From assembly GCA_021732845.1 (NCBI GenBank), contig JAKFUF010000008.1, positions 62,001 through 126,000 on the forward strand: 64,000 bases of DNA. The letters are read 5' to 3'. Positions within the stretch are counted from its first letter, which is position 1. The number at the start of each line of letters is the position of its first letter. Below are positions 1 through 64,000 of the stretch, piece by piece. This DNA comes from Planctomycetaceae bacterium (GTDB taxonomy: Bacteria; Planctomycetota; Planctomycetia; Planctomycetales; Planctomycetaceae). Both the position numbers and the translations under genes were made by a program. The notes beneath the pieces are model-generated. The model saw nothing but the letters and a program-made list of their open reading frames with translations. It was not told the DNA's origin and did no database searches.

Positions 1-1740
1 ACGCAGTTGGTCGTCAGCAACGGCAAGAAATTGTGGATCCGCAATGTCGGCAAGGGCGGCAGCCACTTCACCCGCACGCTCACCAAAGAGCTGAAGCTGA
101 CCTTCGCCAAGGCCGAACACCTGAAGTGCAATGCCACGAAGGCACCAGACCCCAAGGCGATTTTCCAGGCGCTCCGCGGCGAGTTCAAGGATTTTGCCGG
201 TGAACTGCAGCGCTCCATCGGCCATTTTTCGAGCGTGAACCGCAACGCCAAGATCAAGAAGATCTACGGGCTGGGCGGGGGCTTCAAGCTGGCAGGTCTG
301 CAAAAGTATCTGCAGCAGGAACTGCAGATGGAGGTTGAGCGGATTGAGGCGTTTCCGGCGCTCGTGGGCGACAGCGTGCTGGCCGCGCCGCTGTTCCAGG
401 AAAACCTGCTGAGCTTCGCGGTGCCCTATGGCCTGGCGCTGCAGGGGCTGAATGTCACGCGGGTGCATACCTCGCTGCTGCCTCCGGAAATCCGCACCGC
501 GCGGCTCGTGCGGGCGAAGAAGCCGTGGGCCATCGCCGCGGCGGCCCTGCTGCTGGTGGGGTTGGGGATCTCCAATGCGGTTGACGCCAAGGCGGTCTAT
601 TCCGTCAGCGAAGATCGTTTCGGCCAGTCGGATGACAAGGCTAAGAAGGTGACCGATGATGCGGCCGCGCAGAAGTCGGCGTATGATGCCACGGTCGCCG
701 AAAACGGCAAGCTGAAGCAGCAGGGCGAAGACATTCTGAAGCACGCCGAGGGCCGCCTGCACTGGCTGGAAGTCTACAAGGCGATCAATGAATGTCTCCC
801 GCGCAGTGTTGGCGAGCAGAAGACGATCGAAGACCCGAGGCTCAAAAACCAGATCCGCCTTTCCAAGATCACCTGCACACGTGAGGCCGATCTGGCCGCG
901 TGGTATGGCAAGGTCGACAACCCCCAAGGCCGTGGTATGCTCAAGGAGGACCAGAAGGCCCCAACGGGGGCCGGGTATGTCTTCACGCTGGAGGGGCGGC
1001 ATTTCCATCATGACCCGCAGCAGCCGGAAATGCAGCGGCTCAATTATGTGTTCAACACCCTGCTGCAGAATCTGAAGGCGTGGACCATCACGCAGCCGGG
1101 GACCAACGTTGAAGTGCCGGTTCGAAAACTGGGGATCACTCACGCGTACCTCTCGTTCTGGGAAGAAACGCAGAGGACCTATGTGCCGCCCGGAAAGCAG
1201 ATTGGCAGCTTTGGCGCGGCGGCGAATCCGGCGGCTGCGGGCAACTCCCCCATGCCAGGATCGCCAATGCCTGGCGTCGTGGGGCAGCCGGCGACTGCCG
1301 GAGCCGAAGAGCAGCAGGCGCTGAACCAGACCACGTTTCACATCCAGTTTGTCTGGAAAGAAACTCCCGAAAAGGACCGGCCAGCCGTTGACCCCATTGT
1401 GGCTGCCGCCGCGGCGGCGAACCCCGGTGCCGCCCCCGGTGCAGCCCTTCCTGGCGCAACGGCACCAGGTGTTCAGACGCCTCCGTTGGCAATGCCGCCT
1501 GGACCAGCGCCAGCAGGCGCTTCGGTCAACCTTCCGGCAATGCCACCCACGGGACCGATGCCTGGAGCGTCCCTGCCGGCCGGCCTTCCCGCAACGCCTG
1601 CGGTGGCTCCGGCAACTGCGACTCCTCCTGCCGTCGCTCCGGCCGCCCCCGCCGGTCCGGTTGCTCCTGCTGGTGCCGCCGCGCCCGCTGGTCCGACGGC
1701 CCCGATGGTGCCGCCAGTCGCACCCGTGGCTCCCAAATAG
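1..1740 (+). CDS. PilM/PilN-like pilus assembly protein (5' partial)
   Basis: The reading frame is open at the left edge, so the N-terminus lies outside the window; 579 residues are visible. The first ~130 residues resemble the C-terminal part of the actin-like ATPase PilM, with the stretch SSVNRNAKIKKIYGLGGGFK followed by LAGLQKYLQQ. A single hydrophobic segment (PWAIAAAALLLVGLGIS, about residues 174-190) follows, then a coiled-coil-like region and a domain placed like PilN. This suggests PilM and PilN functions joined in one polypeptide. The last ~150 residues are Pro/Ala/Gly-rich and probably disordered. It is the first visible gene of an operon with the two membrane proteins downstream. 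Family knowledge: PilM and PilN form the inner-membrane platform of type IV pili and type II secretion. The fusion is inferred from order and hydrophobicity. Confidence 0.7.
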   Translation, partial: TQLVVSNGKKLWIRNVGKGGSHFTRTLTKELKLTFAKAEHLKCNATKAPDPKAIFQALRGEFKDFAGELQRSIGHFSSVNRNAKIKKIYGLGGGFKLAGLQKYLQQELQMEVERIEAFPALVGDSVLAAPLFQENLLSFAVPYGLALQGLNVTRVHTSLLPPEIRTARLVRAKKPWAIAAAALLLVGLGISNAVDAKAVYSVSEDRFGQSDDKAKKVTDDAAAQKSAYDATVAENGKLKQQGEDILKHAEGRLHWLEVYKAINECLPRSVGEQKTIEDPRLKNQIRLSKITCTREADLAAWYGKVDNPQGRGMLKEDQKAPTGAGYVFTLEGRHFHHDPQQPEMQRLNYVFNTLLQNLKAWTITQPGTNVEVPVRKLGITHAYLSFWEETQRTYVPPGKQIGSFGAAANPAAAGNSPMPGSPMPGVVGQPATAGAEEQQALNQTTFHIQFVWKETPEKDRPAVDPIVAAAAAANPGAAPGAALPGATAPGVQTPPLAMPPGPAPAGASVNLPAMPPTGPMPGASLPAGLPATPAVAPATATPPAVAPAAPAGPVAPAGAAAPAGPTAPMVPPVAPVAPK

Positions 1741-1892
1741 AATTTCGGAACTCTTCTGTGACTTGGAGCGTCAATACACTGTCGCCCCGTTCTTGAATCA
1801 ACCTTCTGAGCCAGGTGGCTCAGGCAAGCCAAGCAAACGGTCGCATATCAACACGATGGCACAAGGTGCGTGCCTGTGGTCTGGAGCCTGCA

Positions 1893-3707
1893 ATGGATCA
1901 GTTGAACAAAGTCCTGGAACACAAATTCTGGATCATGCTGGGCTTGGCGATCATCATCCCCTTTGTGGGCTGGGGGATGACCCATTCGGCGATGGTGGCG
2001 GAGTTTGAAAAGGGAAAAGGCGAACTCGAGACCAAGTTCAAAAACATTCCGCAGGGGGCCAGCCTTCCCAACGATCGCTGGAAGACCGAAGCCACCACCG
2101 AAAATGACAAGCAGCGGCTGTTGGTGGAGTCAACCTGGAAAAAACTGTGGGACGAACAGCAGAAGGCGAAGGTCTGGCCCGCAAAATTCCCGTCGGACAC
2201 CGACAATCTCGATCAGAATACCCTGCTGCTGTATCCCCAAAAATACCGGGACGAAGTCAAGCGAATCTATTCGGTGGTGCGGCCATTGACGCCGTCCATC
2301 ATGGGGCCGACGGGTGTCATCGCGTTTCCGCTCAACCAGTTGTCGGTGGTGGAGTGGCAGTCGAGTGCCCCACCTTCACCCCGCGACATTCGCGAAGCCC
2401 AGGAAGACCTGTGGCTCTACGAAGCGCTGTTGAAGCTGATTGACAAAGTCAACGCCGGGGTGAGCCTGCAGAACGACGCGCCGATTCCAGAATTGCTGAC
2501 GCTGAAGCTGCTGGGCGGTTCAGGCGGGCCAAAGGGACCGGGGGCCGCCACGACATCCTCCCAGCCGAGCGGGATGGCGGGGATGCAGGGGATGGCACCC
2601 ATTGGGCTTAGCAGCCCGCTGGGCGGCGCAGATTTTGAAGACGCCGCCGGTGGTGGTCAAAGCAGCGGAGGCAGCGTGGACTTTAGTCCAGCCGACGAAT
2701 TTGGTCCGGAAGTGGATGCCCCGGTCACGGCGGGAAGCAGTTCACCGGCTCCGGCAGCCCCGACTGGGGCCACTGGACTGGCAATGGCCCCAATCGGGCT
2801 GGTCAGTCCCGGCACTGGCGGCAGCGGGTCGAATGCCAAGAAAGACCGCTACGTCCGCAAAACGGAATATTGGAACACACGTGGCTTCTATATCAAGGTC
2901 ATCATGGACCACACGGAGGTGCCACGATTCGTCGCGGAACTGTCCAATTCCAAGGAATGGCCCATCCGCATCACCCGCGTTCAAACCGAAGATGTGCACA
3001 AGGAGGATCTGGCTGTCGCCGGGACGGGAAGTGCAAATTCGCCAGCGGCCGGCGGTATTCCCAATGTCTCAATGCCCATGCCTGGCGGCTTCAGGCCGAT
3101 GGGTGGACCGGCGGCTCCAGCCGGTGGTGCCACTCGGGGTGGTAACTCAATGGTCCGCGGCGGAGATGGTGAGGGGGGAACGGTCGCCTCCACCAACTAT
3201 GACAAAACGAAAATGGCGTATGTCGCCGTGAGCGGTGAGATCACGATTTACAACGCGCCCAAGATTACGGGGGCACCCGCCACGACGACACCTCCGCCCG
3301 CTCCAACCACTGCACCTCCAGCCGCTGTCCCACCTGTCGCGGTGGCTCCGGCAGCCACGGAACCAGCCACGGAACCAGCCGCGGCACCAGGTCCGACAGC
3401 CCCCGCAGCACCAGGTGCCGCTCCAGCGGCCCCGGCAACTGCGGGACCGATGCCCGGTGCGGCTCCGGTCAGCACTCCGAGTGCCCCTGCGGGCGCGACC
3501 ACCGAAGCTGTCAAGCCGGGAGAGACGCCCCCTGCCGCCGGAGCCCCGACGACTCCGGCCGCAACGACTCCGGCCGCAACGACGACGCCAGCAACTCCGA
3601 CTTCACCCGCAGCGCCCCCGACTCCCGCTGCAACTGGAACCACGCCGTTGCCACCTCCAGCCGTGCCTGGCACGGCTCCGGCAGCCGTGGCACCCGCCAA
3701 ACCCTGA
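1893..3707 (+). CDS. Membrane-anchored pilus-operon protein, Pro/Ala-rich tail
   Basis: The protein has 604 residues. I chose the ATG at 1893 because GGAG lies about 6 bases upstream and the protein then opens directly with MDQLNKVLEHKFW and a membrane helix (WIMLGLAIIIPFVGWGM). The frame is open further upstream but without protein-like sequence. After the helix comes a region of about 200 residues with no recognised domain, a Gly/Ser/Ala-rich linker, a compact segment (YWNTRGFYIKVIMDHTEVPR, about residues 325-345) that looks folded, and a tail of about 150 residues of Pro, Ala and Thr. Its place between a PilM/N-like gene and another single-pass protein suggests a PilO-like scaffold role. 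That role is inferred from position; no PilO motif is certain. Confidence 0.6.
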   Translation: MDQLNKVLEHKFWIMLGLAIIIPFVGWGMTHSAMVAEFEKGKGELETKFKNIPQGASLPNDRWKTEATTENDKQRLLVESTWKKLWDEQQKAKVWPAKFPSDTDNLDQNTLLLYPQKYRDEVKRIYSVVRPLTPSIMGPTGVIAFPLNQLSVVEWQSSAPPSPRDIREAQEDLWLYEALLKLIDKVNAGVSLQNDAPIPELLTLKLLGGSGGPKGPGAATTSSQPSGMAGMQGMAPIGLSSPLGGADFEDAAGGGQSSGGSVDFSPADEFGPEVDAPVTAGSSSPAPAAPTGATGLAMAPIGLVSPGTGGSGSNAKKDRYVRKTEYWNTRGFYIKVIMDHTEVPRFVAELSNSKEWPIRITRVQTEDVHKEDLAVAGTGSANSPAAGGIPNVSMPMPGGFRPMGGPAAPAGGATRGGNSMVRGGDGEGGTVASTNYDKTKMAYVAVSGEITIYNAPKITGAPATTTPPPAPTTAPPAAVPPVAVAPAATEPATEPAAAPGPTAPAAPGAAPAAPATAGPMPGAAPVSTPSAPAGATTEAVKPGETPPAAGAPTTPAATTPAATTTPATPTSPAAPPTPAATGTTPLPPPAVPGTAPAAVAPAKP

Positions 3708-3793
3708 TGCTGTCCGCCACTCGATTTTACACACTTCAGTTGGGCACATGAGTCACGGCTGCAAACCGTGGTTTCTCAAGCGAAGGAAATGCC

Positions 3794-6100
3794 ATGAAAA
3801 ACTTGATGGCGAAGCTCAAGGGGATGGATTACAAGCAATTCGCCCTGAACTATGCCGACAAAATCGGCTTCGGCGTGATCGCCGTGATTGTGCTGGGCGT
3901 GCTGGTCATGGGCACCAACAAGGACAGCTACGAGAAGACGCCAACTCAGTTTGAGGATGCGGCCGCGAAAGCCACGCAGGCGCTGGCCAATTCCACCTGG
4001 CCCGAGACGGACAAGGGGCAGTTCCGCGTTGAGGACTTCAGCGCCAAAGCTGAGGAACGGGTGCTTCGTGATGTGGCGCTCAACAATTACGAGTACCGCA
4101 TCGAGATGTCGCCCAAGCTCTATCCGCGGGAAGCACAGGTCAAAGAGCCCACACTCTTCCCTGTGCGCGACCTGATCGCCACCTACGGAACGGCACCGAT
4201 TGAGACGTTTCCGCCGGAATTGCAGGACAGCCTGCAACTGGCCAGTGCCGCCAATGACGAAAAGAAGGCGGCGGAAGAGAAGGCCCCCAAAAAAGCCTCG
4301 AACGAGTTTGAACTGGCCAAGGGCTCCACGGGCGGAGGGCAGGCCGGGACGGGCGTCGTGGTGCCGATGCCCCCGGTGGGACCGGCACAAGGAACAGCGA
4401 TTAGTCTGCCCGTGGCTCCTACAGGCTATGGAGCGGCCGACGTCGAAGATGGAGTTCCGGGCATGGGGATTGGGATCGAATCCACCAGTGTCGGGCTTAA
4501 CCGTCATGGTCGGGGATTGCGGTATGTCGCCGTCCGGGGCATTGTCCCGCACAAGGAGCTGATGGAATCGTACAAGCAGGCCCTGCACACCCCCACTCGC
4601 GAAATGGCGGCCGAGCATGTGGTCTACTGGGACTTTCACATTGAGCGTCAGATGGCGGTTGGCGGGCCTGAGCAATGGACTCCGTGGACACAGCTTAAGA
4701 TCGAGGTGGCTCGGGATGCGATCAACAACGAGTGCGCCATTTGGGATCCAGAAATTGTCAACATCAACGTGACCGACCCCGTGTTTACGATGCCTTTGCC
4801 CGGTCGGCTGATGGGAAACTGGTCGGTTCATGGCACGCATCCTGCCTTGGAGGATTATCTGCTGAGCCAGACGCAGATCGAAGAGGAACGGATCAAGAGT
4901 GAAGAGGCGCTCGCCAAGGACCGCGCCAAGGGGGCCGTGGGGGTGACAAAGAAGGGTGGATTTGCCGGCAGCCAGGGTGACGCGGGCAGTGCCCGCCGTC
5001 GAACGGACACGGTCGACGCGGGTGCAGTTGGTGCAGGTCGCGGGCCTGGCATGCCATTCAGCATGCCGATTCCCGGCGGCATGCCTGGCCCCAACATGGC
5101 AAACATGCCAGTTGGCAATATCGGAACAGTCAGAGGCGGGCCCGCAGACATGGAGGACATGTCCATGCCGGGCTTTGGCGGAACGGGCTTGAACCCGGCG
5201 GACGACGATTTGCGGCGGAACCCAAACCCCACGACGGAAGCCATGCTGTTGTTCCGCTATTTCGATTTTGACATCGAACCGGGCCGCGTCTATCGCTACC
5301 GGATCCAACTCGTCATGGGCAACACCAACTTCGACAAGCGGCCCGAACAGGTCGAGAAGCCGGAAGTCGCCCAGGGACGAACGCGTGAAACCAAGTGGAG
5401 CGATGAGTCGAACCCGGTTCTGGTCAACGAAGACATGAACTACTTCCTCAGCAGGGTCCTGCGCACCCGGGGCAGTGCCGGCATGGCCGAGATGGACACG
5501 TTCCAGTGGGATGCCGCCAGTGGCGTCATCATCCATGCGCCGTTGAAGCTGACCTACGGACAGCCGGTCGGCGGCAAGGCGCGGCTGGAATTCCCCGATG
5601 TCATTCACGAAGTTCTGGATACCAAAGAAGTCGCGTTCTACAGCCGTGACATCCTGGTCGATAGCAACCCGGCCCCCGTTCTGGCCACCGCCGATCATCC
5701 CGACCTCAAAGTGCGAGATCTGGCACGCCTGCTCGATGGCGGCACCCTGGATGAAGCGATCACGGTCAACCAGTTCGGCGAATTCGTGGAGAACAATCCA
5801 GTCGTCACGCAAGCCGAAGAGTCGGTTGTCTCGGAACGCCATAAGAATCAAAATGATGCGTTGAAGTCTCAACTCCAGACCAAGACACCCGACGCAGATG
5901 CACCGAGCACTCTTGATGGTCTGGCCGGTGGTATGGGTGATCCGATGGACTCCAAGAAAAAGAAGGCCAAGAAAAAGGGGAACCCCACCCGCATGATGGG
6001 AATGCCCGGCATGCCGGGAATGCCGATGCCGGGGATGCCCGGGATGCCAGCGGGTGGAGCCGACGCCAAGGCGAAAAAGACCACCAAGTCCAAGCGATAA
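3794..6100 (+). CDS. Membrane-anchored pilus-operon protein, Met/Gly/Pro-rich
   Basis: The protein has 768 residues. The ATG at 3794 is preceded by AAGGA at a normal distance. A short cytoplasmic start (MKNLMAKLKGMDYKQF) is followed by one membrane helix (IGFGVIAVIVLGVLVMG, about residues 24-40), so the bulk lies outside the cytoplasm. Two folded-looking regions are seen, one around residues 230-350 and one around 480-660 (LLFRYFDFDIEPGRVYRYRI is its clearest part). They are separated by Met/Gly/Pro-rich linkers. The C-terminus is GMPGMPG-type repeats followed by a Lys-rich end. It follows the 604-residue protein after 86 bases and precedes a strong terminator, so it closes the operon. I do not recognise the family; a PilP-like or planctomycete-specific platform role is inferred from context. 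Confidence 0.6.
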   Translation: MKNLMAKLKGMDYKQFALNYADKIGFGVIAVIVLGVLVMGTNKDSYEKTPTQFEDAAAKATQALANSTWPETDKGQFRVEDFSAKAEERVLRDVALNNYEYRIEMSPKLYPREAQVKEPTLFPVRDLIATYGTAPIETFPPELQDSLQLASAANDEKKAAEEKAPKKASNEFELAKGSTGGGQAGTGVVVPMPPVGPAQGTAISLPVAPTGYGAADVEDGVPGMGIGIESTSVGLNRHGRGLRYVAVRGIVPHKELMESYKQALHTPTREMAAEHVVYWDFHIERQMAVGGPEQWTPWTQLKIEVARDAINNECAIWDPEIVNINVTDPVFTMPLPGRLMGNWSVHGTHPALEDYLLSQTQIEEERIKSEEALAKDRAKGAVGVTKKGGFAGSQGDAGSARRRTDTVDAGAVGAGRGPGMPFSMPIPGGMPGPNMANMPVGNIGTVRGGPADMEDMSMPGFGGTGLNPADDDLRRNPNPTTEAMLLFRYFDFDIEPGRVYRYRIQLVMGNTNFDKRPEQVEKPEVAQGRTRETKWSDESNPVLVNEDMNYFLSRVLRTRGSAGMAEMDTFQWDAASGVIIHAPLKLTYGQPVGGKARLEFPDVIHEVLDTKEVAFYSRDILVDSNPAPVLATADHPDLKVRDLARLLDGGTLDEAITVNQFGEFVENNPVVTQAEESVVSERHKNQNDALKSQLQTKTPDADAPSTLDGLAGGMGDPMDSKKKKAKKKGNPTRMMGMPGMPGMPMPGMPGMPAGGADAKAKKTTKSKR

Positions 6101-6117
6101 GCTTCTGCGGCACTCTC

Positions 6118-6154
6118 ACGCCCTGGTCCAGTTTTTGGATCAGGGCGTTTTTTT
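6118..6154 (+). terminator. Rho-independent terminator of the pilus-type operon
   Basis: A hairpin with arms ACGCCCTGGTCC and GGATCAGGGCGT (one mismatch) is followed by seven T residues. It begins 17 bases after the stop codon of the third operon gene, so it most likely ends that transcript. Confidence 0.85.
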
Positions 6155-6264
6155 GTTGCCTGATCGGCAACCGATTGTTCACTCCCGCCGCAGGTGGACC
6201 CTCTGCCACATCAGGGATATGATATCGCTCTCATGATCCCCCTCAACTTTGGGAGTGAACGGCG

Positions 6265-7326
6265 ATGGACGATGTGGCTCTGCAATTCCTCAAAGACATG
6301 CTGGCTACTCCCAGTCCGTCGGGCTCCGAACAGGCGATCCAGAAGGTCATTCACGACTATGTGCGGCCGTTTGCCAAGGTCAACATCGACTGGCACGGCA
6401 ACCTCATCGCCGCGGTCAACCCTGGCGGCCATCCGCGGATCATGCTGGCCGGGCACTGTGACCAGATTGGCCTGATGGTCAAGCACATTGATGCCGATGG
6501 GTTCATCTGGGTCGATTCCATCGGTGGCTGGGACATTCAGATGCTCATCGGCCAGAACATGGTCATCTGGAGCCAGTCTGGACCGGTGCGGGGGGTGATT
6601 TCACGCAAGGCGATCCACCTGTTGAGCCCCGACGACCGCAAAAAAGTCCCTGAACTCAAGGACTTGTGGATCGACATCGGGGTCAAAAATGGGGAAGAGG
6701 CACGACAGGTTGTGTCCGTTGGCGACCCGGTGACATTTGAACTGGGCTATCGTGCCCTGCGGAACGGCATCGCTGGGGCTGCCGGCATGGACAACAAAGT
6801 CGGTGCCTGGACCGTGATGAACGCCCTGCGGAAAGTTGCCGAAGCTGAGCCACTGGCGGCTGTGTTTGCCGTGTCCACGGTTCAGGAAGAAATCGGCCTG
6901 CGCGGAGCCCAGACGAGCGCGTTTTCGATCGACCCGCATTTGGGGATCGCGGTGGACGTGACGCATGCCACCGACTGTCCAACGATGGACCATCGGCAGT
7001 ATGGCGACATCAGCCTTGGCCTGGGACCGGTGGTCTACCGCGGCCCGAACATCAATCCGGTGGTTCACAAGCGGCTCGCCGCTCTGGCGACCGAAAAATC
7101 CATTCCCATTCAGTTGGGCGGTCTCTCACGGCCGGCAGGAAACGACGCCAACATCATGCAGATCAACCGGGGTGGCGTGGCAACGGGGATCGTGGCCATT
7201 CCGAACCGCTACATGCACAGCCCGGTCGAGCTGGTGTCGCTGTCCGACTTGGGCCACGCCGCGGAACTGGTCGCCGCCTTCTGCCTGTCACTGACCCCGG
7301 ACTGCGACTTCACGCCACAGGTGTAG
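6265..7326 (+). CDS. M42 family metallopeptidase (glutamyl/deblocking aminopeptidase-like)
   Basis: The protein has 353 residues, the usual size for M42. These cytosolic dimetal aminopeptidases assemble into large tetrahedral complexes and trim peptides. Metal-binding and catalytic landmarks are present in order: AGHCDQIG (first His and Asp), AAGMDNKVGAW (bridging Asp), VQEEIGLRG (catalytic and metal-binding Glu pair), VDVTHATD (Asp) and RYMHSPVE (last His). The ATG at 6265 follows a purine-rich stretch (GGGAGTGAA). There is no signal peptide. It stands alone between two terminator hairpins. The family is secure, while the exact substrate (endoglucanase-labelled homologues are in fact peptidases) cannot be read from the sequence. 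Confidence 0.92.
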   Translation: MDDVALQFLKDMLATPSPSGSEQAIQKVIHDYVRPFAKVNIDWHGNLIAAVNPGGHPRIMLAGHCDQIGLMVKHIDADGFIWVDSIGGWDIQMLIGQNMVIWSQSGPVRGVISRKAIHLLSPDDRKKVPELKDLWIDIGVKNGEEARQVVSVGDPVTFELGYRALRNGIAGAAGMDNKVGAWTVMNALRKVAEAEPLAAVFAVSTVQEEIGLRGAQTSAFSIDPHLGIAVDVTHATDCPTMDHRQYGDISLGLGPVVYRGPNINPVVHKRLAALATEKSIPIQLGGLSRPAGNDANIMQINRGGVATGIVAIPNRYMHSPVELVSLSDLGHAAELVAAFCLSLTPDCDFTPQV

Positions 7327-7356
7327 GCAGGCGCGCCGGGTGGTCTGCAAGTTCTG

Positions 7357-7396
7357 TCAGGACAGCGGACGGAGCATCTCCCGTCCACTGTCCTGA
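7357..7396. terminator. Hairpin between convergent genes
   Basis: The arms TCAGGACAGCGGACGG and CCGTCCACTGTCCTGA form a 16-base stem with one mismatch around an 8-base loop. It sits between the M42 stop codon and the stop of the small gene on the other strand, so it could end both transcripts. There is no long T run on either side. Confidence 0.65.
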
Positions 7397-7409
7397 TCAG
7401 GGAAGCCGT

Positions 7410-7691
7410 TTAGCGGCCGCGTTTTTTGGAGCGGCCCTTGCGGTCGTTGGCGGCCTTGTCATCCTCGGCCTGCCGGAAGATTTCGATCTGCAGATCGGTC
7501 TCGGCCTTGGCCTTCATGGCCCACTTCCAGAGTGCCGGAATATGCTTGTTTTCGGCATCCTTGGTGTGAATGGTGACCTGGGTCAGCCCCGAGTCGGTCA
7601 TTTTCTTCCCGATCTCGGTCAGCAGGTCGGAAACGCGCAGAATGCTCTTGCGCAGAGCTTCCAAATCGGCGGGTGTTTGCTCGAACTTCAT
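7410..7691 (-). CDS. Small hypothetical protein, basic C-terminus
   Basis: The protein has 93 residues from the ATG at 7691. The frame extends upstream, but that extra part (MRLLCCISIQVL...) looks non-coding. The sequence MKFEQTPADLEALRKS begins an alpha-helical region, followed by TQVTIHTKDAENKHIPALWKW, a helical segment and a strongly basic tail (DRKGRSKKRGR). No domain is recognised. The composition fits a soluble cytoplasmic protein, and the tail could bind nucleic acid. No clear ribosome-binding site is seen. Confidence 0.6.
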   Translation of the reverse strand: MKFEQTPADLEALRKSILRVSDLLTEIGKKMTDSGLTQVTIHTKDAENKHIPALWKWAMKAKAETDLQIEIFRQAEDDKAANDRKGRSKKRGR

Positions 7692-7878
7692 GATTTGATT
7701 TGATTTCGGACCAGGTTTCGGACCAATAACAGGATGCAAGTGTTGCAGAACTTGGATGGAGATGCAACACAAGAGCCGCAAAATCCAGAATTCGCGAAGA
7801 AAAAAATGGCCGAAGGGTGAACCTCTGGCTAATCCGGTTGTATGAATGTGTCAAAACACTGCGGAATCGTGGAAGAAC

Positions 7879-7898
7879 GCCGGACTTTTCCGTCCGGC
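7879..7898. repeat. Perfect hairpin in the gap before the DUF1593 gene
   Basis: GCCGGAC and GTCCGGC pair perfectly around TTTTCC. The gap from 7692 to 8149 (458 bases) otherwise shows no gene I trust. The hairpin has no T run, so its role is open: attenuator, protein site or chance. Confidence 0.35.
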
Positions 7899-8149
7899 CT
7901 CCGGCTGGCAGAAGCGTTGGCCAAAACGATGACAATTTTGACCGTGTCTGGAGCCTGGAACTGGAGCCCCGCGTGCCACAAATCCTTGAGCCGCATCATG
8001 TTTATTCCGGGCGGCGGTTTGAAGTCGATGGTGGAACGCCGGAAATGAGCGCCCCGCCGCCATTTGCCGGCTCCCCTGCGGGGGTCTATGATGCTGGCGG
8101 CCCCCGCCGCTCCTGGCATCCCCGCAGGCCAACTAATGACGTGGCTCCA

Positions 8150-9529
8150 ATGCAGAGACCCGGTCGTCCGCCGCTCCGCATCAGCCCAACGCGGCTGATC
8201 ACTTTGCTGGGGGTTGTGTTGAATGGCCTGCTGTTGCCACTTCTGACCTCGCGTGACTCTGTCGCCGCCGATTCCCGACCGCGATTGATCATCGAAACCG
8301 ATGCCGGAGGCGATCCGGACGACGAGCAATCGCTGGTGCGGCTCCTGGTTTATGCGAATGAATTCGAAATCGAGGGCATCATCACCAATCGGCCGATGGC
8401 CCGGGACGGCGAGAACAAGAATCCGGTTCGCGATGGCCTGGGCATCGTGCGGGCACTGATCGAGGCTTACGGGCGAAGCCACGTGAACCTCGTGAAGCAT
8501 GACGCACGGTTTCCTGCTCCAGAGCAGCTTTTGGCGCGAACGGTCGCCGGCTACGACGATATCGCAGATGGCGTGAACCTCATCATCAAAGCCGTGGATG
8601 GGGATGACCCGCGTCCTATCTGGTTCAGCAATTGGGGAACCGACCATGGCGCGGCGGAAAGTTGCCTCAAGCGGGCGCTCGACAGGGTGCTTGGTGAGCG
8701 TGGCCCGGTTGGGTATGCAAAATTCAAGAACCGGCTGAGGCTCAGTTCCGCCGACAAGTTCGGCGATCACACCGCGCGAATCGATCCGCCGTTTGTCTTC
8801 TGGCTCAACGCCTCGCATCCGCCCGTGGAGGGCATGCGCTGGTATCACCGTTTTTCGGCCCTGACCGCGACAGCCGGTGGCTTCGACGTGGAGCGGGATG
8901 TCCGCATCGGCCATGGACCGCTGGGTGCCCTCTATCCGGTGAACACCAGCCTCCGGCAGAAGGAGGGTGACACCATGATGTTTTTGTATCTGGCACCCAC
9001 GGGCATGAATGAACCGCTCGAACCGGCCTGGGGCAGTTGGGGTGGGCGCTACGGGCACAACGCGGAATTCCCAGGCAAGAACTACCACTGGGCGAACCAG
9101 ACCGACTTTTGGAATGGCAGCACCAACCGCGACAACACTCTCGCGCGGTGGGCCGTCGCGTTGCAAAATGACTTCGCCGCCCGCATGGATTGGTGCAGGG
9201 CGGATGCCTACGAGAAGGCGAACCATGCTCCCAAGGCCGTCCTGAACGGTGACGCTTCCCGCGGGCTGCTGCACATTCAAGCCACGACAGGTGAACCGGT
9301 GACGCTGTCCGCGGAGGGCTCCCGTGATCCTGACGGGAATTCGATCACGGCGGAATGGTTCGTTTACCCCGAAGCCGGAACATTCACCCGGAACGTGAAA
9401 CTGACTGCCACAAGCGGCCTGCAGACGAGTTTCCTCGTGCCGGCCGCCAGGGCCTCACAGACCATTCATGTGATCCTGCAGGTCAACGATAATGGCACGC
9501 CAAATCTGACGAGCTATCGGCGCGCGTGA
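8150..9529 (+). CDS. DUF1593 (Sde182-like) secreted nucleoside-hydrolase-fold protein
   Basis: The protein has 459 residues from the ATG at 8150, chosen because a signal peptide follows at once (LITLLGVVLNGLLLPLL, then SVAADS). The longer upstream frame is low-quality. The mature part begins RPRLIIETDAGGDPDDEQS, which matches the Asp-rich metal site of the nucleoside-hydrolase fold in DUF1593. The C-terminal ~100 residues, from about NHAPKAVLNGD, match the Sde182 C-terminal beta-sandwich that accompanies this domain and end in the typical NDNGTPNLTSYRR. Homologues are called cellulose-binding Sde182-like, but the enzymatic activity is not established. It probably acts in the periplasm on carbohydrate. 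Confidence 0.85.
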   Translation: MQRPGRPPLRISPTRLITLLGVVLNGLLLPLLTSRDSVAADSRPRLIIETDAGGDPDDEQSLVRLLVYANEFEIEGIITNRPMARDGENKNPVRDGLGIVRALIEAYGRSHVNLVKHDARFPAPEQLLARTVAGYDDIADGVNLIIKAVDGDDPRPIWFSNWGTDHGAAESCLKRALDRVLGERGPVGYAKFKNRLRLSSADKFGDHTARIDPPFVFWLNASHPPVEGMRWYHRFSALTATAGGFDVERDVRIGHGPLGALYPVNTSLRQKEGDTMMFLYLAPTGMNEPLEPAWGSWGGRYGHNAEFPGKNYHWANQTDFWNGSTNRDNTLARWAVALQNDFAARMDWCRADAYEKANHAPKAVLNGDASRGLLHIQATTGEPVTLSAEGSRDPDGNSITAEWFVYPEAGTFTRNVKLTATSGLQTSFLVPAARASQTIHVILQVNDNGTPNLTSYRRA

Positions 9530-9551
9530 CCATCAAAAACTGAGCGTCCTC

Positions 9552-10448
9552 TCAGGATTGGATCGTCAGCTTGCAGGCGGATTCCCGGTCGTCTTCGTCG
9601 AGCGACATCAGGGCTTCAACGATTTCGTACGCATAGTCAGCCAGTTCTGTGGCCGTCCGTACCGCGGGACGCAGCCGCGGAATGCCAGGTTTCAGCAGCG
9701 GACTGCTCTGCACTCGAAGCGTCTCGAAATCGTAAATGCCAAACACCACCTGTGGACCGTCCCCCCGCGAGAGGCGCAGTTCTCTTTGCAGTTCCAGAGC
9801 TGAAACGGCGGCATTCACATATGCCGTGATCCCGACCAGCAGGGAACGGTACATCGTCTGATCTGACATGGCGGCCCCGGCGTACTTTTCCAGGGCGTGC
9901 GAGGCTCCACGGACGGCGATCTGAATCTGATCTACCAGTGACCTCAGGGCGAAGGTGCTGGCAATGTTGACGTAGGCGTCCGGCGACAGGTGCGTGTCCA
10001 CGGCGGCGGTCACCGCCCCGCACTTGGAATGCCCCAGAACCACAATCAGCTTCAGGCTTTCCTTCAGATTCGCAAGTGCATAGTGCAATGAGCCGAGGCA
10101 CTCGGAACCGAGTACGTTGCCCGCAATGCGCAGGACGAACAAGTCATTGAAGGATTGGTCAAAGACGGCTTCGATTGGCACACGTGCGTCGGAACAGCCG
10201 AGCACCACGGCAAATGGCGACTGCGACGGCATCGCCCCCGGGAACAGGGGCAACCCGGATGTCATCAAGCTCATGGGAACCACGATCGGTTCGGCATTGT
10301 CGCCGCCCAGAGTCCGCTCCTGCATCAGATGGACGAGTTGCTTGAACCGGTCATTCCCCTGAACCAGCGTTTCGAGCGCCGTTTTTGCATCAGGGATCTG
10401 CCGCGCCGTCATCGGCGCAAATGGATCGTAGCGGTAGATGACATCCAT
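9552..10448 (-). CDS. Beta-class carbonic anhydrase
   Basis: The protein has 298 residues from the ATG at 10448 ([13 protein letters not shown]). It interconverts CO2 and bicarbonate. The zinc ligands and dyad are visible: CSDARVP (Cys, with the Asp-Arg pair) and GHSKCGAV (His and Cys). The line [22 protein letters not shown], shown here only in part as RIAGNV, is the family core. It is longer than the usual ~200 residues, with a ~60-residue N-terminal extension and a C-terminal extension. There is no signal peptide, so it is cytoplasmic. An upstream in-frame start would add 38 residues of poor sequence and was not used. Confidence 0.88.
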
Positions 10449-10797
10449 GACGACAACCGCCGTGCAGAGAGTTTCCGTTGAAAGCCCGATTCTCGATAGT
10501 TCGCAGCGGGGATGCAAGCACGCAAACTGAACGGCATGCACCACAAGTGGCTGCGACCGCATCGGACCGAGTGCGGGGCGCGATCCGCTTCAACCCGAGT
10601 TCACACTGTACCGGCGATCGCTGATGTGGTTGCGACGCCACATGTGCAATTGGCGGACAGAAGTGACCTTCCCTGGGATTGCCCCGCCGTCACCCATCCG
10701 GGCTTCTCGCACTTGGGAGCCCACAGCGTTCGGCCCTTTGCGGGTGAGCCTTGGAGGAGTGGTCTGGACGATCGAAGAACTGCTGACAAGCGATGGT
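10449..10797. other. 349-base gap without a recognised gene
   Basis: It lies between the 5' end of the carbonic anhydrase gene and the 3' end of the dTMP kinase gene, both on the minus strand, so it should hold the carbonic anhydrase promoter. I see no convincing open frame, strong hairpin or clear promoter boxes. Confidence 0.5.
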
Positions 10798-11478
10798 TTA
10801 CCGTGACTTTCCCATCAAATCTGCGGGCAAGAGTTGCCAAAGTTCCGCAGCGATTTCTTCCATCGGACGCATCACGCCGTCGCGCAATCCCTCAAGAATA
10901 TGCCAGCGTGCCTCTCGTGCCAGTGACCGGTAGACCGTCCGTACCTCTTCAAGATACCGGCCATCGGCCTCCTGAATGTCCGCCGCGCGGTCGGTGTAAT
11001 CCCGTTGCGACTTTCGGGCAATCAGTTCCTGCGCCGTGGCAACGGGAATGTCGAGGAGGATGGAGAGGTCGGGCGACGGCAGACCGTAAATGTCATACTC
11101 GATGCGAAAGATACGTTTGATCAGCGTGGCTCGGTCATCCCCCTGGCACTTCGCGGCCTGATGGGCCGCGTTGGAAGGGACGTAACGATCCAGAATCACC
11201 ACTTCCTTCGCCGCTATCGCTTCCAGCAGCAACTGCTTGGATTCGTAGCGGTCTCCCGCAAAGACCAAGGCCGCGAGTTGGGGATGAACCTCCTGAAGCG
11301 TTCCGAACCGGCCATTTAAAAATTCGCCGGCGAGCCGGCCGAACAGGGTTTCCGCATACCGCGGAAAGCTGAACACCCGGTGGGTGATCTTGGCAGCCGT
11401 GAGCCGCTCCGACAACAACCGGGCCTGTGTCCCCTTGCCCGAACCGTCGATGCCTTCAATGTTGACCAGAAACGCCAT
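10798..11478 (-). CDS. tmk: Thymidylate kinase
   Basis: The protein has 226 residues and phosphorylates dTMP to dTDP with ATP, in the cytoplasm, for dTTP synthesis. The N-terminal P-loop reads IEGIDGSGKGTQ; the DR(Y)-type motif is LDRYVPSNAAHQA; the lid region has RKSQRDYTDR. The length is normal for the family. It lies on the same strand as the STAS and MtaB genes, 122 bases away, with an ATGACAAAT repeat pair in between. Confidence 0.93.
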   Translation of the reverse strand: MAFLVNIEGIDGSGKGTQARLLSERLTAAKITHRVFSFPRYAETLFGRLAGEFLNGRFGTLQEVHPQLAALVFAGDRYESKQLLLEAIAAKEVVILDRYVPSNAAHQAAKCQGDDRATLIKRIFRIEYDIYGLPSPDLSILLDIPVATAQELIARKSQRDYTDRAADIQEADGRYLEEVRTVYRSLAREARWHILEGLRDGVMRPMEEIAAELWQLLPADLMGKSR

Positions 11479-11508
11479 GACTGCCCGAATGGAATGACCA
11501 CAACTTCA

Positions 11509-11579
11509 ATGACAAATGACAAATGTCAAACTTGCCGACCTGAACTACGAAAACCGAGTTGTTCGTTCAGATTTGTCAT
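11509..11579. repeat. Short-word repeat with inverted copy (ATGACAAAT)
   Basis: ATGACAAAT occurs at 11509-11517 and again at 11516-11524 (overlapping by two), and its reverse complement ATTTGTCAT lies at 11571-11579. The arrangement sits in the gap between the dTMP kinase start and the STAS stop codon. It resembles larger inverted-arm structures in other gaps of this window. Confidence 0.5.
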
Positions 11580-11600
11580 CAGCCACTGCTGGTTTGCTCG

Positions 11601-11984
11601 TCATTCTTCCGGCTTGTGAATCATCGCCAGCGCGGACTCCAAATCGGGGGCGATCTGAAAATAGGTGTTGAGCCGGCTGGTTTCCAGAATTTCGGTGACG
11701 ACGGGGTGCAGGCTGCAAAACACCACCTGACCATGGACCCGGCCAACGCGCCGATGCAGCGTGATCAATTTGCCCACCCCAGAGCTGGTCATATATTCGA
11801 CAACGTCCAGGCTGACCACAAGGCGATGGCAGTTCCACTGATCGACCAGGGTGAACAGTTCGTGTCCCAACTGTTCCAGGTTCACCTCATCGGTGAGACG
11901 CGGAACCATGATCCGCACGACAGTCGTTGGACCGCGCTGTTCAAAGCGGAGGTAGACAGGGTCGAACTCAGTCGAGAGTGACAC
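11601..11984 (-). CDS. STAS-domain anti-sigma-factor-antagonist-like protein
   Basis: The protein has 127 residues from a GTG at 11984. This start is preferred because AGAAGGG stands 6 bases upstream, while the longer frame runs through the MtaB tail without sense. It carries a STAS fold: LVVSLDVVEYMTSSGVGKLI holds the usual phosphorylatable Ser pair of SpoIIAA/RsbV-type proteins. Such proteins are switched by kinase and phosphatase partners, none of which is nearby. Its first 17 bases overlap the end of the MtaB gene, so the two are probably translated from one message. Confidence 0.8.
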   Translation of the reverse strand: MSLSTEFDPVYLRFEQRGPTTVVRIMVPRLTDEVNLEQLGHELFTLVDQWNCHRLVVSLDVVEYMTSSGVGKLITLHRRVGRVHGQVVFCSLHPVVTEILETSRLNTYFQIAPDLESALAMIHKPEE

Positions 11985-13290
11985 GGTTGTCCCTTCTGGT
12001 CGCAAACAGGGCCTGATCAGTTGCCGTCTGGCCCACCACGGAAACCAACTGGCCGATGTCACCGGAAGAGCCAGGAAATTCAACGGTGGCATAACGACAG
12101 GCTGTTCCCTGAACATATCCTGCCCGGCTGGCGGGTTTCGCTTCCACGAGAACCGTCAGCCGTTCTCCCACGAGTTCTGCATGATACCGGGCTGTCAACC
12201 GGGACTCCAGTGCCGCAAGGCGTCCCATTCGTTCCTTTCTCACCGCGGCCGGAACCTGATCCGGAAAAGTCGCCGCCGGCGTTCCCTTGCGCGGGCTGAA
12301 AGGAAATGCGTGAATCTTCATGAAACCTGCCAATTCGCACACACGAATTGTGTCTTCGAACTCGGCGTCGGTTTCTCCCGGGAACCCCACGATGACATCC
12401 GTGCTGAACGCCGGGCGGTGCAGGGTGTCGCGAATCCGCTGGACCTTCTCCAAAAACCGCCCGCTGCGGTAGCGCCGCTTCATCCGCGACAGCACGGAAT
12501 CGGAGCCGCTTTGCAGGCACAGGTGCAGGTGCGGGCAAAGCCGTTCGCTGTCGGCCGCCGCCGCCACGAACTCGTCATCGACTTCATTCGCTTCCAGGCT
12601 GGAAAGCCGCAGCCGCCAGTCGCCAGGAATCTTGTTCAGACGCGAGATCAGGTGCCACAGCCGAAACGGCGGCTGCCCCGACCGGCCACGCGTCGTGTCG
12701 ACTCCAAAATGGCCCAGGTGGATGCCCGTCAGCACAATTTCCCGGTACCCCCGCTCGACCAGTTGCTGAACCTCCTCAACAATGGCCTCCGGAGTGCGGC
12801 TGCGGAGCCCCGGGCGGACAGTCGGAATAATGCAATAGGTGCAGTTCAGAATGCAGCCGTCCTGGACCTTGATGAATGCCCGGCGGTGACCGTCGAACCG
12901 GCTGATTCCCGGTGGAAACGCGGTGACACCAAAGCGTTGCAGCACGTCGGGCAGTTCGCGGTTGTCCGGCACCACCGCCACCACGCCCGGCAGCTCTTCA
13001 AGGGCCTTGGAGTCGCGCGCGGCATAGCAGCCGAAAACCACGGTGCGCGTGCCCGGGTTTTGCCGGGCCAGTTGCCGGATGATCCCCCGCGCTTTCGAAT
13101 CCGCCTCGCCGGTGACCGTACAGGTGTTGATGACGCACAGGTCGGCCGCCTCGTCACCGGCCGCCTCCCGATAGCCGTGCTGCTCCAAAGCCTCCTTCAC
13201 GAGCTGCGTTTCGTACTGGTTCACCTTGCAACCCATGGTGACAAGGCGGCATGTCCGATCAGAAACCAGCGCGGTCGACATCACACACAT
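11968..13290 (-). CDS. mtaB: tRNA t6A37 methylthiotransferase MtaB
   Basis: The protein has 440 residues (437 if the ATG at 13281 is used). It is a radical-SAM enzyme that adds a methylthio group to t6A at position 37 of tRNAs reading ANN codons. The first domain holds three cluster cysteines in TMGCKVNQYETQ, INTCTVTGEAD and VFGCYAARD. The radical-SAM motif is DGCILNCTYCIIP. A TRAM domain is expected at the C-terminus, around GERLTVLVEAK. The GCKVNQYE form distinguishes MtaB from MiaB and RimO. It is cytoplasmic. Its end overlaps the STAS gene start. Confidence 0.92.
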   Translation of the reverse strand: MCVMSTALVSDRTCRLVTMGCKVNQYETQLVKEALEQHGYREAAGDEAADLCVINTCTVTGEADSKARGIIRQLARQNPGTRTVVFGCYAARDSKALEELPGVVAVVPDNRELPDVLQRFGVTAFPPGISRFDGHRRAFIKVQDGCILNCTYCIIPTVRPGLRSRTPEAIVEEVQQLVERGYREIVLTGIHLGHFGVDTTRGRSGQPPFRLWHLISRLNKIPGDWRLRLSSLEANEVDDEFVAAAADSERLCPHLHLCLQSGSDSVLSRMKRRYRSGRFLEKVQRIRDTLHRPAFSTDVIVGFPGETDAEFEDTIRVCELAGFMKIHAFPFSPRKGTPAATFPDQVPAAVRKERMGRLAALESRLTARYHAELVGERLTVLVEAKPASRAGYVQGTACRYATVEFPGSSGDIGQLVSVVGQTATDQALFATRRDNRVTLD

Positions 13291-13387
13291 CCAACGAAAA
13301 AAACAGTGGAAGGGTGAAGTCTACACCAGCCACACGGTGGGAGTAAGGTTCAGTCCAGAGAGTCTCGCCGGAGCCCACGAGAACCGT

Positions 13388-14620
13388 TCATTTCTTCAGC
13401 GGTGGCTGGCGCGCGAAGAACTCTTCCACCGAGCGCTGCACCTGCGGCGAGTGAGCCACGACCAGCAGGCCGGGAAGCGCCACCGCGGAACCGTATCCAC
13501 CCACCTCGGCCCAGGAATTGGGTTCGACGAGCGTGTGGAGTTTCTTCACCAGATCTTCCGTCGGCTTCTCACCCGGCGACAAGTTCTTGATCGGGAAGAC
13601 GCGGGTCTGCTTGAATAGCGTGGAGTCTCCATCCGTCGTGATATAGAGAACATCGTCGTCGACAAACCACACCAGCTTGACCTGCTCCAGCAGGTGCGAC
13701 AGAACGGAGTCCGCAGGAACCTCCGTGAAATTTCCACTAACCGTGGCGGCGGTTTCGATCCCGGCCTGTTCCAGGGTTCGGCGACGGAAAATGTAGTTTT
13801 GCCCACCCAGCAGTTGCTCGACCGCAGTGGCCAGTGGGACGTCTTCCAGAACGCGGGTAACCGAGGCTTTCAGCGCCTTGCGCAACGGAGATTGTGGCTC
13901 GGCGGCGCGAGCTTCCTTGGTGGGCAGGCCCTTCGCGGCACGGGCAATCCCTTCCCGCAACTGAGCCAACAGCCGCTCCACACCTTCGTGACCCGGCCGC
14001 GTCTGCGTGACGATCAGCCGGTCGTCATCCAGGCGGAGCGAACTTTCACCTCCCACCGCTTTCCAGCTTTCGGGAAGCACCGAGCTTTCAATCGCCTCCA
14101 GAAACTCGTCACCCACCAGCCCCGCGGCCTCCAGGTCGGCCACCGCATGCGACCGGACCTCTTGTTTCAGAGCGGTGGTCGTCGTGACCTGCAGCGTGTC
14201 GTTGTTCATCGTCCAGTCGCAGTACAGGTCATTCAACAGCAGGGTCAGCGCCGTGCGAAACTTGATTCCCGACAGCTTCAGTGAGACCTGTTCGTTGATG
14301 TCCACACCATCCGTTTCCAAAGCCGTGCGCTCAATTTTCAACGTGACTTTGACGTTGGAGCAAAGGGCTTCCAGGCATTCGCCCAAGGGCTTGTTCGCGA
14401 AGTCGCAGTTGACCGGCGTCTCCAGAATCTGCTGTGCCCGCTGCTGCGGTGTCGGCTTGGCCACGGGTGCAGTTGCCACAGGTTTAGCCAGGGGGCCCGC
14501 TGGAGGCTTCGTCACGGCCTTTTTGGTTGCCGCGGGTGCTGCAGGCTGAGCGAATGCCACGCTTTGTAAATTGGCGGCAAGCACGATGAACGCCGCGACT
14601 GGTGCGAAAGCGCGATGCAT
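13388..14620 (-). CDS. Secreted protein with STN/secretin-like repeats
   Basis: The protein has 410 residues from the ATG at 14620, which has TTGGGAA about 7 bases upstream and gives a clean signal peptide (AFAPVAAFIVLAANLQSVAFA). An Ala/Pro/Lys linker follows. Two regions, around residues 70-160 and 270-340, have the pattern ILETPVNCDFANKPLGECLE...LNDLYCDW and ATAVEQLLGG...LVWFVDDDVLYIT. This resembles STN domains of secretins and FecR-associated receptors (a short amphipathic motif whose hydrophobic residues support a beta-alpha-beta fold). No pore domain is present, so it is probably a periplasmic binding or scaffold protein. The function is unknown. Confidence 0.6.
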   Translation of the reverse strand: MHRAFAPVAAFIVLAANLQSVAFAQPAAPAATKKAVTKPPAGPLAKPVATAPVAKPTPQQRAQQILETPVNCDFANKPLGECLEALCSNVKVTLKIERTALETDGVDINEQVSLKLSGIKFRTALTLLLNDLYCDWTMNNDTLQVTTTTALKQEVRSHAVADLEAAGLVGDEFLEAIESSVLPESWKAVGGESSLRLDDDRLIVTQTRPGHEGVERLLAQLREGIARAAKGLPTKEARAAEPQSPLRKALKASVTRVLEDVPLATAVEQLLGGQNYIFRRRTLEQAGIETAATVSGNFTEVPADSVLSHLLEQVKLVWFVDDDVLYITTDGDSTLFKQTRVFPIKNLSPGEKPTEDLVKKLHTLVEPNSWAEVGGYGSAVALPGLLVVAHSPQVQRSVEEFFARQPPLKK

Positions 14621-14716
14621 GTGGCGGTTCCCAAGAGATGGACGGAGTTCGTCCATCGTGCGAAACGCCGTGCCTCACGTCAAGCAGGTATCTTCTTGGA
14701 CGGATCTCTGCAGGAC

Positions 14717-16159
14717 TCAACGGGCATATGTCGCCGCCCCTGGTTTCTCGGTCTTGTTCAAACGGTTGTGGCAGTGCAGGCCTTCCAGGATGAACTCGGC
14801 GACACTGGCCATCAGGTCGGTGGCGAACGGGCCTTTGGCGAGTGCGGGATCCAGACCTTCCGCGACGGCAGCCACCTGCTTGGAAAAATCGCGGATCGGG
14901 GTGATCCGTTCCAAGACCGTGGCTGAGGGAAGCTGATCGCCTATCTCCAGCGTCTTGCCCTGCTCGAAATATTCCACGATGTTCTTGAAGGTCTGTGGCT
15001 TGAAATGCTGGTCGAAAATGTTCTTGACCGCCTCGCCGACAATCCTGCCGATCAGCTTCTCTTCGTGGCCCGATTCCTCGGTCATGTTGAGTTCCACCTT
15101 GCCCAAGGAGCTGGCGGCCAGGTAGGCGAGGTCGCTGACACGGGCCACGGCTTGCTTGAGTTTCTGCCGTACGCAGCGACGTTCGGCGTTGGAGACGAGG
15201 TTCTCGTAGTTCGCCACGGACATGCGGACGGAGACGCCTGAGGACTGGTTGACGTGGCTGCTCGTCCGCGCGAGCCTTGACGTCTCCTCGACGATTTCCT
15301 GCAGGAACTTCGGCACCTTCACGGCCACCTCGTCACCACGGTTGACCCAGGCGTTCTCCTCGGTGATCTGCATTCCCAGTTCGCGGGTCAGCGGATAGTG
15401 CGTGCGGATCACGGAACCAATGCGGTCTTTGAGCGGTGTCACGATCCGCCCGCGGTTCGTGTAGTCTTCCGGATTGGCGCTGAACACCAGTTGCAGGTCG
15501 AGTTCCAGGCGGATTGGGAAACCCCGGATCTGGATGTCGCGCTCCTCAAGGACATTGAACAGTCCCACCTGAATCTTGGGGCTCAGGTCGGGGAGTTCGT
15601 TCATGCAGAAAATCCCCCGGTGGCTACGGGGGATCAGCCCGAAATGCAGCACATCTTCGCTGGCCAGATGCCGGCCTTCGGCATGCTTGATCAGGTCGAC
15701 TTCGCCGATCAGGTCGGCAATCGTCACATCCGGGGTGGCCAGTTTTTCTTGGTAGCGTCGGTCGCGTGGCAGCCACGCAATGGGGCAGTCGTCGCCCAAC
15801 TTCGCCACCTGGTCACGGCCGTATTTTGACAGCGGTTTGAGCGGGTCGTCGTTGATCTCGGAACCGGCGACAACCGGAATGAACTCATCCAGCAGATTGA
15901 CCAGCATCCGCAGCATGCGGGTCTTGCCCTGCCCTCGTAGACCCAGAAACAGCATGTCATGCTGCGAGAGGATGGCGTTTTCGACCTGCGGCAGCACCGT
16001 CTCGTCGTACCCCAAAATACCCGGAAACAGCGTCTCGCCAGACCGCAGCTTTGCCAGCAGGTTCTTCCGCATCTCTGCTTTGACCGACTGTGGCGCATAT
16101 CCGCTGGCGCGCAGTTCACCAAGTGTTCGCGCAAGGGGATTGGACGGTGCAGCGGTCAT
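14717..16159 (-). CDS. ChlI-like AAA+ ATPase
   Basis: The protein has 480 residues from the ATG at 16159 (MTAAPSNPLARTLGELR). Walker A is GLRGQGKTRML, the Walker B-like segment is IFCMNELPDL, and the sensor-type region VFSANPEDYTNRGRIVTPLK follows, as in magnesium-chelatase ChlI/MoxR-type ATPases. Such proteins usually work with a von Willebrand factor A partner to remodel or metallate a substrate. No such partner and no tetrapyrrole gene lies nearby, so a chelatase role is not supported. It is cytoplasmic. It is distinct from the MoxR gene at 32 kb. Confidence 0.8.
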   Translation of the reverse strand: MTAAPSNPLARTLGELRASGYAPQSVKAEMRKNLLAKLRSGETLFPGILGYDETVLPQVENAILSQHDMLFLGLRGQGKTRMLRMLVNLLDEFIPVVAGSEINDDPLKPLSKYGRDQVAKLGDDCPIAWLPRDRRYQEKLATPDVTIADLIGEVDLIKHAEGRHLASEDVLHFGLIPRSHRGIFCMNELPDLSPKIQVGLFNVLEERDIQIRGFPIRLELDLQLVFSANPEDYTNRGRIVTPLKDRIGSVIRTHYPLTRELGMQITEENAWVNRGDEVAVKVPKFLQEIVEETSRLARTSSHVNQSSGVSVRMSVANYENLVSNAERRCVRQKLKQAVARVSDLAYLAASSLGKVELNMTEESGHEEKLIGRIVGEAVKNIFDQHFKPQTFKNIVEYFEQGKTLEIGDQLPSATVLERITPIRDFSKQVAAVAEGLDPALAKGPFATDLMASVAEFILEGLHCHNRLNKTEKPGAATYAR

Positions 16160-16325
16160 GAGGAACCCTGATTCGGTGAAATCTTGACAGGCCCGTTGGG
16201 GCAACACCGAATTATAGAGGCACCGTCGAGCGGAACAACCCGCCTGAGGGCGAGGGGCGAGGTGTGCAACCCTGACACCGCCCTGGTGCCTGCCCGATCA
16301 CTCCGCGCGAGGCGTGAAATGTGCC

Positions 16326-16442
16326 TTATTCTCGATGGCATACTTCGTCAACAGCGCGTGTACGTTCTCCTCGCACGCGTAATACCGAAATGCCAAGCAG
16401 AATCACCGCAAGAGCGATCATCGCGATGTAGTAAGGGTTCAT
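16326..16442 (-). CDS. Possible 38-residue single-pass membrane protein
   Basis: A short frame begins at the ATG at 16442, with GAGGG about 4 bases upstream, and ends at a TAA. It would encode MNPYYIAMIALAVILLGI followed by a basic stretch (SVLRVRGERTR), which fits one membrane helix with a positive cytoplasmic side. It is too short to recognise. The 500-base gap around it holds nothing else I can name. It could be chance. Confidence 0.35.
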   Translation of the reverse strand: MNPYYIAMIALAVILLGISVLRVRGERTRAVDEVCHRE

Positions 16443-16659
16443 GTGCCCTCAGCTCGTCACAGGAACTTTGAAGGCAAATGCGATGGCCAGACCGTGCAGT
16501 TGATCGGCCCGATTTCCGGCACATGGCATTCGGTGATCCGCATGCTGTGGCTCACTTGAGCGCCGAGCGTGTCTCTCGCCCGTCGAAAGATTGCAGAACT
16601 TTGAGCCACTGGTCACGATACGCACACGATTCGTGTTGACCAGCCTGCAAGGAGTTCCT

Positions 16660-17952
16660 GTGCGAACGACATTTTCGGCCGTGGTGTGCCTGTGCCTCGC
16701 ATTCGGTGCCAATACCGCGTTGGGTGGGATTCTCATTCATGCGGGACGGCTGATCGACGGCCGCAGTCCTGAGCCACGGGTCAAGGTTTCGATTTACGTC
16801 GAAGGTGACCGCATCGTTCGGATCGACGAGGGCTTCACGATGCCGGGCAAGGACGACCGGTTGATCTCGCTGGCGGATCAGACCGTGATGCCCGGGTTGA
16901 TGGACATGCACACGCATCTGATCGGCCAGCATTCCAAGGATGCCTATACCGAGAAGTTTTTCATGGAGCAGGCGGACTATGCCCTGCGGTCGACCATGTT
17001 TGCCCGCGTGACGCTGATGGCCGGGTTCACCACGGTCCGCGAATTGGGCGACAATGGCGTCAACTCCGTCGCGCTTCGGAACGCGATCGAGAAAGGCTGG
17101 GTGGTTGGTCCGCGGATCTTTACCGCAGGAAAATCTCTGGCGACGACGGGCGGCCATGCCGACCCCACCAATGCGCTGCGGGGCGATTTCAAACGCGATG
17201 CGGGACCCGTGGACGGGGTCATCAATGGTACGGACGACGCCCGGAAGGCGGTTCGGCAGCGGTACAAGGATGGGGCCAACCTGATCAAGCTCACGGCCAC
17301 TGGTGGTGTCTTGAGCCTGGCGGCGAACGGTCAGAATCCGCAGTTCACGATGGAGGAACTGAAGGCGGTGGTCGAAACCGCCCGCGACTATGACATGACG
17401 ATCGCCGTCCACGCCCATGGCACCGAAGGGATCCGGCGGGCTGTGCTGGCTGGTGTGACTTCCATTGAGCACGGAACCTATCTGACGGACGAAGTCATGG
17501 CCCTGATGAAGGAGAAGGGCACCTATTGGGTGCCGACGAACATGGCGGGAGAATGGGTGGCGAAGAAGTCGCAGGAGCCAGGCTACTTCCCAGAGATTGT
17601 CCGCCCCAAGGCGGCCGCGATCGGGCCGCAGATGAAGGCGACTTTTGCCAAAGGCTATGCGGCCGGGGTCAAGATCGCGTTTGGCACGGACTCCGGAGTG
17701 TCACCCCACGGCGAGAACGCCCACGAATTTGAGCTGATGGTCGAAGGCGGCATGCCGCCGATGAAGGCCATTCAGTCGGCCACGCTCGTCGCCGCGCAAC
17801 TGCTCAAAATCGAAGACCGCCTCGGAACCATTGAGAAGGGAAAGATTGCCGACATTGTGGCCGTGAAGGGCAATCCGCTCGAAAATATCAGCGCGATGAA
17901 GTCGGTCGTGTTCGTCATGAAGGACGGCACCGTGCATCGGCAGCCGGAATGA
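16660..17952 (+). CDS. Secreted amidohydrolase (imidazolonepropionase-like)
   Basis: The protein has 430 residues from a GTG at 16660, chosen because AAGGAG stands 5 bases upstream and a signal peptide follows ([22 protein letters not shown]). Metal-dependent amidohydrolase landmarks are all present: [10 protein letters not shown] (HxH), [12 protein letters not shown] (Lys that can be carboxylated), AVHAHGTEG and SIEHGTYL (His), and [11 protein letters not shown] (Asp). These enzymes cleave amide bonds, often in dipeptides with C-terminal residues such as Pro or Lys. The export signal indicates the periplasm. The substrate is not readable. Confidence 0.85.
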
Positions 17953-18124
17953 CACCCAGGAGTCGCCGAGTCACGGCGTGACTCGAACACGGTCATGGGG
18001 CGACTGGACAACATCGCGCGCGTTGCCTTTCGCTCCCGCGAGAGGCCCTGATTCACTCCACCGGGAACACCGGAAACGTGACCGGGAAGCGGTGTTTTGC
18101 CGGCAGGCAACGCCAAACAACGAC

Positions 18125-18153
18125 TTGTCCACGCATCGAATGTGATTTATACT
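18125..18153 (+). promoter_or_regulatory. Sigma70-type promoter of the DUF1501 gene
   Basis: TTGTCC and TATACT stand 17 bases apart, and the -10 box ends 46 bases before the ATG at 18200. The match to the housekeeping consensus is close and the spacing is ideal. Confidence 0.5.
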
Positions 18154-18199
18154 TCAGCCGATGCAACCGCTCGCATGAACCCGGGGACGAGGCAGGCTG

Positions 18200-19666
18200 A
18201 TGAACTTGCGGGTATCCAATCTCAACTCACGCGTTCCCGCACATCCCCGGTTTGATCGGCGCGTGGCTCTGCAGGCCGGAGCTGTCGGGCTGCTGGGGCT
18301 CGGCTCGAATCATCTTGCGGCGATGCACGCCCTGGGGGCCAACGTCAACTCCAGTGCGCCCGCCAAGACGGTGATTTACATCTTCTTGTCCGGTGGCCTG
18401 AGCCAGCACGACAGTTTTGACATGAAGCCGGACGCCGCCGACATCGTTCGCGGCGAGTTCAATCCCATCAACACCAACACCACCGGCCTCCAGATCTGCG
18501 AGCATCTGCCGATGCTCGCGCAGCGGAGCCACCTGTGGTCGCTGGTGCGGTCACTGACGCACTCGACGAACGATCACTCGCTCGGCCATCACATCATGCT
18601 GACCGGGCAGTCGAAAGCTCCGCCCGGTTTCAACGGCAGTTTGCCCAAACCGTCCGACTGGCCGGCACTCGCCTCCGTCATCGGAGCGCTGACTTCGCCG
18701 CGCAACAATCTCCCGCCCGCGGCGGTGCTGCCGGAACGGCTGGTGCATTATTCCGGGCGGGTGATCCCCGGTCAGTTTGCCGGCGTCATGGGGCCCACGC
18801 GCGATCCTTGGTTCATCGAGGCGTCACCGTACGACTCGCTGGCCTATGGCGCGTTTCCCGAGTACGAATTTGATCATCAGGAACGCCCGCGCAAGCCTAC
18901 TGTCAAGAACTTCCAGGCCCCCAGCCTGACCCTGCCCCAGGGTTTGGGATTTGGCCGGTTGGGCGACCGCCTGAGCCTGTTGAAATCCCTCGACAAACAG
19001 CGGCGCGATTTGGAACAGGCGGCCACTGTCGAGAGTTTTGACCGGTACCGCGAAGGGGCAATTTCGCTGCTGACCGATGCAAAGGTGACCTCCGCGCTGG
19101 ATGTGGTCCACACCGACCCAAAGACGCTGGACCGCTATGGCCGCAACTCGTTCGGCTGGTCCCTGTTGATGGCGCGGCGGCTCGTGGAAGCTGGCGTGAA
19201 CATGGTCCAGGTGAATTTGGGGAACAACGAAACTTGGGATACGCACGGCAATGCGTTCCCGCATTTGAAGGACTATTTGTTCCCGCCCACGGACCGCGCT
19301 CTCTCCGCCTTGTTGGATGACCTTTCGGAATCGGGTCTGTTGAACAGCACGCTGATCGTAATGGCTGGCGAATTCGGCCGCACACCCAAGACCAGCACGC
19401 TGTCGCAGTTCTACAAATCCTCTGGTCGCGACCACTGGGGGGCCGTCCAGAGTGTCTTTTTCGCCGGAGGCGGCACGCGGGGTGGGACCGTCGTCGGCTC
19501 CACCGATAAAATTGGTGGCTACCCGGTGTCTGATCCACAGACCCCGGAAAACATGGCGGCCACCATCTACCGCTCGCTGGGCCTCCCCGAAACGCTCGCG
19601 TGGCTCGACGATACCGACCGGCCGCACCACATCTACCAGGGCGACCCGATCGCCGGGCTGTACTAA
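18200..19666 (+). CDS. DUF1501 protein, TAT-exported
   Basis: The protein has 488 residues from the ATG at 18200. A twin-arginine-like export signal is seen (FDRRVALQAGAVGLLGLG). The sulfatase-like alkaline-phosphatase fold of DUF1501 is marked by IYIFLSGGLSQHDSFDMKPD, LTHSTNDHSLGHHIMLTG and MAGEFGRTPK. DUF1501 proteins are abundant in planctomycetes and usually sit beside a PSD1/PSCyt cytochrome-like protein. Here no such partner is adjacent. The role is not established; periplasmic oxidation or hydrolysis of polysaccharide has been suggested for the pairs. Confidence 0.85.
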   Translation: MNLRVSNLNSRVPAHPRFDRRVALQAGAVGLLGLGSNHLAAMHALGANVNSSAPAKTVIYIFLSGGLSQHDSFDMKPDAADIVRGEFNPINTNTTGLQICEHLPMLAQRSHLWSLVRSLTHSTNDHSLGHHIMLTGQSKAPPGFNGSLPKPSDWPALASVIGALTSPRNNLPPAAVLPERLVHYSGRVIPGQFAGVMGPTRDPWFIEASPYDSLAYGAFPEYEFDHQERPRKPTVKNFQAPSLTLPQGLGFGRLGDRLSLLKSLDKQRRDLEQAATVESFDRYREGAISLLTDAKVTSALDVVHTDPKTLDRYGRNSFGWSLLMARRLVEAGVNMVQVNLGNNETWDTHGNAFPHLKDYLFPPTDRALSALLDDLSESGLLNSTLIVMAGEFGRTPKTSTLSQFYKSSGRDHWGAVQSVFFAGGGTRGGTVVGSTDKIGGYPVSDPQTPENMAATIYRSLGLPETLAWLDDTDRPHHIYQGDPIAGLY

Positions 19667-20210
19667 AGCAGGCTCACATTCAAAACCGAACTTGTCCGTC
19701 CGCAAGCTCCACGCCGGTTGATCCGGCGGGAGGCCTCTAGTCCTCCAAAGCCGCGGTGAACGGTGGACGCTGATTCGGCGCGACTTTGCACTCGCAAATG
19801 TTTGCCAAATCATCCCCGAAGCGCGGATCGCTCATGGCTCACAGCGCTGGAAGACCAAATCCGAGCAGATCCCTCCCGTAGGTCGGCCGGCGAAAGAAAA
19901 CGAACCCAAATCCCGCCAAGCTGAATGGAAAAGGGACTGGTTTCACAACCCCTGCGACACCGGTCAACAGACGCCCAAGGGAAACCGCGAATGAACGCGA
20001 ATTGATGCGAATAAAGACTGTTGGTTCGGCGGCCGGATCGGAAGAAGGGAACGTCGTCTTTTGCTCCTGCAAACGAACGCGAACGTCTGGCGGCAACCCT
20101 TGTATTGTGCATCCCAAGTCCTGCCACGGCTTTTGCTGGATACATCGAATTTGAGATGATTTGGACCCGACCGGCCGACATTGCCAGCGGCTTCATTTCA
20201 GTGCCTCAAC
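19667..20210. other. Gap before the GAF-HlyD gene
   Basis: I see no gene with protein-like sequence in this stretch on either strand. Near 19991 there is a run of degenerate GCGAAT words (GCGAATGAACGCGAATTGAT), similar in style to the CACGAAT words at 46.8 kb. Confidence 0.4.
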
Positions 20211-20239
20211 TTGCGCGCCTGGCATCGGTATTGTATGCT
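20211..20239 (+). promoter_or_regulatory. Possible sigma70-type promoter
   Basis: TTGCGC and TATGCT are separated by 17 bases, with the -10 box 52 bases upstream of the ATG at 20292. The -35 box is imperfect. Confidence 0.35.
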
Positions 20240-20291
20240 GGCAGACTCAGTTTGGTTTTGAACTGGGGTCCAGCCCCGCAGGAAGCCCCGC

Positions 20292-22310
20292 ATGTCAGGA
20301 CGGCCCGCTGTTTCCGGTCAAGTGCTGCCGGACATCGACGATTTTCTCGCCCAGGTCGACGCGCTGGTGCTGGCCACCAACGACAAGGCGACCCTTACCG
20401 GAGAATTGTTGCGGATCGTGCTGGCGGCGACCGGCGGTGCCGGCGCCCAAGTGTGGCTCAACGAGCCCGAACATGTTCCCCAACTTGCGCGGGAGGCCTT
20501 TCTGAGTGAACCGGGAACGCTCGCCGCCGGCAGCCACCGTGATGCGGTCTTGGCGGCGGTGGAGCAGGCGGCTCAGGTCCGTGCCCCCAAGATTGTCCTG
20601 CCCGCCTCCTCGAATGCACCCGCCAATCCATCTGCCTCCAACGGGCAGGCGGGAGATTTCAATCGGTCACTGTTCTACTGGATGATTGCTCCCCTGGCGC
20701 GGGCTGGCGAGTCGTATGGAGCCCTCGTCCTGTGGCTCGAAGCCGAATTTCCGCCGCGGGCCATCGAACGCGTGGCGGAACTGCTGGAATCGTTCGCGGT
20801 GCTCTCCGTTCCGTGGTTTGAACAGCAGCGATTGAAGCAGTTGCGGCAGGACGCCGTCTACTGGACGACAGCCTGCAATTTCTTCGAACGGCTGCACGCC
20901 GAAACGACTTTGGAGGATGTGGCCTTTTCGGCGGCCAACGGCATGCGCTCGCTGCTGGGGTGCGACCGCATCTGGGTCCTGCTGCGGAAAGGCCGGTCTT
21001 CAAAGGTCCTGGCGGCCAGCGGCGTGCATCAGCCGGATCACCGTTCAAATCAGTTGCGTTCGCTGCGACGCTTGGCGGGCGCGCTGACGGCGGCCAGTCT
21101 GCCGCTGAACTGGACGCGTGGCTCAGCCACGGGTGAACTGGCCCCTTCCGTGCGAAAGCTGACCAACGCCTACCTCGACGAGGCGCATCTGGCCGAACTG
21201 GTGGCGGTGCCTCTCATGCGTCCCCCGACCGCCAACCGAACGTCGGTCTGCCTGGGGATGCTGTTTGTCGAATGGTTCACGCTCCCTCCCGAGGACGCGC
21301 CGCGGCGCGATGTCACTCCCCTGGCCAGCCAGTTGGCGGTCGCCCTGCAGAATGCGCAGGATTGGAGATTGGCCCCGGTGGCCGCCGCGCTGCGCAACTG
21401 GCGGCGAACCGCCACCAACTGGTGGTGGTGGCGGCCGTTGTCGATTCTGGGGGCCGTCGCGGCCATCATCGCCGCTCTACTCTGGATTCCGGCGGACTTC
21501 ACCGTCGAGGCTCACGGCGAACTGCAGCCGGCCGTACGGCGGCATGTCTTCGCCAGTGATGACGGCACCATCCAGCGGCTGCTTGTGAAGACCGGCGACG
21601 AAGTTGCACCGAATCAACTGCTGGTGGAGCTGCGGAATCTGGAACTCGAACAGGAAATGCAGCGGCTGACGGGAGAATGGGACACCGCCCAGCGGCGGAT
21701 CACATCGATTGAAGCCACGCGGCTCGATTTTGAATCGGCCCCCGACCGCAGCACCAGTCAGCGTTTGCAGATGACCGCCGAACTGGAGGAACTCCGCGTC
21801 ACGCAGGCGAGCCTCACCAAGCAGCGGCAACTTCTGGAGCGGCGGCAGAAGCAACTGGCCCTGCACAGCGAACTCGGCGGACGGGTGCTAACGTGGGACA
21901 TCGAGGCCTTGCTCAACGGCCGCCCCGTGCGCCGCGGGCAGCAAATCCTCACCGTGGCTTATTTGCAGGGGCCATGGATCCTGGAGCTGCAGATTCCCGA
22001 CGCCCGCAGCAATGATGTGCTCGTGGCCCGCAGCGGGCAGACCAAGCCACTGGCCGTCGATTTCACGCTGGCCACGGATCCTGGCAACCGGCACAGCGGC
22101 CAGTTGACCAAGGTCGCGCTCAGCACGGAGTCCAAAGGCGGGGAAACCGGTGCCGCCGTGCTGGGCGAGGTGAAATTCGACCGGGACGAAATCCGCGACC
22201 TACGCGTTGGGGCCAGAGTCACCGCCAAGATCCACTGCGGCCGCCGCTCGCTGGGATACGTCTGGCTGATAGACGCCTGGCGCGCGGTGCAACGGTGGGT
22301 GTTGTTTTAA
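20292..22310 (+). CDS. GAF-domain and HlyD-type membrane fusion protein
   Basis: The protein has 672 residues. The cytoplasmic N-terminal ~370 residues contain a GAF-like sensor region (about 190-360; EDVAFSAANGMRSLLGCDRI is its clearest part). One membrane helix follows a Trp run (WWWWRPLSILGAVAAIIAAL, about 377-396). After it comes a barrel-sandwich/biotinyl-lipoyl half (DDGTIQRLLVKTGDEVAPNQ), a coiled coil (about 450-535) and the second lipoyl half with beta-barrel (ILELQIPDARSNDVLVAR). This is the adaptor design of type I and RND export systems. No transporter, outer-membrane channel or peptidase gene is adjacent, so its partner is elsewhere. Confidence 0.8.
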   Translation: MSGRPAVSGQVLPDIDDFLAQVDALVLATNDKATLTGELLRIVLAATGGAGAQVWLNEPEHVPQLAREAFLSEPGTLAAGSHRDAVLAAVEQAAQVRAPKIVLPASSNAPANPSASNGQAGDFNRSLFYWMIAPLARAGESYGALVLWLEAEFPPRAIERVAELLESFAVLSVPWFEQQRLKQLRQDAVYWTTACNFFERLHAETTLEDVAFSAANGMRSLLGCDRIWVLLRKGRSSKVLAASGVHQPDHRSNQLRSLRRLAGALTAASLPLNWTRGSATGELAPSVRKLTNAYLDEAHLAELVAVPLMRPPTANRTSVCLGMLFVEWFTLPPEDAPRRDVTPLASQLAVALQNAQDWRLAPVAAALRNWRRTATNWWWWRPLSILGAVAAIIAALLWIPADFTVEAHGELQPAVRRHVFASDDGTIQRLLVKTGDEVAPNQLLVELRNLELEQEMQRLTGEWDTAQRRITSIEATRLDFESAPDRSTSQRLQMTAELEELRVTQASLTKQRQLLERRQKQLALHSELGGRVLTWDIEALLNGRPVRRGQQILTVAYLQGPWILELQIPDARSNDVLVARSGQTKPLAVDFTLATDPGNRHSGQLTKVALSTESKGGETGAAVLGEVKFDRDEIRDLRVGARVTAKIHCGRRSLGYVWLIDAWRAVQRWVLF

Positions 22311-22376
22311 GGGGCGGGGGCGTATGAATTGAGCCCTTTGAGGTCTCCGAAAGTAGCCGGGCGTCTCAGCTTCATG

Positions 22377-22530
22377 CAATTTCAAATTTCAGATTTCAAA
22401 TTTCACAGTAAAATGCTTTTTTGCAATATTCGCTCGGCGGGGGGAAGTTGCGTTCGCACCACTGAGTCTCAGCCGACAGTTCGATGTGGCTGCACAGACT
22501 GTGAAATCTGAAATCTGAGATTTGAAATTG
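22377..22530. repeat. Inverted arms of 32 bases between convergent genes
   Basis: The arm at 22377-22408 and the reverse complement of 22499-22530 match at 30 of 32 positions. The arms are built from AT-rich words such as CAAATTTC and GATTTC. They enclose 90 bases with no gene. The surrounding gap (22311-22646) also carries GATTTTC direct repeats near 22559. Confidence 0.75.
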
Positions 22531-22646
22531 GCTTTTGTCGGCAACGTCACCTTTGCGATGATTTTCGATTTTCGATTGGCTGTGCACGACGGAAATTGCC
22601 GCTCAAGGGGACGATTCCATCCGACGGCTTCCACCGGCAGGACACC

Positions 22647-25600
22647 CTATCTCAGCTCCAGCCGCTTCCACAGGCCATGGGCGGGGATGCCCGAATGGAC
22701 TTGTTCCAGCAGCACGGTGACGGTCTGGCCGGCGAACGCGGAGAGGTCCACGTCAAACTCCTTCCAGCCGTTGCTGGAGTCCGCGGATTCCACGGAAAGC
22801 GTTTTCAGAGTCTGGCCGGCGACGCGCACATCCAGCACCCACTTCTCCGCGCCGGTCTGCCCCACCAGGCCGTAGAGCGACGATTTCTTGTCGGCTGGCA
22901 ACTGGAATTCGCGGGCAAACACGGCGGGTTGGTTGTAGGTGGCCAGCGTCACGCACACATCCTTTTGTCCTTGGACCTCAGCGGAGAGCCCCACGGCCGC
23001 GTCCTGCCCTGTTCCGAGGCATTGCCAGCCGGGGAGGGCGACGCCGCAGGCCAGGGAAATCTTGGGATCCAGCATGGGGCGAACCCACGCGTCGACGGGT
23101 GACGCTGGCTCGCGGCCCGGCTGCAGCGGTTCCATGCCGGGCGTGAGGGAGACCAGTTCGCGGGTGACATCCTTGTCGGTCTTGCTGACAAACGCCAGCA
23201 GTTCGCCGTTTCTGGCCAGCAACGGCCCCAGCCGGGGGGACTTGTCCGCCAGCCCGGGCAGGGGCTCGGTTCCGAGTTCAACTCCCGTGGCGGGCTCCAG
23301 CCAGATCAGCCGGGGCTGTTCGATCTTTTGCTCGAGAAATGAGTCGGATTGAGCCACGATGAGTGTGCCATCGGCGGCCAGCACGGCCCCGTGGAGCATG
23401 CGGGGGATCTCGCGGGACCAGACGAGTTTGCCGGTCTCCAGGGACAGGCATTCGATGCCGCGTTTGGTGCCGAGCACGGCGTGCCTGCTGGTGGCCCCCA
23501 GCAGGCGTTCGATGTTTTGCGACGGATGACACCAGAGCCGGCGGCCGCCATCCAGTTCGAGGCATTCCAGGCTCAGCACGCCGGGCTGCATGACGAGGAC
23601 ACGGTCCCCCAAAACGACGGGGGCGATGCGTTCCTGATCCCAGTAGGCCGGCTCGTTGGAGGCCGGGAGCCACGTCTGGCGGCGGATCCATTGGGGCTGC
23701 CCCGTGCTGTCGCAGCAGAGGACCGTGCCGCCGATGTTGGCCACAATCAGGCTTCCGGCAACCGCCGCCGTGCAGGGCGTCTGCCGGCTCCAGGCATCCA
23801 TCAGCCGCACAACCGGCCGCTGCCAGTCGATGGCACCGGTCAGCGGGTTAAGGGCGGTCAGGGAAACCAGCAGAGTGCCGTCATTGGATCCGGCCTGGGT
23901 GAAGGCCAGCAGATGGTCCTGCATGGGCAGCGGATCAGAGATCAAGGTGTCTGGCGGACGCATCCGCCACACCGGTTGCCCCGTCGCGGCATCCAGGGCC
24001 ACGAGGTCGATCCCCTCTTTGGTCAGGCGGCGAACAAAGATGCGGCCGCCGGCGACGACCGGCAACATCGGGGTCAGGTGGAATTGGTGAGCATCTCCCT
24101 GCTCGCCACCCAGGGCGTGCGTCCATTTGATGTTGCGGGCGGTGAGGTCATAGGCGTTCAATTGATAGCGATTGCCGGCAAAGAGAACGTCGCCCACGAC
24201 CTGGCAGGCCATCTGTTGGGCCACCCAGTCCGCCTGTCCAGGCGGGAAGCCGCCAGCGTTGAGTCCGACATCCGTCGGCCCAGGCAGCCGCTGGGCTTGG
24301 AGTTCATGCTTGACCCGCGGCGGCGCTGTTTCCACGAGGCGGCGAGGTGCGACCGCCGCCAGGCTCGCGCCGCCGGATTGCAGGGCCTGCTGGCGGAGTT
24401 CGGCAACCAGTTGTTCAAACTCCGCCGGCGAAAGCTTCTGGCCGGAGAATTCCGTGTCTGTCTGCGGGGCGGTCCCCAACTCTTGTCCCAGCATGGCGGC
24501 GGCGATGCGTCTGCGCGCGGCCAGCACCGGCAGCATCTCGGCGGGAGCGCTGTGGCTGGCAAGGTCAAACTGCGTCAGGGCACCGATAAAATCTCCGCTG
24601 GCCAAGTCACGCTCGCCAAGCCACAGGCGGCATTGTGCGGCGGGTTCGGTGCCCAAAAACTGGACGGCCGCGGCCTCGACGGTCGAGACATTGCCGTCGG
24701 CCAGCGCCTGCCGCATCCGCAGTTGGGCCGTGTCCCCAAAATCCTTGACCATGGCCGACCGCAGGCCGGCATGTGCCCGCATGGCGTTGGCGACCGCCTG
24801 ATGAAATGTCACCATCAATGCGCTGTCGAGGGTGTCTGGCAGCAGCCCGCCGCCCGCGAGGGGATCGGCCGAGGCGATGATCTGACAGGCTTCCCGGAAG
24901 GCACCTTCGCTCAGCGCCACCTGCATTTCCGCCAGGGTGTTGAACTCTTCCTTGCTGAGTTCAACGATCAGCGGATGGCGGAAATTGGTGGGTAGTGTCT
25001 TCGGATCGGCGCGGCGGCGCTTCCCGCCACTTGCGACTGCAGCTTTTGCGATGGCATTTTGATTCGAACCCTGAACCCATAGCACCAGGTTTCGCAGGCC
25101 CAGCCGCAGGTCGGGCCAGCGCACATCTGGGTGGCTCGGCAGGTTGTAGTAGCTGACACGGTCCGACAGTTCCTCGGCGGCGGCCCACTCATCACGATAC
25201 AAGAGGCCCACCAACTCCTCACGGACCAGAAACTCTGGCATCGTGTCGTACCTGGCCTGCGACCAGATGGGTGCCGTCAGCAGCGCGCTGCCCACAATCG
25301 ACCAGGGGCGGGGGTTTCCGTCACGAATCAACTGTTTGCCGAACGCCTCGAACAGCTTTGCCAGACGCACGCATTCCGCCGGCTCCCAGGTGTCCCAGAG
25401 ATCCGCCTCCGCCCGCAGCACCGCCAGCGTGTCGGCTCCCGGGAACAACCCCGCCAGCACATCTTCGGCCATGCCGTTGAGTAGTGCGTTGCCGAGATCG
25501 GATTTGGGAACCGCGGCCAGCGTGCGGACGGCACAGGCCATCCGCCACGCCGTGGCGGGCACTCCCCGGGGCTGGCTGTCGAGGACATGCGTCAGCCAGC

Positions 25601-27419
25601 GGGACAACGGCCCTTGATGCAGATATACCGCTTCGGGCACGGCCGCGCAGTGTTCCACATCGGCCAGCGAGGTGACTGCCGTGAGTTCCCGTGCCGCCAG
25701 TTCACGCAGCACGATATGGCGGGGCTGGTCATGTTTGAACGCCATCAGTCCGACCGTGGCATACGCGCCCCGCAGGCCGCGCGCCGGTTCCAGCGCGTGG
25801 CTCCAGTGTGTGCCATCTCCACTGATCCAGCATTTCAACGTTCCGCTTCCCGCCACGAGCCGCAGCCACGTTGGTCCCTGTACCACCGGAACGGGGCGAT
25901 TGAGCATGTCATGGTTGGACTCGAACCAGTTCAGGTCTGGCTTGGCGAACCCCAGCGTCGTCCATCGGGTCCGCTGATCCCGCAGAAACGCCAACACATG
26001 GACGGGCTTGCCGGTTTCATCGCCCAGGTACAACCCCGTGCCGGGGGTCATCTCGTCAACCTGGAAAATCAGCTCGTACAGGCTGGCACGCGGCAGGCGC
26101 ACGGCCGCCCAACCCAACTGCGCTCCCTTGTCCGCGGAGAATTCCACACTCTCGGCCGACTGGATGAACCGGGTTCCCGCCGGCAGTTCCGTATTCCATT
26201 CCAACCGGCCCGGCGGCGTGGCCAACACACTGGCCGTGGCTTCTGCCGGGGCGGCTCCCGGCGGCTGGCCCTCCTCCGGCAACGGTTCGGCCAGGTACAT
26301 TTGGAAGGCGCGGAACCATGCCCGCTTGTCAAAGTACACGTCCCGGGGCTCATCGGGAAAAGGCACCGTGAGCAAACGCAGTTCGCCCCGGCTCAGCACC
26401 AGTGCCTGGTTCTGCCACCGCAGGTCGAGCGGCCCGTAATTCGTGCGTTCATTGAGTTCACCGTCGGTGGCGATGAGCGCATAGGTCACCGGGCGGGGCG
26501 AACCGTTGACCCGAGTCGTGCGATAGGCCGCCCAGCCTTGGTGGTCGTGCTGATAGTAGGCCAGCGTCACTCCCGAGTCGCCGTTCCACAAATGCATGGC
26601 GAACTGCTCATGCTCGAATGGTGCGAACCGAAGCGCGGCATTCTGCGGCCAGGGAGCGTGAAGTTTGACCAGCCCCTGAAACCCGCTGACTTGGCTTTCG
26701 TTGCGGCGGTCTTCCATGAACTTGTGGGTGTGCCCCGGCACGGCACCCAGCCAGCGACGGAGTTCTGTCTGATTCAGCCGCGTTCCCAATTCCAAGTCAA
26801 ACGCTGTGGATTTCCACGGCTTGAGTTGCGTCTGCCGCAAATCCAGCTCGGGCCAGTCAGCCAGCGGATCTGGTGGCGGCGCGGGAACAGCGGAGACTGT
26901 GGGGACAACTTCCGCTGGCAGGTCGGGTTTCGCAACTGGTGGCTCGACCGGAGTGGCCGCAGCCACGGTCGTCGGTGCGGCAGGCGCCGCTGGAAATTCA
27001 ACAGGCTTCGCTGATTCTGTGGGAGTGACGGCCTTCACGGGTTCCACGACAGCCGCTTGTTGTTCGGGCGGCTTTGCGGGAACTACGGCTGCCAGTTCTC
27101 GTTGCTTTCGATGTTGCTGTTGCTGCCACCACACCGCGGGAGCACCAATCAACAGGCACAGTCCGATCATCCAGCCGAGCCGCGCCATCCACCGAGTGGT
27201 CGGCGAGGCGTTGCGGGCGCGGGCCATGACCGACTTGGCGGTAATTTCAGGACGTCCCAAGGCACCCGCCAGCAGCTCTTCCAGCCGCACTTCGCCAACA
27301 ATCTGCTCCCTCAAAGCGGGTGAGGTGGGCAGCAGAGCCCGGAGTTGATCCAGCTCCTCCGCCGAAAACTCCCGCGGAGATTGTTCCTGCAGGCGGTTGA
27401 GAAATTCCTGCTCGGTCAT
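22647..27419 (-). CDS. Giant anti-sigma-like PQQ beta-propeller membrane sensor
   Basis: The protein has 1590 residues. Its ATG overlaps the stop codon of the ECF sigma gene (ATGA), so the two are co-translated. The cytoplasmic ~77 residues are acidic and helical (LNRLQEQSPREFSAEELDQL), placed like an anti-sigma domain. A membrane helix (LGWMIGLCLLIGAPAVWW) follows, then a Pro/Ala/Val linker, a domain near residues 400-600 resembling a laminin/concanavalin-type sandwich, a long helical region of TPR-like character, a PQQ-type beta-propeller (about 1070-1430; VLFAGNRYQLNAYDLTARNI, PVWRMRPPD, GKLVWSREIP) and a C-terminal carbohydrate-binding-like sandwich. I infer that it senses an outside ligand and controls the sigma factor. 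Confidence 0.72.
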   Translation of the reverse strand: MTEQEFLNRLQEQSPREFSAEELDQLRALLPTSPALREQIVGEVRLEELLAGALGRPEITAKSVMARARNASPTTRWMARLGWMIGLCLLIGAPAVWWQQQQHRKQRELAAVVPAKPPEQQAAVVEPVKAVTPTESAKPVEFPAAPAAPTTVAAATPVEPPVAKPDLPAEVVPTVSAVPAPPPDPLADWPELDLRQTQLKPWKSTAFDLELGTRLNQTELRRWLGAVPGHTHKFMEDRRNESQVSGFQGLVKLHAPWPQNAALRFAPFEHEQFAMHLWNGDSGVTLAYYQHDHQGWAAYRTTRVNGSPRPVTYALIATDGELNERTNYGPLDLRWQNQALVLSRGELRLLTVPFPDEPRDVYFDKRAWFRAFQMYLAEPLPEEGQPPGAAPAEATASVLATPPGRLEWNTELPAGTRFIQSAESVEFSADKGAQLGWAAVRLPRASLYELIFQVDEMTPGTGLYLGDETGKPVHVLAFLRDQRTRWTTLGFAKPDLNWFESNHDMLNRPVPVVQGPTWLRLVAGSGTLKCWISGDGTHWSHALEPARGLRGAYATVGLMAFKHDQPRHIVLRELAARELTAVTSLADVEHCAAVPEAVYLHQGPLSRWLTHVLDSQPRGVPATAWRMACAVRTLAAVPKSDLGNALLNGMAEDVLAGLFPGADTLAVLRAEADLWDTWEPAECVRLAKLFEAFGKQLIRDGNPRPWSIVGSALLTAPIWSQARYDTMPEFLVREELVGLLYRDEWAAAEELSDRVSYYNLPSHPDVRWPDLRLGLRNLVLWVQGSNQNAIAKAAVASGGKRRRADPKTLPTNFRHPLIVELSKEEFNTLAEMQVALSEGAFREACQIIASADPLAGGGLLPDTLDSALMVTFHQAVANAMRAHAGLRSAMVKDFGDTAQLRMRQALADGNVSTVEAAAVQFLGTEPAAQCRLWLGERDLASGDFIGALTQFDLASHSAPAEMLPVLAARRRIAAAMLGQELGTAPQTDTEFSGQKLSPAEFEQLVAELRQQALQSGGASLAAVAPRRLVETAPPRVKHELQAQRLPGPTDVGLNAGGFPPGQADWVAQQMACQVVGDVLFAGNRYQLNAYDLTARNIKWTHALGGEQGDAHQFHLTPMLPVVAGGRIFVRRLTKEGIDLVALDAATGQPVWRMRPPDTLISDPLPMQDHLLAFTQAGSNDGTLLVSLTALNPLTGAIDWQRPVVRLMDAWSRQTPCTAAVAGSLIVANIGGTVLCCDSTGQPQWIRRQTWLPASNEPAYWDQERIAPVVLGDRVLVMQPGVLSLECLELDGGRRLWCHPSQNIERLLGATSRHAVLGTKRGIECLSLETGKLVWSREIPRMLHGAVLAADGTLIVAQSDSFLEQKIEQPRLIWLEPATGVELGTEPLPGLADKSPRLGPLLARNGELLAFVSKTDKDVTRELVSLTPGMEPLQPGREPASPVDAWVRPMLDPKISLACGVALPGWQCLGTGQDAAVGLSAEVQGQKDVCVTLATYNQPAVFAREFQLPADKKSSLYGLVGQTGAEKWVLDVRVAGQTLKTLSVESADSSNGWKEFDVDLSAFAGQTVTVLLEQVHSGIPAHGLWKRLELR

Positions 27420-28027
27420 GGCGTCGGCGGCTCCGTTTCCTGGTCATTGGCCGCCGATTCCGCCGGAGTGCCGGTGACCTTGACCTCCTGGTCGATGCAG
27501 CGTTTCAGCGCCTGCCGGGCGCGGAACACCAGCAGCTTGACCGCGCCTTCGCTCCGCCGCAGGCGGGACCCGATTTCAGCCAGCCGCAGTTTGTCCGAGT
27601 AGTACCATTCGATCGCCTGCCGGGCACTTTGCCCCAGGCCGTTCAGGCAGTCGGGCAAACGCGTCAGGAACGGGTCGGGCTCAGTTTCGTCAATCTGCGT
27701 GTGTGGCAGCAGTTCTTCCAGTTCCAGACACAATTTCGTCCAGGCCCGTTCCTTGTCGCGTTCCCGGCGGATGAGCCGGGTGTGTTCTTTGAGGATGTTG
27801 CGGGCGATCCCCAGGAGCCACGGACGAATGAGCTGCTTCGAGTCGAACCGCGCGCGACCGAGGAAGAAGCGGAGGAACACTTCCTGGGCGATGTCATCGG
27901 CATCCGACGGCTGAAGGAGACGCGCCCGCAGGTAACCGTACACGGCCGGCTGATGCATGCGGATCAGGGCATCAAATGCCTCCGCATTGCCGCTCCGCAC
28001 AGCTTCGATGAGGGTTGTGTCCTGCAT
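27416..28027 (-). CDS. ECF-type RNA polymerase sigma factor
   Basis: The protein has 203 residues. Region 2 is clear (FDALIRMHQPAVYGYLRARL, then SDADDIAQEVFLRFF, the -10-binding part) and region 4 is a helix-turn-helix (RLAEIGSRLRRSEGAVKLLV). Region 1 and 3 are short or missing, as in extracytoplasmic-function sigma factors. The RPWLLGIARNILKEHTRLIR segment is usual for the planctomycete subgroup. The stop overlaps the start of the giant membrane sensor, which is its likely regulator. The last ~20 residues are acidic and probably disordered. Confidence 0.9.
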   Translation of the reverse strand: MQDTTLIEAVRSGNAEAFDALIRMHQPAVYGYLRARLLQPSDADDIAQEVFLRFFLGRARFDSKQLIRPWLLGIARNILKEHTRLIRRERDKERAWTKLCLELEELLPHTQIDETEPDPFLTRLPDCLNGLGQSARQAIEWYYSDKLRLAEIGSRLRRSEGAVKLLVFRARQALKRCIDQEVKVTGTPAESAANDQETEPPTP

Positions 28028-28285
28028 CAGTTGTCGAGTCTCGGCGCGGCTTCAGGCAGCTTGCTGTTGCCGCGGCAGGTCATGCGCGAATTCGAATGAC
28101 GCCGCATTACCCGGCTCGACACATCTTGCCGCAGCGTCAGTCAATCATCGTAGGCTGCCTGACCAACCGTTCGCAAGCGTCCCATGGATTCGGGGATTCG
28201 GCGATTCGGCGATTCGGCGGCGCGATGCCGCGCGAATTGAAACGGACGGGCACAAATCCGCCGGGGACCCCGTGAGTGGATGACC

Positions 28286-28342
28286 GCTCACCCGACCGCT
28301 CGCGCCGTACCGCTAAAATCGGACGGCTCGCGCCGTACCGCT
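28286..28342. repeat. Two copies of a REP-like GC-rich repeat
   Basis: The copy at 28286-28314 and the copy at 28320-28342 share CGCTCGCGCCGTACCGCT or its close variant, with 5 bases between them. They resemble, in reverse complement, the repeats at 63.06-63.17 kb. They lie in the gap upstream of the sigma gene. Confidence 0.7.
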
Positions 28343-28360
28343 TCAAATCATACGGCTCCC

Positions 28361-28404
28361 AAAAAACGAGACACCCCGCTGATGCCAGGCACCAGCGGGG
28401 TGTA
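28361..28404 (-). terminator. Rho-independent terminator of the HTH-acidic-repeat gene
   Basis: On the minus strand, ACACCCCGCTG pairs perfectly with CAGCGGGGTGT and is followed by CTCG and six T residues. The hairpin starts about 42 bases past the stop codon at 28446. Confidence 0.8.
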
Positions 28405-28445
28405 AGTCTCAATCGAAAATCTGTCTTCGAAAATCGAAAATCAAC

Positions 28446-29993
28446 TTATCCGAAGAAGCCCTTCAGCATGTCCAACACCACGCCGCCCAGTGGATTGCGG
28501 TTGGCGACATCCGTGTGCCACATGCTGTTGACCAGATCGAAGATGACGGTGCCGCAGACAAGCATCACTACGGTAGACAAACCCAGTCCGACGACCGTCC
28601 CGGCGTCCCAATCGTGTTCGACGGCGGCGACGGTGGCCCGTGGGTTGTACTCGAGTTCGGAGTGGCTCTCACCGGTTTCGACATCGTCGAAATCGTCGTC
28701 GTCGGCACCGAAGACATCTTCCATCTCTTCCAGTTCGTCGTCCTCACCGGCCTCAGCCGCGACCTCCACGGAGGCATCGTCATCTTCGAAGACCGCCGCT
28801 TCCAGCGATTCGCTGGAGGAACGGGCCTTTTTCGAAGCGGTGAAGTCTTCGATCTCGTCGTCCTCGTCGAGCGTGATGACGCTGGTGTGGTCGACGGACG
28901 AGTCGCTGATGCCGTAACTGCTGTCACTTCCGTCGCCGCTGCCGCTGTCGTCCAGCAGGGGAACTTCGAGATTCGTGTCGATGAGGTCGTCGCTGCCCGG
29001 CAGCGGAACGTCCATCATCGGTGTCGTCAGTTTGGCACCCGGCTTCTTGCCCTTCGGGGGTGCCTTCGGTGCCAGTTCGTCCTCGGAAAGTTCCAGAGAG
29101 ATTCCACTGTCATCCTTCAGGGCCGGCTTTCCGCGACCCTTGGGGGCCTTCTGCTTTCCGGAAAGTTCGTCTTCCGACAGTTCCAGCGAAATACCGCTGT
29201 CGGCAGTCGCATCCAGGGAGATGCCGCTGTCGCTGGCGAGATTCAGCGCACTGTCCGAAGCGAGAGAAATCCCGCTGTCGTCGGGACGCTGCAGCGAGAT
29301 GCCGCTGTCGCCCACGAGGGAAATCCCGCTGTCATCGCTGAGAACCGACTCTTCGTCGTCACGCGGCGGCAGGTCGATGGTCTCGTCGGCACCCTGCCCA
29401 GGACGGAGCATCTTGGTGGATTCGAACTGCGGGATGAGTTTGACATCGCTGTCCGAGTCTCCGACTCCCAGTTCGATCTCCGAAATCGACTGCTCGCCCA
29501 CCAGCTTCACGTCACTGTCGCTGCCGGTGAGAATATTGGGGGAATTGTTGGCCAGCGTGACATCGCTGCCGGGATCTTTCTTCACTTCACCCGCCAGTTG
29601 AACGTCACTGTCCGAGTCGGACATGGAACTGGCATCGGTATCGCTGACCAGCGGCATGTCGTCGAAAATCAGCCGCACGTCGCTGTCGGAGCCACTGTCG
29701 TCGGTCGGCCCCCCCCCGCGACGGATCACCGTCGGCTGCTCGCTGAGAATATCCTCGTCCAGCACCAGATCCGAACCCTCGTCCGAGGTGTTGAGTGTCC
29801 CCAGGCCCAGACTGGAGTCGTCTTTACTCAGCTTGAAGGCCGTGACATCTTCCGCCTTGAATTTCCAGGTGCCGCGATCGGCAAACCCCCGGATCTCGCC
29901 CTGTTCACGCGCTCGCAGCAGGGCGCTCACCTCCATTTGCAGGAGTTGGGCGGCTTCTTCCACGCTGAGATACTTCTTCAACGGCTCCGACAT
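28446..29993 (-). CDS. Excisionase-type HTH protein with acidic DSGISL repeats and C-terminal membrane helix
   Basis: The protein has 515 residues. GGAG lies 7 bases before the ATG at 29993. Residues 1-55 form an excisionase/MerR-type helix-turn-helix (KYLSVEEAAQLLQMEVSALL, then FADRGTWKFKAEDV). The middle ~390 residues are very acidic, Ser/Asp-rich and repetitive, with recurring SDSDVKL and DSGISL units. A single hydrophobic helix near the C-terminus (GLGLSTVVMLVCGTVIFDLV) ends the protein. The predicted arrangement is a DNA-binding domain held at the inner membrane by a long disordered tether. A terminator follows. The family appears confined to planctomycetes as far as I know; target and function are unknown. 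Confidence 0.72.
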   Translation of the reverse strand: MSEPLKKYLSVEEAAQLLQMEVSALLRAREQGEIRGFADRGTWKFKAEDVTAFKLSKDDSSLGLGTLNTSDEGSDLVLDEDILSEQPTVIRRGGGPTDDSGSDSDVRLIFDDMPLVSDTDASSMSDSDSDVQLAGEVKKDPGSDVTLANNSPNILTGSDSDVKLVGEQSISEIELGVGDSDSDVKLIPQFESTKMLRPGQGADETIDLPPRDDEESVLSDDSGISLVGDSGISLQRPDDSGISLASDSALNLASDSGISLDATADSGISLELSEDELSGKQKAPKGRGKPALKDDSGISLELSEDELAPKAPPKGKKPGAKLTTPMMDVPLPGSDDLIDTNLEVPLLDDSGSGDGSDSSYGISDSSVDHTSVITLDEDDEIEDFTASKKARSSSESLEAAVFEDDDASVEVAAEAGEDDELEEMEDVFGADDDDFDDVETGESHSELEYNPRATVAAVEHDWDAGTVVGLGLSTVVMLVCGTVIFDLVNSMWHTDVANRNPLGGVVLDMLKGFFG

Positions 29994-30374
29994 ATACGGC
30001 TCCGGCGATCCCCGCAGGGACTTTCACGTGACAGGCAATGAACGGAATTCGAACCCGAAGTTGACGCGTCAGTTGGCACCGGATGGAACCGCCCGGCACA
30101 CTTTCCGCAGCATACCCATCAATTCTAAGCGGCAACTCACGACATGCAAGCACTTATCCTGCCGATCGTCAGGTTTTCGGCCCGCCAAGTCCCAGAATCT
30201 GCACCGCCGGCAGATTCGCTTTTTGGGATCCATCCGAAATGGAACGGACGCCGCGACACAATTGGCCAAAAACGCAGCAGTTGAAAATCGTGATCGTCAA
30301 CGTCACGATGTCCCGCCACAGTCACTGCCGCGCAAGTCATTTCCATTGGCGCACGTCACCTGAGGCCAGGCAGC
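29994..30374. other. Gap between divergent genes
   Basis: This 381-base stretch separates the HTH-acidic-repeat gene and the sulfatase gene, which are transcribed away from each other, so both promoters should lie here. I find no clear -35/-10 pair, hairpin or open frame worth reporting. Confidence 0.45.
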
Positions 30375-31922
30375 ATGTCCCGCACGCTCTGTTTGACGCT
30401 CGTATTCCTCGCCGGGCTCTGTGGGTCTGCCAGGGTTGACGCCGCCGAAAAACCGCAGCCGAACATCGTGTTCATTTTCACGGATGACCTGACGTGCCAG
30501 GCGGTCAGTTCCTATGGTGACGGGCGAAAGCTTCTGGACACGCCCAACTTCGACCGCATTGGTCGCGAGGGGATGCGGTTCGACCGCTGCCTGGTCACCA
30601 ATTCCATCTGTGGACCGAGCCGGGCCACGATCCTCACGGGTAAGTACTCGCACGTCAACGGCTTCTACAACAACAGCAACAGCCAGTTTGATGGCACCCA
30701 GCAGACCTTTCCCAAGCTGTTGCAGGGGGCCGGCTATGCGACGGCGATGATCGGCAAATGGCACCTCGGCAGCAACCCCACCGGCTTCGACGAGTGGCAC
30801 ATCCTGCCGGGCCAGGGGATCTATTACAACCCGCCGATGATTCACAACGGCCAGCGGGTCAAGCATGCCGGATACGTCTCGGACATCATCACCGACCTCT
30901 CCATCGAGTGGCTCAAAACCCGCGACAAATCGAAGCCGTTTTTGCTGATGACTCAGCACAAGGCCCCGCACCGCGAATGGGCGCCCGCCCTGCGGCATCT
31001 CGGATGGGACCAGGACCGCAAACACCAAGAGCCGGAAACCCTGTTCGATGACTTTGCCGGCCGCAGCCAGGCGGTCCGCGACCATGACATGGGGATCGAC
31101 CGGACGTTTACTGATCTGGACGCCAAGTTGGTGCCGCCACCGGGAATCACTCCCGAGCAGCTCAAGACGTGGAACGCCTACTACGAGCCCCGCAACGCCG
31201 CTTATCGCGAAGCGAAGCTCACTGGCAAGGATCTCGTCCGCTGGCGGTATCAGCGGTACATGCACGACTACCTCGGCTGTGTGAAGGGTGTCGACGAAAA
31301 CGTTGGCCGGCTGCTGCAGTTCCTGGATGAGAGCGGGCTGGCCGAGAATACTGTGGTTGTGTTCTCGTCCGATCAGGGCTTTTTTCTTGGCGAACATGGC
31401 TGGTTCGACAAGCGGTGGATCTTTGAAGAATCGCTGCGGACGCCGCTGATGGTCCGCTGGCCGGGAGTGACGTCACCCAAGAGCGTCAGCAACCAGATTG
31501 TTTCGCTGATCGATTTTGCCGGAACGTTTCTGGAAATCGCCGGCCAGCCGGTTCCCGCCGACATGCAGGGCCGCAGTCTGGTGCCACTTTTAAAGGGCCA
31601 GACTCCCGCCGACTGGCGGCAGAGTTTGTACTACCACTACTACGAATTTCCCGTTCCGCATCATGTCCGCCCGCACCGCGGCGTGGTCACCGACCGCTAC
31701 AAACTGGTCCACTATTACAAGCCGGATCTCGACGAGTGGGAACTCCTCGATCGTCAGGCCGATCCGCTCGAGGTGAGGAATTTCCATGCGGATCCTGCAT
31801 ACGCCGAAACGGTGAAGCAACTGCACAGGGAACTTGAGCGGCTGCGGGCCGAAGTGAAAGACACGGCCGAGCCGCCCCGCGCTGCCTACGGCAACCAGCC
31901 GTTTGCCAATGAAAAGAAATAG
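30375..31922 (+). CDS. Cys-type sulfatase
   Basis: The protein has 515 residues. A signal peptide ([19 protein letters not shown]) precedes the sulfatase fold, which starts [20 protein letters not shown] with the first metal-binding Asp pair. The active-site motif is CGPSR with Cys79, the residue converted to formylglycine, followed by ATILTGKY. A later metal site is [14 protein letters not shown]. The enzyme would hydrolyse sulfate esters, probably of algal polysaccharides, in the periplasm or outside. A generating enzyme for formylglycine is not in this window. Length is normal. Substrate class cannot be assigned. Confidence 0.9.
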
Positions 31923-31979
31923 CTTTATTCTCACACCCGTCGTTCTCCGCTCCCTTCTGGTCCCCTTTCGGACGATGTG

Positions 31980-33146
31980 ATGTCGAAGAAGAAAACCGAC
32001 GCCCCCGCCACCCCTGCTGCCTCCGGCGCACCCGCGGCTTCCAACGGCATCGCCAGCGGCGCGGCGGCCGCCATGTTGCGGGCACCCGCCGAACTGATGT
32101 TCGCCCACGAGTTGGAAGCGCTCATTCAGAACGACAAGTACGACAAGCCACCCGGCTGGAAAATGTCCCCCCGCGCGGTGCTGACTTACATCTGCGGCGG
32201 CAAGGCCGGCAGCCTGGATATCTCGCCCAAATACATCGGCTACCAGCGGCTGGTGGAAATTGCCATCTCCACGCTGGTCACCGACCGGGCCCTGCTGCTG
32301 ATCGGCGAACCGGGGACCGCCAAGTCGTGGCTCTCCGAACATCTCGCCGCCGCGATCAACGGCGATTCGACCAAGGTCGTGCAGGGCACCGCCGGAACGA
32401 CGGAAGAACAGATCCGCTACACGTGGAACTATGCCATGCTCATCGCGCATGGCCCGAGCCACGACGCGTTGATCAAAAGCCCGATCTTTCGGTCGATGGA
32501 ATCGGGATCGCTGGCCCGCTTCGAGGAAATCACCCGCACAGCCTCCGAAGTCCAGGACGCTCTGATCTCGATCATGTCCGAGAAGCGGATCTCGGTGCCG
32601 GAACTGGCCACCGAAGTTCCCGCCGCCAAGGGTTTTTCCATTATCGCCACGGCCAATACCCGCGACCGCGGCGTCAACGACATGTCCGCCGCGCTCAAGC
32701 GGCGGTTCAACATCGTGGTGCTGCCGACGCCCAACACCCTCGAGACGGAGATCGACATTGTCCGCAAGCGGGTGAAAGAGCTGGCCGCGAATCTCGAACT
32801 CAAGGCTCAGCTTCCCGCCGAAGACGCCATCGAAAAAGTGGTCACCATCTTCCGCGAACTGCGGACCGGCCAGACGCTCGACGGCAAGAACAAGCTCAAG
32901 ACACCTTCAGGCGTGCTCTCGACCGCCGAAGCGATCTCGGTCCTGGCCAACAGCATGGCGCTCGCCGGCAACTTTGGCACCGGTGAGGTCACCGCCCACG
33001 ACATCGCCGCCGGACTGCAGGGGTCAATCGTTAAAGACGAAGAGAAAGACAAGACCGTGTGGCACGAATACCTGTCCAACGTGCTGAAGAAGCGCGGTGC
33101 CGAATGGCGGCCACTGTTCACGGCGTGCGCGGAGCACAATGAGTAG
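31980..33146 (+). CDS. MoxR-type AAA+ ATPase of a MoxR-DUF5682 pair
   Basis: The protein has 388 residues from the ATG at 31980. After an Ala-rich N-terminus come Walker A (LLIGEPGTAKSWLSEHL), FEEITRTASEVQDALISIMS (Walker B region), ATANTRDRGVNDMSAALKRR (sensor and arginine finger region) and a helical lid. MoxR ATPases act as chaperone-like remodellers, normally with a VWA protein. The DUF5682 gene follows after 156 bases. From family knowledge, this pair is part of MoxR-VWA-type clusters, which have been discussed as biological-conflict or stress systems. No VWA or SWIM zinc-finger gene is beside it here. Confidence 0.85.
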   Translation: MSKKKTDAPATPAASGAPAASNGIASGAAAAMLRAPAELMFAHELEALIQNDKYDKPPGWKMSPRAVLTYICGGKAGSLDISPKYIGYQRLVEIAISTLVTDRALLLIGEPGTAKSWLSEHLAAAINGDSTKVVQGTAGTTEEQIRYTWNYAMLIAHGPSHDALIKSPIFRSMESGSLARFEEITRTASEVQDALISIMSEKRISVPELATEVPAAKGFSIIATANTRDRGVNDMSAALKRRFNIVVLPTPNTLETEIDIVRKRVKELAANLELKAQLPAEDAIEKVVTIFRELRTGQTLDGKNKLKTPSGVLSTAEAISVLANSMALAGNFGTGEVTAHDIAAGLQGSIVKDEEKDKTVWHEYLSNVLKKRGAEWRPLFTACAEHNE

Positions 33147-33160
33147 GGAGGGAATGACGC

Positions 33161-33282
33161 AATGACCCAATGACCAATGCGTTGGGGCGAATCGCTTCAG
33201 GATGGATGAACGCATGATTGTGTCGGTGCAGCAGAGCCGGATCAAAAGCATTGGTCATTGATTCATTGGTCATTGGGTCATT
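33161..33282. repeat. Perfect 19-base inverted arms (AATGACC words)
   Basis: The 19 bases at 33161-33179 and the reverse complement of 33264-33282 are identical. The arms consist of AATGACC/AATGACC-like words, with further words just outside the left arm (from 33153) and inside the right arm (from 33249). They enclose about 84 bases in the gap between the MoxR and DUF5682 genes. Confidence 0.85.
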
Positions 33283-33302
33283 CTTCCAAAGATTTGTCGC
33301 AC

Positions 33303-36059
33303 ATGGGAACTCAACCCAACATCCACGTCTTCGGCGTCCGCCACCTCTCTCCCTCCGGAGCCTGGCATCTGCGGCGGTTTCTCGACCAGGTGCGGCCGAA
33401 GGTCGTCCTGATTGAGGGGTTGGCCGATGCCGAGGAGCTGATCGCGGACATCACGCGGAAGGCGACGAAGCCACCGATCGCCATTCTGGCCTACACCGAC
33501 AGCCTGCCAGTGCGGACGCTGGTCTATCCCCTGGCACGCTACAGCCCCGAGTATCAGGCGCTGGTCTGGGCCAAGGAGAATGACGCGAAGGTCGAGTTCA
33601 TCGATCTGCCGTCAGACATCTTTCTGGCACTGCAGGATGTTGAAGAGGAACTGCGGCAGAAGGCGCTCCAGGCCTTGAAGGAGAAGGCAGAAGCTGACGC
33701 GGGGTCGGAAGACGCAGAAGGAGACGGAGGCGACGATGCAGACGGTGATACTCCGACAGCCGAGCCTGGCGCACCGCACAGTGAGCGAGGAACCCCGACA
33801 GCGGATGAAGAAGGCGGCGCAAGCCGCCCATCCGCGCCAGGGGTTCCGCAGCGAGCAAAACCTACCAGTGAGCGAGGAACCCCGACAGCGGATGAAGAAG
33901 GCGGCGCAAGCCGCCCATCCGCGCCAGGGGTTCCGCAGCGAGCAAAACCTACCAGTGAGCGAGGAACCCCGACAGCGGATGAAGAAGGCGGCGCAAGCCG
34001 CCCATCCGCGCCAGGGGTTCCGCAGCGAGCAAAACTTACCAGTGAGCGAGGAACCCCGACAGCGGATGAAGAAGGCGGCGCAAGCCGCCCATCCGCGCCA
34101 GGGGTTCCGCAGCGAGCAAAACTTACCAGTGAGGAACCAGACCACACACCAGAGCCGACATTTTCCACCTACGAAGAGTTCGCCCGGCTGGCAGGCGAGA
34201 ACGACTACGAAACCTACTGGGAGCGGCATTTCGAGCACAATTTGAGCGAGGATGCATATCGCCGGGCGTCTTATGAATTCGGGCAGTCGCTGCGCGACTT
34301 GGAGCAGGATGCGCCACGCTGGCGGGCGGAGAACCTGGTCCGCGAGGCATACATGCGCCGCAGGATTCAGCAGACGATCAAGTCTGGCGTGAAGCCCGAG
34401 AAGATCGTGGCGGTGGTGGGGGCGTTCCATGCGCCGGTGCTGAGCCACGAGCATCCACCGATGACGGACGAGGAACTCAACTCGCTGCGGCGGCGCGGCA
34501 GCAAGCTGACGCTGATGCCGTACTCGTATTTCAAGCTGTCGTCGCAGTCGGGATACGGGGCGGGCAATCATGCGCCGGCCTATTTCGAACTGATGTGGGA
34601 GGCGATGGAACACGGCGACCTGCCCGGGCTGCCCTCCAAGTATCTCTCGCTGATCGCGCGCCATGTCCGCGACGATGGCACCCACCGTTCAACCGCCGAA
34701 GTCATCGAAGGGGTGCGGCTGGCGACCACATTGTCGGCCATGAAAGACGGTTCGGCCCCGACGCTGGCCGACCTGCGCGACGCCGCGATCACGCTGATCG
34801 GTCATGGCGAACTGTCCACCATCAAGGACGCCGTGGCTCGCGTCGATGTCGGCACCGCCATTGGCGAACTGCCCAAGGGGGTGAGCCGGACCTCGATCCA
34901 AAGCGACTTTGAACGTGAGCTGATCCGGCTGAAGCTGGAGAAATACAAGACCGCGGTGAAGCAGGATCTGACGCTGGATTTGCGGGAGAACCGCCGCGCC
35001 AAGACGGATGAGGGGGCGTTTCTCGACCTGAACCGCTCGTCCTTCCTGCACCGCCTGCGGCTCCTGGAAATTGGCTTTGCCGTGCCGGCCCGCAGCGGGC
35101 AGGAGTCGGTGACTTGGGCGGAAAAATGGGTCGTGCAATGGACGCCCGAGTCTGAGATCGCCCTGGTCGAGGCGGTGCTGCTGGGTGAAACCGTCGAATT
35201 GGCAACCGGCTACAAGTTCCGCAATAAATTGGAGCTGTGCACGTCGATCGCCGAGGCCGCCGGTCTGGTACGCGACGCCTGCCAGTGCGGACTGATGCAG
35301 TCGATGGATCTGGCCCGCCACCGCCTGCAGCATCTGGCGACTGAATCCTCCAGCTTCGAAGCCGTGGCTCACGCCGACCGCGAACTCGGCATGATCGCCC
35401 GTTATGGAGATGTCCGAAAGTTCGACCCCGCCCCGCTCATTCCGCTCATTCAAGAGCTGTTCGTGCAGGGCTCGCTGGCCCTGTACGCCGCCTCCAATTG
35501 CGACAACGACGCCGCCAAAAAGCTGGTGCGCGGGATGGATGACCTGAACAAGGTGAGCCTCGAATACACGGACGTCGTCGAAGAGCAGTTGTGGATTGAC
35601 AGCCTGCAGAAGCTGGCGGACAGCGATGACCGGAACCCGCTGGCCTCTGGCTACGCCTGCGCGATCCTGCTGGAGCGCGGGCTGATTGCCAATGAAGACC
35701 TCGCCCGCGAGGTCTCCCGCCGCATCTCTCCGGGCATTCCCGCCGACCTGGGCGCGGGTTGGTTCGAAGGGCTGGCCGGACGTAACCGTTACGCGCTGCT
35801 GGCGCGGCAGCCGCTGTGGGAGCAGTTGGGCGAATACGTTTCCGGCCTGGAGGAGGACCAGTTTCGCCGGGCGTTGGTGTTTCTGCGCCGGGCCTTTGGC
35901 GGCTTTAGCCCCCACGAGAAACGGCAGATTGCCGAGAACCTAGGCCAGTACTGGGGTGTCAATGAGGACGAGGCCAGCGAGGCCCTCTCGGGGCCGTTGA
36001 CCGAGCAGGAAGAGCAAACGCTGCAGGATTTGAACGAGTTCAATTTCGACGACATCTGA
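33303..36059 (+). CDS. DUF5682 (TIKI/TraB-like) protein with in-frame repeats
   Basis: The protein has 918 residues from the ATG at 33303 (MGTQPNIHVFGVRHLSPSG); the frame before it is non-coding. Two GxxH motifs are visible: GVRH at 11-14 and GAFH at 373-376. Together with VVLIEG near residue 40, they resemble the paired motifs of the TIKI/TraB/ChaN-like hydrolase superfamily; I infer that relation. Residues 160-275 are four copies of a 29-residue unit (SERGTPTADEEGGASRPSAP then GVPQRAKPT) inserted between two conserved blocks, probably disordered. The C-terminal ~500 residues are helical. The gene follows a MoxR ATPase and probably works with it. Start codon context is weak. Confidence 0.8.
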   Translation: MGTQPNIHVFGVRHLSPSGAWHLRRFLDQVRPKVVLIEGLADAEELIADITRKATKPPIAILAYTDSLPVRTLVYPLARYSPEYQALVWAKENDAKVEFIDLPSDIFLALQDVEEELRQKALQALKEKAEADAGSEDAEGDGGDDADGDTPTAEPGAPHSERGTPTADEEGGASRPSAPGVPQRAKPTSERGTPTADEEGGASRPSAPGVPQRAKPTSERGTPTADEEGGASRPSAPGVPQRAKLTSERGTPTADEEGGASRPSAPGVPQRAKLTSEEPDHTPEPTFSTYEEFARLAGENDYETYWERHFEHNLSEDAYRRASYEFGQSLRDLEQDAPRWRAENLVREAYMRRRIQQTIKSGVKPEKIVAVVGAFHAPVLSHEHPPMTDEELNSLRRRGSKLTLMPYSYFKLSSQSGYGAGNHAPAYFELMWEAMEHGDLPGLPSKYLSLIARHVRDDGTHRSTAEVIEGVRLATTLSAMKDGSAPTLADLRDAAITLIGHGELSTIKDAVARVDVGTAIGELPKGVSRTSIQSDFERELIRLKLEKYKTAVKQDLTLDLRENRRAKTDEGAFLDLNRSSFLHRLRLLEIGFAVPARSGQESVTWAEKWVVQWTPESEIALVEAVLLGETVELATGYKFRNKLELCTSIAEAAGLVRDACQCGLMQSMDLARHRLQHLATESSSFEAVAHADRELGMIARYGDVRKFDPAPLIPLIQELFVQGSLALYAASNCDNDAAKKLVRGMDDLNKVSLEYTDVVEEQLWIDSLQKLADSDDRNPLASGYACAILLERGLIANEDLAREVSRRISPGIPADLGAGWFEGLAGRNRYALLARQPLWEQLGEYVSGLEEDQFRRALVFLRRAFGGFSPHEKRQIAENLGQYWGVNEDEASEALSGPLTEQEEQTLQDLNEFNFDDI
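33780..34127 (+). repeat. Four 87-base tandem repeats, each a palindrome, inside a CDS
   Basis: Copies begin at 33780, 33867, 33954 and 34041, with a fifth partial start (AGTGAGGAACCAG) at 34128. Copies 1 and 2 encode KPT at the end, 3 and 4 KLT; otherwise they look identical. In each unit GGAACCCC pairs with GGGGTTCC, GCGGATG with CATCCGC and GGCGGC with GCCGCC around a GCAA loop. In copy 1 the hairpin spans 33789-33847. The unit is 29 codons, so the frame is kept. Confidence 0.95.
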
Positions 36060-36060
36060 C

Positions 36061-36110
36061 CAGGGTCGTCACCACGACAACTGACCAGGGTCGTCACCAC
36101 GACATCTGAC
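36061..36110. repeat. 25-base tandem duplication just after a stop codon
   Basis: The units 36061-36085 and 36086-36110 differ at one position. Each holds GTCG and CGAC arms around TCACCA and ends CTGAC, the same bases that end the DUF5682 gene and contain its stop codon, so the array probably arose by duplicating the end of the gene. Confidence 0.8.
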
Positions 36111-36163
36111 CGAATTGTACTGGGCCACATCTTTCTTTCGACCCTTATTTTGAGAGTTCTTGC

Positions 36164-36691
36164 ATGACCATTGAAGCCAAGTGCCCCTCTTGCGGAAAAC
36201 GTCTGAAGGCCAAGGATGAGATGGCCGGCAGGAAGGCCAAATGTCCGGCCTGCGGCTCGGCGGTGCAGCTTCCCGAGGTGATTTACGATGCGGACGAAGT
36301 CGAGGCGGACCCATTCTCCGAACTGCCCGACGAATCCAGCCAACCCGATGCGCCACCCGACATGAAGGAGTGCCGGGAATGTGGCGAGATGATTCTCAAG
36401 GGTGCGAAGAAGTGCCGGTATTGCGGAACACGGCTGGGCAAAAAGGCCACACCGACATACCAGAGCCGTCCGGCCTATTCTTCGTCCTCGTCATCTGGCA
36501 GCGACGATGAGGGCATGACCGCCGTCGACTGGCTGCTCTGCTTTCTCTGCCCGGGGATCGCGTGCATTGTGGGCGTGATCCGGCTGATTCAAGGAAAACC
36601 CTCCGGCGGCATGATGATCGGCATGTCATTTGTCATCCCAACGGTGATGGGTGTCGTGATCAAGGCCTTGAACGTCATCCTCAATCAGTGA
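36164..36691 (+). CDS. Double zinc-ribbon membrane protein
   Basis: The protein has 175 residues. The first zinc ribbon is CPSCGKRLK...CPACGSAV (about residues 7-35) and the second CRECGEMILKGAKKCRYCGTRL (in two CxxC parts, about 70-90). A Ser-rich linker follows, then one or two hydrophobic segments (AVDWLLCFLCPGIACIVGVI, about 123-142, and MIGMSFVIPTVMGVVIKALN). Four cysteines per ribbon are intact. The metal-binding half should lie in the cytoplasm. The partner is unknown. It lies 104 bases after the DUF5682 gene and could belong to the same transcript, though the tandem repeat between them makes this uncertain. Confidence 0.7.
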   Translation: MTIEAKCPSCGKRLKAKDEMAGRKAKCPACGSAVQLPEVIYDADEVEADPFSELPDESSQPDAPPDMKECRECGEMILKGAKKCRYCGTRLGKKATPTYQSRPAYSSSSSSGSDDEGMTAVDWLLCFLCPGIACIVGVIRLIQGKPSGGMMIGMSFVIPTVMGVVIKALNVILNQ

Positions 36692-36714
36692 CCGCACTCT
36701 GTTTTACACTGCAT

Positions 36715-36786
36715 GACTCGGGGACACCTGTCGCGGATCCGCTCGATGTCGCTTGCTCCAAGATCCGCTGGCGGTGTCCCGGAGTC
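36715..36786. mobile_element. MITE-like 72-base element, copy 1
   Basis: The ends GACTCGGGGACACC and GGTGTCCCGGAGTC form a 14-base terminal inverted repeat with one mismatch. The interior (CTGTCGCGGATCCGCTCGAT to the right end) matches, over nearly the full length, the reverse complement of the element at 39391-39461. It lies in the gap before the FlgI-like gene. No transposase is present. Confidence 0.65.
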
Positions 36787-36887
36787 ACCCCAGGCGATGG
36801 GGTCGCACGGCTGAGGCAAATGGGTTGCCTCCCCATGCCGCCACGGGCTGGGTGACCGTTCGTTTCAGCACAAATCGCACCTTCACA

Positions 36888-36930
36888 CTGTCAACTCGCT
36901 GTTGACAGGAATTGCGCGTGGCTCTATACC
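36888..36930 (+). promoter_or_regulatory. Promoter and operator palindrome of the FlgI-like gene
   Basis: TTGACA at 36902-36907 and TATACC at 36925-36930 stand 17 bases apart: a near-perfect housekeeping promoter. CTGTCAAC at 36888-36895 and GTTGACAG at 36901-36908 are perfect inverted arms around TCGCT, and the right arm covers the -35 box. A repressor bound there would block polymerase. The transcript would have a leader of about 165 bases before the ATG at 37102. Confidence 0.55.
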
Positions 36931-37101
36931 ACGCGGCCTCTCCCTTTCCACACATTTCAATCGTCGCGCCACGGGCTCCCAGGAGCTGGTGGTTCGTGTG
37001 CCGTTGCGGTTTCGTGCGTGAACAGCACGCGAATCCGCCCGGCAATCGTCGCACGACCGGCTCGGACCGCCGCGTCGGTTTTTTGAGGATGGAGTGTCCC
37101 C

Positions 37102-39333
37102 ATGTCGCTCTCGCGTTTGGTGAACTGGCGGTTCCTGAACTGGGTTTTCTGCGTGACCTCACTGGTCATGCTGATGGCCGTGGCAGGCTGTCACTCGACC
37201 AGCCTCAGGTCGCAGAACCCTGATGACGAAGAGGAAGAGCTGGAATTCAAGACGGAAAAGATCGCCGACCATGTCGGCATCGGCGGCCTGAGTCCGCAAA
37301 TCATCGAAGGCGTCGGCCTCGTGGTGAACCTCGACGGTACCGGCGGCGCTCCGGCCCCCAGCATGTACCGCGAAATGCTGCTGAAGGACATGCAGCAGCA
37401 TGAGGTCGCGAATCCCAATACGGTTCTGGAGTCACCCAACACTTCGCTGGTGCTCGTGCGGGCCGTCATCCCGCCGGCGATCCAGGTGGGCGACCGATTC
37501 GATGTGGAAGTGCTGGTTCCAGAAAGTGCCAACGCCACCAGTCTGGCGGGCGGTCACCTGCTGGCATGCAGCCTGGCTGAACAGGCCAGCGTCCCCGGCC
37601 GCCGGCTGAAGGGCCACGAATATGGCAAGGCGGAAGGGCCGGTCATGGTGTCGACGGGTGAAGGGGATGAATCCTCCCAAACCAGCGGCATGAAGCGCGG
37701 CAAGGTGCTCGGCGGTGGCGTGTACCGTGGCGGTGTCTTGAAGAAAGACCGCTCCCTCGAATTGTATCTGCGGAGCGACTACCAGAGCGTCCGCAACTCC
37801 AAACGAATCGCCGACCGAATCGGCCGCCGGTTCCACTCCTTTGAGCGCGGCCTGAAAAAGCCGCTGGCGAAAGCCACGACCGACCTGCATGTTCAACTGC
37901 TGGTCCATCCGAGCTACAAAAACAACTACATGCGGTATATCCAGGTCATCCGCCACATCGCCCTGACGGAGACCTCTGTTGAGGAGCATGCCCGGCTGGA
38001 ACGCCTGCAAAAATCCCTGCTGATTCCGGCCAAGGCCTCTGAGTCGGCGCTGGACCTCGAGGCGATTGGCAGCGAAGCGGCGGTCAATGTTCTAAAAACC
38101 GGATTGAAGAGCCCCAGTGAAGAGGTGCGGTTCTATTCGGCCGATGCCCTGGCCTACATGTCGTACTTGAGCAACGCCGACTCGAACATGATGCGTTTGG
38201 CGGCGATTGAACTGGCCGCGGCCACGGAACGCCAGGAGGCCTTCCGCGTCTTCGCCCTTGCCGGGATGTCGGTCATCCATGAAGGCGAAGTGAACGAACT
38301 GCTGCGTGACCTGATGAACGAATACAATACGCCCAAGGACAACACCCCCGACGCGACGGTCCCATCGACACCGGCCCCCATCCAACTGGTTTCGGCCGAG
38401 GCAAGTGCCAAGCCGGAAGCGCAGGCGGCTGTCGCGCCAATCCAGCACGGTGCGGAGGTCCGCTACGGCGCGTTCCGGGCGCTCTGGACGCTCGACAAGA
38501 ATGACCCGTTCATTCACGGCGAGGTGATCGGCGACAATCAGTTCAAGCTGCACGTCTTGCAGACCACCGGCGAACCGATGATCCACATGACGCGCTCGCG
38601 TCTGGCCGAGATTGTGGTTTTCGGTGCCGACCAGCAACTGCAGACGCCAGTCGCGCTGTCGGCGGGGCGGCATATCGTCATCGCGGCCAGTGCGGGCAGC
38701 AGCAATATCGTCGTCAGCCGCTTCGAACCGGGCAAGCCGGACCAGCAGCGGGTCGTGTCACTCCTGGTGGCGGATGTGATTCATGCCGTCGGTGAGCTGG
38801 GCGGTACCTACCCCGACGTGGCTCAGATGCTCACGCAGGCCAAGCGGCAGGCGAATTTGCCGGGTCGCCTGGAACTGGACGCCCTGCCGCAGGCCGGACG
38901 AATCTTCTATCGTCCGCTGCCGGGCAATCCTCAGGATCGCGGTGCCGAAACTCAGGTGGGACGGCGCGACGCATCTCCCAACATCTTCCCGCAACTTTCC
39001 GAGCCCAGCACCCTCGACAAGATCCAGGCCCGACCGTCGATCACCGAAGAGGATGACGCCGAGGACAATGGGGACACCGAAGGCTCAGCCAAGAAGAAGA
39101 AAGGCAACCGGAAGAACTCGCGGCAGCGGGATGAAGAACCCGGCCTGGCCACCACGGAGAACATCTCCGAGGAGCCCACCGATGAGGAAGGTGAAGAGGA
39201 CTCAGAGGATGCTGGACCTAAGGAGAAAAAGCCAGGCTTCTTCGGACGCGTGTTCCGCAACCCGCTGAAGCGGTCCGCCCCCACCCAGTCGGAGCCGGAA
39301 GTCCAGTCGGAACCGGAAGTCGAGACGCGGTAA
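37102..39333 (+). CDS. FlgI-like lipoprotein with HEAT-like repeats and acidic tail
   Basis: The protein has 743 residues. A lipoprotein signal ends at LMAVAGC, with Cys30 as the expected lipidated residue. Residues ~55-270 resemble the flagellar P-ring protein FlgI: GVGLVVNLDGTGG, LVRAVIPPAIQVGDRFDVEV and ATSLAGGHLLACSL follow its conserved order. Residues ~300-420 look like alpha-helical HEAT-type repeats (AAVNVLKTGLKSPSEEVRFY). The last ~110 residues are very acidic and basic by turns and probably disordered. No other flagellar gene lies in the window, so the role need not be flagellar; an outer-membrane or periplasmic ring scaffold is an inference. It is preceded by a good promoter and flanked by two MITE-like elements. 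Confidence 0.7.
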   Translation: MSLSRLVNWRFLNWVFCVTSLVMLMAVAGCHSTSLRSQNPDDEEEELEFKTEKIADHVGIGGLSPQIIEGVGLVVNLDGTGGAPAPSMYREMLLKDMQQHEVANPNTVLESPNTSLVLVRAVIPPAIQVGDRFDVEVLVPESANATSLAGGHLLACSLAEQASVPGRRLKGHEYGKAEGPVMVSTGEGDESSQTSGMKRGKVLGGGVYRGGVLKKDRSLELYLRSDYQSVRNSKRIADRIGRRFHSFERGLKKPLAKATTDLHVQLLVHPSYKNNYMRYIQVIRHIALTETSVEEHARLERLQKSLLIPAKASESALDLEAIGSEAAVNVLKTGLKSPSEEVRFYSADALAYMSYLSNADSNMMRLAAIELAAATERQEAFRVFALAGMSVIHEGEVNELLRDLMNEYNTPKDNTPDATVPSTPAPIQLVSAEASAKPEAQAAVAPIQHGAEVRYGAFRALWTLDKNDPFIHGEVIGDNQFKLHVLQTTGEPMIHMTRSRLAEIVVFGADQQLQTPVALSAGRHIVIAASAGSSNIVVSRFEPGKPDQQRVVSLLVADVIHAVGELGGTYPDVAQMLTQAKRQANLPGRLELDALPQAGRIFYRPLPGNPQDRGAETQVGRRDASPNIFPQLSEPSTLDKIQARPSITEEDDAEDNGDTEGSAKKKKGNRKNSRQRDEEPGLATTENISEEPTDEEGEEDSEDAGPKEKKPGFFGRVFRNPLKRSAPTQSEPEVQSEPEVETR

Positions 39334-39390
39334 AAAGCATGGCCTCGGCGGCGACACCTTGACCGGTGTCGCCACCAATTGACCTTGCAT

Positions 39391-39461
39391 GATTCCGGGA
39401 CACCGCCAGTGGATCTGGAGTGAGCGCCAGCGAGCGGATCCACGACAGGTGTGCCGGGATC
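39391..39461. mobile_element. MITE-like 71-base element, copy 2 (opposite orientation)
   Basis: It starts GATTCCGGGACACC and ends GTGTGCCGGGATC. Its reverse complement matches the element at 36715-36786 along nearly the whole length, with scattered substitutions. The right terminal repeat is more diverged than in copy 1. It lies 57 bases past the stop codon of the FlgI-like gene. Confidence 0.65.
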
Positions 39462-39478
39462 AGGCAAATTGATGGAGG

Positions 39479-39763
39479 TCAACGGCGCTTCGTCTTGGCT
39501 TTCGACTTGGACTTTGGTGCTGCGACGGGTTGCGCCTCAGCGGCGGCTTTCTGCGCCTGATCGAGGGTTTCCAACAGCCGCAGTGGAGCGCCGAGCCGCT
39601 GGGCTTCGACACGCAGCGCCGCCTGTCGTTCCACCAGCACATCCAACTGGTAATGCTGGTGGCTCAGCAGCCGCCGCAATTCGAGCTGGCGCTTTTCGGT
39701 GGCGGCACCAGCCAGGGAGATGATCACCACCAGGACCAGGGCGCTGCAAAATCGAAAATACAT
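39479..39763 (-). CDS. Small exported or membrane protein, basic tail
   Basis: The protein has 94 residues from the ATG at 39763. The frame is open upstream, but this start gives a signal peptide or anchor at once (MYFRFCSALVLVVIISLAGA). A helical, Leu/Arg-rich middle (LELRRLLSHQHYQLDVLVER) looks like a coiled coil, and the tail is Lys-rich (PKSKSKAKTKRR). The layout resembles small septum or envelope proteins such as FtsL/FtsB but no sequence match is certain. Function unknown. Confidence 0.5.
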   Translation of the reverse strand: MYFRFCSALVLVVIISLAGAATEKRQLELRRLLSHQHYQLDVLVERQAALRVEAQRLGAPLRLLETLDQAQKAAAEAQPVAAPKSKSKAKTKRR

Positions 39764-39907
39764 GCAACACCCATTCCAGCCCGGCTCCGTGAAAGCCACC
39801 GACGCCCGACTCGGAATGCATCGGCCAACCATCCTCAGAACTTCAGCGCAGTTCCGACTGCACGGATTGTGAGGGGCAGCGCTGTTGTATGACGGCTGCG
39901 GATTGGA

Positions 39908-40447
39908 TCAATGGAAGCCACGGCGGCGAAGGGTGCTGTAGGCTTCGAGTGCCGATTCAATGACCGGCAGGGCCAGGGATGATGGGCCGAAGTCCTCCAC
40001 TTCGACGGCCTTGCCTTCCAGTTGCTTGTAATCCTGGAAGAACCGGCGGAGCATCGTCAGCCGGTGCGGAGGCAGTTGCGCGGCTTCAAAATAGCCGTTG
40101 AATTCGGGATCGTGCACGGCAACGGCCAGCACCTTGTGGTCCTTTTTCCCCGAGTCAATCATCGTCATCATGCCGATCGCCCGGGCGCGGACAAGCGTCA
40201 GCGGCACCATCGGCTCCTGGCACAGGACCAGCACGTCGAGCGGGTCGTCGTCCTCGGCATAGGTCTGCGGAATAAACCCGTAGTTGGCTGGGTAGTACAC
40301 GGCCGAATAGAGGATCCGGTCCATTCGCAAGAGGCCGGTCTGCTTGTCGAGTTCATACTTGATGCTGGACCCCATCGGGATCTCAATCACTGCCATAAAT
40401 TCGAGCGGGAGGCTTTCACCGGGGGTGACGTCGTGCCAGGGATGCAT
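39908..40447 (-). CDS. ppa: Soluble inorganic pyrophosphatase
   Basis: The protein has 179 residues from the ATG at 40447 (MHPWHDVTPGESLPLEF), the usual start of planctomycete and related family I pyrophosphatases; a longer open frame upstream adds non-conserved sequence. It hydrolyses pyrophosphate to phosphate in the cytoplasm, pulling biosynthetic reactions forward. The active-site signature DDDPLDVLVL is intact, preceded by the usual YPANYGFIPQTY and followed by KVLAVAVHDPEF. Mg2+ dependence is expected. Confidence in the family is high. Confidence 0.93.
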   Translation of the reverse strand: MHPWHDVTPGESLPLEFMAVIEIPMGSSIKYELDKQTGLLRMDRILYSAVYYPANYGFIPQTYAEDDDPLDVLVLCQEPMVPLTLVRARAIGMMTMIDSGKKDHKVLAVAVHDPEFNGYFEAAQLPPHRLTMLRRFFQDYKQLEGKAVEVEDFGPSSLALPVIESALEAYSTLRRRGFH

Positions 40448-40600
40448 GCGTGGCTGAAACGCTTTCCGTGTGGAGAAGTGATATTGAAGGGCCGTGTGGA
40501 TCATCCTAAAGCATCGCGTGGTGATCGGCAATGAGGCAACTTCCTGCTGCCTGGCCACAAGCCGATCGCGTCTGCAGATCGCGTTTCCGCCCCAGTCTTC

Positions 40601-40629
40601 TTGACAAAATCGTTGATGAGCCACATAAG
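40601..40629 (+). promoter_or_regulatory. Sigma70-type promoter of the small basic protein gene
   Basis: A perfect TTGACA at 40601 stands 17 bases before CATAAG. The start of the small protein gene is 112 bases further on, giving a fairly long leader. Confidence 0.4.
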
Positions 40630-40741
40630 AGAACCACGGAATGAATGCATAAAATTCTGGAGCTTTGCCGGACAGATTCAGATCGAATCCTTGGCATTCT
40701 GGAATTCAACATCCCAATGGTTTCAACGACAGGAGTGAAAA

Positions 40742-40933
40742 ATGGGCGGACCAATCGTACGAACCGGTGCTTCGATCAAGTATTCCGAGAACTGGGAGAA
40801 CATCTTCGCCGCGGCCCCGAAGAAGGGCAAGAAGGCGGCCGCGCCTGACGCTCCGGCTCCTGCCAAGGCGGCCGCCGCCGCTCCGGCGAAGAAGGCCACC
40901 AAAAAGGCGACCAAAAAAGCCACGAAGAAGTAA
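40742..40933 (+). CDS. Small basic protein, histone H1-like tail
   Basis: The protein has 63 residues, from an ATG with AGGAG about 6 bases upstream. The first 25 residues (MGGPIVRTGASIKYSENWEN then IF) look folded, and the rest is Ala/Pro/Lys with an ending of KKATKKATKKATKK, like histone H1 tails. I recall very similar small proteins in other planctomycetes, but I know of no proven function. The tail would bind nucleic acid; the conserved head may be a partner site. It has its own promoter. Confidence 0.7.
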   Translation: MGGPIVRTGASIKYSENWENIFAAAPKKGKKAAAPDAPAPAKAAAAAPAKKATKKATKKATKK

Positions 40934-41047
40934 GTCACCGGGCGTCTCGACCGCTGGCAATGCCAGCCAGGGCACCCGAAGCCAGAGCGGGGGCTGCGGC
41001 ATGAATGCCATGCCGCAGGTGGCCCGCAAATGAGAGACGGGGGTGCC

Positions 41048-42646
41048 ATGAATTCCGGGATCGGTGTCGGGGCGGGTCAAAACCGGGCAGGTTTTCCCGC
41101 TCTGAGCACTTCTGCGATCGTCCGACACTGGCCGCTGGTTGTGGTGTTTCTCTCGTTCGCGGTGGTGGGCTCGCTGCGCTCTCCGATCCCCGGCGTGAAC
41201 GAGCCACACTATCTCTGCAAGGCGCTGCACACCTTTCAACCAGAGTGGTGCGCGCGAGATCCATTCATCAGCTCCATCGACGCTCACGCCGTGTTCCTGA
41301 CCGCCTTCGGTCCAGTCACCGCGTGGCTCGGCTTCACCGGCGCGGCGTGGCTCGGCCGGATCCTCGTGTGGCTCGGATTGGCGTGGGGCTGGACGCGGCT
41401 GGTCGGGCTTGTTTCCAAGCATCCTGCAGACGCCGTTCGTGCGGCGTGGCTCTACTTGGGAATCGCCGCCTGCGGGTCCTACTCCGGCGAATGGTTGATT
41501 GGCGGCGTTGAATCCAAGGGATTTGCCTACGTCGCTTTATTTGCCGCGTGGCGTTGGGCCGGCGATGGCGCATTCTTGCGGGCGGCCGTGGCCGGCGGGA
41601 TTGCGACCAGCCTGCACCCGGTGGTGGGAGTCTGGGGTCTGCTGTGCGCCGTGACGGGATGCCTGGTTGCACACGACTGGAAATTGTCGCCAGTCAACGG
41701 AGGCTTTGCGGGATCGTCAGTGATATTAGGACAGGTCCTGCGCCGTGGTCCCCTCGTGGCTGCCGGATGGCTGCTGGCAGCCTTGCCTGGTCTGCTGCCC
41801 GTTCTGGCGATGCTGGCGGCTCCCGCCGAAGTTGGTGTGAAACAGGCGGCAGACCAGATCCAGGTCTTTGTCCGCCTCGGACATCATTTGAATCCGTTCC
41901 AGTTTCCCTGGCGGGCCGATGCCAATGCCGCCGTGCTGATTGTGATTTGGCTGTTGTTCAGGCGAAACTGGCCGGCAGACCGAGCCGCACGCTTTTTGTG
42001 GGGTACCATCAGCGCGGCAGCCTGCCTGGCCACCCTCGGATTTCTGATTGCAACAGCGGGCTCGGCCACCTTGATGAAGTTCTATCCCTTCCGGCTGTTT
42101 GATGCTTGTCTGCCGATCGGCGTCGCCTGTGGGGGGATACTGCTGTTGAGGACTTACCTGGCGGGCCGGCAGTGGCTGGCGTCGGCCGTTACGTTCGCCG
42201 CGTTTGGCTTGGCAGTGGCGCTTCCTGCCGTCGATCGCAATCCGTCACGATTGGACCCGCAGAGGCTGGCGGCCTGGAAGGAAATGTGCCGGTGGGTAGA
42301 TCAGAAACTTCCCCCCGAGGCCCTGCTGGTGACCCCGAGCTACAGCTATGCGTTCAAGTGGTACGCGCGCCGCGCCGAGTATTTCAACTACAAGGACTGC
42401 CCACAGGATGCGGCGGGCATCGTGGCCTGGCAGAAGCGGCGGCAATGGATTTCCGCATGGCGCGACCGACATTATCCGAGAGCCTATGCTGCTCCCGCCC
42501 TGCAACAACTGCGGCACCACACGCATGCCGAATACCTGGTGGCCAGCACGGGCGTTCAACTCGCTGAAACGCCCCTGTACGCCAACCAGTACTTTGCGGT
42601 ATATCGCCTGCCAGAGACGAACGAATCGGGCAATGCCCCGTTTTGA
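41048..42646 (+). CDS. Multi-pass membrane protein (DUF6798-like)
   Basis: The protein has 532 residues from the ATG at 41048, with an upstream in-frame ATG at 41030 as alternative. At least ten hydrophobic segments are seen (for example PLVVVFLSFAVVGSL, ILVWLGLAWGW, LVAAGWLLAALPGLLPVLAM). The segment GVNEPHYLCKALHTFQPEWC in the first loop is typical of a planctomycete family often labelled DUF6798, distantly like glycosyltransferase or polyprenol-dependent enzymes. It overlaps no gene but ends 9 bases before the PBP1C start, so the two are probably translated together. Role inferred: envelope assembly. Confidence 0.62.
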   Translation: MNSGIGVGAGQNRAGFPALSTSAIVRHWPLVVVFLSFAVVGSLRSPIPGVNEPHYLCKALHTFQPEWCARDPFISSIDAHAVFLTAFGPVTAWLGFTGAAWLGRILVWLGLAWGWTRLVGLVSKHPADAVRAAWLYLGIAACGSYSGEWLIGGVESKGFAYVALFAAWRWAGDGAFLRAAVAGGIATSLHPVVGVWGLLCAVTGCLVAHDWKLSPVNGGFAGSSVILGQVLRRGPLVAAGWLLAALPGLLPVLAMLAAPAEVGVKQAADQIQVFVRLGHHLNPFQFPWRADANAAVLIVIWLLFRRNWPADRAARFLWGTISAAACLATLGFLIATAGSATLMKFYPFRLFDACLPIGVACGGILLLRTYLAGRQWLASAVTFAAFGLAVALPAVDRNPSRLDPQRLAAWKEMCRWVDQKLPPEALLVTPSYSYAFKWYARRAEYFNYKDCPQDAAGIVAWQKRRQWISAWRDRHYPRAYAAPALQQLRHHTHAEYLVASTGVQLAETPLYANQYFAVYRLPETNESGNAPF

Positions 42647-42655
42647 GGCGGTGAC

Positions 42656-44755
42656 GTGGTTTTGCGCTGGACGAATCCGAAATGGCGATTGAGCCACTAC
42701 AAGTGGCGCACCGTAAAACGGCTGTTGGCCATGCTGACTGCCACCGCGGGCCTGACGGCGGTCGGCCTCGCCTGGTGTTGGGTGCAGTATCCCTTTCCCA
42801 TCGAAAAGTTGGAACGATGGCCGCGGAGCCCCCTGGTCACGGACCGCACAGGGCAAACCCTGCTGCAACTGGTCGGTCAGGACCAACAGTGGCGGCAACC
42901 AGTGCCGCTGGCCGAAATGTCGCCGTGGCTGCCACTGGCAATCCTGGCCATTGAAGATGAGCGGTTTCGCTCTCACGCGGGCGTGGACCCGGTGGCGATC
43001 CTGCGGGCTGTCGGCCAGAACCTTCGAGCGGGCAGAATCCGCTCGGGGGCCAGCACCATCACGATGCAGGTGTGCCATATGGTCGACGAGCGGCCACGGG
43101 GATGGACGACCAAGCTCCGCGAAGCGTTCCGCGCTTTGCAACTGGAACGCTTGCGCACGAAAGACGAGATCCTTGAAGCCTATTTGAACCTGGCTCCGTT
43201 CGGGGGAAACCTGCGCGGAGTTGAAGCGGCTGCCTACGCGTACTTCGGCAAGCGCGCGACCGACCTCTCGCTGGGCGAGGCCGCCCTGCTCGCTGGTTTG
43301 CCCCAGTCTCCCACCCGTTACCGTCCCGATCTGCATTCTGACGCCGCACGCGGCCGCCGGCACCGAGTGCTGGGGCGGATGCTTGAGTTGGGGATGATCG
43401 ACTCGGCTCAGCAGGCGCTGGCCAATACCGAACCGCTGCCGGCAGCCACATTGCGACATGAACAAGCCGCGCCGCACGCCGCGTGGCTCGCGCTGCAACG
43501 GCGGCCGATGGGTGGGCAGACGACGCTGGATGTCGACTTGCAGCGGCAGGTCGAACTGGTCGTCCAACACCACCGCGCGAAACTGCCCACGGATGCCAAC
43601 ATCGCCATCGTCGTGCTGGATCTGGATCAAGCGGCGATTCGGGCCTTGGTCGGTTCGGTCAATCTGGAGAATCCCATTGACGGCCAGGTGAACGGGGTGA
43701 CGGCACTGCGCAGTCCAGGTTCGGCCCTCAAGCCGTTCCTCTATGCGGCAGCCTTTGAAGCCAGACGATGCGCGCCCGATTCCATCGTCTGGGATGGTCC
43801 CATCGAGCGGGCTGGCTGGTCTCCGGACAACTTCGACCGGACCTTTGCCGGCGAGGTGACGGTCGCGGAAGCATTGCGGCGCTCGCTCAATATTCCGGCC
43901 ATCCTGCTGACGGAACAGGTTGGGCTGCCGCGTTGCCTGGGCAACTTGGAAGCCTGTGGCATCAAGCTGCCGGCAAACGCCGGCCAGCGCGGCGGGCTGG
44001 CTGTCGCCGTGGGAGCGCTAGAAGTCTCGCTGCTGGATTTGACCAATGCGTATGCCACGCTGGGCCGTGGCGGAATCCGCCGCGGCCCGCGGCTGTTCGT
44101 GGATGAACCGGATGTTCCGGTCCGCGTGCTGGATGCCAACGTCTGCGCGGCGATAGACGAGATTTTGTCGTCGCGCCACCGCGTGCCTGCGGGAAGTGAA
44201 GATCGAGCTACGCCGGACGGACCGTGGTTCATGTGGAAGACCGGCACCAGCTCGGGCCGGCGTGATGCCTGGGCCTTGGGTCACAACCATCGCGTGGCGA
44301 TCGGCGTGTGGGTGGGGCGGTTCTCCGGTCAGGGAGCCCCGGAGTTCGTCGGTCGTGATGCGGCGGAGCCAATCCTCGCGGAACTGTTCGGTCTGCCGTC
44401 TCTCACGCAGAACGGCGAGCCACGCGAGTACAGACGTTGGCCGCTCCCAGCCAGCTCAATACATCGCGCCCAGCCAAAACTGGCCTCGGTGCAAATCACT
44501 TCGCCTGCGGAGGGCGATGAGTTTTGGTGCGGAAATGACATGGCCATTGTGCCCGTCACCATCAGTCAAGACAGCCAGACACAGGATGCCCCTCAGTCAG
44601 CAAACTGGTTTCTCAATGGCCGCCACATCGGCTCCGAACTGCTCAGCCTCGCACTCAAACCCGGACGCTATGAACTCCGTCGCGTGAGTGGAAACCAAGC
44701 CACCAGTGTGAAGTTCGTCGTCCGCGAAGGCATTGCCACGGTGCGCAAGGGCTGA
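42656..44755 (+). CDS. pbpC: Penicillin-binding protein 1C
   Basis: The protein has 699 residues from a GTG at 42656, with GAGG about 8 bases upstream. One N-terminal membrane helix (LLAMLTATAGLTAVGLAW) is followed by a GT51 transglycosylase (AIEDERFRSHAGVD with catalytic Glu100; SGASTITMQVCHMV; RKLREAF-like region), a transpeptidase with Ser356 in SPGSALKPF and KTGT from Lys528, and a C-terminal BiPBP_C domain. Both active sites look complete. It polymerises and cross-links peptidoglycan in the periplasm. In planctomycetes, once thought to lack a wall, this fits with a thin one. It is coupled to the membrane protein upstream. Confidence 0.88.
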   Translation: MVLRWTNPKWRLSHYKWRTVKRLLAMLTATAGLTAVGLAWCWVQYPFPIEKLERWPRSPLVTDRTGQTLLQLVGQDQQWRQPVPLAEMSPWLPLAILAIEDERFRSHAGVDPVAILRAVGQNLRAGRIRSGASTITMQVCHMVDERPRGWTTKLREAFRALQLERLRTKDEILEAYLNLAPFGGNLRGVEAAAYAYFGKRATDLSLGEAALLAGLPQSPTRYRPDLHSDAARGRRHRVLGRMLELGMIDSAQQALANTEPLPAATLRHEQAAPHAAWLALQRRPMGGQTTLDVDLQRQVELVVQHHRAKLPTDANIAIVVLDLDQAAIRALVGSVNLENPIDGQVNGVTALRSPGSALKPFLYAAAFEARRCAPDSIVWDGPIERAGWSPDNFDRTFAGEVTVAEALRRSLNIPAILLTEQVGLPRCLGNLEACGIKLPANAGQRGGLAVAVGALEVSLLDLTNAYATLGRGGIRRGPRLFVDEPDVPVRVLDANVCAAIDEILSSRHRVPAGSEDRATPDGPWFMWKTGTSSGRRDAWALGHNHRVAIGVWVGRFSGQGAPEFVGRDAAEPILAELFGLPSLTQNGEPREYRRWPLPASSIHRAQPKLASVQITSPAEGDEFWCGNDMAIVPVTISQDSQTQDAPQSANWFLNGRHIGSELLSLALKPGRYELRRVSGNQATSVKFVVREGIATVRKG

Positions 44756-44851
44756 CTCTCGGCTGCATAATTCTGCCGACGAAGATGTTGATTTTGACAT
44801 CTTCAATAAAAGTAGATCTGCGCCACATTGAAGCCGAGGAGTGCAAATCAA

Positions 44852-44897
44852 TAAATCAAAAGCTGAAGCCGCTCAAGAATGTCTTGAGCGGCTTCAG
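44852..44897 (-). terminator. Rho-independent terminator
   Basis: CTGAAGCCGCTCAAG and CTTGAGCGGCTTCAG form a perfect 15-base stem around AATGT. On the minus strand it is followed by CTTTTGATTTATTG. It lies 18 bases past the stop codon of the thioredoxin-fold gene and could also stop transcripts of PBP1C from the other side. Confidence 0.85.
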
Positions 44898-44915
44898 CAG
44901 GGTGATCAGGTGGTT

Positions 44916-46301
44916 CTAGTTTGTCGCGGCGGCTTCGCCCGGGTGGAGCAGTTCATTCACGGCTGGCTCCAACTGGTCCGCATTCAAGCTGGTGCTGACC
45001 ACCGAGCCATTCTGGTCCACCACCCAGTACGCGGGAACTTCTTGGATTCCATAGTAATTGACGATCGGGTTCCCCCACCCACGGCGGGCTTCGTCGGGGA
45101 AGAAGATTTGTGGCCAGGCGAGTTTGTGCTTCGCACAAAAACTGTTGACCGCCTCGGGCTCCTTGTCCAGGTTCACGCCGACGACCACGCATCCCGCGGA
45201 AGCATGCTTCTTGTTCAGCGCGATCAACTTGGGCAACTGTTCCTGAAACGGCTTCACTTCCGCCGACCAGAAGACCACGACCACCACTTTTCCCAGCATG
45301 TCATCCAGCGTGAACTGCCCGCCACTGAGCGTCGGGCCGGCGAGTTGTGGCACATTTCCCGACAGCTTCAGGCGGCGGATGATCGCCGTCACCCGCGGCG
45401 CATAGGTGCTTTTGGGGAACGACTTTTGAATGACCGTGTAGCACTCCAGGGCCTCGGGCTGCAGCCCGCTCAATTCGCAACTTCGGGCGGCGGTGAAGAC
45501 CATTGGCAGCGACCGTGACTCTTCCTTCGGATAGGTCACCGCGAAACTGGCAGCCTGCTTGGCGAATTCCTTGAGCCACCGGACATCGCCCGTCGTGGCA
45601 CGCCGCGCGTGGCCATAGGCGAGGCTGACCATCAGATAGCTCGCGTTGGCAGCCGCGCGTGACTGTGGCGCGCGGGCAATGAGCGCGTTGGCATCCTCAT
45701 AGAAGGCGTCGATGGCTTCCGCTTCGCCCATCATCGCCATTTCCAGCCGCGCATCCATCAACTGGCGGGCCGCCATTTGGAACACAGGCTCCTTGTCTTC
45801 CTTGTCATGGCACAAGGCGATCGCCTTCTGTGCCAGGTCAATGATCTTGGTGTTGCGGCGTCTGCGGTCGTTCCGGAGGATTTCGACATCATCGGTCTTG
45901 GGAGACGAACTGATGCGGACCTGAGCGGCTTCGCGGACGAGCCACTCGGCACTGCCCTTGACTGGCTCGGCGATCTGCACATCGGTCGAAGCCTCGGATT
46001 CTTCCGCCGGCATGGCTTCGTCGGGAGCTTCGGGTGGCTTCTCGTCGGCGACGTTCGCACTCGAGATTGAAGCTGCGGGAAGCCCCGTCTTGCCGTTTTT
46101 TGGGGCATTTGCGGCCGTCGTCTTTTTGGCACCTGCCGCCTTGGCCGAGGCGGCGGCTGGGGCCGCAGAGGGTGAAGTCTTGGATTTGTCAGCGGCCTCG
46201 GATTTGTTGGAAGGTCCGCCACCACAGCCCGCGAGGGTAAAAAGTCCACCAACCAGAAGAATTCCCACCGCTGTCTGCGTCGTCGTTCGCATCGCGCTCA
46301 A
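44916..46301 (-). CDS. Thioredoxin-fold (TlpA/redoxin) lipoprotein without CXXC
   Basis: The protein has 461 residues. The N-terminus is a lipoprotein signal (VGILLVGGLFTLAGC), then an Ala/Lys/Ser-rich linker, and a helical middle with TPR-like character (about 180-300). The last ~150 residues are a TlpA-type thioredoxin fold: TLDDMLGKVVVVVFWSAEVK, then GVNLDKEP and YYGIQEVPAYWVVDQNG with the cis-Pro. Where the family has a WCxxC pair, this protein reads FWSAEVKPF, so both active cysteines are absent. It therefore cannot act as a classical disulfide reductase. It is periplasmic. The terminator downstream is strong. Confidence 0.75.
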   Translation of the reverse strand: MSAMRTTTQTAVGILLVGGLFTLAGCGGGPSNKSEAADKSKTSPSAAPAAASAKAAGAKKTTAANAPKNGKTGLPAASISSANVADEKPPEAPDEAMPAEESEASTDVQIAEPVKGSAEWLVREAAQVRISSSPKTDDVEILRNDRRRRNTKIIDLAQKAIALCHDKEDKEPVFQMAARQLMDARLEMAMMGEAEAIDAFYEDANALIARAPQSRAAANASYLMVSLAYGHARRATTGDVRWLKEFAKQAASFAVTYPKEESRSLPMVFTAARSCELSGLQPEALECYTVIQKSFPKSTYAPRVTAIIRRLKLSGNVPQLAGPTLSGGQFTLDDMLGKVVVVVFWSAEVKPFQEQLPKLIALNKKHASAGCVVVGVNLDKEPEAVNSFCAKHKLAWPQIFFPDEARRGWGNPIVNYYGIQEVPAYWVVDQNGSVVSTSLNADQLEPAVNELLHPGEAAATN

Positions 46302-47090
46302 TCCTTTGAGAGCCGAGTGATCTGCTGCTCCGCCTGAACGCCGATCCAGACTCCGCAGAACACGCGCAACTTTTATGAGAAACGGCAGGTCCGCTCAAGA
46401 GCGATCTGGCTGTGGATGCGCGACGGGTGCGGGTGTGGCGCTGGCGAAATGCGTTGTGACGTTCTGTGCCACCACAGCCCTCCCGTGGCGTCGAACCGTT
46501 GGCGGCGCGTCGGGGGACTGACGTCACTCCGCACGCCTGGGGCGAAGACCCAATCAGCCGCAGGCCGTTAGGCCCCGGTTCTGCCTTCGCGAACAAGCGC
46601 CGATCGCGCACGCTCGGGAACCGGACGCAAAGGATCGCAGCAACAATAACTGTGACAAGTGTCTCCCTATCCAGCAGCGAAGGCCATCAGGGAGTACGAA
46701 TAGAGTTGGTGGTGAAGTCGACAGGCCTGGCAAAACGGTGCGGGAATCGTACGGTTATAAATTAACCACGAATGTTCATGGCGCGGGCTTCGCCCACAAC
46801 CCAATTTGTGGAGCAAGGATTCACGCACATTGTTGTCCGGTTTGTTGACCACGAAAGGCACGATCTTACGAATTTCACGAATCATCAACCGGCATGGGAT
46901 CGCGGGCGATGGAATCCTGCTCATTGCCATTCTTGCCATTCGTCGTATTCGTGAAAATTCGTGGTTCCCCTTCTCGTTGACGAAGATCGGCCTTCGGTCA
47001 GCATCTGGAAGCGTACATTGATGCTTTGTCCGGTCCCGAGCCAGAGGGTAGGCGAGCATCACCGAAACGCCACAAGACCCGGGCCAGCGG
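46302..47090. other. 789-base gap with short-word repeats
   Basis: I find no trustworthy gene here on either strand. The first ~450 bases hold nothing I recognise. From 46762 to 46968 there are TTAACCACGAAT and CACGAAT words, described under the inverted repeat at 46847-46968. Confidence 0.55.
46847..46968. repeat. Inverted arms built from CACGAAT words
   Basis: The left arm at 46847-46883 reads GACCACGAAAGGCACGATCT onward to TTTCACGAATC. The right arm at 46938-46968, in reverse complement, reads GGAACCACGAATTTTCACGA onward. The arms are degenerate but share CCACGAA, TTTCACGAAT and ACGAAT words in order. They enclose about 54 bases. Confidence 0.65.
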
Positions 47091-48014
47091 CTATGGCGAT
47101 TTTGCCAATTCCGTTCCCAGCCAGGTCACGGCGTTGGAGACGATTTTCAGCGGCAGGTCCTGCTTGAAAACCGGGTAGGTTTCGTGACCGGGGCGGAAGT
47201 AGAAGACGTGCCCTTTGCCGAGCGCCCACAGGCTGCCGCTGCGGAAGGTCTCGCCGGCGTCCCAGCTCTCTTCAAACAGCATCACGTCGGGTTCGGGCAC
47301 ATGGAACGGGTCGGCGTACATCTCGGTTTGAGGGATCTTGAAGGAGGCCGGCAGGCCCTTGGCGATCGGATGATCGGGCTTCAGCAGCTTGACGGTGCTT
47401 GGCTGACCGTCAGGGCGGTAAGACGGGAAGACGCAGTTCGGCAGGTCGACCCGCACGGTGAGTTGTGAGCCACGCTTCATGGCGTAGTAAGCTGGAGTGC
47501 GAATCGAGTCGGCCGTTGGGATGAACCGCCCTTCCGGCGCGACGAATTCGAACTTCACGGGCGGCCCGTTCTCTGGGTCGGGGTAGCGTCTTCGAGCGTC
47601 ATCGCGCGTCCGTTCATGCATGGCTTCGACGAACGGGGCCGACCAGTGCGCGGAATGCAGGGCGATCAGCGAGAGTTGGCCGCGCTTGATGCGAGCCACG
47701 ATGTCGCGGGCCAGTTCCGGGGAGATTTCATTGTGTCGCACATGCCCCCACCAGATCAGGACATCGGTGCTGTCGAGCAGGCTGCCCGGCAACCCCAATT
47801 CGGGCTGGTTAATGTTCGCGGAAATGACCCGCAGTTCGGGCTGTTTGGCCAGAGAGTCGGCAATCGCATTTCCCAGAAACGATTCGTAGGCCTGCTTCTG
47901 CGCCGGCTGCTGCTCGTCCCACACCACGACCCGAATTCGGGGTTCGGCAGCCGCGCCTGGCAGACTTTGAGACAGGCACATCAAAAGGGCAATCAAGGAG
48001 AAGCGTCGATTCAT
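47091..48014 (-). CDS. Secreted ThuA-domain protein
   Basis: The protein has 307 residues. A signal peptide (FSLIALLMCLSQSLPGAAA) is followed by a ThuA/glutamine-amidotransferase-like fold: IRVVVWDEQQPAQKQAYESF, TDVLIWWGHVRHNEIS, LSLIALHSAHWSAPFVEAMH and the C-terminal GKGHVFYFRPGHETYPVF. ThuA proteins are linked to sugar utilisation in other bacteria (trehalose in Sinorhizobium), but the chemistry is unproven. In planctomycetes many exported copies exist. The gene is transcribed away from the sigma54 regulator. Confidence 0.85.
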   Translation of the reverse strand: MNRRFSLIALLMCLSQSLPGAAAEPRIRVVVWDEQQPAQKQAYESFLGNAIADSLAKQPELRVISANINQPELGLPGSLLDSTDVLIWWGHVRHNEISPELARDIVARIKRGQLSLIALHSAHWSAPFVEAMHERTRDDARRRYPDPENGPPVKFEFVAPEGRFIPTADSIRTPAYYAMKRGSQLTVRVDLPNCVFPSYRPDGQPSTVKLLKPDHPIAKGLPASFKIPQTEMYADPFHVPEPDVMLFEESWDAGETFRSGSLWALGKGHVFYFRPGHETYPVFKQDLPLKIVSNAVTWLGTELAKSP

Positions 48015-48323
48015 GAGACAGGGCTTTCTGCGGGGGCCGCCAGAGTTGGTCAGGTTTTTGTTGAGCCGATCAATTCTTGGCGATGGCCCGATTGTTCAAG
48101 AATGCCACAGCCGAGCGGCTTTGTCATCACTGAGCCTTCATCAGCGTGGAAGCTGAGGCGTTTGGAATGCTCGATCGTCTCGCACCTTGAAACGGCATCG
48201 GATAAGCTGACTCAAGTCTGGCGCGCTCGAACCCACGATCGAGAGCAGGTGCCGGATGAATTGCCCCGAACGATCTCGACCGCTCACATTCACGGCAGCA
48301 TGCCAACGACACGAGTTCCCCAT
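48015..48323. other. Gap between divergent ThuA and sigma54 regulator genes
   Basis: About 309 bases. No confident promoter boxes, hairpins or extra gene are visible. The regulator frame is open far upstream, but protein-like sequence starts only at the end of this stretch. Confidence 0.4.
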
Positions 48324-49850
48324 ATGCCGACCGCCTTGGTTGTCGACGATGATCGCAGCCTGAGATTCCTGATCCAGCGCTCGCTGGAATCAATTCCGGT
48401 TGATGTCATCACCGCCGCCACCGCCGAAGAGGCACTGTCGCTGATGTCAGACCGACGGCCTGACGTGGTGTTGCTGGATATCATGCTGCCAGGCCGGTCC
48501 GGTCTGGATGTCCTGTATGACATCCAGGCGATCGATCGGCGGATTCCCGTGATTTTCGTCACCGCCGACAGCGGCAGCGCCACCGCCATCGAGGCGATGC
48601 AGCGCGGGGCCTACGATTACATCTCCAAGCCGATCGACCTGCCGCAGCTCACGCACCTCGTGCAGAACGCGATTCGAGCGCGGCAGTTGATGAGCGTCTC
48701 CGTGGCTCTCGTCGCCGACCACGACTCGCTGGCGATCGACAAGGCATTCGTGGGCCGCAGCCCCGAGATCCTGCAGGTCTTCAAGGCGATCGGCCGCGTG
48801 GCCGCGCAAGACGTTCCCGTGTTGATCCGGGGCGAAAGCGGCACCGGCAAGGAACTGGTCGCCCAGGCGATCTACCAGCACAGCGACCGCCGCGACCAGC
48901 CGTACATGGCGATCAACTGTGCGGCGCTGCCGGACACACTTTTGGAAAGCGAACTGTTCGGCCACGAGAAGGGATCGTTCACGGGAGCAGACCGGCGGCG
49001 GATCGGAAAATTCGAGCAGTGCCACGGCGGCACGCTGTTCTTGGATGAAGTCGGCGACATGGCCCCGGTCGTTCAGGGCAAGGTTCTGCGACTGCTCCAG
49101 GAACAGAAGTTCGAACGCGTCGGCGGCAACGAGACGATCAGCACCAACGTGCGGATCATCACGGCCACCAACCGCCCGCTGGAACAGATGGTCGAGGACA
49201 AGACCTTCCGTTCGGATGTCTTGTTTCGCCTGAACGGCGTGACGATCCATCTTCCCCCGCTGCGCGAGCGCCGCGGTGACATCCCGCTGCTGTTGAAGTA
49301 TTTTCTCGGGAAATCGCAAAAGGAATTGAATAAGCAGCACATCGAGGGCCTGTCGCCGGAATCGTTGGAGATTCTCGTCAAGTACCGCTGGCCTGGCAAC
49401 GTGCGGGAAATGCAGAGCGTGGTCCAACAGGCGGTGTTGAACACTGTCGGTCCAATCATCATTCCGGAGTTCCTGCCTAGGGAAGTTGTCACTGATTCGG
49501 CCGTTCTACGGCCTGACGACCATTCGTCCGCGCCAAAGCCTGCCGCCGTCGCGGAGACGCATGCTGCCGAAACAAGCAACGATCCGTCCGGCATTCCGGA
49601 TCTGGCCGCGTTCATTGAGGAGCGGATTCAAGCCCGCACCACCAACTTGTCCGCCGAAGTCATTGAACGCGTGGAAAAATACATGTTCACGCGCGTGCTG
49701 CAAAGCACCAATGGCAACCAAAGCCAGGCCGCGGAGATTCTGGGGATCACCCGTGGCAAAGTTCGCGACCGGGTCGAAGCCTTCGGTATCTCCCTGCTGC
49801 GGAGCGTCAAGGTCGACTCAGAAACGAGCGCTGAGGGAGCTGCACACTGA
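48324..49850 (+). CDS. Sigma54-dependent response regulator (NtrC family)
   Basis: The protein has 508 residues from the ATG at 48324 ([20 protein letters not shown]); an ATG at 48300 is a second choice. The receiver domain (1-120) has the acidic pair in VVDDDR, the phospho-acceptor Asp in [13 protein letters not shown] and the Lys of [10 protein letters not shown]. The AAA+ domain has Walker A GESGTGKE, the sigma54 contact loop GSFTGA (usual form GAFTGA) and Walker [14 protein letters not shown] Fis-type helix-turn-helix closes the protein ([20 protein letters not shown]). It activates genes from -24/-12 promoters when phosphorylated. No sensor kinase is adjacent. Confidence 0.9.
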
Positions 49851-49914
49851 TTCTTGAATTGTCCGCCGCGGCAGTCGTGGGCCTTGTGGCTTCCGCGCAG
49901 AGAAGGCCGGCTTC

Positions 49915-50277
49915 ATGACCGCAGATTCTGCTGAACCGCGTTCAACCATGAACGTGGAGATCGCCCTCCGACGATTGAACGGCGACCACTCGCTCCTCGT
50001 GAAGATGGCGGAGTACTTTCTAGAAGACGCTCCGCCCCTCGTGGAAAAACTTCGCCAAGCGGTTCACCCCAGAAACAACGAGTCGCTGATTCATGACGCC
50101 CACAGCCTGCGTGGACTCGCCGGCACCTTCGAAGCCACGCAGGTGACGAAATTGACACTGGAAATTGAACAGGGCGCAGCCACGCTCGACGAGGCCCGGT
50201 TGAGAGAACTCGTGGCCACGCTGGAATCGGAATTCGCGCGGCTGATGGACGAGATTCAGGCGCTGGTCAAGAAGTGA
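49915..50277 (+). CDS. Hpt phosphotransfer protein
   Basis: The protein has 120 residues and is almost entirely an Hpt domain: a four-helix bundle with the phospho-acceptor His63 in the motif HDAHSLRGLAGTF. Such proteins relay phosphate between a receiver of a hybrid kinase and a response regulator. It starts 64 bases after the sigma54 regulator gene, suggesting the two work together, with the hybrid kinase elsewhere. A shorter start at residue 12 (MNVEIALRR) is possible. Confidence 0.85.
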   Translation: MTADSAEPRSTMNVEIALRRLNGDHSLLVKMAEYFLEDAPPLVEKLRQAVHPRNNESLIHDAHSLRGLAGTFEATQVTKLTLEIEQGAATLDEARLRELVATLESEFARLMDEIQALVKK

Positions 50278-50332
50278 CGATGGCGAATTGTCGGTCCTCG
50301 TTGTTCATGCGGCTGGCCCCGGAGCTGCGACT

Positions 50333-51532
50333 GTGTCGACCTTCCCCCGCTTCCGCCTGCCATCGCTCCCTTGGATCATCGGTATTGTTGGCCTGCTCAT
50401 CGTTGCAGTGTTAAGCCTGACGATTTGGACGCGGCATCAGCGGACTCAGCGGTTCATTCGTGAAGTGAAATCTCTCGGCGGTAAAATAGAGACTTCGTCG
50501 ACCCTGCCGCGGTGGTTGAGGAACGTCGACACTTCCGTGGTTGCACTGGAGTGGACTTGGTTGTTCGAAACCCACGTCTATTTCGTCGAACTATCCGGGT
50601 GCTCGATTGATGACGATTGGCTTGTGCGTCTCCAAGCCTTTCCATCGATTCGCTTGCTGAATTTGGATCACACCAGCATCAGCGACGCCGGGTTGAAACA
50701 CCTGTCTGCGTTGCGAAATCTGCAGCGACTGGACTTAAGCCACACTGCAGTCACAGATAAAGGATTGAAGTCTTTGTCCGGACAGTCCGCGTTGGAATTT
50801 CTGAGTTTGCGCCAAACCCAAGTGACAGGAACCGGATTGTCGGCGCTTCATTGCCCACTCGAGTCTCTCACTCTGGAAGGTTCGCAGTTCAATAACACCG
50901 GGATGGCAGAATTGCCACGATTTCCGCTTCAAAGCGTCATTTTGAGCGACACGCAGGTGACAGATGCAGGGGTTGCCAGCCTTGCCGGATGTCCTCAACT
51001 TCAACTTGTGGTTTTGTCGAATTGCAAGGTGACCGATTTGAGTATGAAGCCCATTGGCAGCCTGGCACAGCTACGATGGCTATTCCTTGATGAACTGCCG
51101 CTGACCGATGCGGGGATTGAACCGCTGGCAGGACTGAGAAGTTTGAAGCAACTGGGCCTGAAGGGCACGCTGGTAACGGGCCGAGGGCTTGAGCGATTCC
51201 CAAAGCTAGAATCACTCGATCTGTCGCGCGCCACCATTGGCGATGACGGACTGACGTATCTTCCTCAAAGTGACAGGTTCAATCTCGACGAAACTGGTGT
51301 TACGGATGAAGGCCTGCGGTACCTCGCAACAGCTCAACGTCACCAAGACCTAAAAGGCTTGGCTCTGCGGTCGACGAAGGTTTCGGATCGCGGTTTGAAG
51401 TTTGCCTCGGTGCTTCCCAAATTGAGCGGACTTTCATTGAAAGACACGAGTTGCACGCTCCCAGCGATTTATCGTTTCCAAAAGCTCCGCGAGGACTTGG
51501 GCCTGCCAGTCGATGTGATCGTCAATCGATAG
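50333..51532 (+). CDS. Membrane-anchored leucine-rich repeat protein
   Basis: The protein has 399 residues from a GTG at 50333, with GGAG 8 bases upstream; the frame before it is poor. One N-terminal membrane helix (IIGIVGLLIVAVLSLTIW) is followed by leucine-rich repeats of about 23 residues from residue ~95 to ~370, such as SIRLLNLDHTSISDAGLKHL, LQRLDLSHTAVTDKGLKSL and ESLDLSRATIGDDGLTYLP. The units are of the D-x-G-L-x-x-L cysteine-free type common in planctomycetes. They should form a binding surface outside the cytoplasm. It follows the Hpt gene on the same strand, but a functional link is not shown. Confidence 0.78.
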   Translation: MSTFPRFRLPSLPWIIGIVGLLIVAVLSLTIWTRHQRTQRFIREVKSLGGKIETSSTLPRWLRNVDTSVVALEWTWLFETHVYFVELSGCSIDDDWLVRLQAFPSIRLLNLDHTSISDAGLKHLSALRNLQRLDLSHTAVTDKGLKSLSGQSALEFLSLRQTQVTGTGLSALHCPLESLTLEGSQFNNTGMAELPRFPLQSVILSDTQVTDAGVASLAGCPQLQLVVLSNCKVTDLSMKPIGSLAQLRWLFLDELPLTDAGIEPLAGLRSLKQLGLKGTLVTGRGLERFPKLESLDLSRATIGDDGLTYLPQSDRFNLDETGVTDEGLRYLATAQRHQDLKGLALRSTKVSDRGLKFASVLPKLSGLSLKDTSCTLPAIYRFQKLREDLGLPVDVIVNR

Positions 51533-51586
51533 AAATCGACAGGGCAAGAATTACCTTTCGGCTTCGTTGGAAATCTCAGCAGCGGC

Positions 51587-52492
51587 TCACCGGCGAATCA
51601 GCTTCCGCAGCGTCTCCAGATGCCGCGGCACTGCGACTTTTGCGTCTTCCTCGGCCTCATATTCCAGCACGATATAGCCCCGGTAGTTGGCTTCGGCGAG
51701 GATGCGGATCTCACGTTCGAGGTCGGCCTCCACCTTCTTGCCGTTGTTGGGTTTGATCTCGGTCTTGATTTGGGCATTGATGGCGTACGGCGCGATCTTG
51801 GCGAGGTCGGCGTAGGGATCGGCGGTGTTGAAGTTGCCGCTGTCCAGGTTCACACCGAACCACGGAGAGGGCTGCACCTTCTCGATGATCTTCAGCATCT
51901 GTTCCGGCGTGGCGGTGATTCCCCCGTGGTTCTCCATCGCCAGGCAGACCCCCTTTTGTGCGGCGTAGGCCAGTGACTCATTGATGCCCGCAGCACAGCG
52001 TTCGATCGCTGCCTCTTCGGCCTCTCCCTTGGGGACGGTCCCGGCGAAGATCCGGATGACTGGGGCGCCGAACACCGCTGCGTGATCGATCCACGTCCGC
52101 GTGTGCTTCAGCGTGGCATCGCGCTTCTCGCCGGGAGGCAGGCAAAAATCGTTGGCGATGGCGGTGCCGGAAATGTCCAGCCCCAGTTTGAAGGCCACGT
52201 CCTTGATGTGCAGCAGGTAATCGTTGCCGAACCCTTCGGGGAAGTAGTAGCTCGTGAGTTCGCAGCCGTCCAAGTCGTACTCGGCGCACAGCCGAATGAA
52301 ATCCTCCAGCGACATCGGCGATTCCTTCGCCTTCAGCGAATCGCGGAACGAGTACGCCGCGAGGCTCAGCTTCATGTACGGCTTGCCGGTCCGCTTGATC
52401 GGATCCGCCGCCCTGAGCCACCGGGGCGCGAACGCCGCCGCTCCGGCAGCCGCGGAAGTTTGCAGGAACGAACGACGGTTGAGGGACGACAT
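51587..52492 (-). CDS. TAT-exported sugar phosphate isomerase/epimerase-like protein
   Basis: The protein has 301 residues from the ATG at 52492, with GGAG 8 bases upstream. A twin-arginine signal is clear (LNRRSFLQTSAAAGAAAFAP). A TIM barrel of the xylose-isomerase-like/AP endonuclease 2 family follows: LAAYSFRDSL, GCELTSYYFPEG, CLAMENHGGITAT and FGVNLDSGNFNT, which carry the metal-binding Glu, His and Asp. Such enzymes isomerise or epimerise sugars. Export is typical of planctomycetes and the substrate is unknown. Confidence 0.85.
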   Translation of the reverse strand: MSSLNRRSFLQTSAAAGAAAFAPRWLRAADPIKRTGKPYMKLSLAAYSFRDSLKAKESPMSLEDFIRLCAEYDLDGCELTSYYFPEGFGNDYLLHIKDVAFKLGLDISGTAIANDFCLPPGEKRDATLKHTRTWIDHAAVFGAPVIRIFAGTVPKGEAEEAAIERCAAGINESLAYAAQKGVCLAMENHGGITATPEQMLKIIEKVQPSPWFGVNLDSGNFNTADPYADLAKIAPYAINAQIKTEIKPNNGKKVEADLEREIRILAEANYRGYIVLEYEAEEDAKVAVPRHLETLRKLIRR

Positions 52493-52539
52493 GCTGAAGC
52501 TCCAAAGGGGTGAATATCGGGACCGCCCCAGCGTACACG

Positions 52540-52682
52540 CCAGGTGCTGCGGTCGCAAAGGCGGGATCCGGCAGTCGATCTGGAACTACCAGAACTCGAC
52601 GAGCGACGGCTACCTCGCCGTTGGCTCGAACCTGGCCCTTGCCACTCGCGAATTCCTCGCCGAACGCCGTGCGAAGCCGTGA
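52540..52682 (+). pseudogene. Orphan C-terminal gene fragment
   Basis: About 45 codons on the plus strand read like the end of a real protein (SIWNYQNSTSDGYLAVGSNL, then ALATREFLAERRAKP and a stop). No start or upstream part exists: further upstream the frame runs antisense through the isomerase-like gene. It is therefore most likely the remnant tail of a gene lost by deletion. The parent family is not recognised. Confidence 0.35.
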
Positions 52683-52744
52683 ACAGTGCGGTGCGATTGC
52701 CGAGATCGGGTTGATTTTCTGGCGTGGTCCATTCGACGCGATGC

Positions 52745-53042
52745 TCATTCGCCAAGTTCCCGCATCAATTCCGCCCGTCTCCGTTCGATGGCTTTCACCC
52801 GGCTTGCGAGTTTTCTGGCTTCCTTTTCCAGATCGACCAACTCCTTTTGGAGCTTCTGCTTGTGCAGGCCGTCTGATCCAAACTTCTCGCGGACAACGGA
52901 TTCGACTTCATGCCGCAGCAGTCGATACCAAGGATTGCCGTGCATGTTGCTTTCACGGATTTTGCAATTTGCCAGCCCGGATCGCCGAGATGATCTCGTG
53001 CTGAGTCAGACCGAACTCATTCCGAGCAGACTTGTCGCTCAT
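52745..53042 (-). pseudogene. Small coiled-coil/HTH-like gene with one frameshift
   Basis: The ATG at 53042 has GGAG 5 bases upstream and opens MSDKSARNEFGLTQHEIISA, then IRAGKLQNP and a stop at 52953-52955. Removing one A from the AAAA run at 52960-52963 (minus strand) joins this to RESNMHGNPWYRLLRHEVES and a coiled coil (about KLQKELVDLEKEARKLASRV) ending at 52745, a 98-residue protein. The joined N-terminal part resembles an excisionase/MerR-like DNA-binding fold. The second half alone has an ATG at 52945 with no good ribosome-binding site. A sequencing error is also possible. Confidence 0.55.
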
Positions 53043-53165
53043 CGTGGCTCCCTTTTCGGACCACATTGAATCACTCTCGGACATGCTCATTCTCTCCGCA
53101 ACAGCGTTTCCAGGAATTGGCTCTTCCGTCCCTGGTGGCCTTCTTGATTGGGGCTTCGCCGTCAG

Positions 53166-53543
53166 TCACCCTCCGTGCGGCCGATCTGCCGGAATGGCCG
53201 ATGCGACTTCGATGCGATACCCCTTTCCGACCATCACCACCTTGGCGCTAATGATCTGTCTCTTGTCCTCTGGGAACAGTTCCAGCTTCCGCTCGATCAG
53301 CGACTGCATGACCGTGAGGATGTTCGCAACATCGGCTGGGGCGAATGTCGGATTGTATTGCCGGAATCCTTCGATGTATTGTTCAAGCTGCCGCCGTTGA
53401 TTTTCCGGCGAACTGCAGGCCATGTTCCAGGCGCTACAAGTTGCGGTCAGGCGGTGATGCTACTCTTCGGGCGTTTTGCCCCCGCCGATGAAGTTCGCCG
53501 CCAACTCCGAGATCAGCTCCGATAACTTCCGGGCTTGAGTCAT
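53166..53543 (-). pseudogene. Small hypothetical gene interrupted by an in-frame TAG
   Basis: The ATG at 53543 opens MTQARKLSELISELAANFIG GGKTPEE in frame, after which a TAG at 53460-53462 stops it. The same frame then continues HHRLTATCSAWNMACSSPEN and on to 53166, giving 125 codons with one stop. GGGAA lies about 5 bases before the ATG. A single C to T change in a CAG codon would make this stop. The remaining frame from the ATG at 53423 encodes 85 residues. The family is not recognised. Confidence 0.5.
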
Positions 53544-53690
53544 GGTGTTCCCGTTCTGTTTCCTGATTCCTTGATCTGAGTTATCTTTTTGCACAGTCAA
53601 ATTCAACCTCATGGCAACTTGCTTTCCATAAATCCAGGTGCGTGGGAGTTGCTGCGATCCTTAGGCAACAGAGCTTCGAGGAGGCTTGGC

Positions 53691-54152
53691 GTGGATGACG
53701 ACGATGATGATGTCGACTTTCTCGTTTTCGACAAAGCGAAATACCATTACGAAGGCAATTTCCCCGAAGACCTCGATGAGAATCAAGGTTTCGTCCACAC
53801 CGGCATGTTTCTTGGCTGGGTCGTGGACACCGGTCTCCACAGCGAGGACTTTGCCGACGACTTCAAGAGTGAAATCCGCAAGTTCAAGGCGAGAAAACTC
53901 ACCGGTTCCGGCGTCTACGCCTCGGCGGACGGCGTCTTCGAGGAAGAGATGCTCAACCCTGAGGGCCTGGCCTTCACCAAGGCGTATTTTGATTTCGACA
54001 AGGGGCAATATCTCAAGGACTACGAAAAGCTCTTGTCCGGGAAACTTCCGTCGATGTACCATGTTCAGGACACATGGGAGAATTACGATCTCCTCAAGGC
54101 GCAGATCGACAAGCGATTCGCGGCATGGAAAAAAAAGCGGAAGGCAAAATAA
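53691..54152 (+). CDS. DUF7832-like protein, first gene of an immunity-type array
   Basis: The protein has 153 residues from a GTG at 53691, with GAGGAGG 6 bases upstream, the best ribosome-binding site in the region; the open frame before it is not used. After VDDDDDDVDFLVFDKAKYHY come EGNFPEDLDENQGFVHTGMF and LGWVVDTGLHS, a pattern I associate with DUF7832, a small family found in polymorphic-toxin immunity neighbourhoods. The C-terminus is Lys-rich. It is cytoplasmic. It starts a same-strand series of five or six such genes. Confidence 0.65.
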   Translation: MDDDDDDVDFLVFDKAKYHYEGNFPEDLDENQGFVHTGMFLGWVVDTGLHSEDFADDFKSEIRKFKARKLTGSGVYASADGVFEEEMLNPEGLAFTKAYFDFDKGQYLKDYEKLLSGKLPSMYHVQDTWENYDLLKAQIDKRFAAWKKKRKAK

Positions 54153-54295
54153 CGCGGCGGACCTCGCGTATTAACTTCCTCACGCGATGACGTCGCTGCA
54201 CCTGACGGTGGCCACATCGCGGTTTTTCGGGGCATGACGTCTCACCAGTGGCCGCCGCCGGAGCGCTGTGTCGTTCGGCGGCGAAAGGTGCATGG

Positions 54296-54898
54296 ATGGT
54301 GGATGACTGGCAGGCGAGCGACCGCAAGCTGCACAAGGCCAGCGTGGCTGCGATCAAGCGGTTCGTCCGCGAACACCGTGGCCAAGCGGTGTGCTGCTTC
54401 TTTTTCGACTGCGATGACCCGCAGTACGGGCATTTGTCCATCAATCTCGATACGCCAGAGAACAACGTCCGAGCGGTCAAGGAACTGGAAGCCTATGCCA
54501 TCGCGGCTCGGGCCAGCAACCTGCGGGGCAAGCTCACCTGGGAGTGGGCTCAGCACCAGCTCGGCACCCCAGCGCTTTCCCCGTTCAATACCGACAGCGG
54601 GGATTTTGCGTTCCCCGAGTACGCGGAGGTCAAATTCCCCGCCTGGGTCAGGTTGTCGAGGAAGGGCTATCCAAAGCGGGCGGAGCACGAAGACGACTAT
54701 TTGAAGTCGAACGCCCGGCTGGTGATGTGGCGGGTGGTCGAACAGTTGGTTTCAGAGGAGGCTTTCGCCCGGCTCACCATGGCTTCGCCGTTCCTGATCG
54801 GGTACAGCATCCACGACCAGGAGGTGGTCATTCTGCGGATGCTCAACTGGCCCCGGCCGACTGAACCAGGCGCTGGAACGGGCAGCAACGGTAAGTGA
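54296..54898 (+). CDS. DUF4303-like hypothetical protein
   Basis: The protein has 200 residues from the ATG at 54296, with AAAGGTG about 6 bases upstream. The region VAAIKRFVREHRGQAVCCFF, then FDCDDPQYGHLSINLDTPEN resembles the strand-helix start of DUF4303-type proteins, which occur among SUKH-like immunity genes. The similarity is by general pattern only. No membrane segment or signal is seen. It lies 143 bases after the DUF7832-like gene and 22 bases before the ankyrin gene. Confidence 0.5.
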   Translation: MVDDWQASDRKLHKASVAAIKRFVREHRGQAVCCFFFDCDDPQYGHLSINLDTPENNVRAVKELEAYAIAARASNLRGKLTWEWAQHQLGTPALSPFNTDSGDFAFPEYAEVKFPAWVRLSRKGYPKRAEHEDDYLKSNARLVMWRVVEQLVSEEAFARLTMASPFLIGYSIHDQEVVILRMLNWPRPTEPGAGTGSNGK

Positions 54899-54920
54899 GC
54901 TTTGCGTGAGGTGGAAGTTC

Positions 54921-55400
54921 ATGATCGAAAAGATGGTCTGGGCTTGCATGAAGGGCGATACACACGCGGTGCGGGCGGCGCTGCTCGAAGGCGTCGCCCC
55001 GAACGCGCGCTACCAAAGCCGAACGCTGCTGAACTGGGCAGCGCAGGAAGGCCGCGACTCTGTCGTGGCGGTCCTGCTTGAGGCGGGGGCTGACTCGAAC
55101 CTGGCTGACGGCGGTTTTGACCGTGTGCGGCCGCTCCATACCGCTGCGGGGGAAGGCCGCGTCAGAATCGTTCGCCGACTGCTTCGCGCGGGGGCAAACC
55201 CGAACGTGCGGGCGAAAGGCATGGGGACTCCGCTCCATCTTGCCGCTGCTTACGGCCACCTTCGCTGTGCGAGAGCGCTCGTCCGTGGGGGCGCGAAAGT
55301 ATTGCTCCGAGACGAGGACGGAAAGTACGCGATTGATTATGCCCGGAGGTATCAGCGGACGGAGGTTGTCGAGTATCTGCGAAATGTGGCATCGACCTGA
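54921..55400 (+). CDS. Ankyrin-repeat protein
   Basis: The protein has 159 residues from the ATG at 54921, with GGTGGAAG just before it. Four to five ankyrin repeats are seen: TLLNWAAQEGRDSVVAVLLE, RPLHTAAGEGRVRIVRRLLR, TPLHLAAAYGHLRCARALVR and KYAIDYARRYQRTEVVEYLR. It has no other domain. Ankyrin proteins of this size bind a partner protein and are known as immunity proteins in polymorphic-toxin loci. It ends 29 bases before the Imm26-like gene. It is cytoplasmic. Confidence 0.8.
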   Translation: MIEKMVWACMKGDTHAVRAALLEGVAPNARYQSRTLLNWAAQEGRDSVVAVLLEAGADSNLADGGFDRVRPLHTAAGEGRVRIVRRLLRAGANPNVRAKGMGTPLHLAAAYGHLRCARALVRGGAKVLLRDEDGKYAIDYARRYQRTEVVEYLRNVAST

Positions 55401-55429
55401 CAAAATACCAGGTGGCGGAAGGTGAGAGG

Positions 55430-55855
55430 ATGACGCGACAGCGGCGTGTGATCGGCGGTGTATTGAAAGTTCCACTCGGCGATGGGTGGCACGCCTATGC
55501 GTGGACGCTCCCGGAAGTCGACTTCGCCTTATTCGAGCTGCGGACTGATGCCGAGATGCCAGCGGTTGAGGTGGTCACCCACCCAGTTGCCTTCCGGGTC
55601 ATGGTCAATGGGTCAGCGTACCTGGACGGCCTGTGGCTGCGGATGGGCAAGGTGGCCCCACCGCCGGAAGTGCTCGCCCCGGTGCCGACTTTCATTCAGG
55701 ACCAGTTCACCGGCCAGTTCTCGATCTACCTGGCAGGAGACATTCGCCCGGCCACCCGTGCCGAGTGCATTGGTCTGGAGTGTTGTGCCGTGTGGGCACC
55801 GGAGCATGTCGAGGACCGGCTCCGGGATCACTTCGTAGGTCGCCAGTGCAAGTAG
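55430..55855 (+). CDS. Imm26-like immunity protein
   Basis: The protein has 141 residues from the ATG at 55430, with AAGGTGA close upstream. The start IGGVLKVPLGDGWHAYAWTL, then PEVDFALFELRTDAEMP follows the Imm26 pattern, a beta-strand-rich immunity family (GDxFxIPLxDGxxGYGRVL in others). The rest contains further strands. There is no signal or membrane segment. The gene closely follows the ankyrin gene. The assignment is by pattern and is moderately safe. Confidence 0.6.
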   Translation: MTRQRRVIGGVLKVPLGDGWHAYAWTLPEVDFALFELRTDAEMPAVEVVTHPVAFRVMVNGSAYLDGLWLRMGKVAPPPEVLAPVPTFIQDQFTGQFSIYLAGDIRPATRAECIGLECCAVWAPEHVEDRLRDHFVGRQCK

Positions 55856-55977
55856 TGCAAGTGGGTCGAGTCCTCTTGGTGAACAATCGCATGCTCCGGA
55901 GCGGCCGATCTGGGCGATTTGTGATCCAGCAGCCTTGGCGGCCGCCCGGTGTTACCAATCGTTTCGTTCGGTTGTTT

Positions 55978-56337
55978 ATGATCTTCAACTCGCTCGATTT
56001 CAACGTCAGCACGCGCAACTGCGAAGAACCCGTGAAGTTGATGCGTCCGCTTCGGTCACGCATCAATCATGTGGTCGATGCGTACTCGCTGCGAATTCCA
56101 AATAAGGTGCGAACCGGCCTGTTCCACACGCTGAACGTGTGCGACAGATACCAACAAACCCAAATCGTCCCGTTCTTTGCGTTGGAAGGCATTGGGATGG
56201 TTGAGATCGTTGACGCGAGCATCGGCTCGATCCATGAGGCAACGCATGGATGGCATCAAGAGGTTGTCAGCCATGCAAAAGATGACAAAGATGTGTTTCA
56301 CTTTAACGCGGCGCTGCCCGCGCGGCACAGTTCGTGA
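55978..56337 (+). CDS. Open frame of uncertain strand
   Basis: A 119-residue frame from an ATG at 55978 (MIFNSLDFNVSTRNCEEPVK) runs to 56337, but the minus strand also has an open frame of similar quality (56056-56343). I recognise neither. GATGCGT at 56039-56045 and ACGCATC at 56057-56063 form a hairpin around CCGCTTCGGTC. It may be a degraded or foreign gene; the 628-base stretch from 55856 to 56483 has nothing clearer. Confidence 0.3.
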   Translation: MIFNSLDFNVSTRNCEEPVKLMRPLRSRINHVVDAYSLRIPNKVRTGLFHTLNVCDRYQQTQIVPFFALEGIGMVEIVDASIGSIHEATHGWHQEVVSHAKDDKDVFHFNAALPARHSS

Positions 56338-56483
56338 GTGCACCGATCAACACGGTTGTCTTCGGAGTTGCTGCCGAGCACAGCGTTGCACTTGACCGGG
56401 CGGGCATGACTGTTTTTCGAGACATCACGTTCCTTGCAGCCGGCCCGGCACGTGAACGCAGACGATTGGAAGCGGAGGACGCG

Positions 56484-57089
56484 ATGGAACTGGAAAATGT
56501 GACCTACACCGGCCCGCTGCTCACCGATGGCGACCTGCTCTGCCGCCTGCCGGCCAACCTCGCTGGGCTTCTGCGGCAGATCAACGGGTTCATCCAGTTC
56601 CACGGCGGGCTGCATGTCCGCGGGGCGTGTCATGATCCGGGCTGGCACTCGCTCCGGGATGCGTGGGACGGCGAGGCCGCGTTCTGGCGGCTGTACCCCG
56701 AGGTCAACCAAGCCGACGTGCCGTTTGCCGAGGACTGCATGGGCGACCAGTTTCTGCTTCGGGATGGGGTGGTCCATCAGCTCGCCGCGGAGGTGGGCGA
56801 GGTCGAGTCACTGGGGGTCGGACTGCGTGAGTTCTTCCAGGCGGTGGGGTCCGACCCTGTTGGCTTCCTCGCGCTTCAGCCACTCCTGCAGCACCAGCAG
56901 GGCGGCGGCAGATTGGAGCCAGGCCAGTTGCTCGCCGCATACCCGCCGTTCTGCACCGAAGAGTCGGCAGACAGCGTGAGTCTCACCGCGATCGCGGCGG
57001 GCGAGCGGCGAAGGTTTCTCGCGGACATGGCGGCCCAACTCCGGGACGTACCAGAGGGCGGCCAGATCGAATTCCGGGTGGTGGACTAA
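56484..57089 (+). CDS. SUKH-superfamily (SMI1/KNR4-like) immunity protein
   Basis: The protein has 201 residues from the ATG at 56484, with GGAGG 5 bases upstream; the longer frame is not needed. The order of conserved parts is that of SUKH domains: LPANLAGLLRQINGFIQFHG, GWHSLRDAWDGEAAF, VPFAEDCMGDQFLLRDGVVH and SLGVGLREFFQAV. SUKH proteins bind and neutralise many toxins, including nucleases. There is no toxin gene in the window. It closes the same-strand array that starts at 53691. Confidence 0.75.
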   Translation: MELENVTYTGPLLTDGDLLCRLPANLAGLLRQINGFIQFHGGLHVRGACHDPGWHSLRDAWDGEAAFWRLYPEVNQADVPFAEDCMGDQFLLRDGVVHQLAAEVGEVESLGVGLREFFQAVGSDPVGFLALQPLLQHQQGGGRLEPGQLLAAYPPFCTEESADSVSLTAIAAGERRRFLADMAAQLRDVPEGGQIEFRVVD

Positions 57090-57294
57090 AGGCAAACCAA
57101 ATGTCAGCGACCATCAAATTACGACCGTGGTCGTGGTGACTCAGGAGAGTATCACGTCAGTTAACCGCAACTTGCGAATCGGCTTTGACTTACGAATCGG
57201 GGTGACAGAACACCAGTTGAACTTTTTCTCGCCTCCGTCTCAGAGTGGAACGACGATTTTGTCCGGTTGGTAACGGTCGTCCCTCTGACCGAGT

Positions 57295-57864
57295 TCACTT
57301 CCCGTCAACCCACGAGGCAAACAGCAGCAACAGCAGGGATGCACAGGCGGTCGCGTATGCCACGCGCGGGTTCACCTTGCCTTGGGTGTTCCCCAAGCCG
57401 AATTGGTCCCCCTGTTTGTGCCACAGCCAAAAACCGAGCGGACAAGTCAGCAGGCCGAACAGCCACAGGTGCCAGAGGCTCGAGCCGTGGAGCAGCATCT
57501 CGCGGCAGTCGCCAATCCTGCCGAAGGAGCCGATGGCGATGTACCCGCCGTTGGCGATCAGGCAGAATCCGGCAAAGAAACGCAGCACAAATGCGCCTGA
57601 CCAGCGGAGTGCCTTGGCGACGGACCACAGCGTGAGGGGCAGTAGGACGCCAAAGACCGGACCCGCCCACACGACCAGCAGCGGGTGTGGGTTGAGGGCC
57701 AGATCGGTGCGGGAAATCGTCAGAGGGTGCAGGACAACCTTTGCGACCTCGCCACCGGTGAGCCACGCTCCCAGAACGTGCCCGAATTCGTGAACCGCCT
57801 GCATGCCAAACCACGAAGCGACCAGGGTGGAGGCGATCAGCAGCAGTTGAGGCAGCCGCTTCAT
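57295..57864 (-). CDS. M50-type membrane metalloprotease
   Basis: The protein has 189 residues from the ATG at 57864. Four or five hydrophobic segments are present. The zinc motif HEFGH is in VHEFGHVLGAWLTGGEV, within the first membrane pair, as in site-2 proteases; a second conserved part is WAGPVFGVLLPLTLW. It lacks a PDZ domain and is short for the family. It would cleave membrane-embedded substrates such as anti-sigma factors. The substrate is unknown. It lies on the minus strand beyond the immunity array. Confidence 0.8.
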   Translation of the reverse strand: MKRLPQLLLIASTLVASWFGMQAVHEFGHVLGAWLTGGEVAKVVLHPLTISRTDLALNPHPLLVVWAGPVFGVLLPLTLWSVAKALRWSGAFVLRFFAGFCLIANGGYIAIGSFGRIGDCREMLLHGSSLWHLWLFGLLTCPLGFWLWHKQGDQFGLGNTQGKVNPRVAYATACASLLLLLFASWVDGK

Positions 57865-57982
57865 GAGGCCGGTCCGGGCTCTCGTCGTTGAACGTGCACC
57901 ACGCGTGGCGAAGGACAAGTCTTCATCCTTCGCTGAGCGTGGAATTCCCGTTGCCAATTTGTCATTTGGATTTTGTCATTCC

Positions 57983-58267
57983 CTAATGCTTATACACCTT
58001 GTGCTGCGGCCGGCCGGACAGAATCTGTTCCTTGCCCCAGGTCGTGACCGCGCGGAAGGCGTCGCTGCGGATGAAGTTTGTAAAGGCGGCTTCGTCGGAC
58101 CACTCGCTGGTGATCAGATACGACGCCCCGTCGCTGACATCCTTCCACAGCGTCGAACTGGTGTGCCCTTCGGCAGCCCGCAGCGCACCGATGACCGCGG
58201 CGAACTTCTCCTCGAAGTCCTGCTGCTTGCCTTCGATGACGTGATAATTCATGCCGACCGTGACCAT
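57983..58267 (-). CDS. ABM-family monooxygenase-like protein
   Basis: The protein has 94 residues, from an ATG with AGGAG 7 bases upstream. It is one antibiotic biosynthesis monooxygenase (ABM) domain: MVTVGMNYHVIEGKQQDFEE, then TSSTLWKDVSDGASYLITSE and WSDEAAFTNFI. ABM domains are dimeric ferredoxin-like barrels that oxidise quinones or haem-like compounds without cofactor, but many have no known substrate. It is cytoplasmic. Both ends of the gene are free of other genes. Confidence 0.88.
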   Translation of the reverse strand: MVTVGMNYHVIEGKQQDFEEKFAAVIGALRAAEGHTSSTLWKDVSDGASYLITSEWSDEAAFTNFIRSDAFRAVTTWGKEQILSGRPQHKVYKH

Positions 58268-58373
58268 GTCTGTTCTCCTTACAATCGTGGCTGTGGTGTC
58301 TCGCTGAAATGCTGATGCGTCAGTTTAACGGCAATGCTGGTGAAACCCGAGCCTCGCAGTACAACGATCAATG

Positions 58374-58408
58374 CAAAAACGCCTGCGGGAACCGGAATTC
58401 CCACAGGC
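58374..58408 (-). terminator. Rho-independent terminator of the Gly/Cys-rich gene
   Basis: GCCTGCGGGAA and TTCCCACAGGC pair with one mismatch around CCGGAA; on the minus strand the stem is followed by GTTTTT. It lies 46 bases past the stop codon at 58455. Confidence 0.75.
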
Positions 58409-58454
58409 GCACGATCAAGCTGCAGACTCAGCAGTTGTATTCGACGGCCTCGGA

Positions 58455-59372
58455 CTACTGTCCGCCACCGGTTCCGCCAGCAGCACCCGTGCCAGCTCCG
58501 GCACCTGCTCCACCTGTGCCCGCTCCAACTCCACCAGTGCCAGTGCCCGCCGCACCAGCGGCTCCGCCAGTGCCAGCTCCCGCACCGGTGCCACCCGTGC
58601 CGTTGACTCCGGCTCCGGCTGCAGCACCTGGATTGACGTTCGTGCTTGCGCCGGCATCCACGTTGGCACCAGTCCGGGCATTGACACCCGTGTTGGGCTG
58701 CGTGCTGGGCAGGTTGTCCGACCGATTCACACCCGCGTTCGGCGTGGTGTTGTTTGGGATGTTCGTGTCGATCTGCCCGTCGGCGTCGACTCCGACACCC
58801 GGACGAGGGGCGGTGAAGGTACCACCGCTGCGTGGCTGGTTGGGATTGTTTGGATCATCGTTTGGATTGTTGGGATCATAGCCGGGCACCACGCCGCGGT
58901 TCACGCCGGGCTGGTTCGGATCAAATGGCTCCGTCGCATCGCGTGGACCATAGCCCGCGGAATGCGGGATGGTGCCGGGGGCACCATACTGACCGTACTG
59001 TCCAGAGGCGTCACAGCATGCGCCGGCGGGACCATAGGACGCTCCCCCCATCGCACAAGAGGCACTTGGTGCGCCACAGGTCGCCACTGGGGCTGAACAG
59101 GCACCGCCTCCACAACTTCCACTGCCGCAACTACCGGTCCCGCAACTGCCGCCGCCACATCCACCGTATGCGCCACATGCGCCTGAGGAGCCGCAGCCGC
59201 CGCCAAATGAGCCACATCCGCCATGGCCGCTCCAGCCTCCTCCACAACTGTTGCAGCGACCCCAGCCGCCGCCCCGACAACACCGCCGGCCAGCCTGGGC
59301 TTCGCTTCCAGAGAATGCGACGAAGGCCATTGCGACCGTGACCAAGAACGCGCTCACTCGCAGGTTTGTCAT
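58455..59372 (-). CDS. Secreted Gly/Cys-rich protein with Asn/Pro and Gly/Ala tail
   Basis: The protein has 305 residues from the ATG at 59372, with AAGGTG about 5 bases upstream; the frame is open further but without sense. A signal peptide (LRVSAFLVTVAMAFVAFSGS) precedes a dense Cys/Gly region (about residues 30-130; CCRGGGWGRCNSCGGGW, SSGACGAYGGCGGGSCG) and then Asn/Pro- and Gly/Ala-rich low-complexity sequence. No domain is recognised. Many cysteines suggest disulfide cross-linking in the cell envelope. It is probably a structural cell-surface protein of the kind frequent in planctomycetes. Confidence 0.65.
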   Translation of the reverse strand: MTNLRVSAFLVTVAMAFVAFSGSEAQAGRRCCRGGGWGRCNSCGGGWSGHGGCGSFGGGCGSSGACGAYGGCGGGSCGTGSCGSGSCGGGACSAPVATCGAPSASCAMGGASYGPAGACCDASGQYGQYGAPGTIPHSAGYGPRDATEPFDPNQPGVNRGVVPGYDPNNPNDDPNNPNQPRSGGTFTAPRPGVGVDADGQIDTNIPNNTTPNAGVNRSDNLPSTQPNTGVNARTGANVDAGASTNVNPGAAAGAGVNGTGGTGAGAGTGGAAGAAGTGTGGVGAGTGGAGAGAGTGAAGGTGGGQ

Positions 59373-59759
59373 CTCTTCACCTTTTTGGGGACTCGGATGT
59401 TCGACAGGAGTTGAGGCCAGAGATGCAGAATTGCACCCAGACCGAGAATCGAGCCTGCACGCAGATGGGCGTGCGGCGGATTGTGCCTGTCGCAAAGCCT
59501 GTGCCGGTTGTAGGATCTGCCGCGATGACCGTTGGCAGGCGGGTTTTCGGCGAATTTGTCTCATCGGTTGGTGAGTTTTCAGCGGGTCATTGTCACTTCA
59601 ACAAGCAGGCTGATCGTTTTACAGACTGCCGCGCACTCCAGCTCATGAGTCGCCGCATTTCCATTGCGCAGATTGGGGTGGCTGAAAACATCGAAATCTT
59701 GTATCCCGCGACAGATCAAAGCCGAGTTGGGGTGATCAAGATTTTGGGAGCGAGACGAC
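59373..59759. other. 387-base gap between divergent genes
   Basis: The gap separates the Gly/Cys-rich gene and the secreted protein at 59760. I see no gene or strong hairpin. It should contain both promoters, but no clear boxes stand out. Confidence 0.4.
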
Positions 59760-61449
59760 ATGACTTTTCACAGAATGTTTTGCCTGATTTTTGCCGGATG
59801 TCTGATAGGGCTGCACAGCGCGAGTACGGTGGGCGCGGAGGCTCGGGAAAGTTTTGGGGAACTGCTGAAGGCACCGCTGGAATTGTCTTCCGGGGAGGGT
59901 TCGGTCGCCAAGCGGTTCCGCTGTTCAATGACCATGCAGTTGCCGGACTTGGCGGTGATCATGATCGCTGAGCGCTTCGATGCGGATTTTACCCTGGTCA
60001 CCGCCTATCCTGACGGAACGCCAGTATTGATTGCTCAAAACAATGAGATCGCTGCATTTGAAACGACGCCGATGTCGAAATGGCAATTCTTTCGTGGGGC
60101 GAAGAGTGGCATGAAGCTCGAAGCCACTTTGGATTCATTTTCCTGGAAATCATTGTTGCTCAAGGACAACGACGAGACCGCGCCCCAATTTGAGATTGAT
60201 CTGGGGTCAATTCTGCGATGGGTGCAGCACACCGGCACCGGATTCTGCTGGGGCAAGAATGAATCCGAGATTGTCGTCAAAACGGACACTGCCTCAGTCA
60301 GATTCGAGCTGTCGAAATCGGTGGACAGCGCCCTTCCCGTGACGAGCCTGTTCGCCAAAGGGAAGGATTTCCTAGTGTTGCTAAACTTAGACACAACCTT
60401 GGAGAAACCTTGCTTGAACACGATGAAATTGTCCGAAGCGGCGACGCGACTCAATGCGGAAGTGCAGCCGTTGACCAGGGATTTCGCTGAACGCAGTCCA
60501 ACGATGATGTCATCCAGACTTTTCGGTGAGACACGGCGGCAGGCGTGGCAGATTCTTGAGGTGATGCAGATTCCTATTGGCCAAGCTGACGAAACTCCGC
60601 TCCAGCGCATTCTGCGTGCGGCTGGAAATGACCTGTTGATGACAGGAAGGGGGAGTGCCAGTCGGTTTTGCATTGACCGGTTGGTCGTGGAGAATGGCAC
60701 TTCGATTGTCGCTGAGAACGACGACGAGCAGGAGAAAGATCGCCGTAAGCCGGTCGGCAGTAAGTTTGTCTCCCGTCATCGATTTCGCATTGAGCGTGAT
60801 GGCCAGAAGGCAACTGTGGTCGTCTTGACTGATGGGGTGATCCCGTTGCCTTGTGCTCGCAGGACTGGGTGCTGGTCCTGGATTCGAACCGCGGCTGGTT
60901 GCTGCATTCCAAAGTCGAAACCCTCGCCACTTATGACCTGCAGCGGAGGTATGGACGAGGGGCTTTGGGATTGAATTGGAGCCAAAAAATGGTCCAACCA
61001 CCGTGAAGATTGATTACGAAACGAGCCTCGTCACGTCATTTTTGGAGGCGGACTGGCAACCCGGAAAATCGCCGTCCTCGTTGCGCGCCTGTCACCCTAA
61101 AATTCAGATCTGCTGCGAACTTTCCCTCAGTCATCCGGTCGCGGAGTTTGCATATACTTCGGTCCGGTTTCAAACGCCGTATTCGGACGATTTGCTGACG
61201 ATTGCCATCGGGGACGAAGCCAAGCCGCTGTGGACCGGTTTGACCCGGGAGGCCATCATCGCCGCACTACACCCCATTGAAGAACCGCTGGAAGAAAACC
61301 GGCAAAGTCAGGTGCAGATATTGCAGCAGGGGCTGACCTCAGTCCAGCGCGCGAAATCCCGGGAATTGAGGGGACTTGTCGAGGAGCTTGGCAATGAACC
61401 TGCGACTCCAACCCCGACAGCGCCGGCAAATTTCAAACGACTGCCGTGA
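59760..61449 (+). pseudogene. Secreted hypothetical protein broken by two frameshifts
   Basis: The first frame (59760-60974) has a signal peptide (MFCLIFAGCLIGLHSASTVG) and protein-like sequence to about VVVLTDG near 60840. The better continuation then shifts to another frame: WGDPVALCSQDWVLVLDSNR, then GWLLHSKVETLATYDLQRRY. Around 60960 the frame changes again to GIELEPKNGPTTVKIDYETS and runs to 61449 (PTAPANFKRLP). Joined, it would be a ~560-residue periplasmic protein. Either two lesions have inactivated it or two base errors exist in the sequence. The family is not recognised. Confidence 0.5.
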
Positions 61450-61659
61450 CCTTGGCTGTCCACCACAACGCAAAACCGCCTTCCCAGCCCGCTGATCAAC
61501 CAAACGGGCTGGGAGCCCGTTCTGCGGAACTCTTGCGCGATTTTCGGCAGGAAATCCTTCACGGCATGTCGATCCGAGCCTTCAACTGGCGGCGCTCAAG
61601 CCATTTGCGCCGCCAGATTGGTCATTGGGACATTGGGCCTTGAGTGATTGCGCAGCCAA

Positions 61660-62946
61660 TCACGTCAGCAGCTCACTGATCCCCTGCTTCGCCGGATCAG
61701 CGATCGGCAGGTCGCGACCGTCGATGGCGAAGGTCTTTGAAGTGTCCACGCCGACCGCCTGGAGGTAGGTGTGGAACAGGCTGCCGTGGTCCACCTTGCC
61801 TTCGATGACCTCGGTCCCCTTGTCGTTGGTTTTGCCGTACACGGCACCGCGGTGGATGCGGCCGCCTCCGAGCAGGACTGACCAGGCTTTGCCCCAGTGG
61901 TCGCGACCGTAAAGGTGGTTGATATGCGGCGTCCGCCCGAACTCGGAGAGGACGACGATCAGCGTGCTCTCCAGCATGCCGCGGTCGGCGAGGTCGGCGA
62001 CGAAGGTGGAGAACGGCGAGTCGAACTCGCCCAGTTGCTCCACATGGAAGTTGAAGTTCTCGTTGTGGGTGTCGTAATTGCTGTGCGACACCTGCACGAA
62101 GGCGATGCCGTTCTCCAAGAGCCGCCGGGCGAGCAGGCATTGGCGGCCGAGTTCGTGCTTGCCGTACTTCTCGAACTCCTGCGGAGACTCTTTGGTCACG
62201 TCGAAAATGTCACGCTTGGCGAGCAGTTGCTGGGCCTGCTCGTAGCTGTAGGTGTAGGCGTCGGTGCGGGCGGCGCGGCGGCGGGAAAAGAACTTGTCGT
62301 CGGCCTGTTTCCGCACGGCGTTGCGGCTGATGTCCATCGCCTCCGTCAGACCGTCGGGCCGGGCGGAGTTCGGCGGGGGATTGCTGCCCAGGTGCAGGCT
62401 GGCATAGCGGGGGCCGAGATAGGCGGCGTCGTTCGACTTGCCGCCGCCGCCACCGCCGACAACCTGAATATGCCCCGGCAGCGCCGAGGTTTCCGGGCAC
62501 AGCGCCTTTGCCGCGACTGCTCCCAGCACGGGATATTCCGAGGCCGGGCTCTGCTTGCGGCCGTGCAGCATCATATAGATGCCCTTGCCGTGGTCGTCCT
62601 CATGCGTGTCGACGCTGCGGACGATCGCCAGATGATGCATCTGCTTCGCCGTCAGCGGCAGCAGTTCGCTGATGTGGATCCCGGGAACCGAGGTCGGAAT
62701 GGCGCGGAATGGCCCGCCTGTGGACGTGCCTGGCTTGGGGTCCCAGCTTTCCAGTTGGCTCAAGCCCCCATGCATGTTGAACACCACCACCCGCTTTTGC
62801 TGGTGGGCCAGTTCTGCCGTCGAGGCCGGCTGGGCGAAGACCGACAACCCCCCGGTCACCACTCCCGCGCCTGCGGCCAACGTCCCCAGAAACTGCCGCC
62901 GGGCCAGAAGATGCTCGGAAGTGCCGCACGCGTATCGGGCTTGCAT
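61660..62946 (-). CDS. DUF1501 protein, TAT-exported
   Basis: The protein has 428 residues from the ATG at 62946, with AAGGA about 6 bases upstream. The export signal is LARRQFLGTLAAGAGVVTGG. The DUF1501 (alkaline-phosphatase-like) core is seen in VVFNMHGGLSQLESWDPKPG, SVDTHEDDHGKGIYMMLHGR, VSHSNYDTHNENFNFHVEQL and LSEFGRTPHIN, with YGRDHWGKAWSVLLGGGRI near the end. Together with the partial PSD1 gene upstream it forms the usual planctomycete pair. The exact chemistry is not established. Confidence 0.88.
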   Translation of the reverse strand: MQARYACGTSEHLLARRQFLGTLAAGAGVVTGGLSVFAQPASTAELAHQQKRVVVFNMHGGLSQLESWDPKPGTSTGGPFRAIPTSVPGIHISELLPLTAKQMHHLAIVRSVDTHEDDHGKGIYMMLHGRKQSPASEYPVLGAVAAKALCPETSALPGHIQVVGGGGGGKSNDAAYLGPRYASLHLGSNPPPNSARPDGLTEAMDISRNAVRKQADDKFFSRRRAARTDAYTYSYEQAQQLLAKRDIFDVTKESPQEFEKYGKHELGRQCLLARRLLENGIAFVQVSHSNYDTHNENFNFHVEQLGEFDSPFSTFVADLADRGMLESTLIVVLSEFGRTPHINHLYGRDHWGKAWSVLLGGGRIHRGAVYGKTNDKGTEVIEGKVDHGSLFHTYLQAVGVDTSKTFAIDGRDLPIADPAKQGISELLT

Positions 62947-63054
62947 GGGAAGTCCTTTCTCGGGATGCCGAAACTTGTTGTCTGACGAGTAATCGTGAAT
63001 GCCTCCGGCCTTTCACGAGTTTCCCGGCGTTTGCTTGTTGGTCGTGCCTATATT

Positions 63055-63172
63055 TTTAGCGGCACGGCGCAAGCCGTCCGGTGAGCGAACTGTGTTTAGC
63101 GGCACGGCGCAAGCCGTCCGGTGAGCGATCATCCACCGTGGAGGGTCACCGGAGGGCTCGCGCCCTTCCGCT
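63055..63172. repeat. REP-like repeats: two direct, one inverted
   Basis: TTTAGCGGCACGGCGCAAGC with the following CGTCCGGTGAGCGA occurs at 63055 and 63095 (period 40). A third, diverged copy in opposite orientation lies at 63146-63172. Each holds ACGGC and GCCGT around a GCAA loop. They sit between the DUF1501 gene and the PSD1 gene and resemble the repeats at 28.3 kb. Confidence 0.8.
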
Positions 63173-63197
63173 TCAATTTTCAAAACCTATTTCGACA

Positions 63198-64000
63198 TCA
63201 ATGGTTGAACCGGAACTCCGCCGAGGCCAGCAGGCCCCAGATCAGTTCCTGAATGGCGGCCGGCCGGTCATTCGGACGAGCGGCTAGATACTTCGTTGTT
63301 TCCGCGACTTCTGCCTCATTGGGACGGCGCGACAGCACGCTGACATACAACTCATCGGCGAATGCTGTTGGATCTTGGAGTGCCACCAGCCGGGCTGCGA
63401 GGTTTGAGCCCGAAGGGGGGAGCCAACTGCGGATTGTACCGCCATTGGCCACAAACAGCGCCTGGTCGGCCGTGGTGAAGAACACATCCTGTGGCTGGCC
63501 GCCACTGGGGGCGTAGAACTGCAAGAACTGAGCCACGACACCGTGCAGTTTTTCCCGCAGCAGCCGTTCGACCTGGAACTGCCGGTCGGCGAGCTTTGCC
63601 GGATCATTCTGCACAGAGGCTTTGGGGACGGTTTTCTCAACTTCCGCCTCGACATTTCCTCGATTTCCCGCCACCACGCCACAGGCCTCCATCGTCGCCC
63701 ACGCAAGTTGTTCGGGAGTCAGCGGCTTGACCTGCCGCGTGGCAAACTCGTTTGCCCAGCGATCGGTCAGTTCCGAGAAGACATTCGGCAGTGCGGCCCG
63801 TGTCGCGGCCAGTTGCGTTTCCGTCTCGCCCATCGCCGCCGACTTGTCGGCCATCGCCTTTTGGGTGGTTGCCAGGTCGGCTTGAGCCACGGCCACCAGT
63901 TGGGTTGCAGATTCGAGCTGAGCCACCGCGGCTTTCATTTCGGCATCACATGTCGCCACCACCTGTTCCGCGGCCTTCACGTCGGTGGCCAGCGGTTCCC
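63198..64000 (-). CDS. PSD1 (DUF1549/DUF1553) protein, C-terminal part
   Basis: The reading frame runs off the right edge, so only the last ~267 residues are visible. An Ala-rich coiled coil (about VVATCDAEMKAAVAQLESAT onward) leads into the DUF1553 end: PEQLAWATMEACGVVAGN, LREKLHGVVAQFLQFYAP, TADQALFVANGGTIRSWL and LIWGLLASAEFRFNH, the typical closing sequence of this family. PSD1 proteins often carry an N-terminal cytochrome domain (PSCyt) in planctomycetes. The DUF1501 gene follows on the same strand, so they are probably one transcript. Confidence 0.85.
   Translation of the reverse strand, partial: EPLATDVKAAEQVVATCDAEMKAAVAQLESATQLVAVAQADLATTQKAMADKSAAMGETETQLAATRAALPNVFSELTDRWANEFATRQVKPLTPEQLAWATMEACGVVAGNRGNVEAEVEKTVPKASVQNDPAKLADRQFQVERLLREKLHGVVAQFLQFYAPSGGQPQDVFFTTADQALFVANGGTIRSWLPPSGSNLAARLVALQDPTAFADELYVSVLSRRPNEAEVAETTKYLAARPNDRPAAIQELIWGLLASAEFRFNH

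Follow-up and report, generated by a model that had tools for sequence, protein, structure and literature searches.

A dispersed 87-bp palindrome forms a tandem, in-frame array within a planctomycete DUF5682 gene

Palindromic DNA elements that have come to lie within coding sequences are described from several bacteria. In Rickettsia, palindromic elements are dispersed and partly stand in frame within unrelated genes, to which they contribute a conserved peptide (PMC10969869). Intragenic REPs of the GTAG/CGTC kind are reported from Opitutus terrae, Thauera and other species, also as dimers and clusters, with 20 to 82 encoded residues, clusters among them encoding 43 to 82 (PMC3733652); the tags of these REPs, GTAG or GTGG and CGTC, lie at the stem foot (PMC3733652, PMC6006769). 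The class 3 TnpA-Y1 transposases, found principally in Planctomycetes, Acidobacteria and Proteobacteria, carry the signatures NHVH and YV[VI][AENY]EQ and are flanked by atypical structures that can be high copy (PMC6006769). An initial annotation of the locus described below had named the Rickettsia elements as the precedent for in-frame palindromic insertion; this precedent holds, and is joined by the intragenic REPs of Opitutus terrae, Thauera and others, so that the phenomenon is not limited to Rickettsia (PMC3733652).

The locus lies in a 64,000-nucleotide stretch of a Planctomycetaceae genome (the window), whose features of interest are the following.

31980-33146, + strand: gene of a MoxR-type AAA ATPase, upstream of the DUF5682 gene, given for context only
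33303-36059, + strand: host gene (open frame, Pfam), encoding a DUF5682 family protein of 918 residues including the insert
33666-33778, + strand: acidic low-complexity stretch of the host protein, directly before the insert
33779-33865, + strand: repeat unit 1 (sequence, TRF), 87 bp, SERGTPTADEEGGASRPSAPGVPQRAKPT
33789-33847, + strand: 59-nt hairpin of unit 1, with stems of 8, 7 and 6 bp and a GCAA loop, recurring at +87, +174 and +261
33866-33952, + strand: repeat unit 2 (TRF), identical to unit 1
33953-34039, + strand: repeat unit 3 (TRF), one base different from unit 1, changing P to L
34040-34126, + strand: repeat unit 4 (TRF), identical to unit 3
34127-34131, + strand: CAGTG after the last unit, the putative target motif, identical to the five bases with which each unit begins

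The host protein belongs to Pfam family PF18934 (E 6.7e-142, 474.8 bits against a cut-off of 26), and the DUF5682 domain runs on across the insert. Much of the initial annotation was borne out here. The four 87-bp units lie head to tail and in frame, as seen in the sequence and by TRF (33779-34133, period 87, 4.1 copies, 99% matches), and amount to 348 nt or 116 residues. The hairpin of three paired segments was likewise recovered in folding: a single unit on the + strand folds at -48.9 kcal/mol with stems of 8, 7 and 6 bp and the GCAA loop, as compared with a mean of -25.9 (sd 2.95) for shuffled units (z -7.8), none of 200 shuffles folding as low. Units 1-2 and 3-4 are indeed one codon apart, their sole difference being C or T at unit position 84 (codon P or L). 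This pairwise pattern had been read as a hint of two duplication steps; the pattern stands, and the steps are only possible, as C at position 84 is also present in 23 of the 132 aligned copies of the family.

The insert is missing from all four DUF5682 orthologues examined (66-74% identical over the best tblastn segment), and the counter-finding named in the initial annotation, the same 29-residue units in distant homologues, was not seen. These four nearest orthologues come from three Planctomycetota MAGs and one MAG labelled Verrucomicrobiia. Most of the acidic stretch preceding the insert is also without counterpart in the four proteins, and the insert would sit in a linker that varies among orthologues. 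A structure model of the host protein, which is poor overall (mean pLDDT 53.7, with 10-residue means of 28-41 across the insert), is only suggestive of disorder in the inserted segment. Other repeats were seen around the gene. A fully complementary inverted pair of 19 bases (AATGACCCAATGACCAATG) lies at 33160-33282 of the window, between the MoxR-type and DUF5682 genes, and a sequence similar to it occurs near a Y1 gene at another locus (L103). At 36049-36111 a 25-bp direct repeat of 2.5 copies overlaps the end of the DUF5682 gene.

The 87-mer is dispersed through the genome from which the window was taken (assembly of 9.25 Mb in 262 contigs, 95.7% complete), its hairpin is conserved, and its tandem arrays, whose period is close to 87 bp, stand inside as well as outside genes. 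A 39-base hairpin pattern allowing up to three mismatches gave 106 matches in this assembly versus none for the reversed control pattern. By blastn, the 58 stretches first fetched around these matches contain 132 copies in 66 arrays; a covariance model fitted at least 150 candidates (all of the 150 scored), and with 23 more stretches fetched around the places found by the model the count rose to at least 188 copies in 93 arrays. The further copies of the hairpin that were to be expected of a REP-like element are therefore present in number. Fifty of the 93 arrays are single, 20 are double and 23 hold three to eight units. The initial annotation had tied multiplication to the DUF5682 gene; this part has to be given up, since arrays of two to eight units with periods near 87 also stand outside genes, and tandem growth is thus a property of the element rather than of DUF5682. 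The family consensus measures 87 bp; across 132 copies, 2660 of 2772 stem pair cells are able to pair. Stem pair 37-48 is C-G in 47 copies and T-A in another 47, and is paired in 104 of 130 copies versus 79.8 in shuffles; the remaining stem pairs vary hardly at all and are hence little informative. At one locus (L075, 8389-8850), a composite 159-bp repeat made of the 87-mer and 72 further bp occurs three times within a single open frame, which looks like the renewed duplication of an inserted unit along with part of its host.

Genes were called with a dicodon score trained on long ORFs with the repeats masked, and an array was counted as internal where the same frame was coding on both flanks. 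On this masked pass, 21 of the 93 arrays are internal, 52 have no host frame and 20 lie at one end of a coding frame; the status of these terminal arrays is unsure, as they are perhaps outside the true gene, and they enter neither group in the spacing comparison below. Among the internal calls, that of L058 (antisense) looks spurious and those of L049 and L101 are weak. Internal arrays are depleted: they make up 21 of 93, whereas about 0.76 of the fetched stretches is coding. In-gene arrays preserve the reading frame of the host and are mostly read in a single, hydrophilic frame: 15 of the 21 internal arrays are read on the same strand in phase 2, which is the frame of the DUF5682 gene (SERGTPTADEEGG...), two on the same strand in phase 1 and four antisense (chi-square p 1e-5). 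None of the 21 uses the fourth open frame, whose peptide would contain Cys and Trp, and two of the six unit frames hold stops and are hence uncountable. The spacing between units is divisible by three in 17 of 17 cases within the internal arrays (16 of 87 and one of 84) versus 30 of 60 in the 52 arrays without host frame (p 1e-4), one of these 60 being an artefactual spacing of 0 that was scored as divisible. Another 0 occurs in L119, a terminal array, and the terminal arrays L096, L097 and L109 have several spacings that are not multiples of three. A first round of gene calling, with the repeats left unmasked, had placed 22 of 66 arrays in genes, with corresponding spacings of 17/17 versus 29/49 (p 0.0014).

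Besides DUF5682, the Pfam domains Fe-ADH (L060), PSCyt2 (L066) and AAA_33 (L079) continue through the insert. In a Mfd-domain protein (L065; UvrB_inter, CarD_TRCF_RID and TRCF), a unit read in an antisense frame lies between two domains, and two units stand near the C terminus of what we take to be a TsaB-like protein (L110). All these cases represent insertions into coding sequence rather than accidents of annotation. The host proteins are mutually unrelated. PSCyt2/PSD1 genes are present in this genome and, with the origin of three of the four nearest DUF5682 orthologues, point to a planctomycete.

We compared the copies with their consensus at the codon level, using the gene calls of the first pass and three L075 copies added by hand. 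The main-frame copies show 34 synonymous and 118 non-synonymous codon differences, and the copies outside called genes 157 synonymous and 338 non-synonymous differences together with 12 stops. As a test of selection on the peptide, the main-frame copies thus reveal neither a synonymous excess nor amino-acid conservation: the insert stays open and in frame, and its sequence is not conserved. In-gene copies carry fewer differences per unit than copies elsewhere (5.4 versus 7.6), a lower divergence that fits a younger age.

The boundaries of the element were read in 57 of the first 66 arrays, nine with incomplete ends having been dropped. The left end is mostly C(A/C)G(T/C)G-AGCGAGG, with C at position 1 in 55 arrays, A or C at position 2 in 52 and G at position 5 in all 57, and on the right AAAACTTAC precedes a CAGTG that is less strictly kept, with G at position 5 in 44 of 57. 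A partial correlation links the target bases of the two sides (position 4; p 0.008); insertion next to a fixed end does not account for it, so that target duplication may have occurred. Two pairs of loci offer an empty site for comparison, and in both of them a single unit was gained through one insertion next to a CAGYG-like site. In one pair, the copy on contig C12 (L055) lies within a larger repeat whose counterpart on C1 (L044) carries a single CAGTG there instead, the difference being 88 nt. Among the seven matches to this context, the bases in question are CTTTG in four, CATTG in one and CAGTG in one, while the seventh matches only if two mismatches are allowed; the C1 site may thus be either a target or a scar. 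In the other pair, the copy on C4 interrupts a Y1-transposase-like gene (a fragment, L047 3362-3582), whose relative on C233 (L102) is uninterrupted there; C4 has gained 88 nt beside CGCTG, the reverse complement of CAGCG. The larger dispersed repeat of the former pair (L044 3660-5740, L055 3420-4080) contains CAGCCCAGGGCAAAGCCGGC and GTGCCACTGG segments, and the 87-mer has entered it at two different points.

A profile search returned five Y1_Tnp matches in the genome. In the stretches read from this 95.7% complete assembly, none of the five genes is flanked by the 87-mer, which interrupts one of them (C4), and a cognate transposase of the 87-mer was not found among them. Three (C57, C215 and C228) adjoin other palindromic repeats. 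The C215 gene, which encodes a Y1 protein of 168 residues scoring about 23 bits (22.6-23, at a cut-off of 23), has tandem palindromic arrays with an 84-bp unit on both of its sides (L131, 1617-2123 and 2671-2952). Matching pieces of this 84-bp family number 102 in the genome, many of them being more diverged or fragmentary. The 84-mer and the 87-mer have GTGAGCGAGGA and CGGCGCAAGCCG in common, a shared word of at least 11 bases being found in 4 of 300 shuffles. The C215 protein carries the motifs NHCH and YTVEAQ; beside its gene, CGGA precedes the GGGC/GCCC stem of the 84-mer (read by eye), and CnGA is absent from the outer stem foot of the 87-mer. Relatives of the C215 protein occur in 66 of the 150 genomes of the family sample, its own genome included. 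As the word GTGAGCGAG is present in only one of 29 loci of other genomes with such relatives, what connects the C215 enzyme with the 87-mer is a pair of shared words within a single genome. By the same procedure, none of 34 arrays of the 84-bp family is internal to a gene versus 21 of 93 for the 87-mer (p 9e-4); the family has open frames, yet stays out of genes, which may reflect a greater age or else a different target preference. At C57, seven 135-bp tandem units with the palindrome GAGTCACGGAGTGACTC (L041, 499-1448) lie next to the Y1 transposase gene, with a similar remnant on the other side of this gene.

Outside its own genome the 87-mer was not seen. With at most six candidates scored per genome it was found in one of 150 genomes of the family sample, with at most five in one of 170 of the order and with at most two in one of 392 of the phylum sample, each time the window's own; at these candidate numbers (6, 5 and 2) a few diverged copies might escape, and the genus is represented in the genome sample by this genome alone. 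The region 33700-34200 of the window has no Rfam match at E up to 0.1, a two-unit query has none in the PLSDB plasmids, and one 20-base pattern has no exact match in the IMG/VR viral contigs. In the literature searched, which covers few subscription journals, we found no report of the 87-mer, of in-frame palindromes in DUF5682 genes or of such a family in Planctomycetes. In-frame palindromic insertion is already known; it is this family and its architecture that were not found in that literature.

We consider it probable, at roughly 0.78, that the DUF5682 array consists of four copies of a REP/RPE-like mobile palindrome that is purged where harmful and whose peptide is tolerated. The 87-mer would insert at many places, and harmful insertions would be lost. 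The survivors within genes would be those in loops, linkers or termini, read in the frame that yields a hydrophilic and probably disordered peptide, which would be tolerated rather than selected. Arrays could lengthen through further insertions at the CAGYG present in each unit, or else through units recombining with one another; the mobilising enzyme might, with less assurance, be a Y1 (HUH) transposase of the C215 kind. With its hairpin, its lack of terminal inverted repeats and its site-restoring end, the element is one from which a Y1/HUH system could build arrays: a unit would insert beside the short site, its end would restore that site, and the next unit would enter there, which is the route we tentatively prefer. 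That the element grows its own arrays in this manner, each unit recreating CAGYG and a Y1-type transposase adding the next 87 bases (29 codons) onto it, is put forward tentatively and is in our estimation rather doubtful. If true, a single insertion into a gene could ratchet into a long, always in-frame disordered linker, a targeted and frame-preserving form of linker growth distinct from slippage.

Other origins can be weighed against the same observations. Were the array a coding minisatellite, formed when slippage duplicated a local stretch of the DUF5682 gene and unrelated to mobile DNA, its near-perfect tandem arrangement and preserved frame would follow readily; such an origin is however very hard to reconcile with 93 arrays that are scattered over many contigs, lie in unrelated genes as well as in sequence outside them and in 50 cases are single copies, or with the lack of any precursor of the unit in the four orthologues, and we regard it as highly improbable. 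A purely local minisatellite origin is rejected by the dispersed single copies; slippage may have been the cause of growth from one unit to four. The ends of the element bear on a different proposal, namely a MITE moved by a DDE transposase and flanked by a 5-bp target duplication, with CAGYG on both sides. CAGTG does stand on either side in 17 of the 57 arrays with readable ends, both empty-site pairs are compatible with a duplicated CAGTG or CGCTG, and the correlation between left and right at position 4 points the same way. Yet the element has no terminal inverted repeats, its ends (CAGYGAGCG and AAAACTTAC) being different and its palindrome central, and the five bases on the left vary less than those on the right (G at position 5 in 57/57 versus 44/57), unlike what a duplication would leave; we think this mode of transposition unlikely.

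The 29-residue peptide might alternatively be a portable protein module, useful as a flexible spacer or binding segment and kept by selection at the protein level. The predominance of one frame is in keeping with this, as are the three four-unit arrays in host genes, of which two belong to proteins that have cytochrome and TPR domains, and the 159-bp unit (copy plus 72 bp) that occurs thrice in one open frame. The absence of a synonymous excess, the unrelated hosts and the location of most arrays outside genes, the in-gene ones being depleted relative to the coding fraction, argue against it and make a selected module improbable. The preferred reading, a mobile palindrome whose peptide is tolerated, provides, beyond Rickettsia, a further natural and well-populated example of palindromic mobile DNA that has turned into protein, with hosts that include DUF5682, an Fe-containing alcohol dehydrogenase and a Mfd-domain protein. 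This one genome allows a test of whether such inserts are tolerated junk or useful linkers: copies lie both within and outside genes, those within favour one frame and keep the frame in their spacing, and empty sites as well as a gene-avoiding sister family are present.

The 87-mer is a genuine in-frame mobile palindrome of the RPE-like sort, of which the DUF5682 gene holds a long tandem example, and its relation to the described systems can be set out as follows. The suggestion in the initial annotation that a REP-type element had entered the gene is upheld in so far as the element is palindromic, dispersed and RPE-like, and does not extend to REPs of the GTAG/CGTC type, whose tags are missing at the stem foot. 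Membership in that group was rejected, the stem feet reading GCGA on the top strand and CTGC on the bottom strand in a consensus of 43 copies. Like REPs, the 87-mer is high copy (at least 188), has a conserved hairpin and stands in ORFs with some of its copies; it differs in its length (87 bp versus 20-40 bp) and in the direct orientation of neighbouring units. The motifs NHCH and YTVEAQ of the C215 protein are near the class 3 TnpA-Y1 signatures, an assignment made by motif only, whereas the 87-mer flanks no Y1 gene in the stretches read and its outer foot is without CnGA. With coding minisatellites it shares a tandem, in-frame array whose unit is a multiple of three; unlike them, it is dispersed through the genome and often single. 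The resemblance to the Rickettsia palindromic elements lies in its presence in frame within many unrelated genes and in its recurrent peptide (21 of 93 arrays internal, 15 of these 21 in one frame). It differs from them in its host, a planctomycete rather than Rickettsia, and, going by their description, in its 87-bp length, its three-part hairpin and its head-to-tail arrays, which reach four units, or 116 residues, within a gene.
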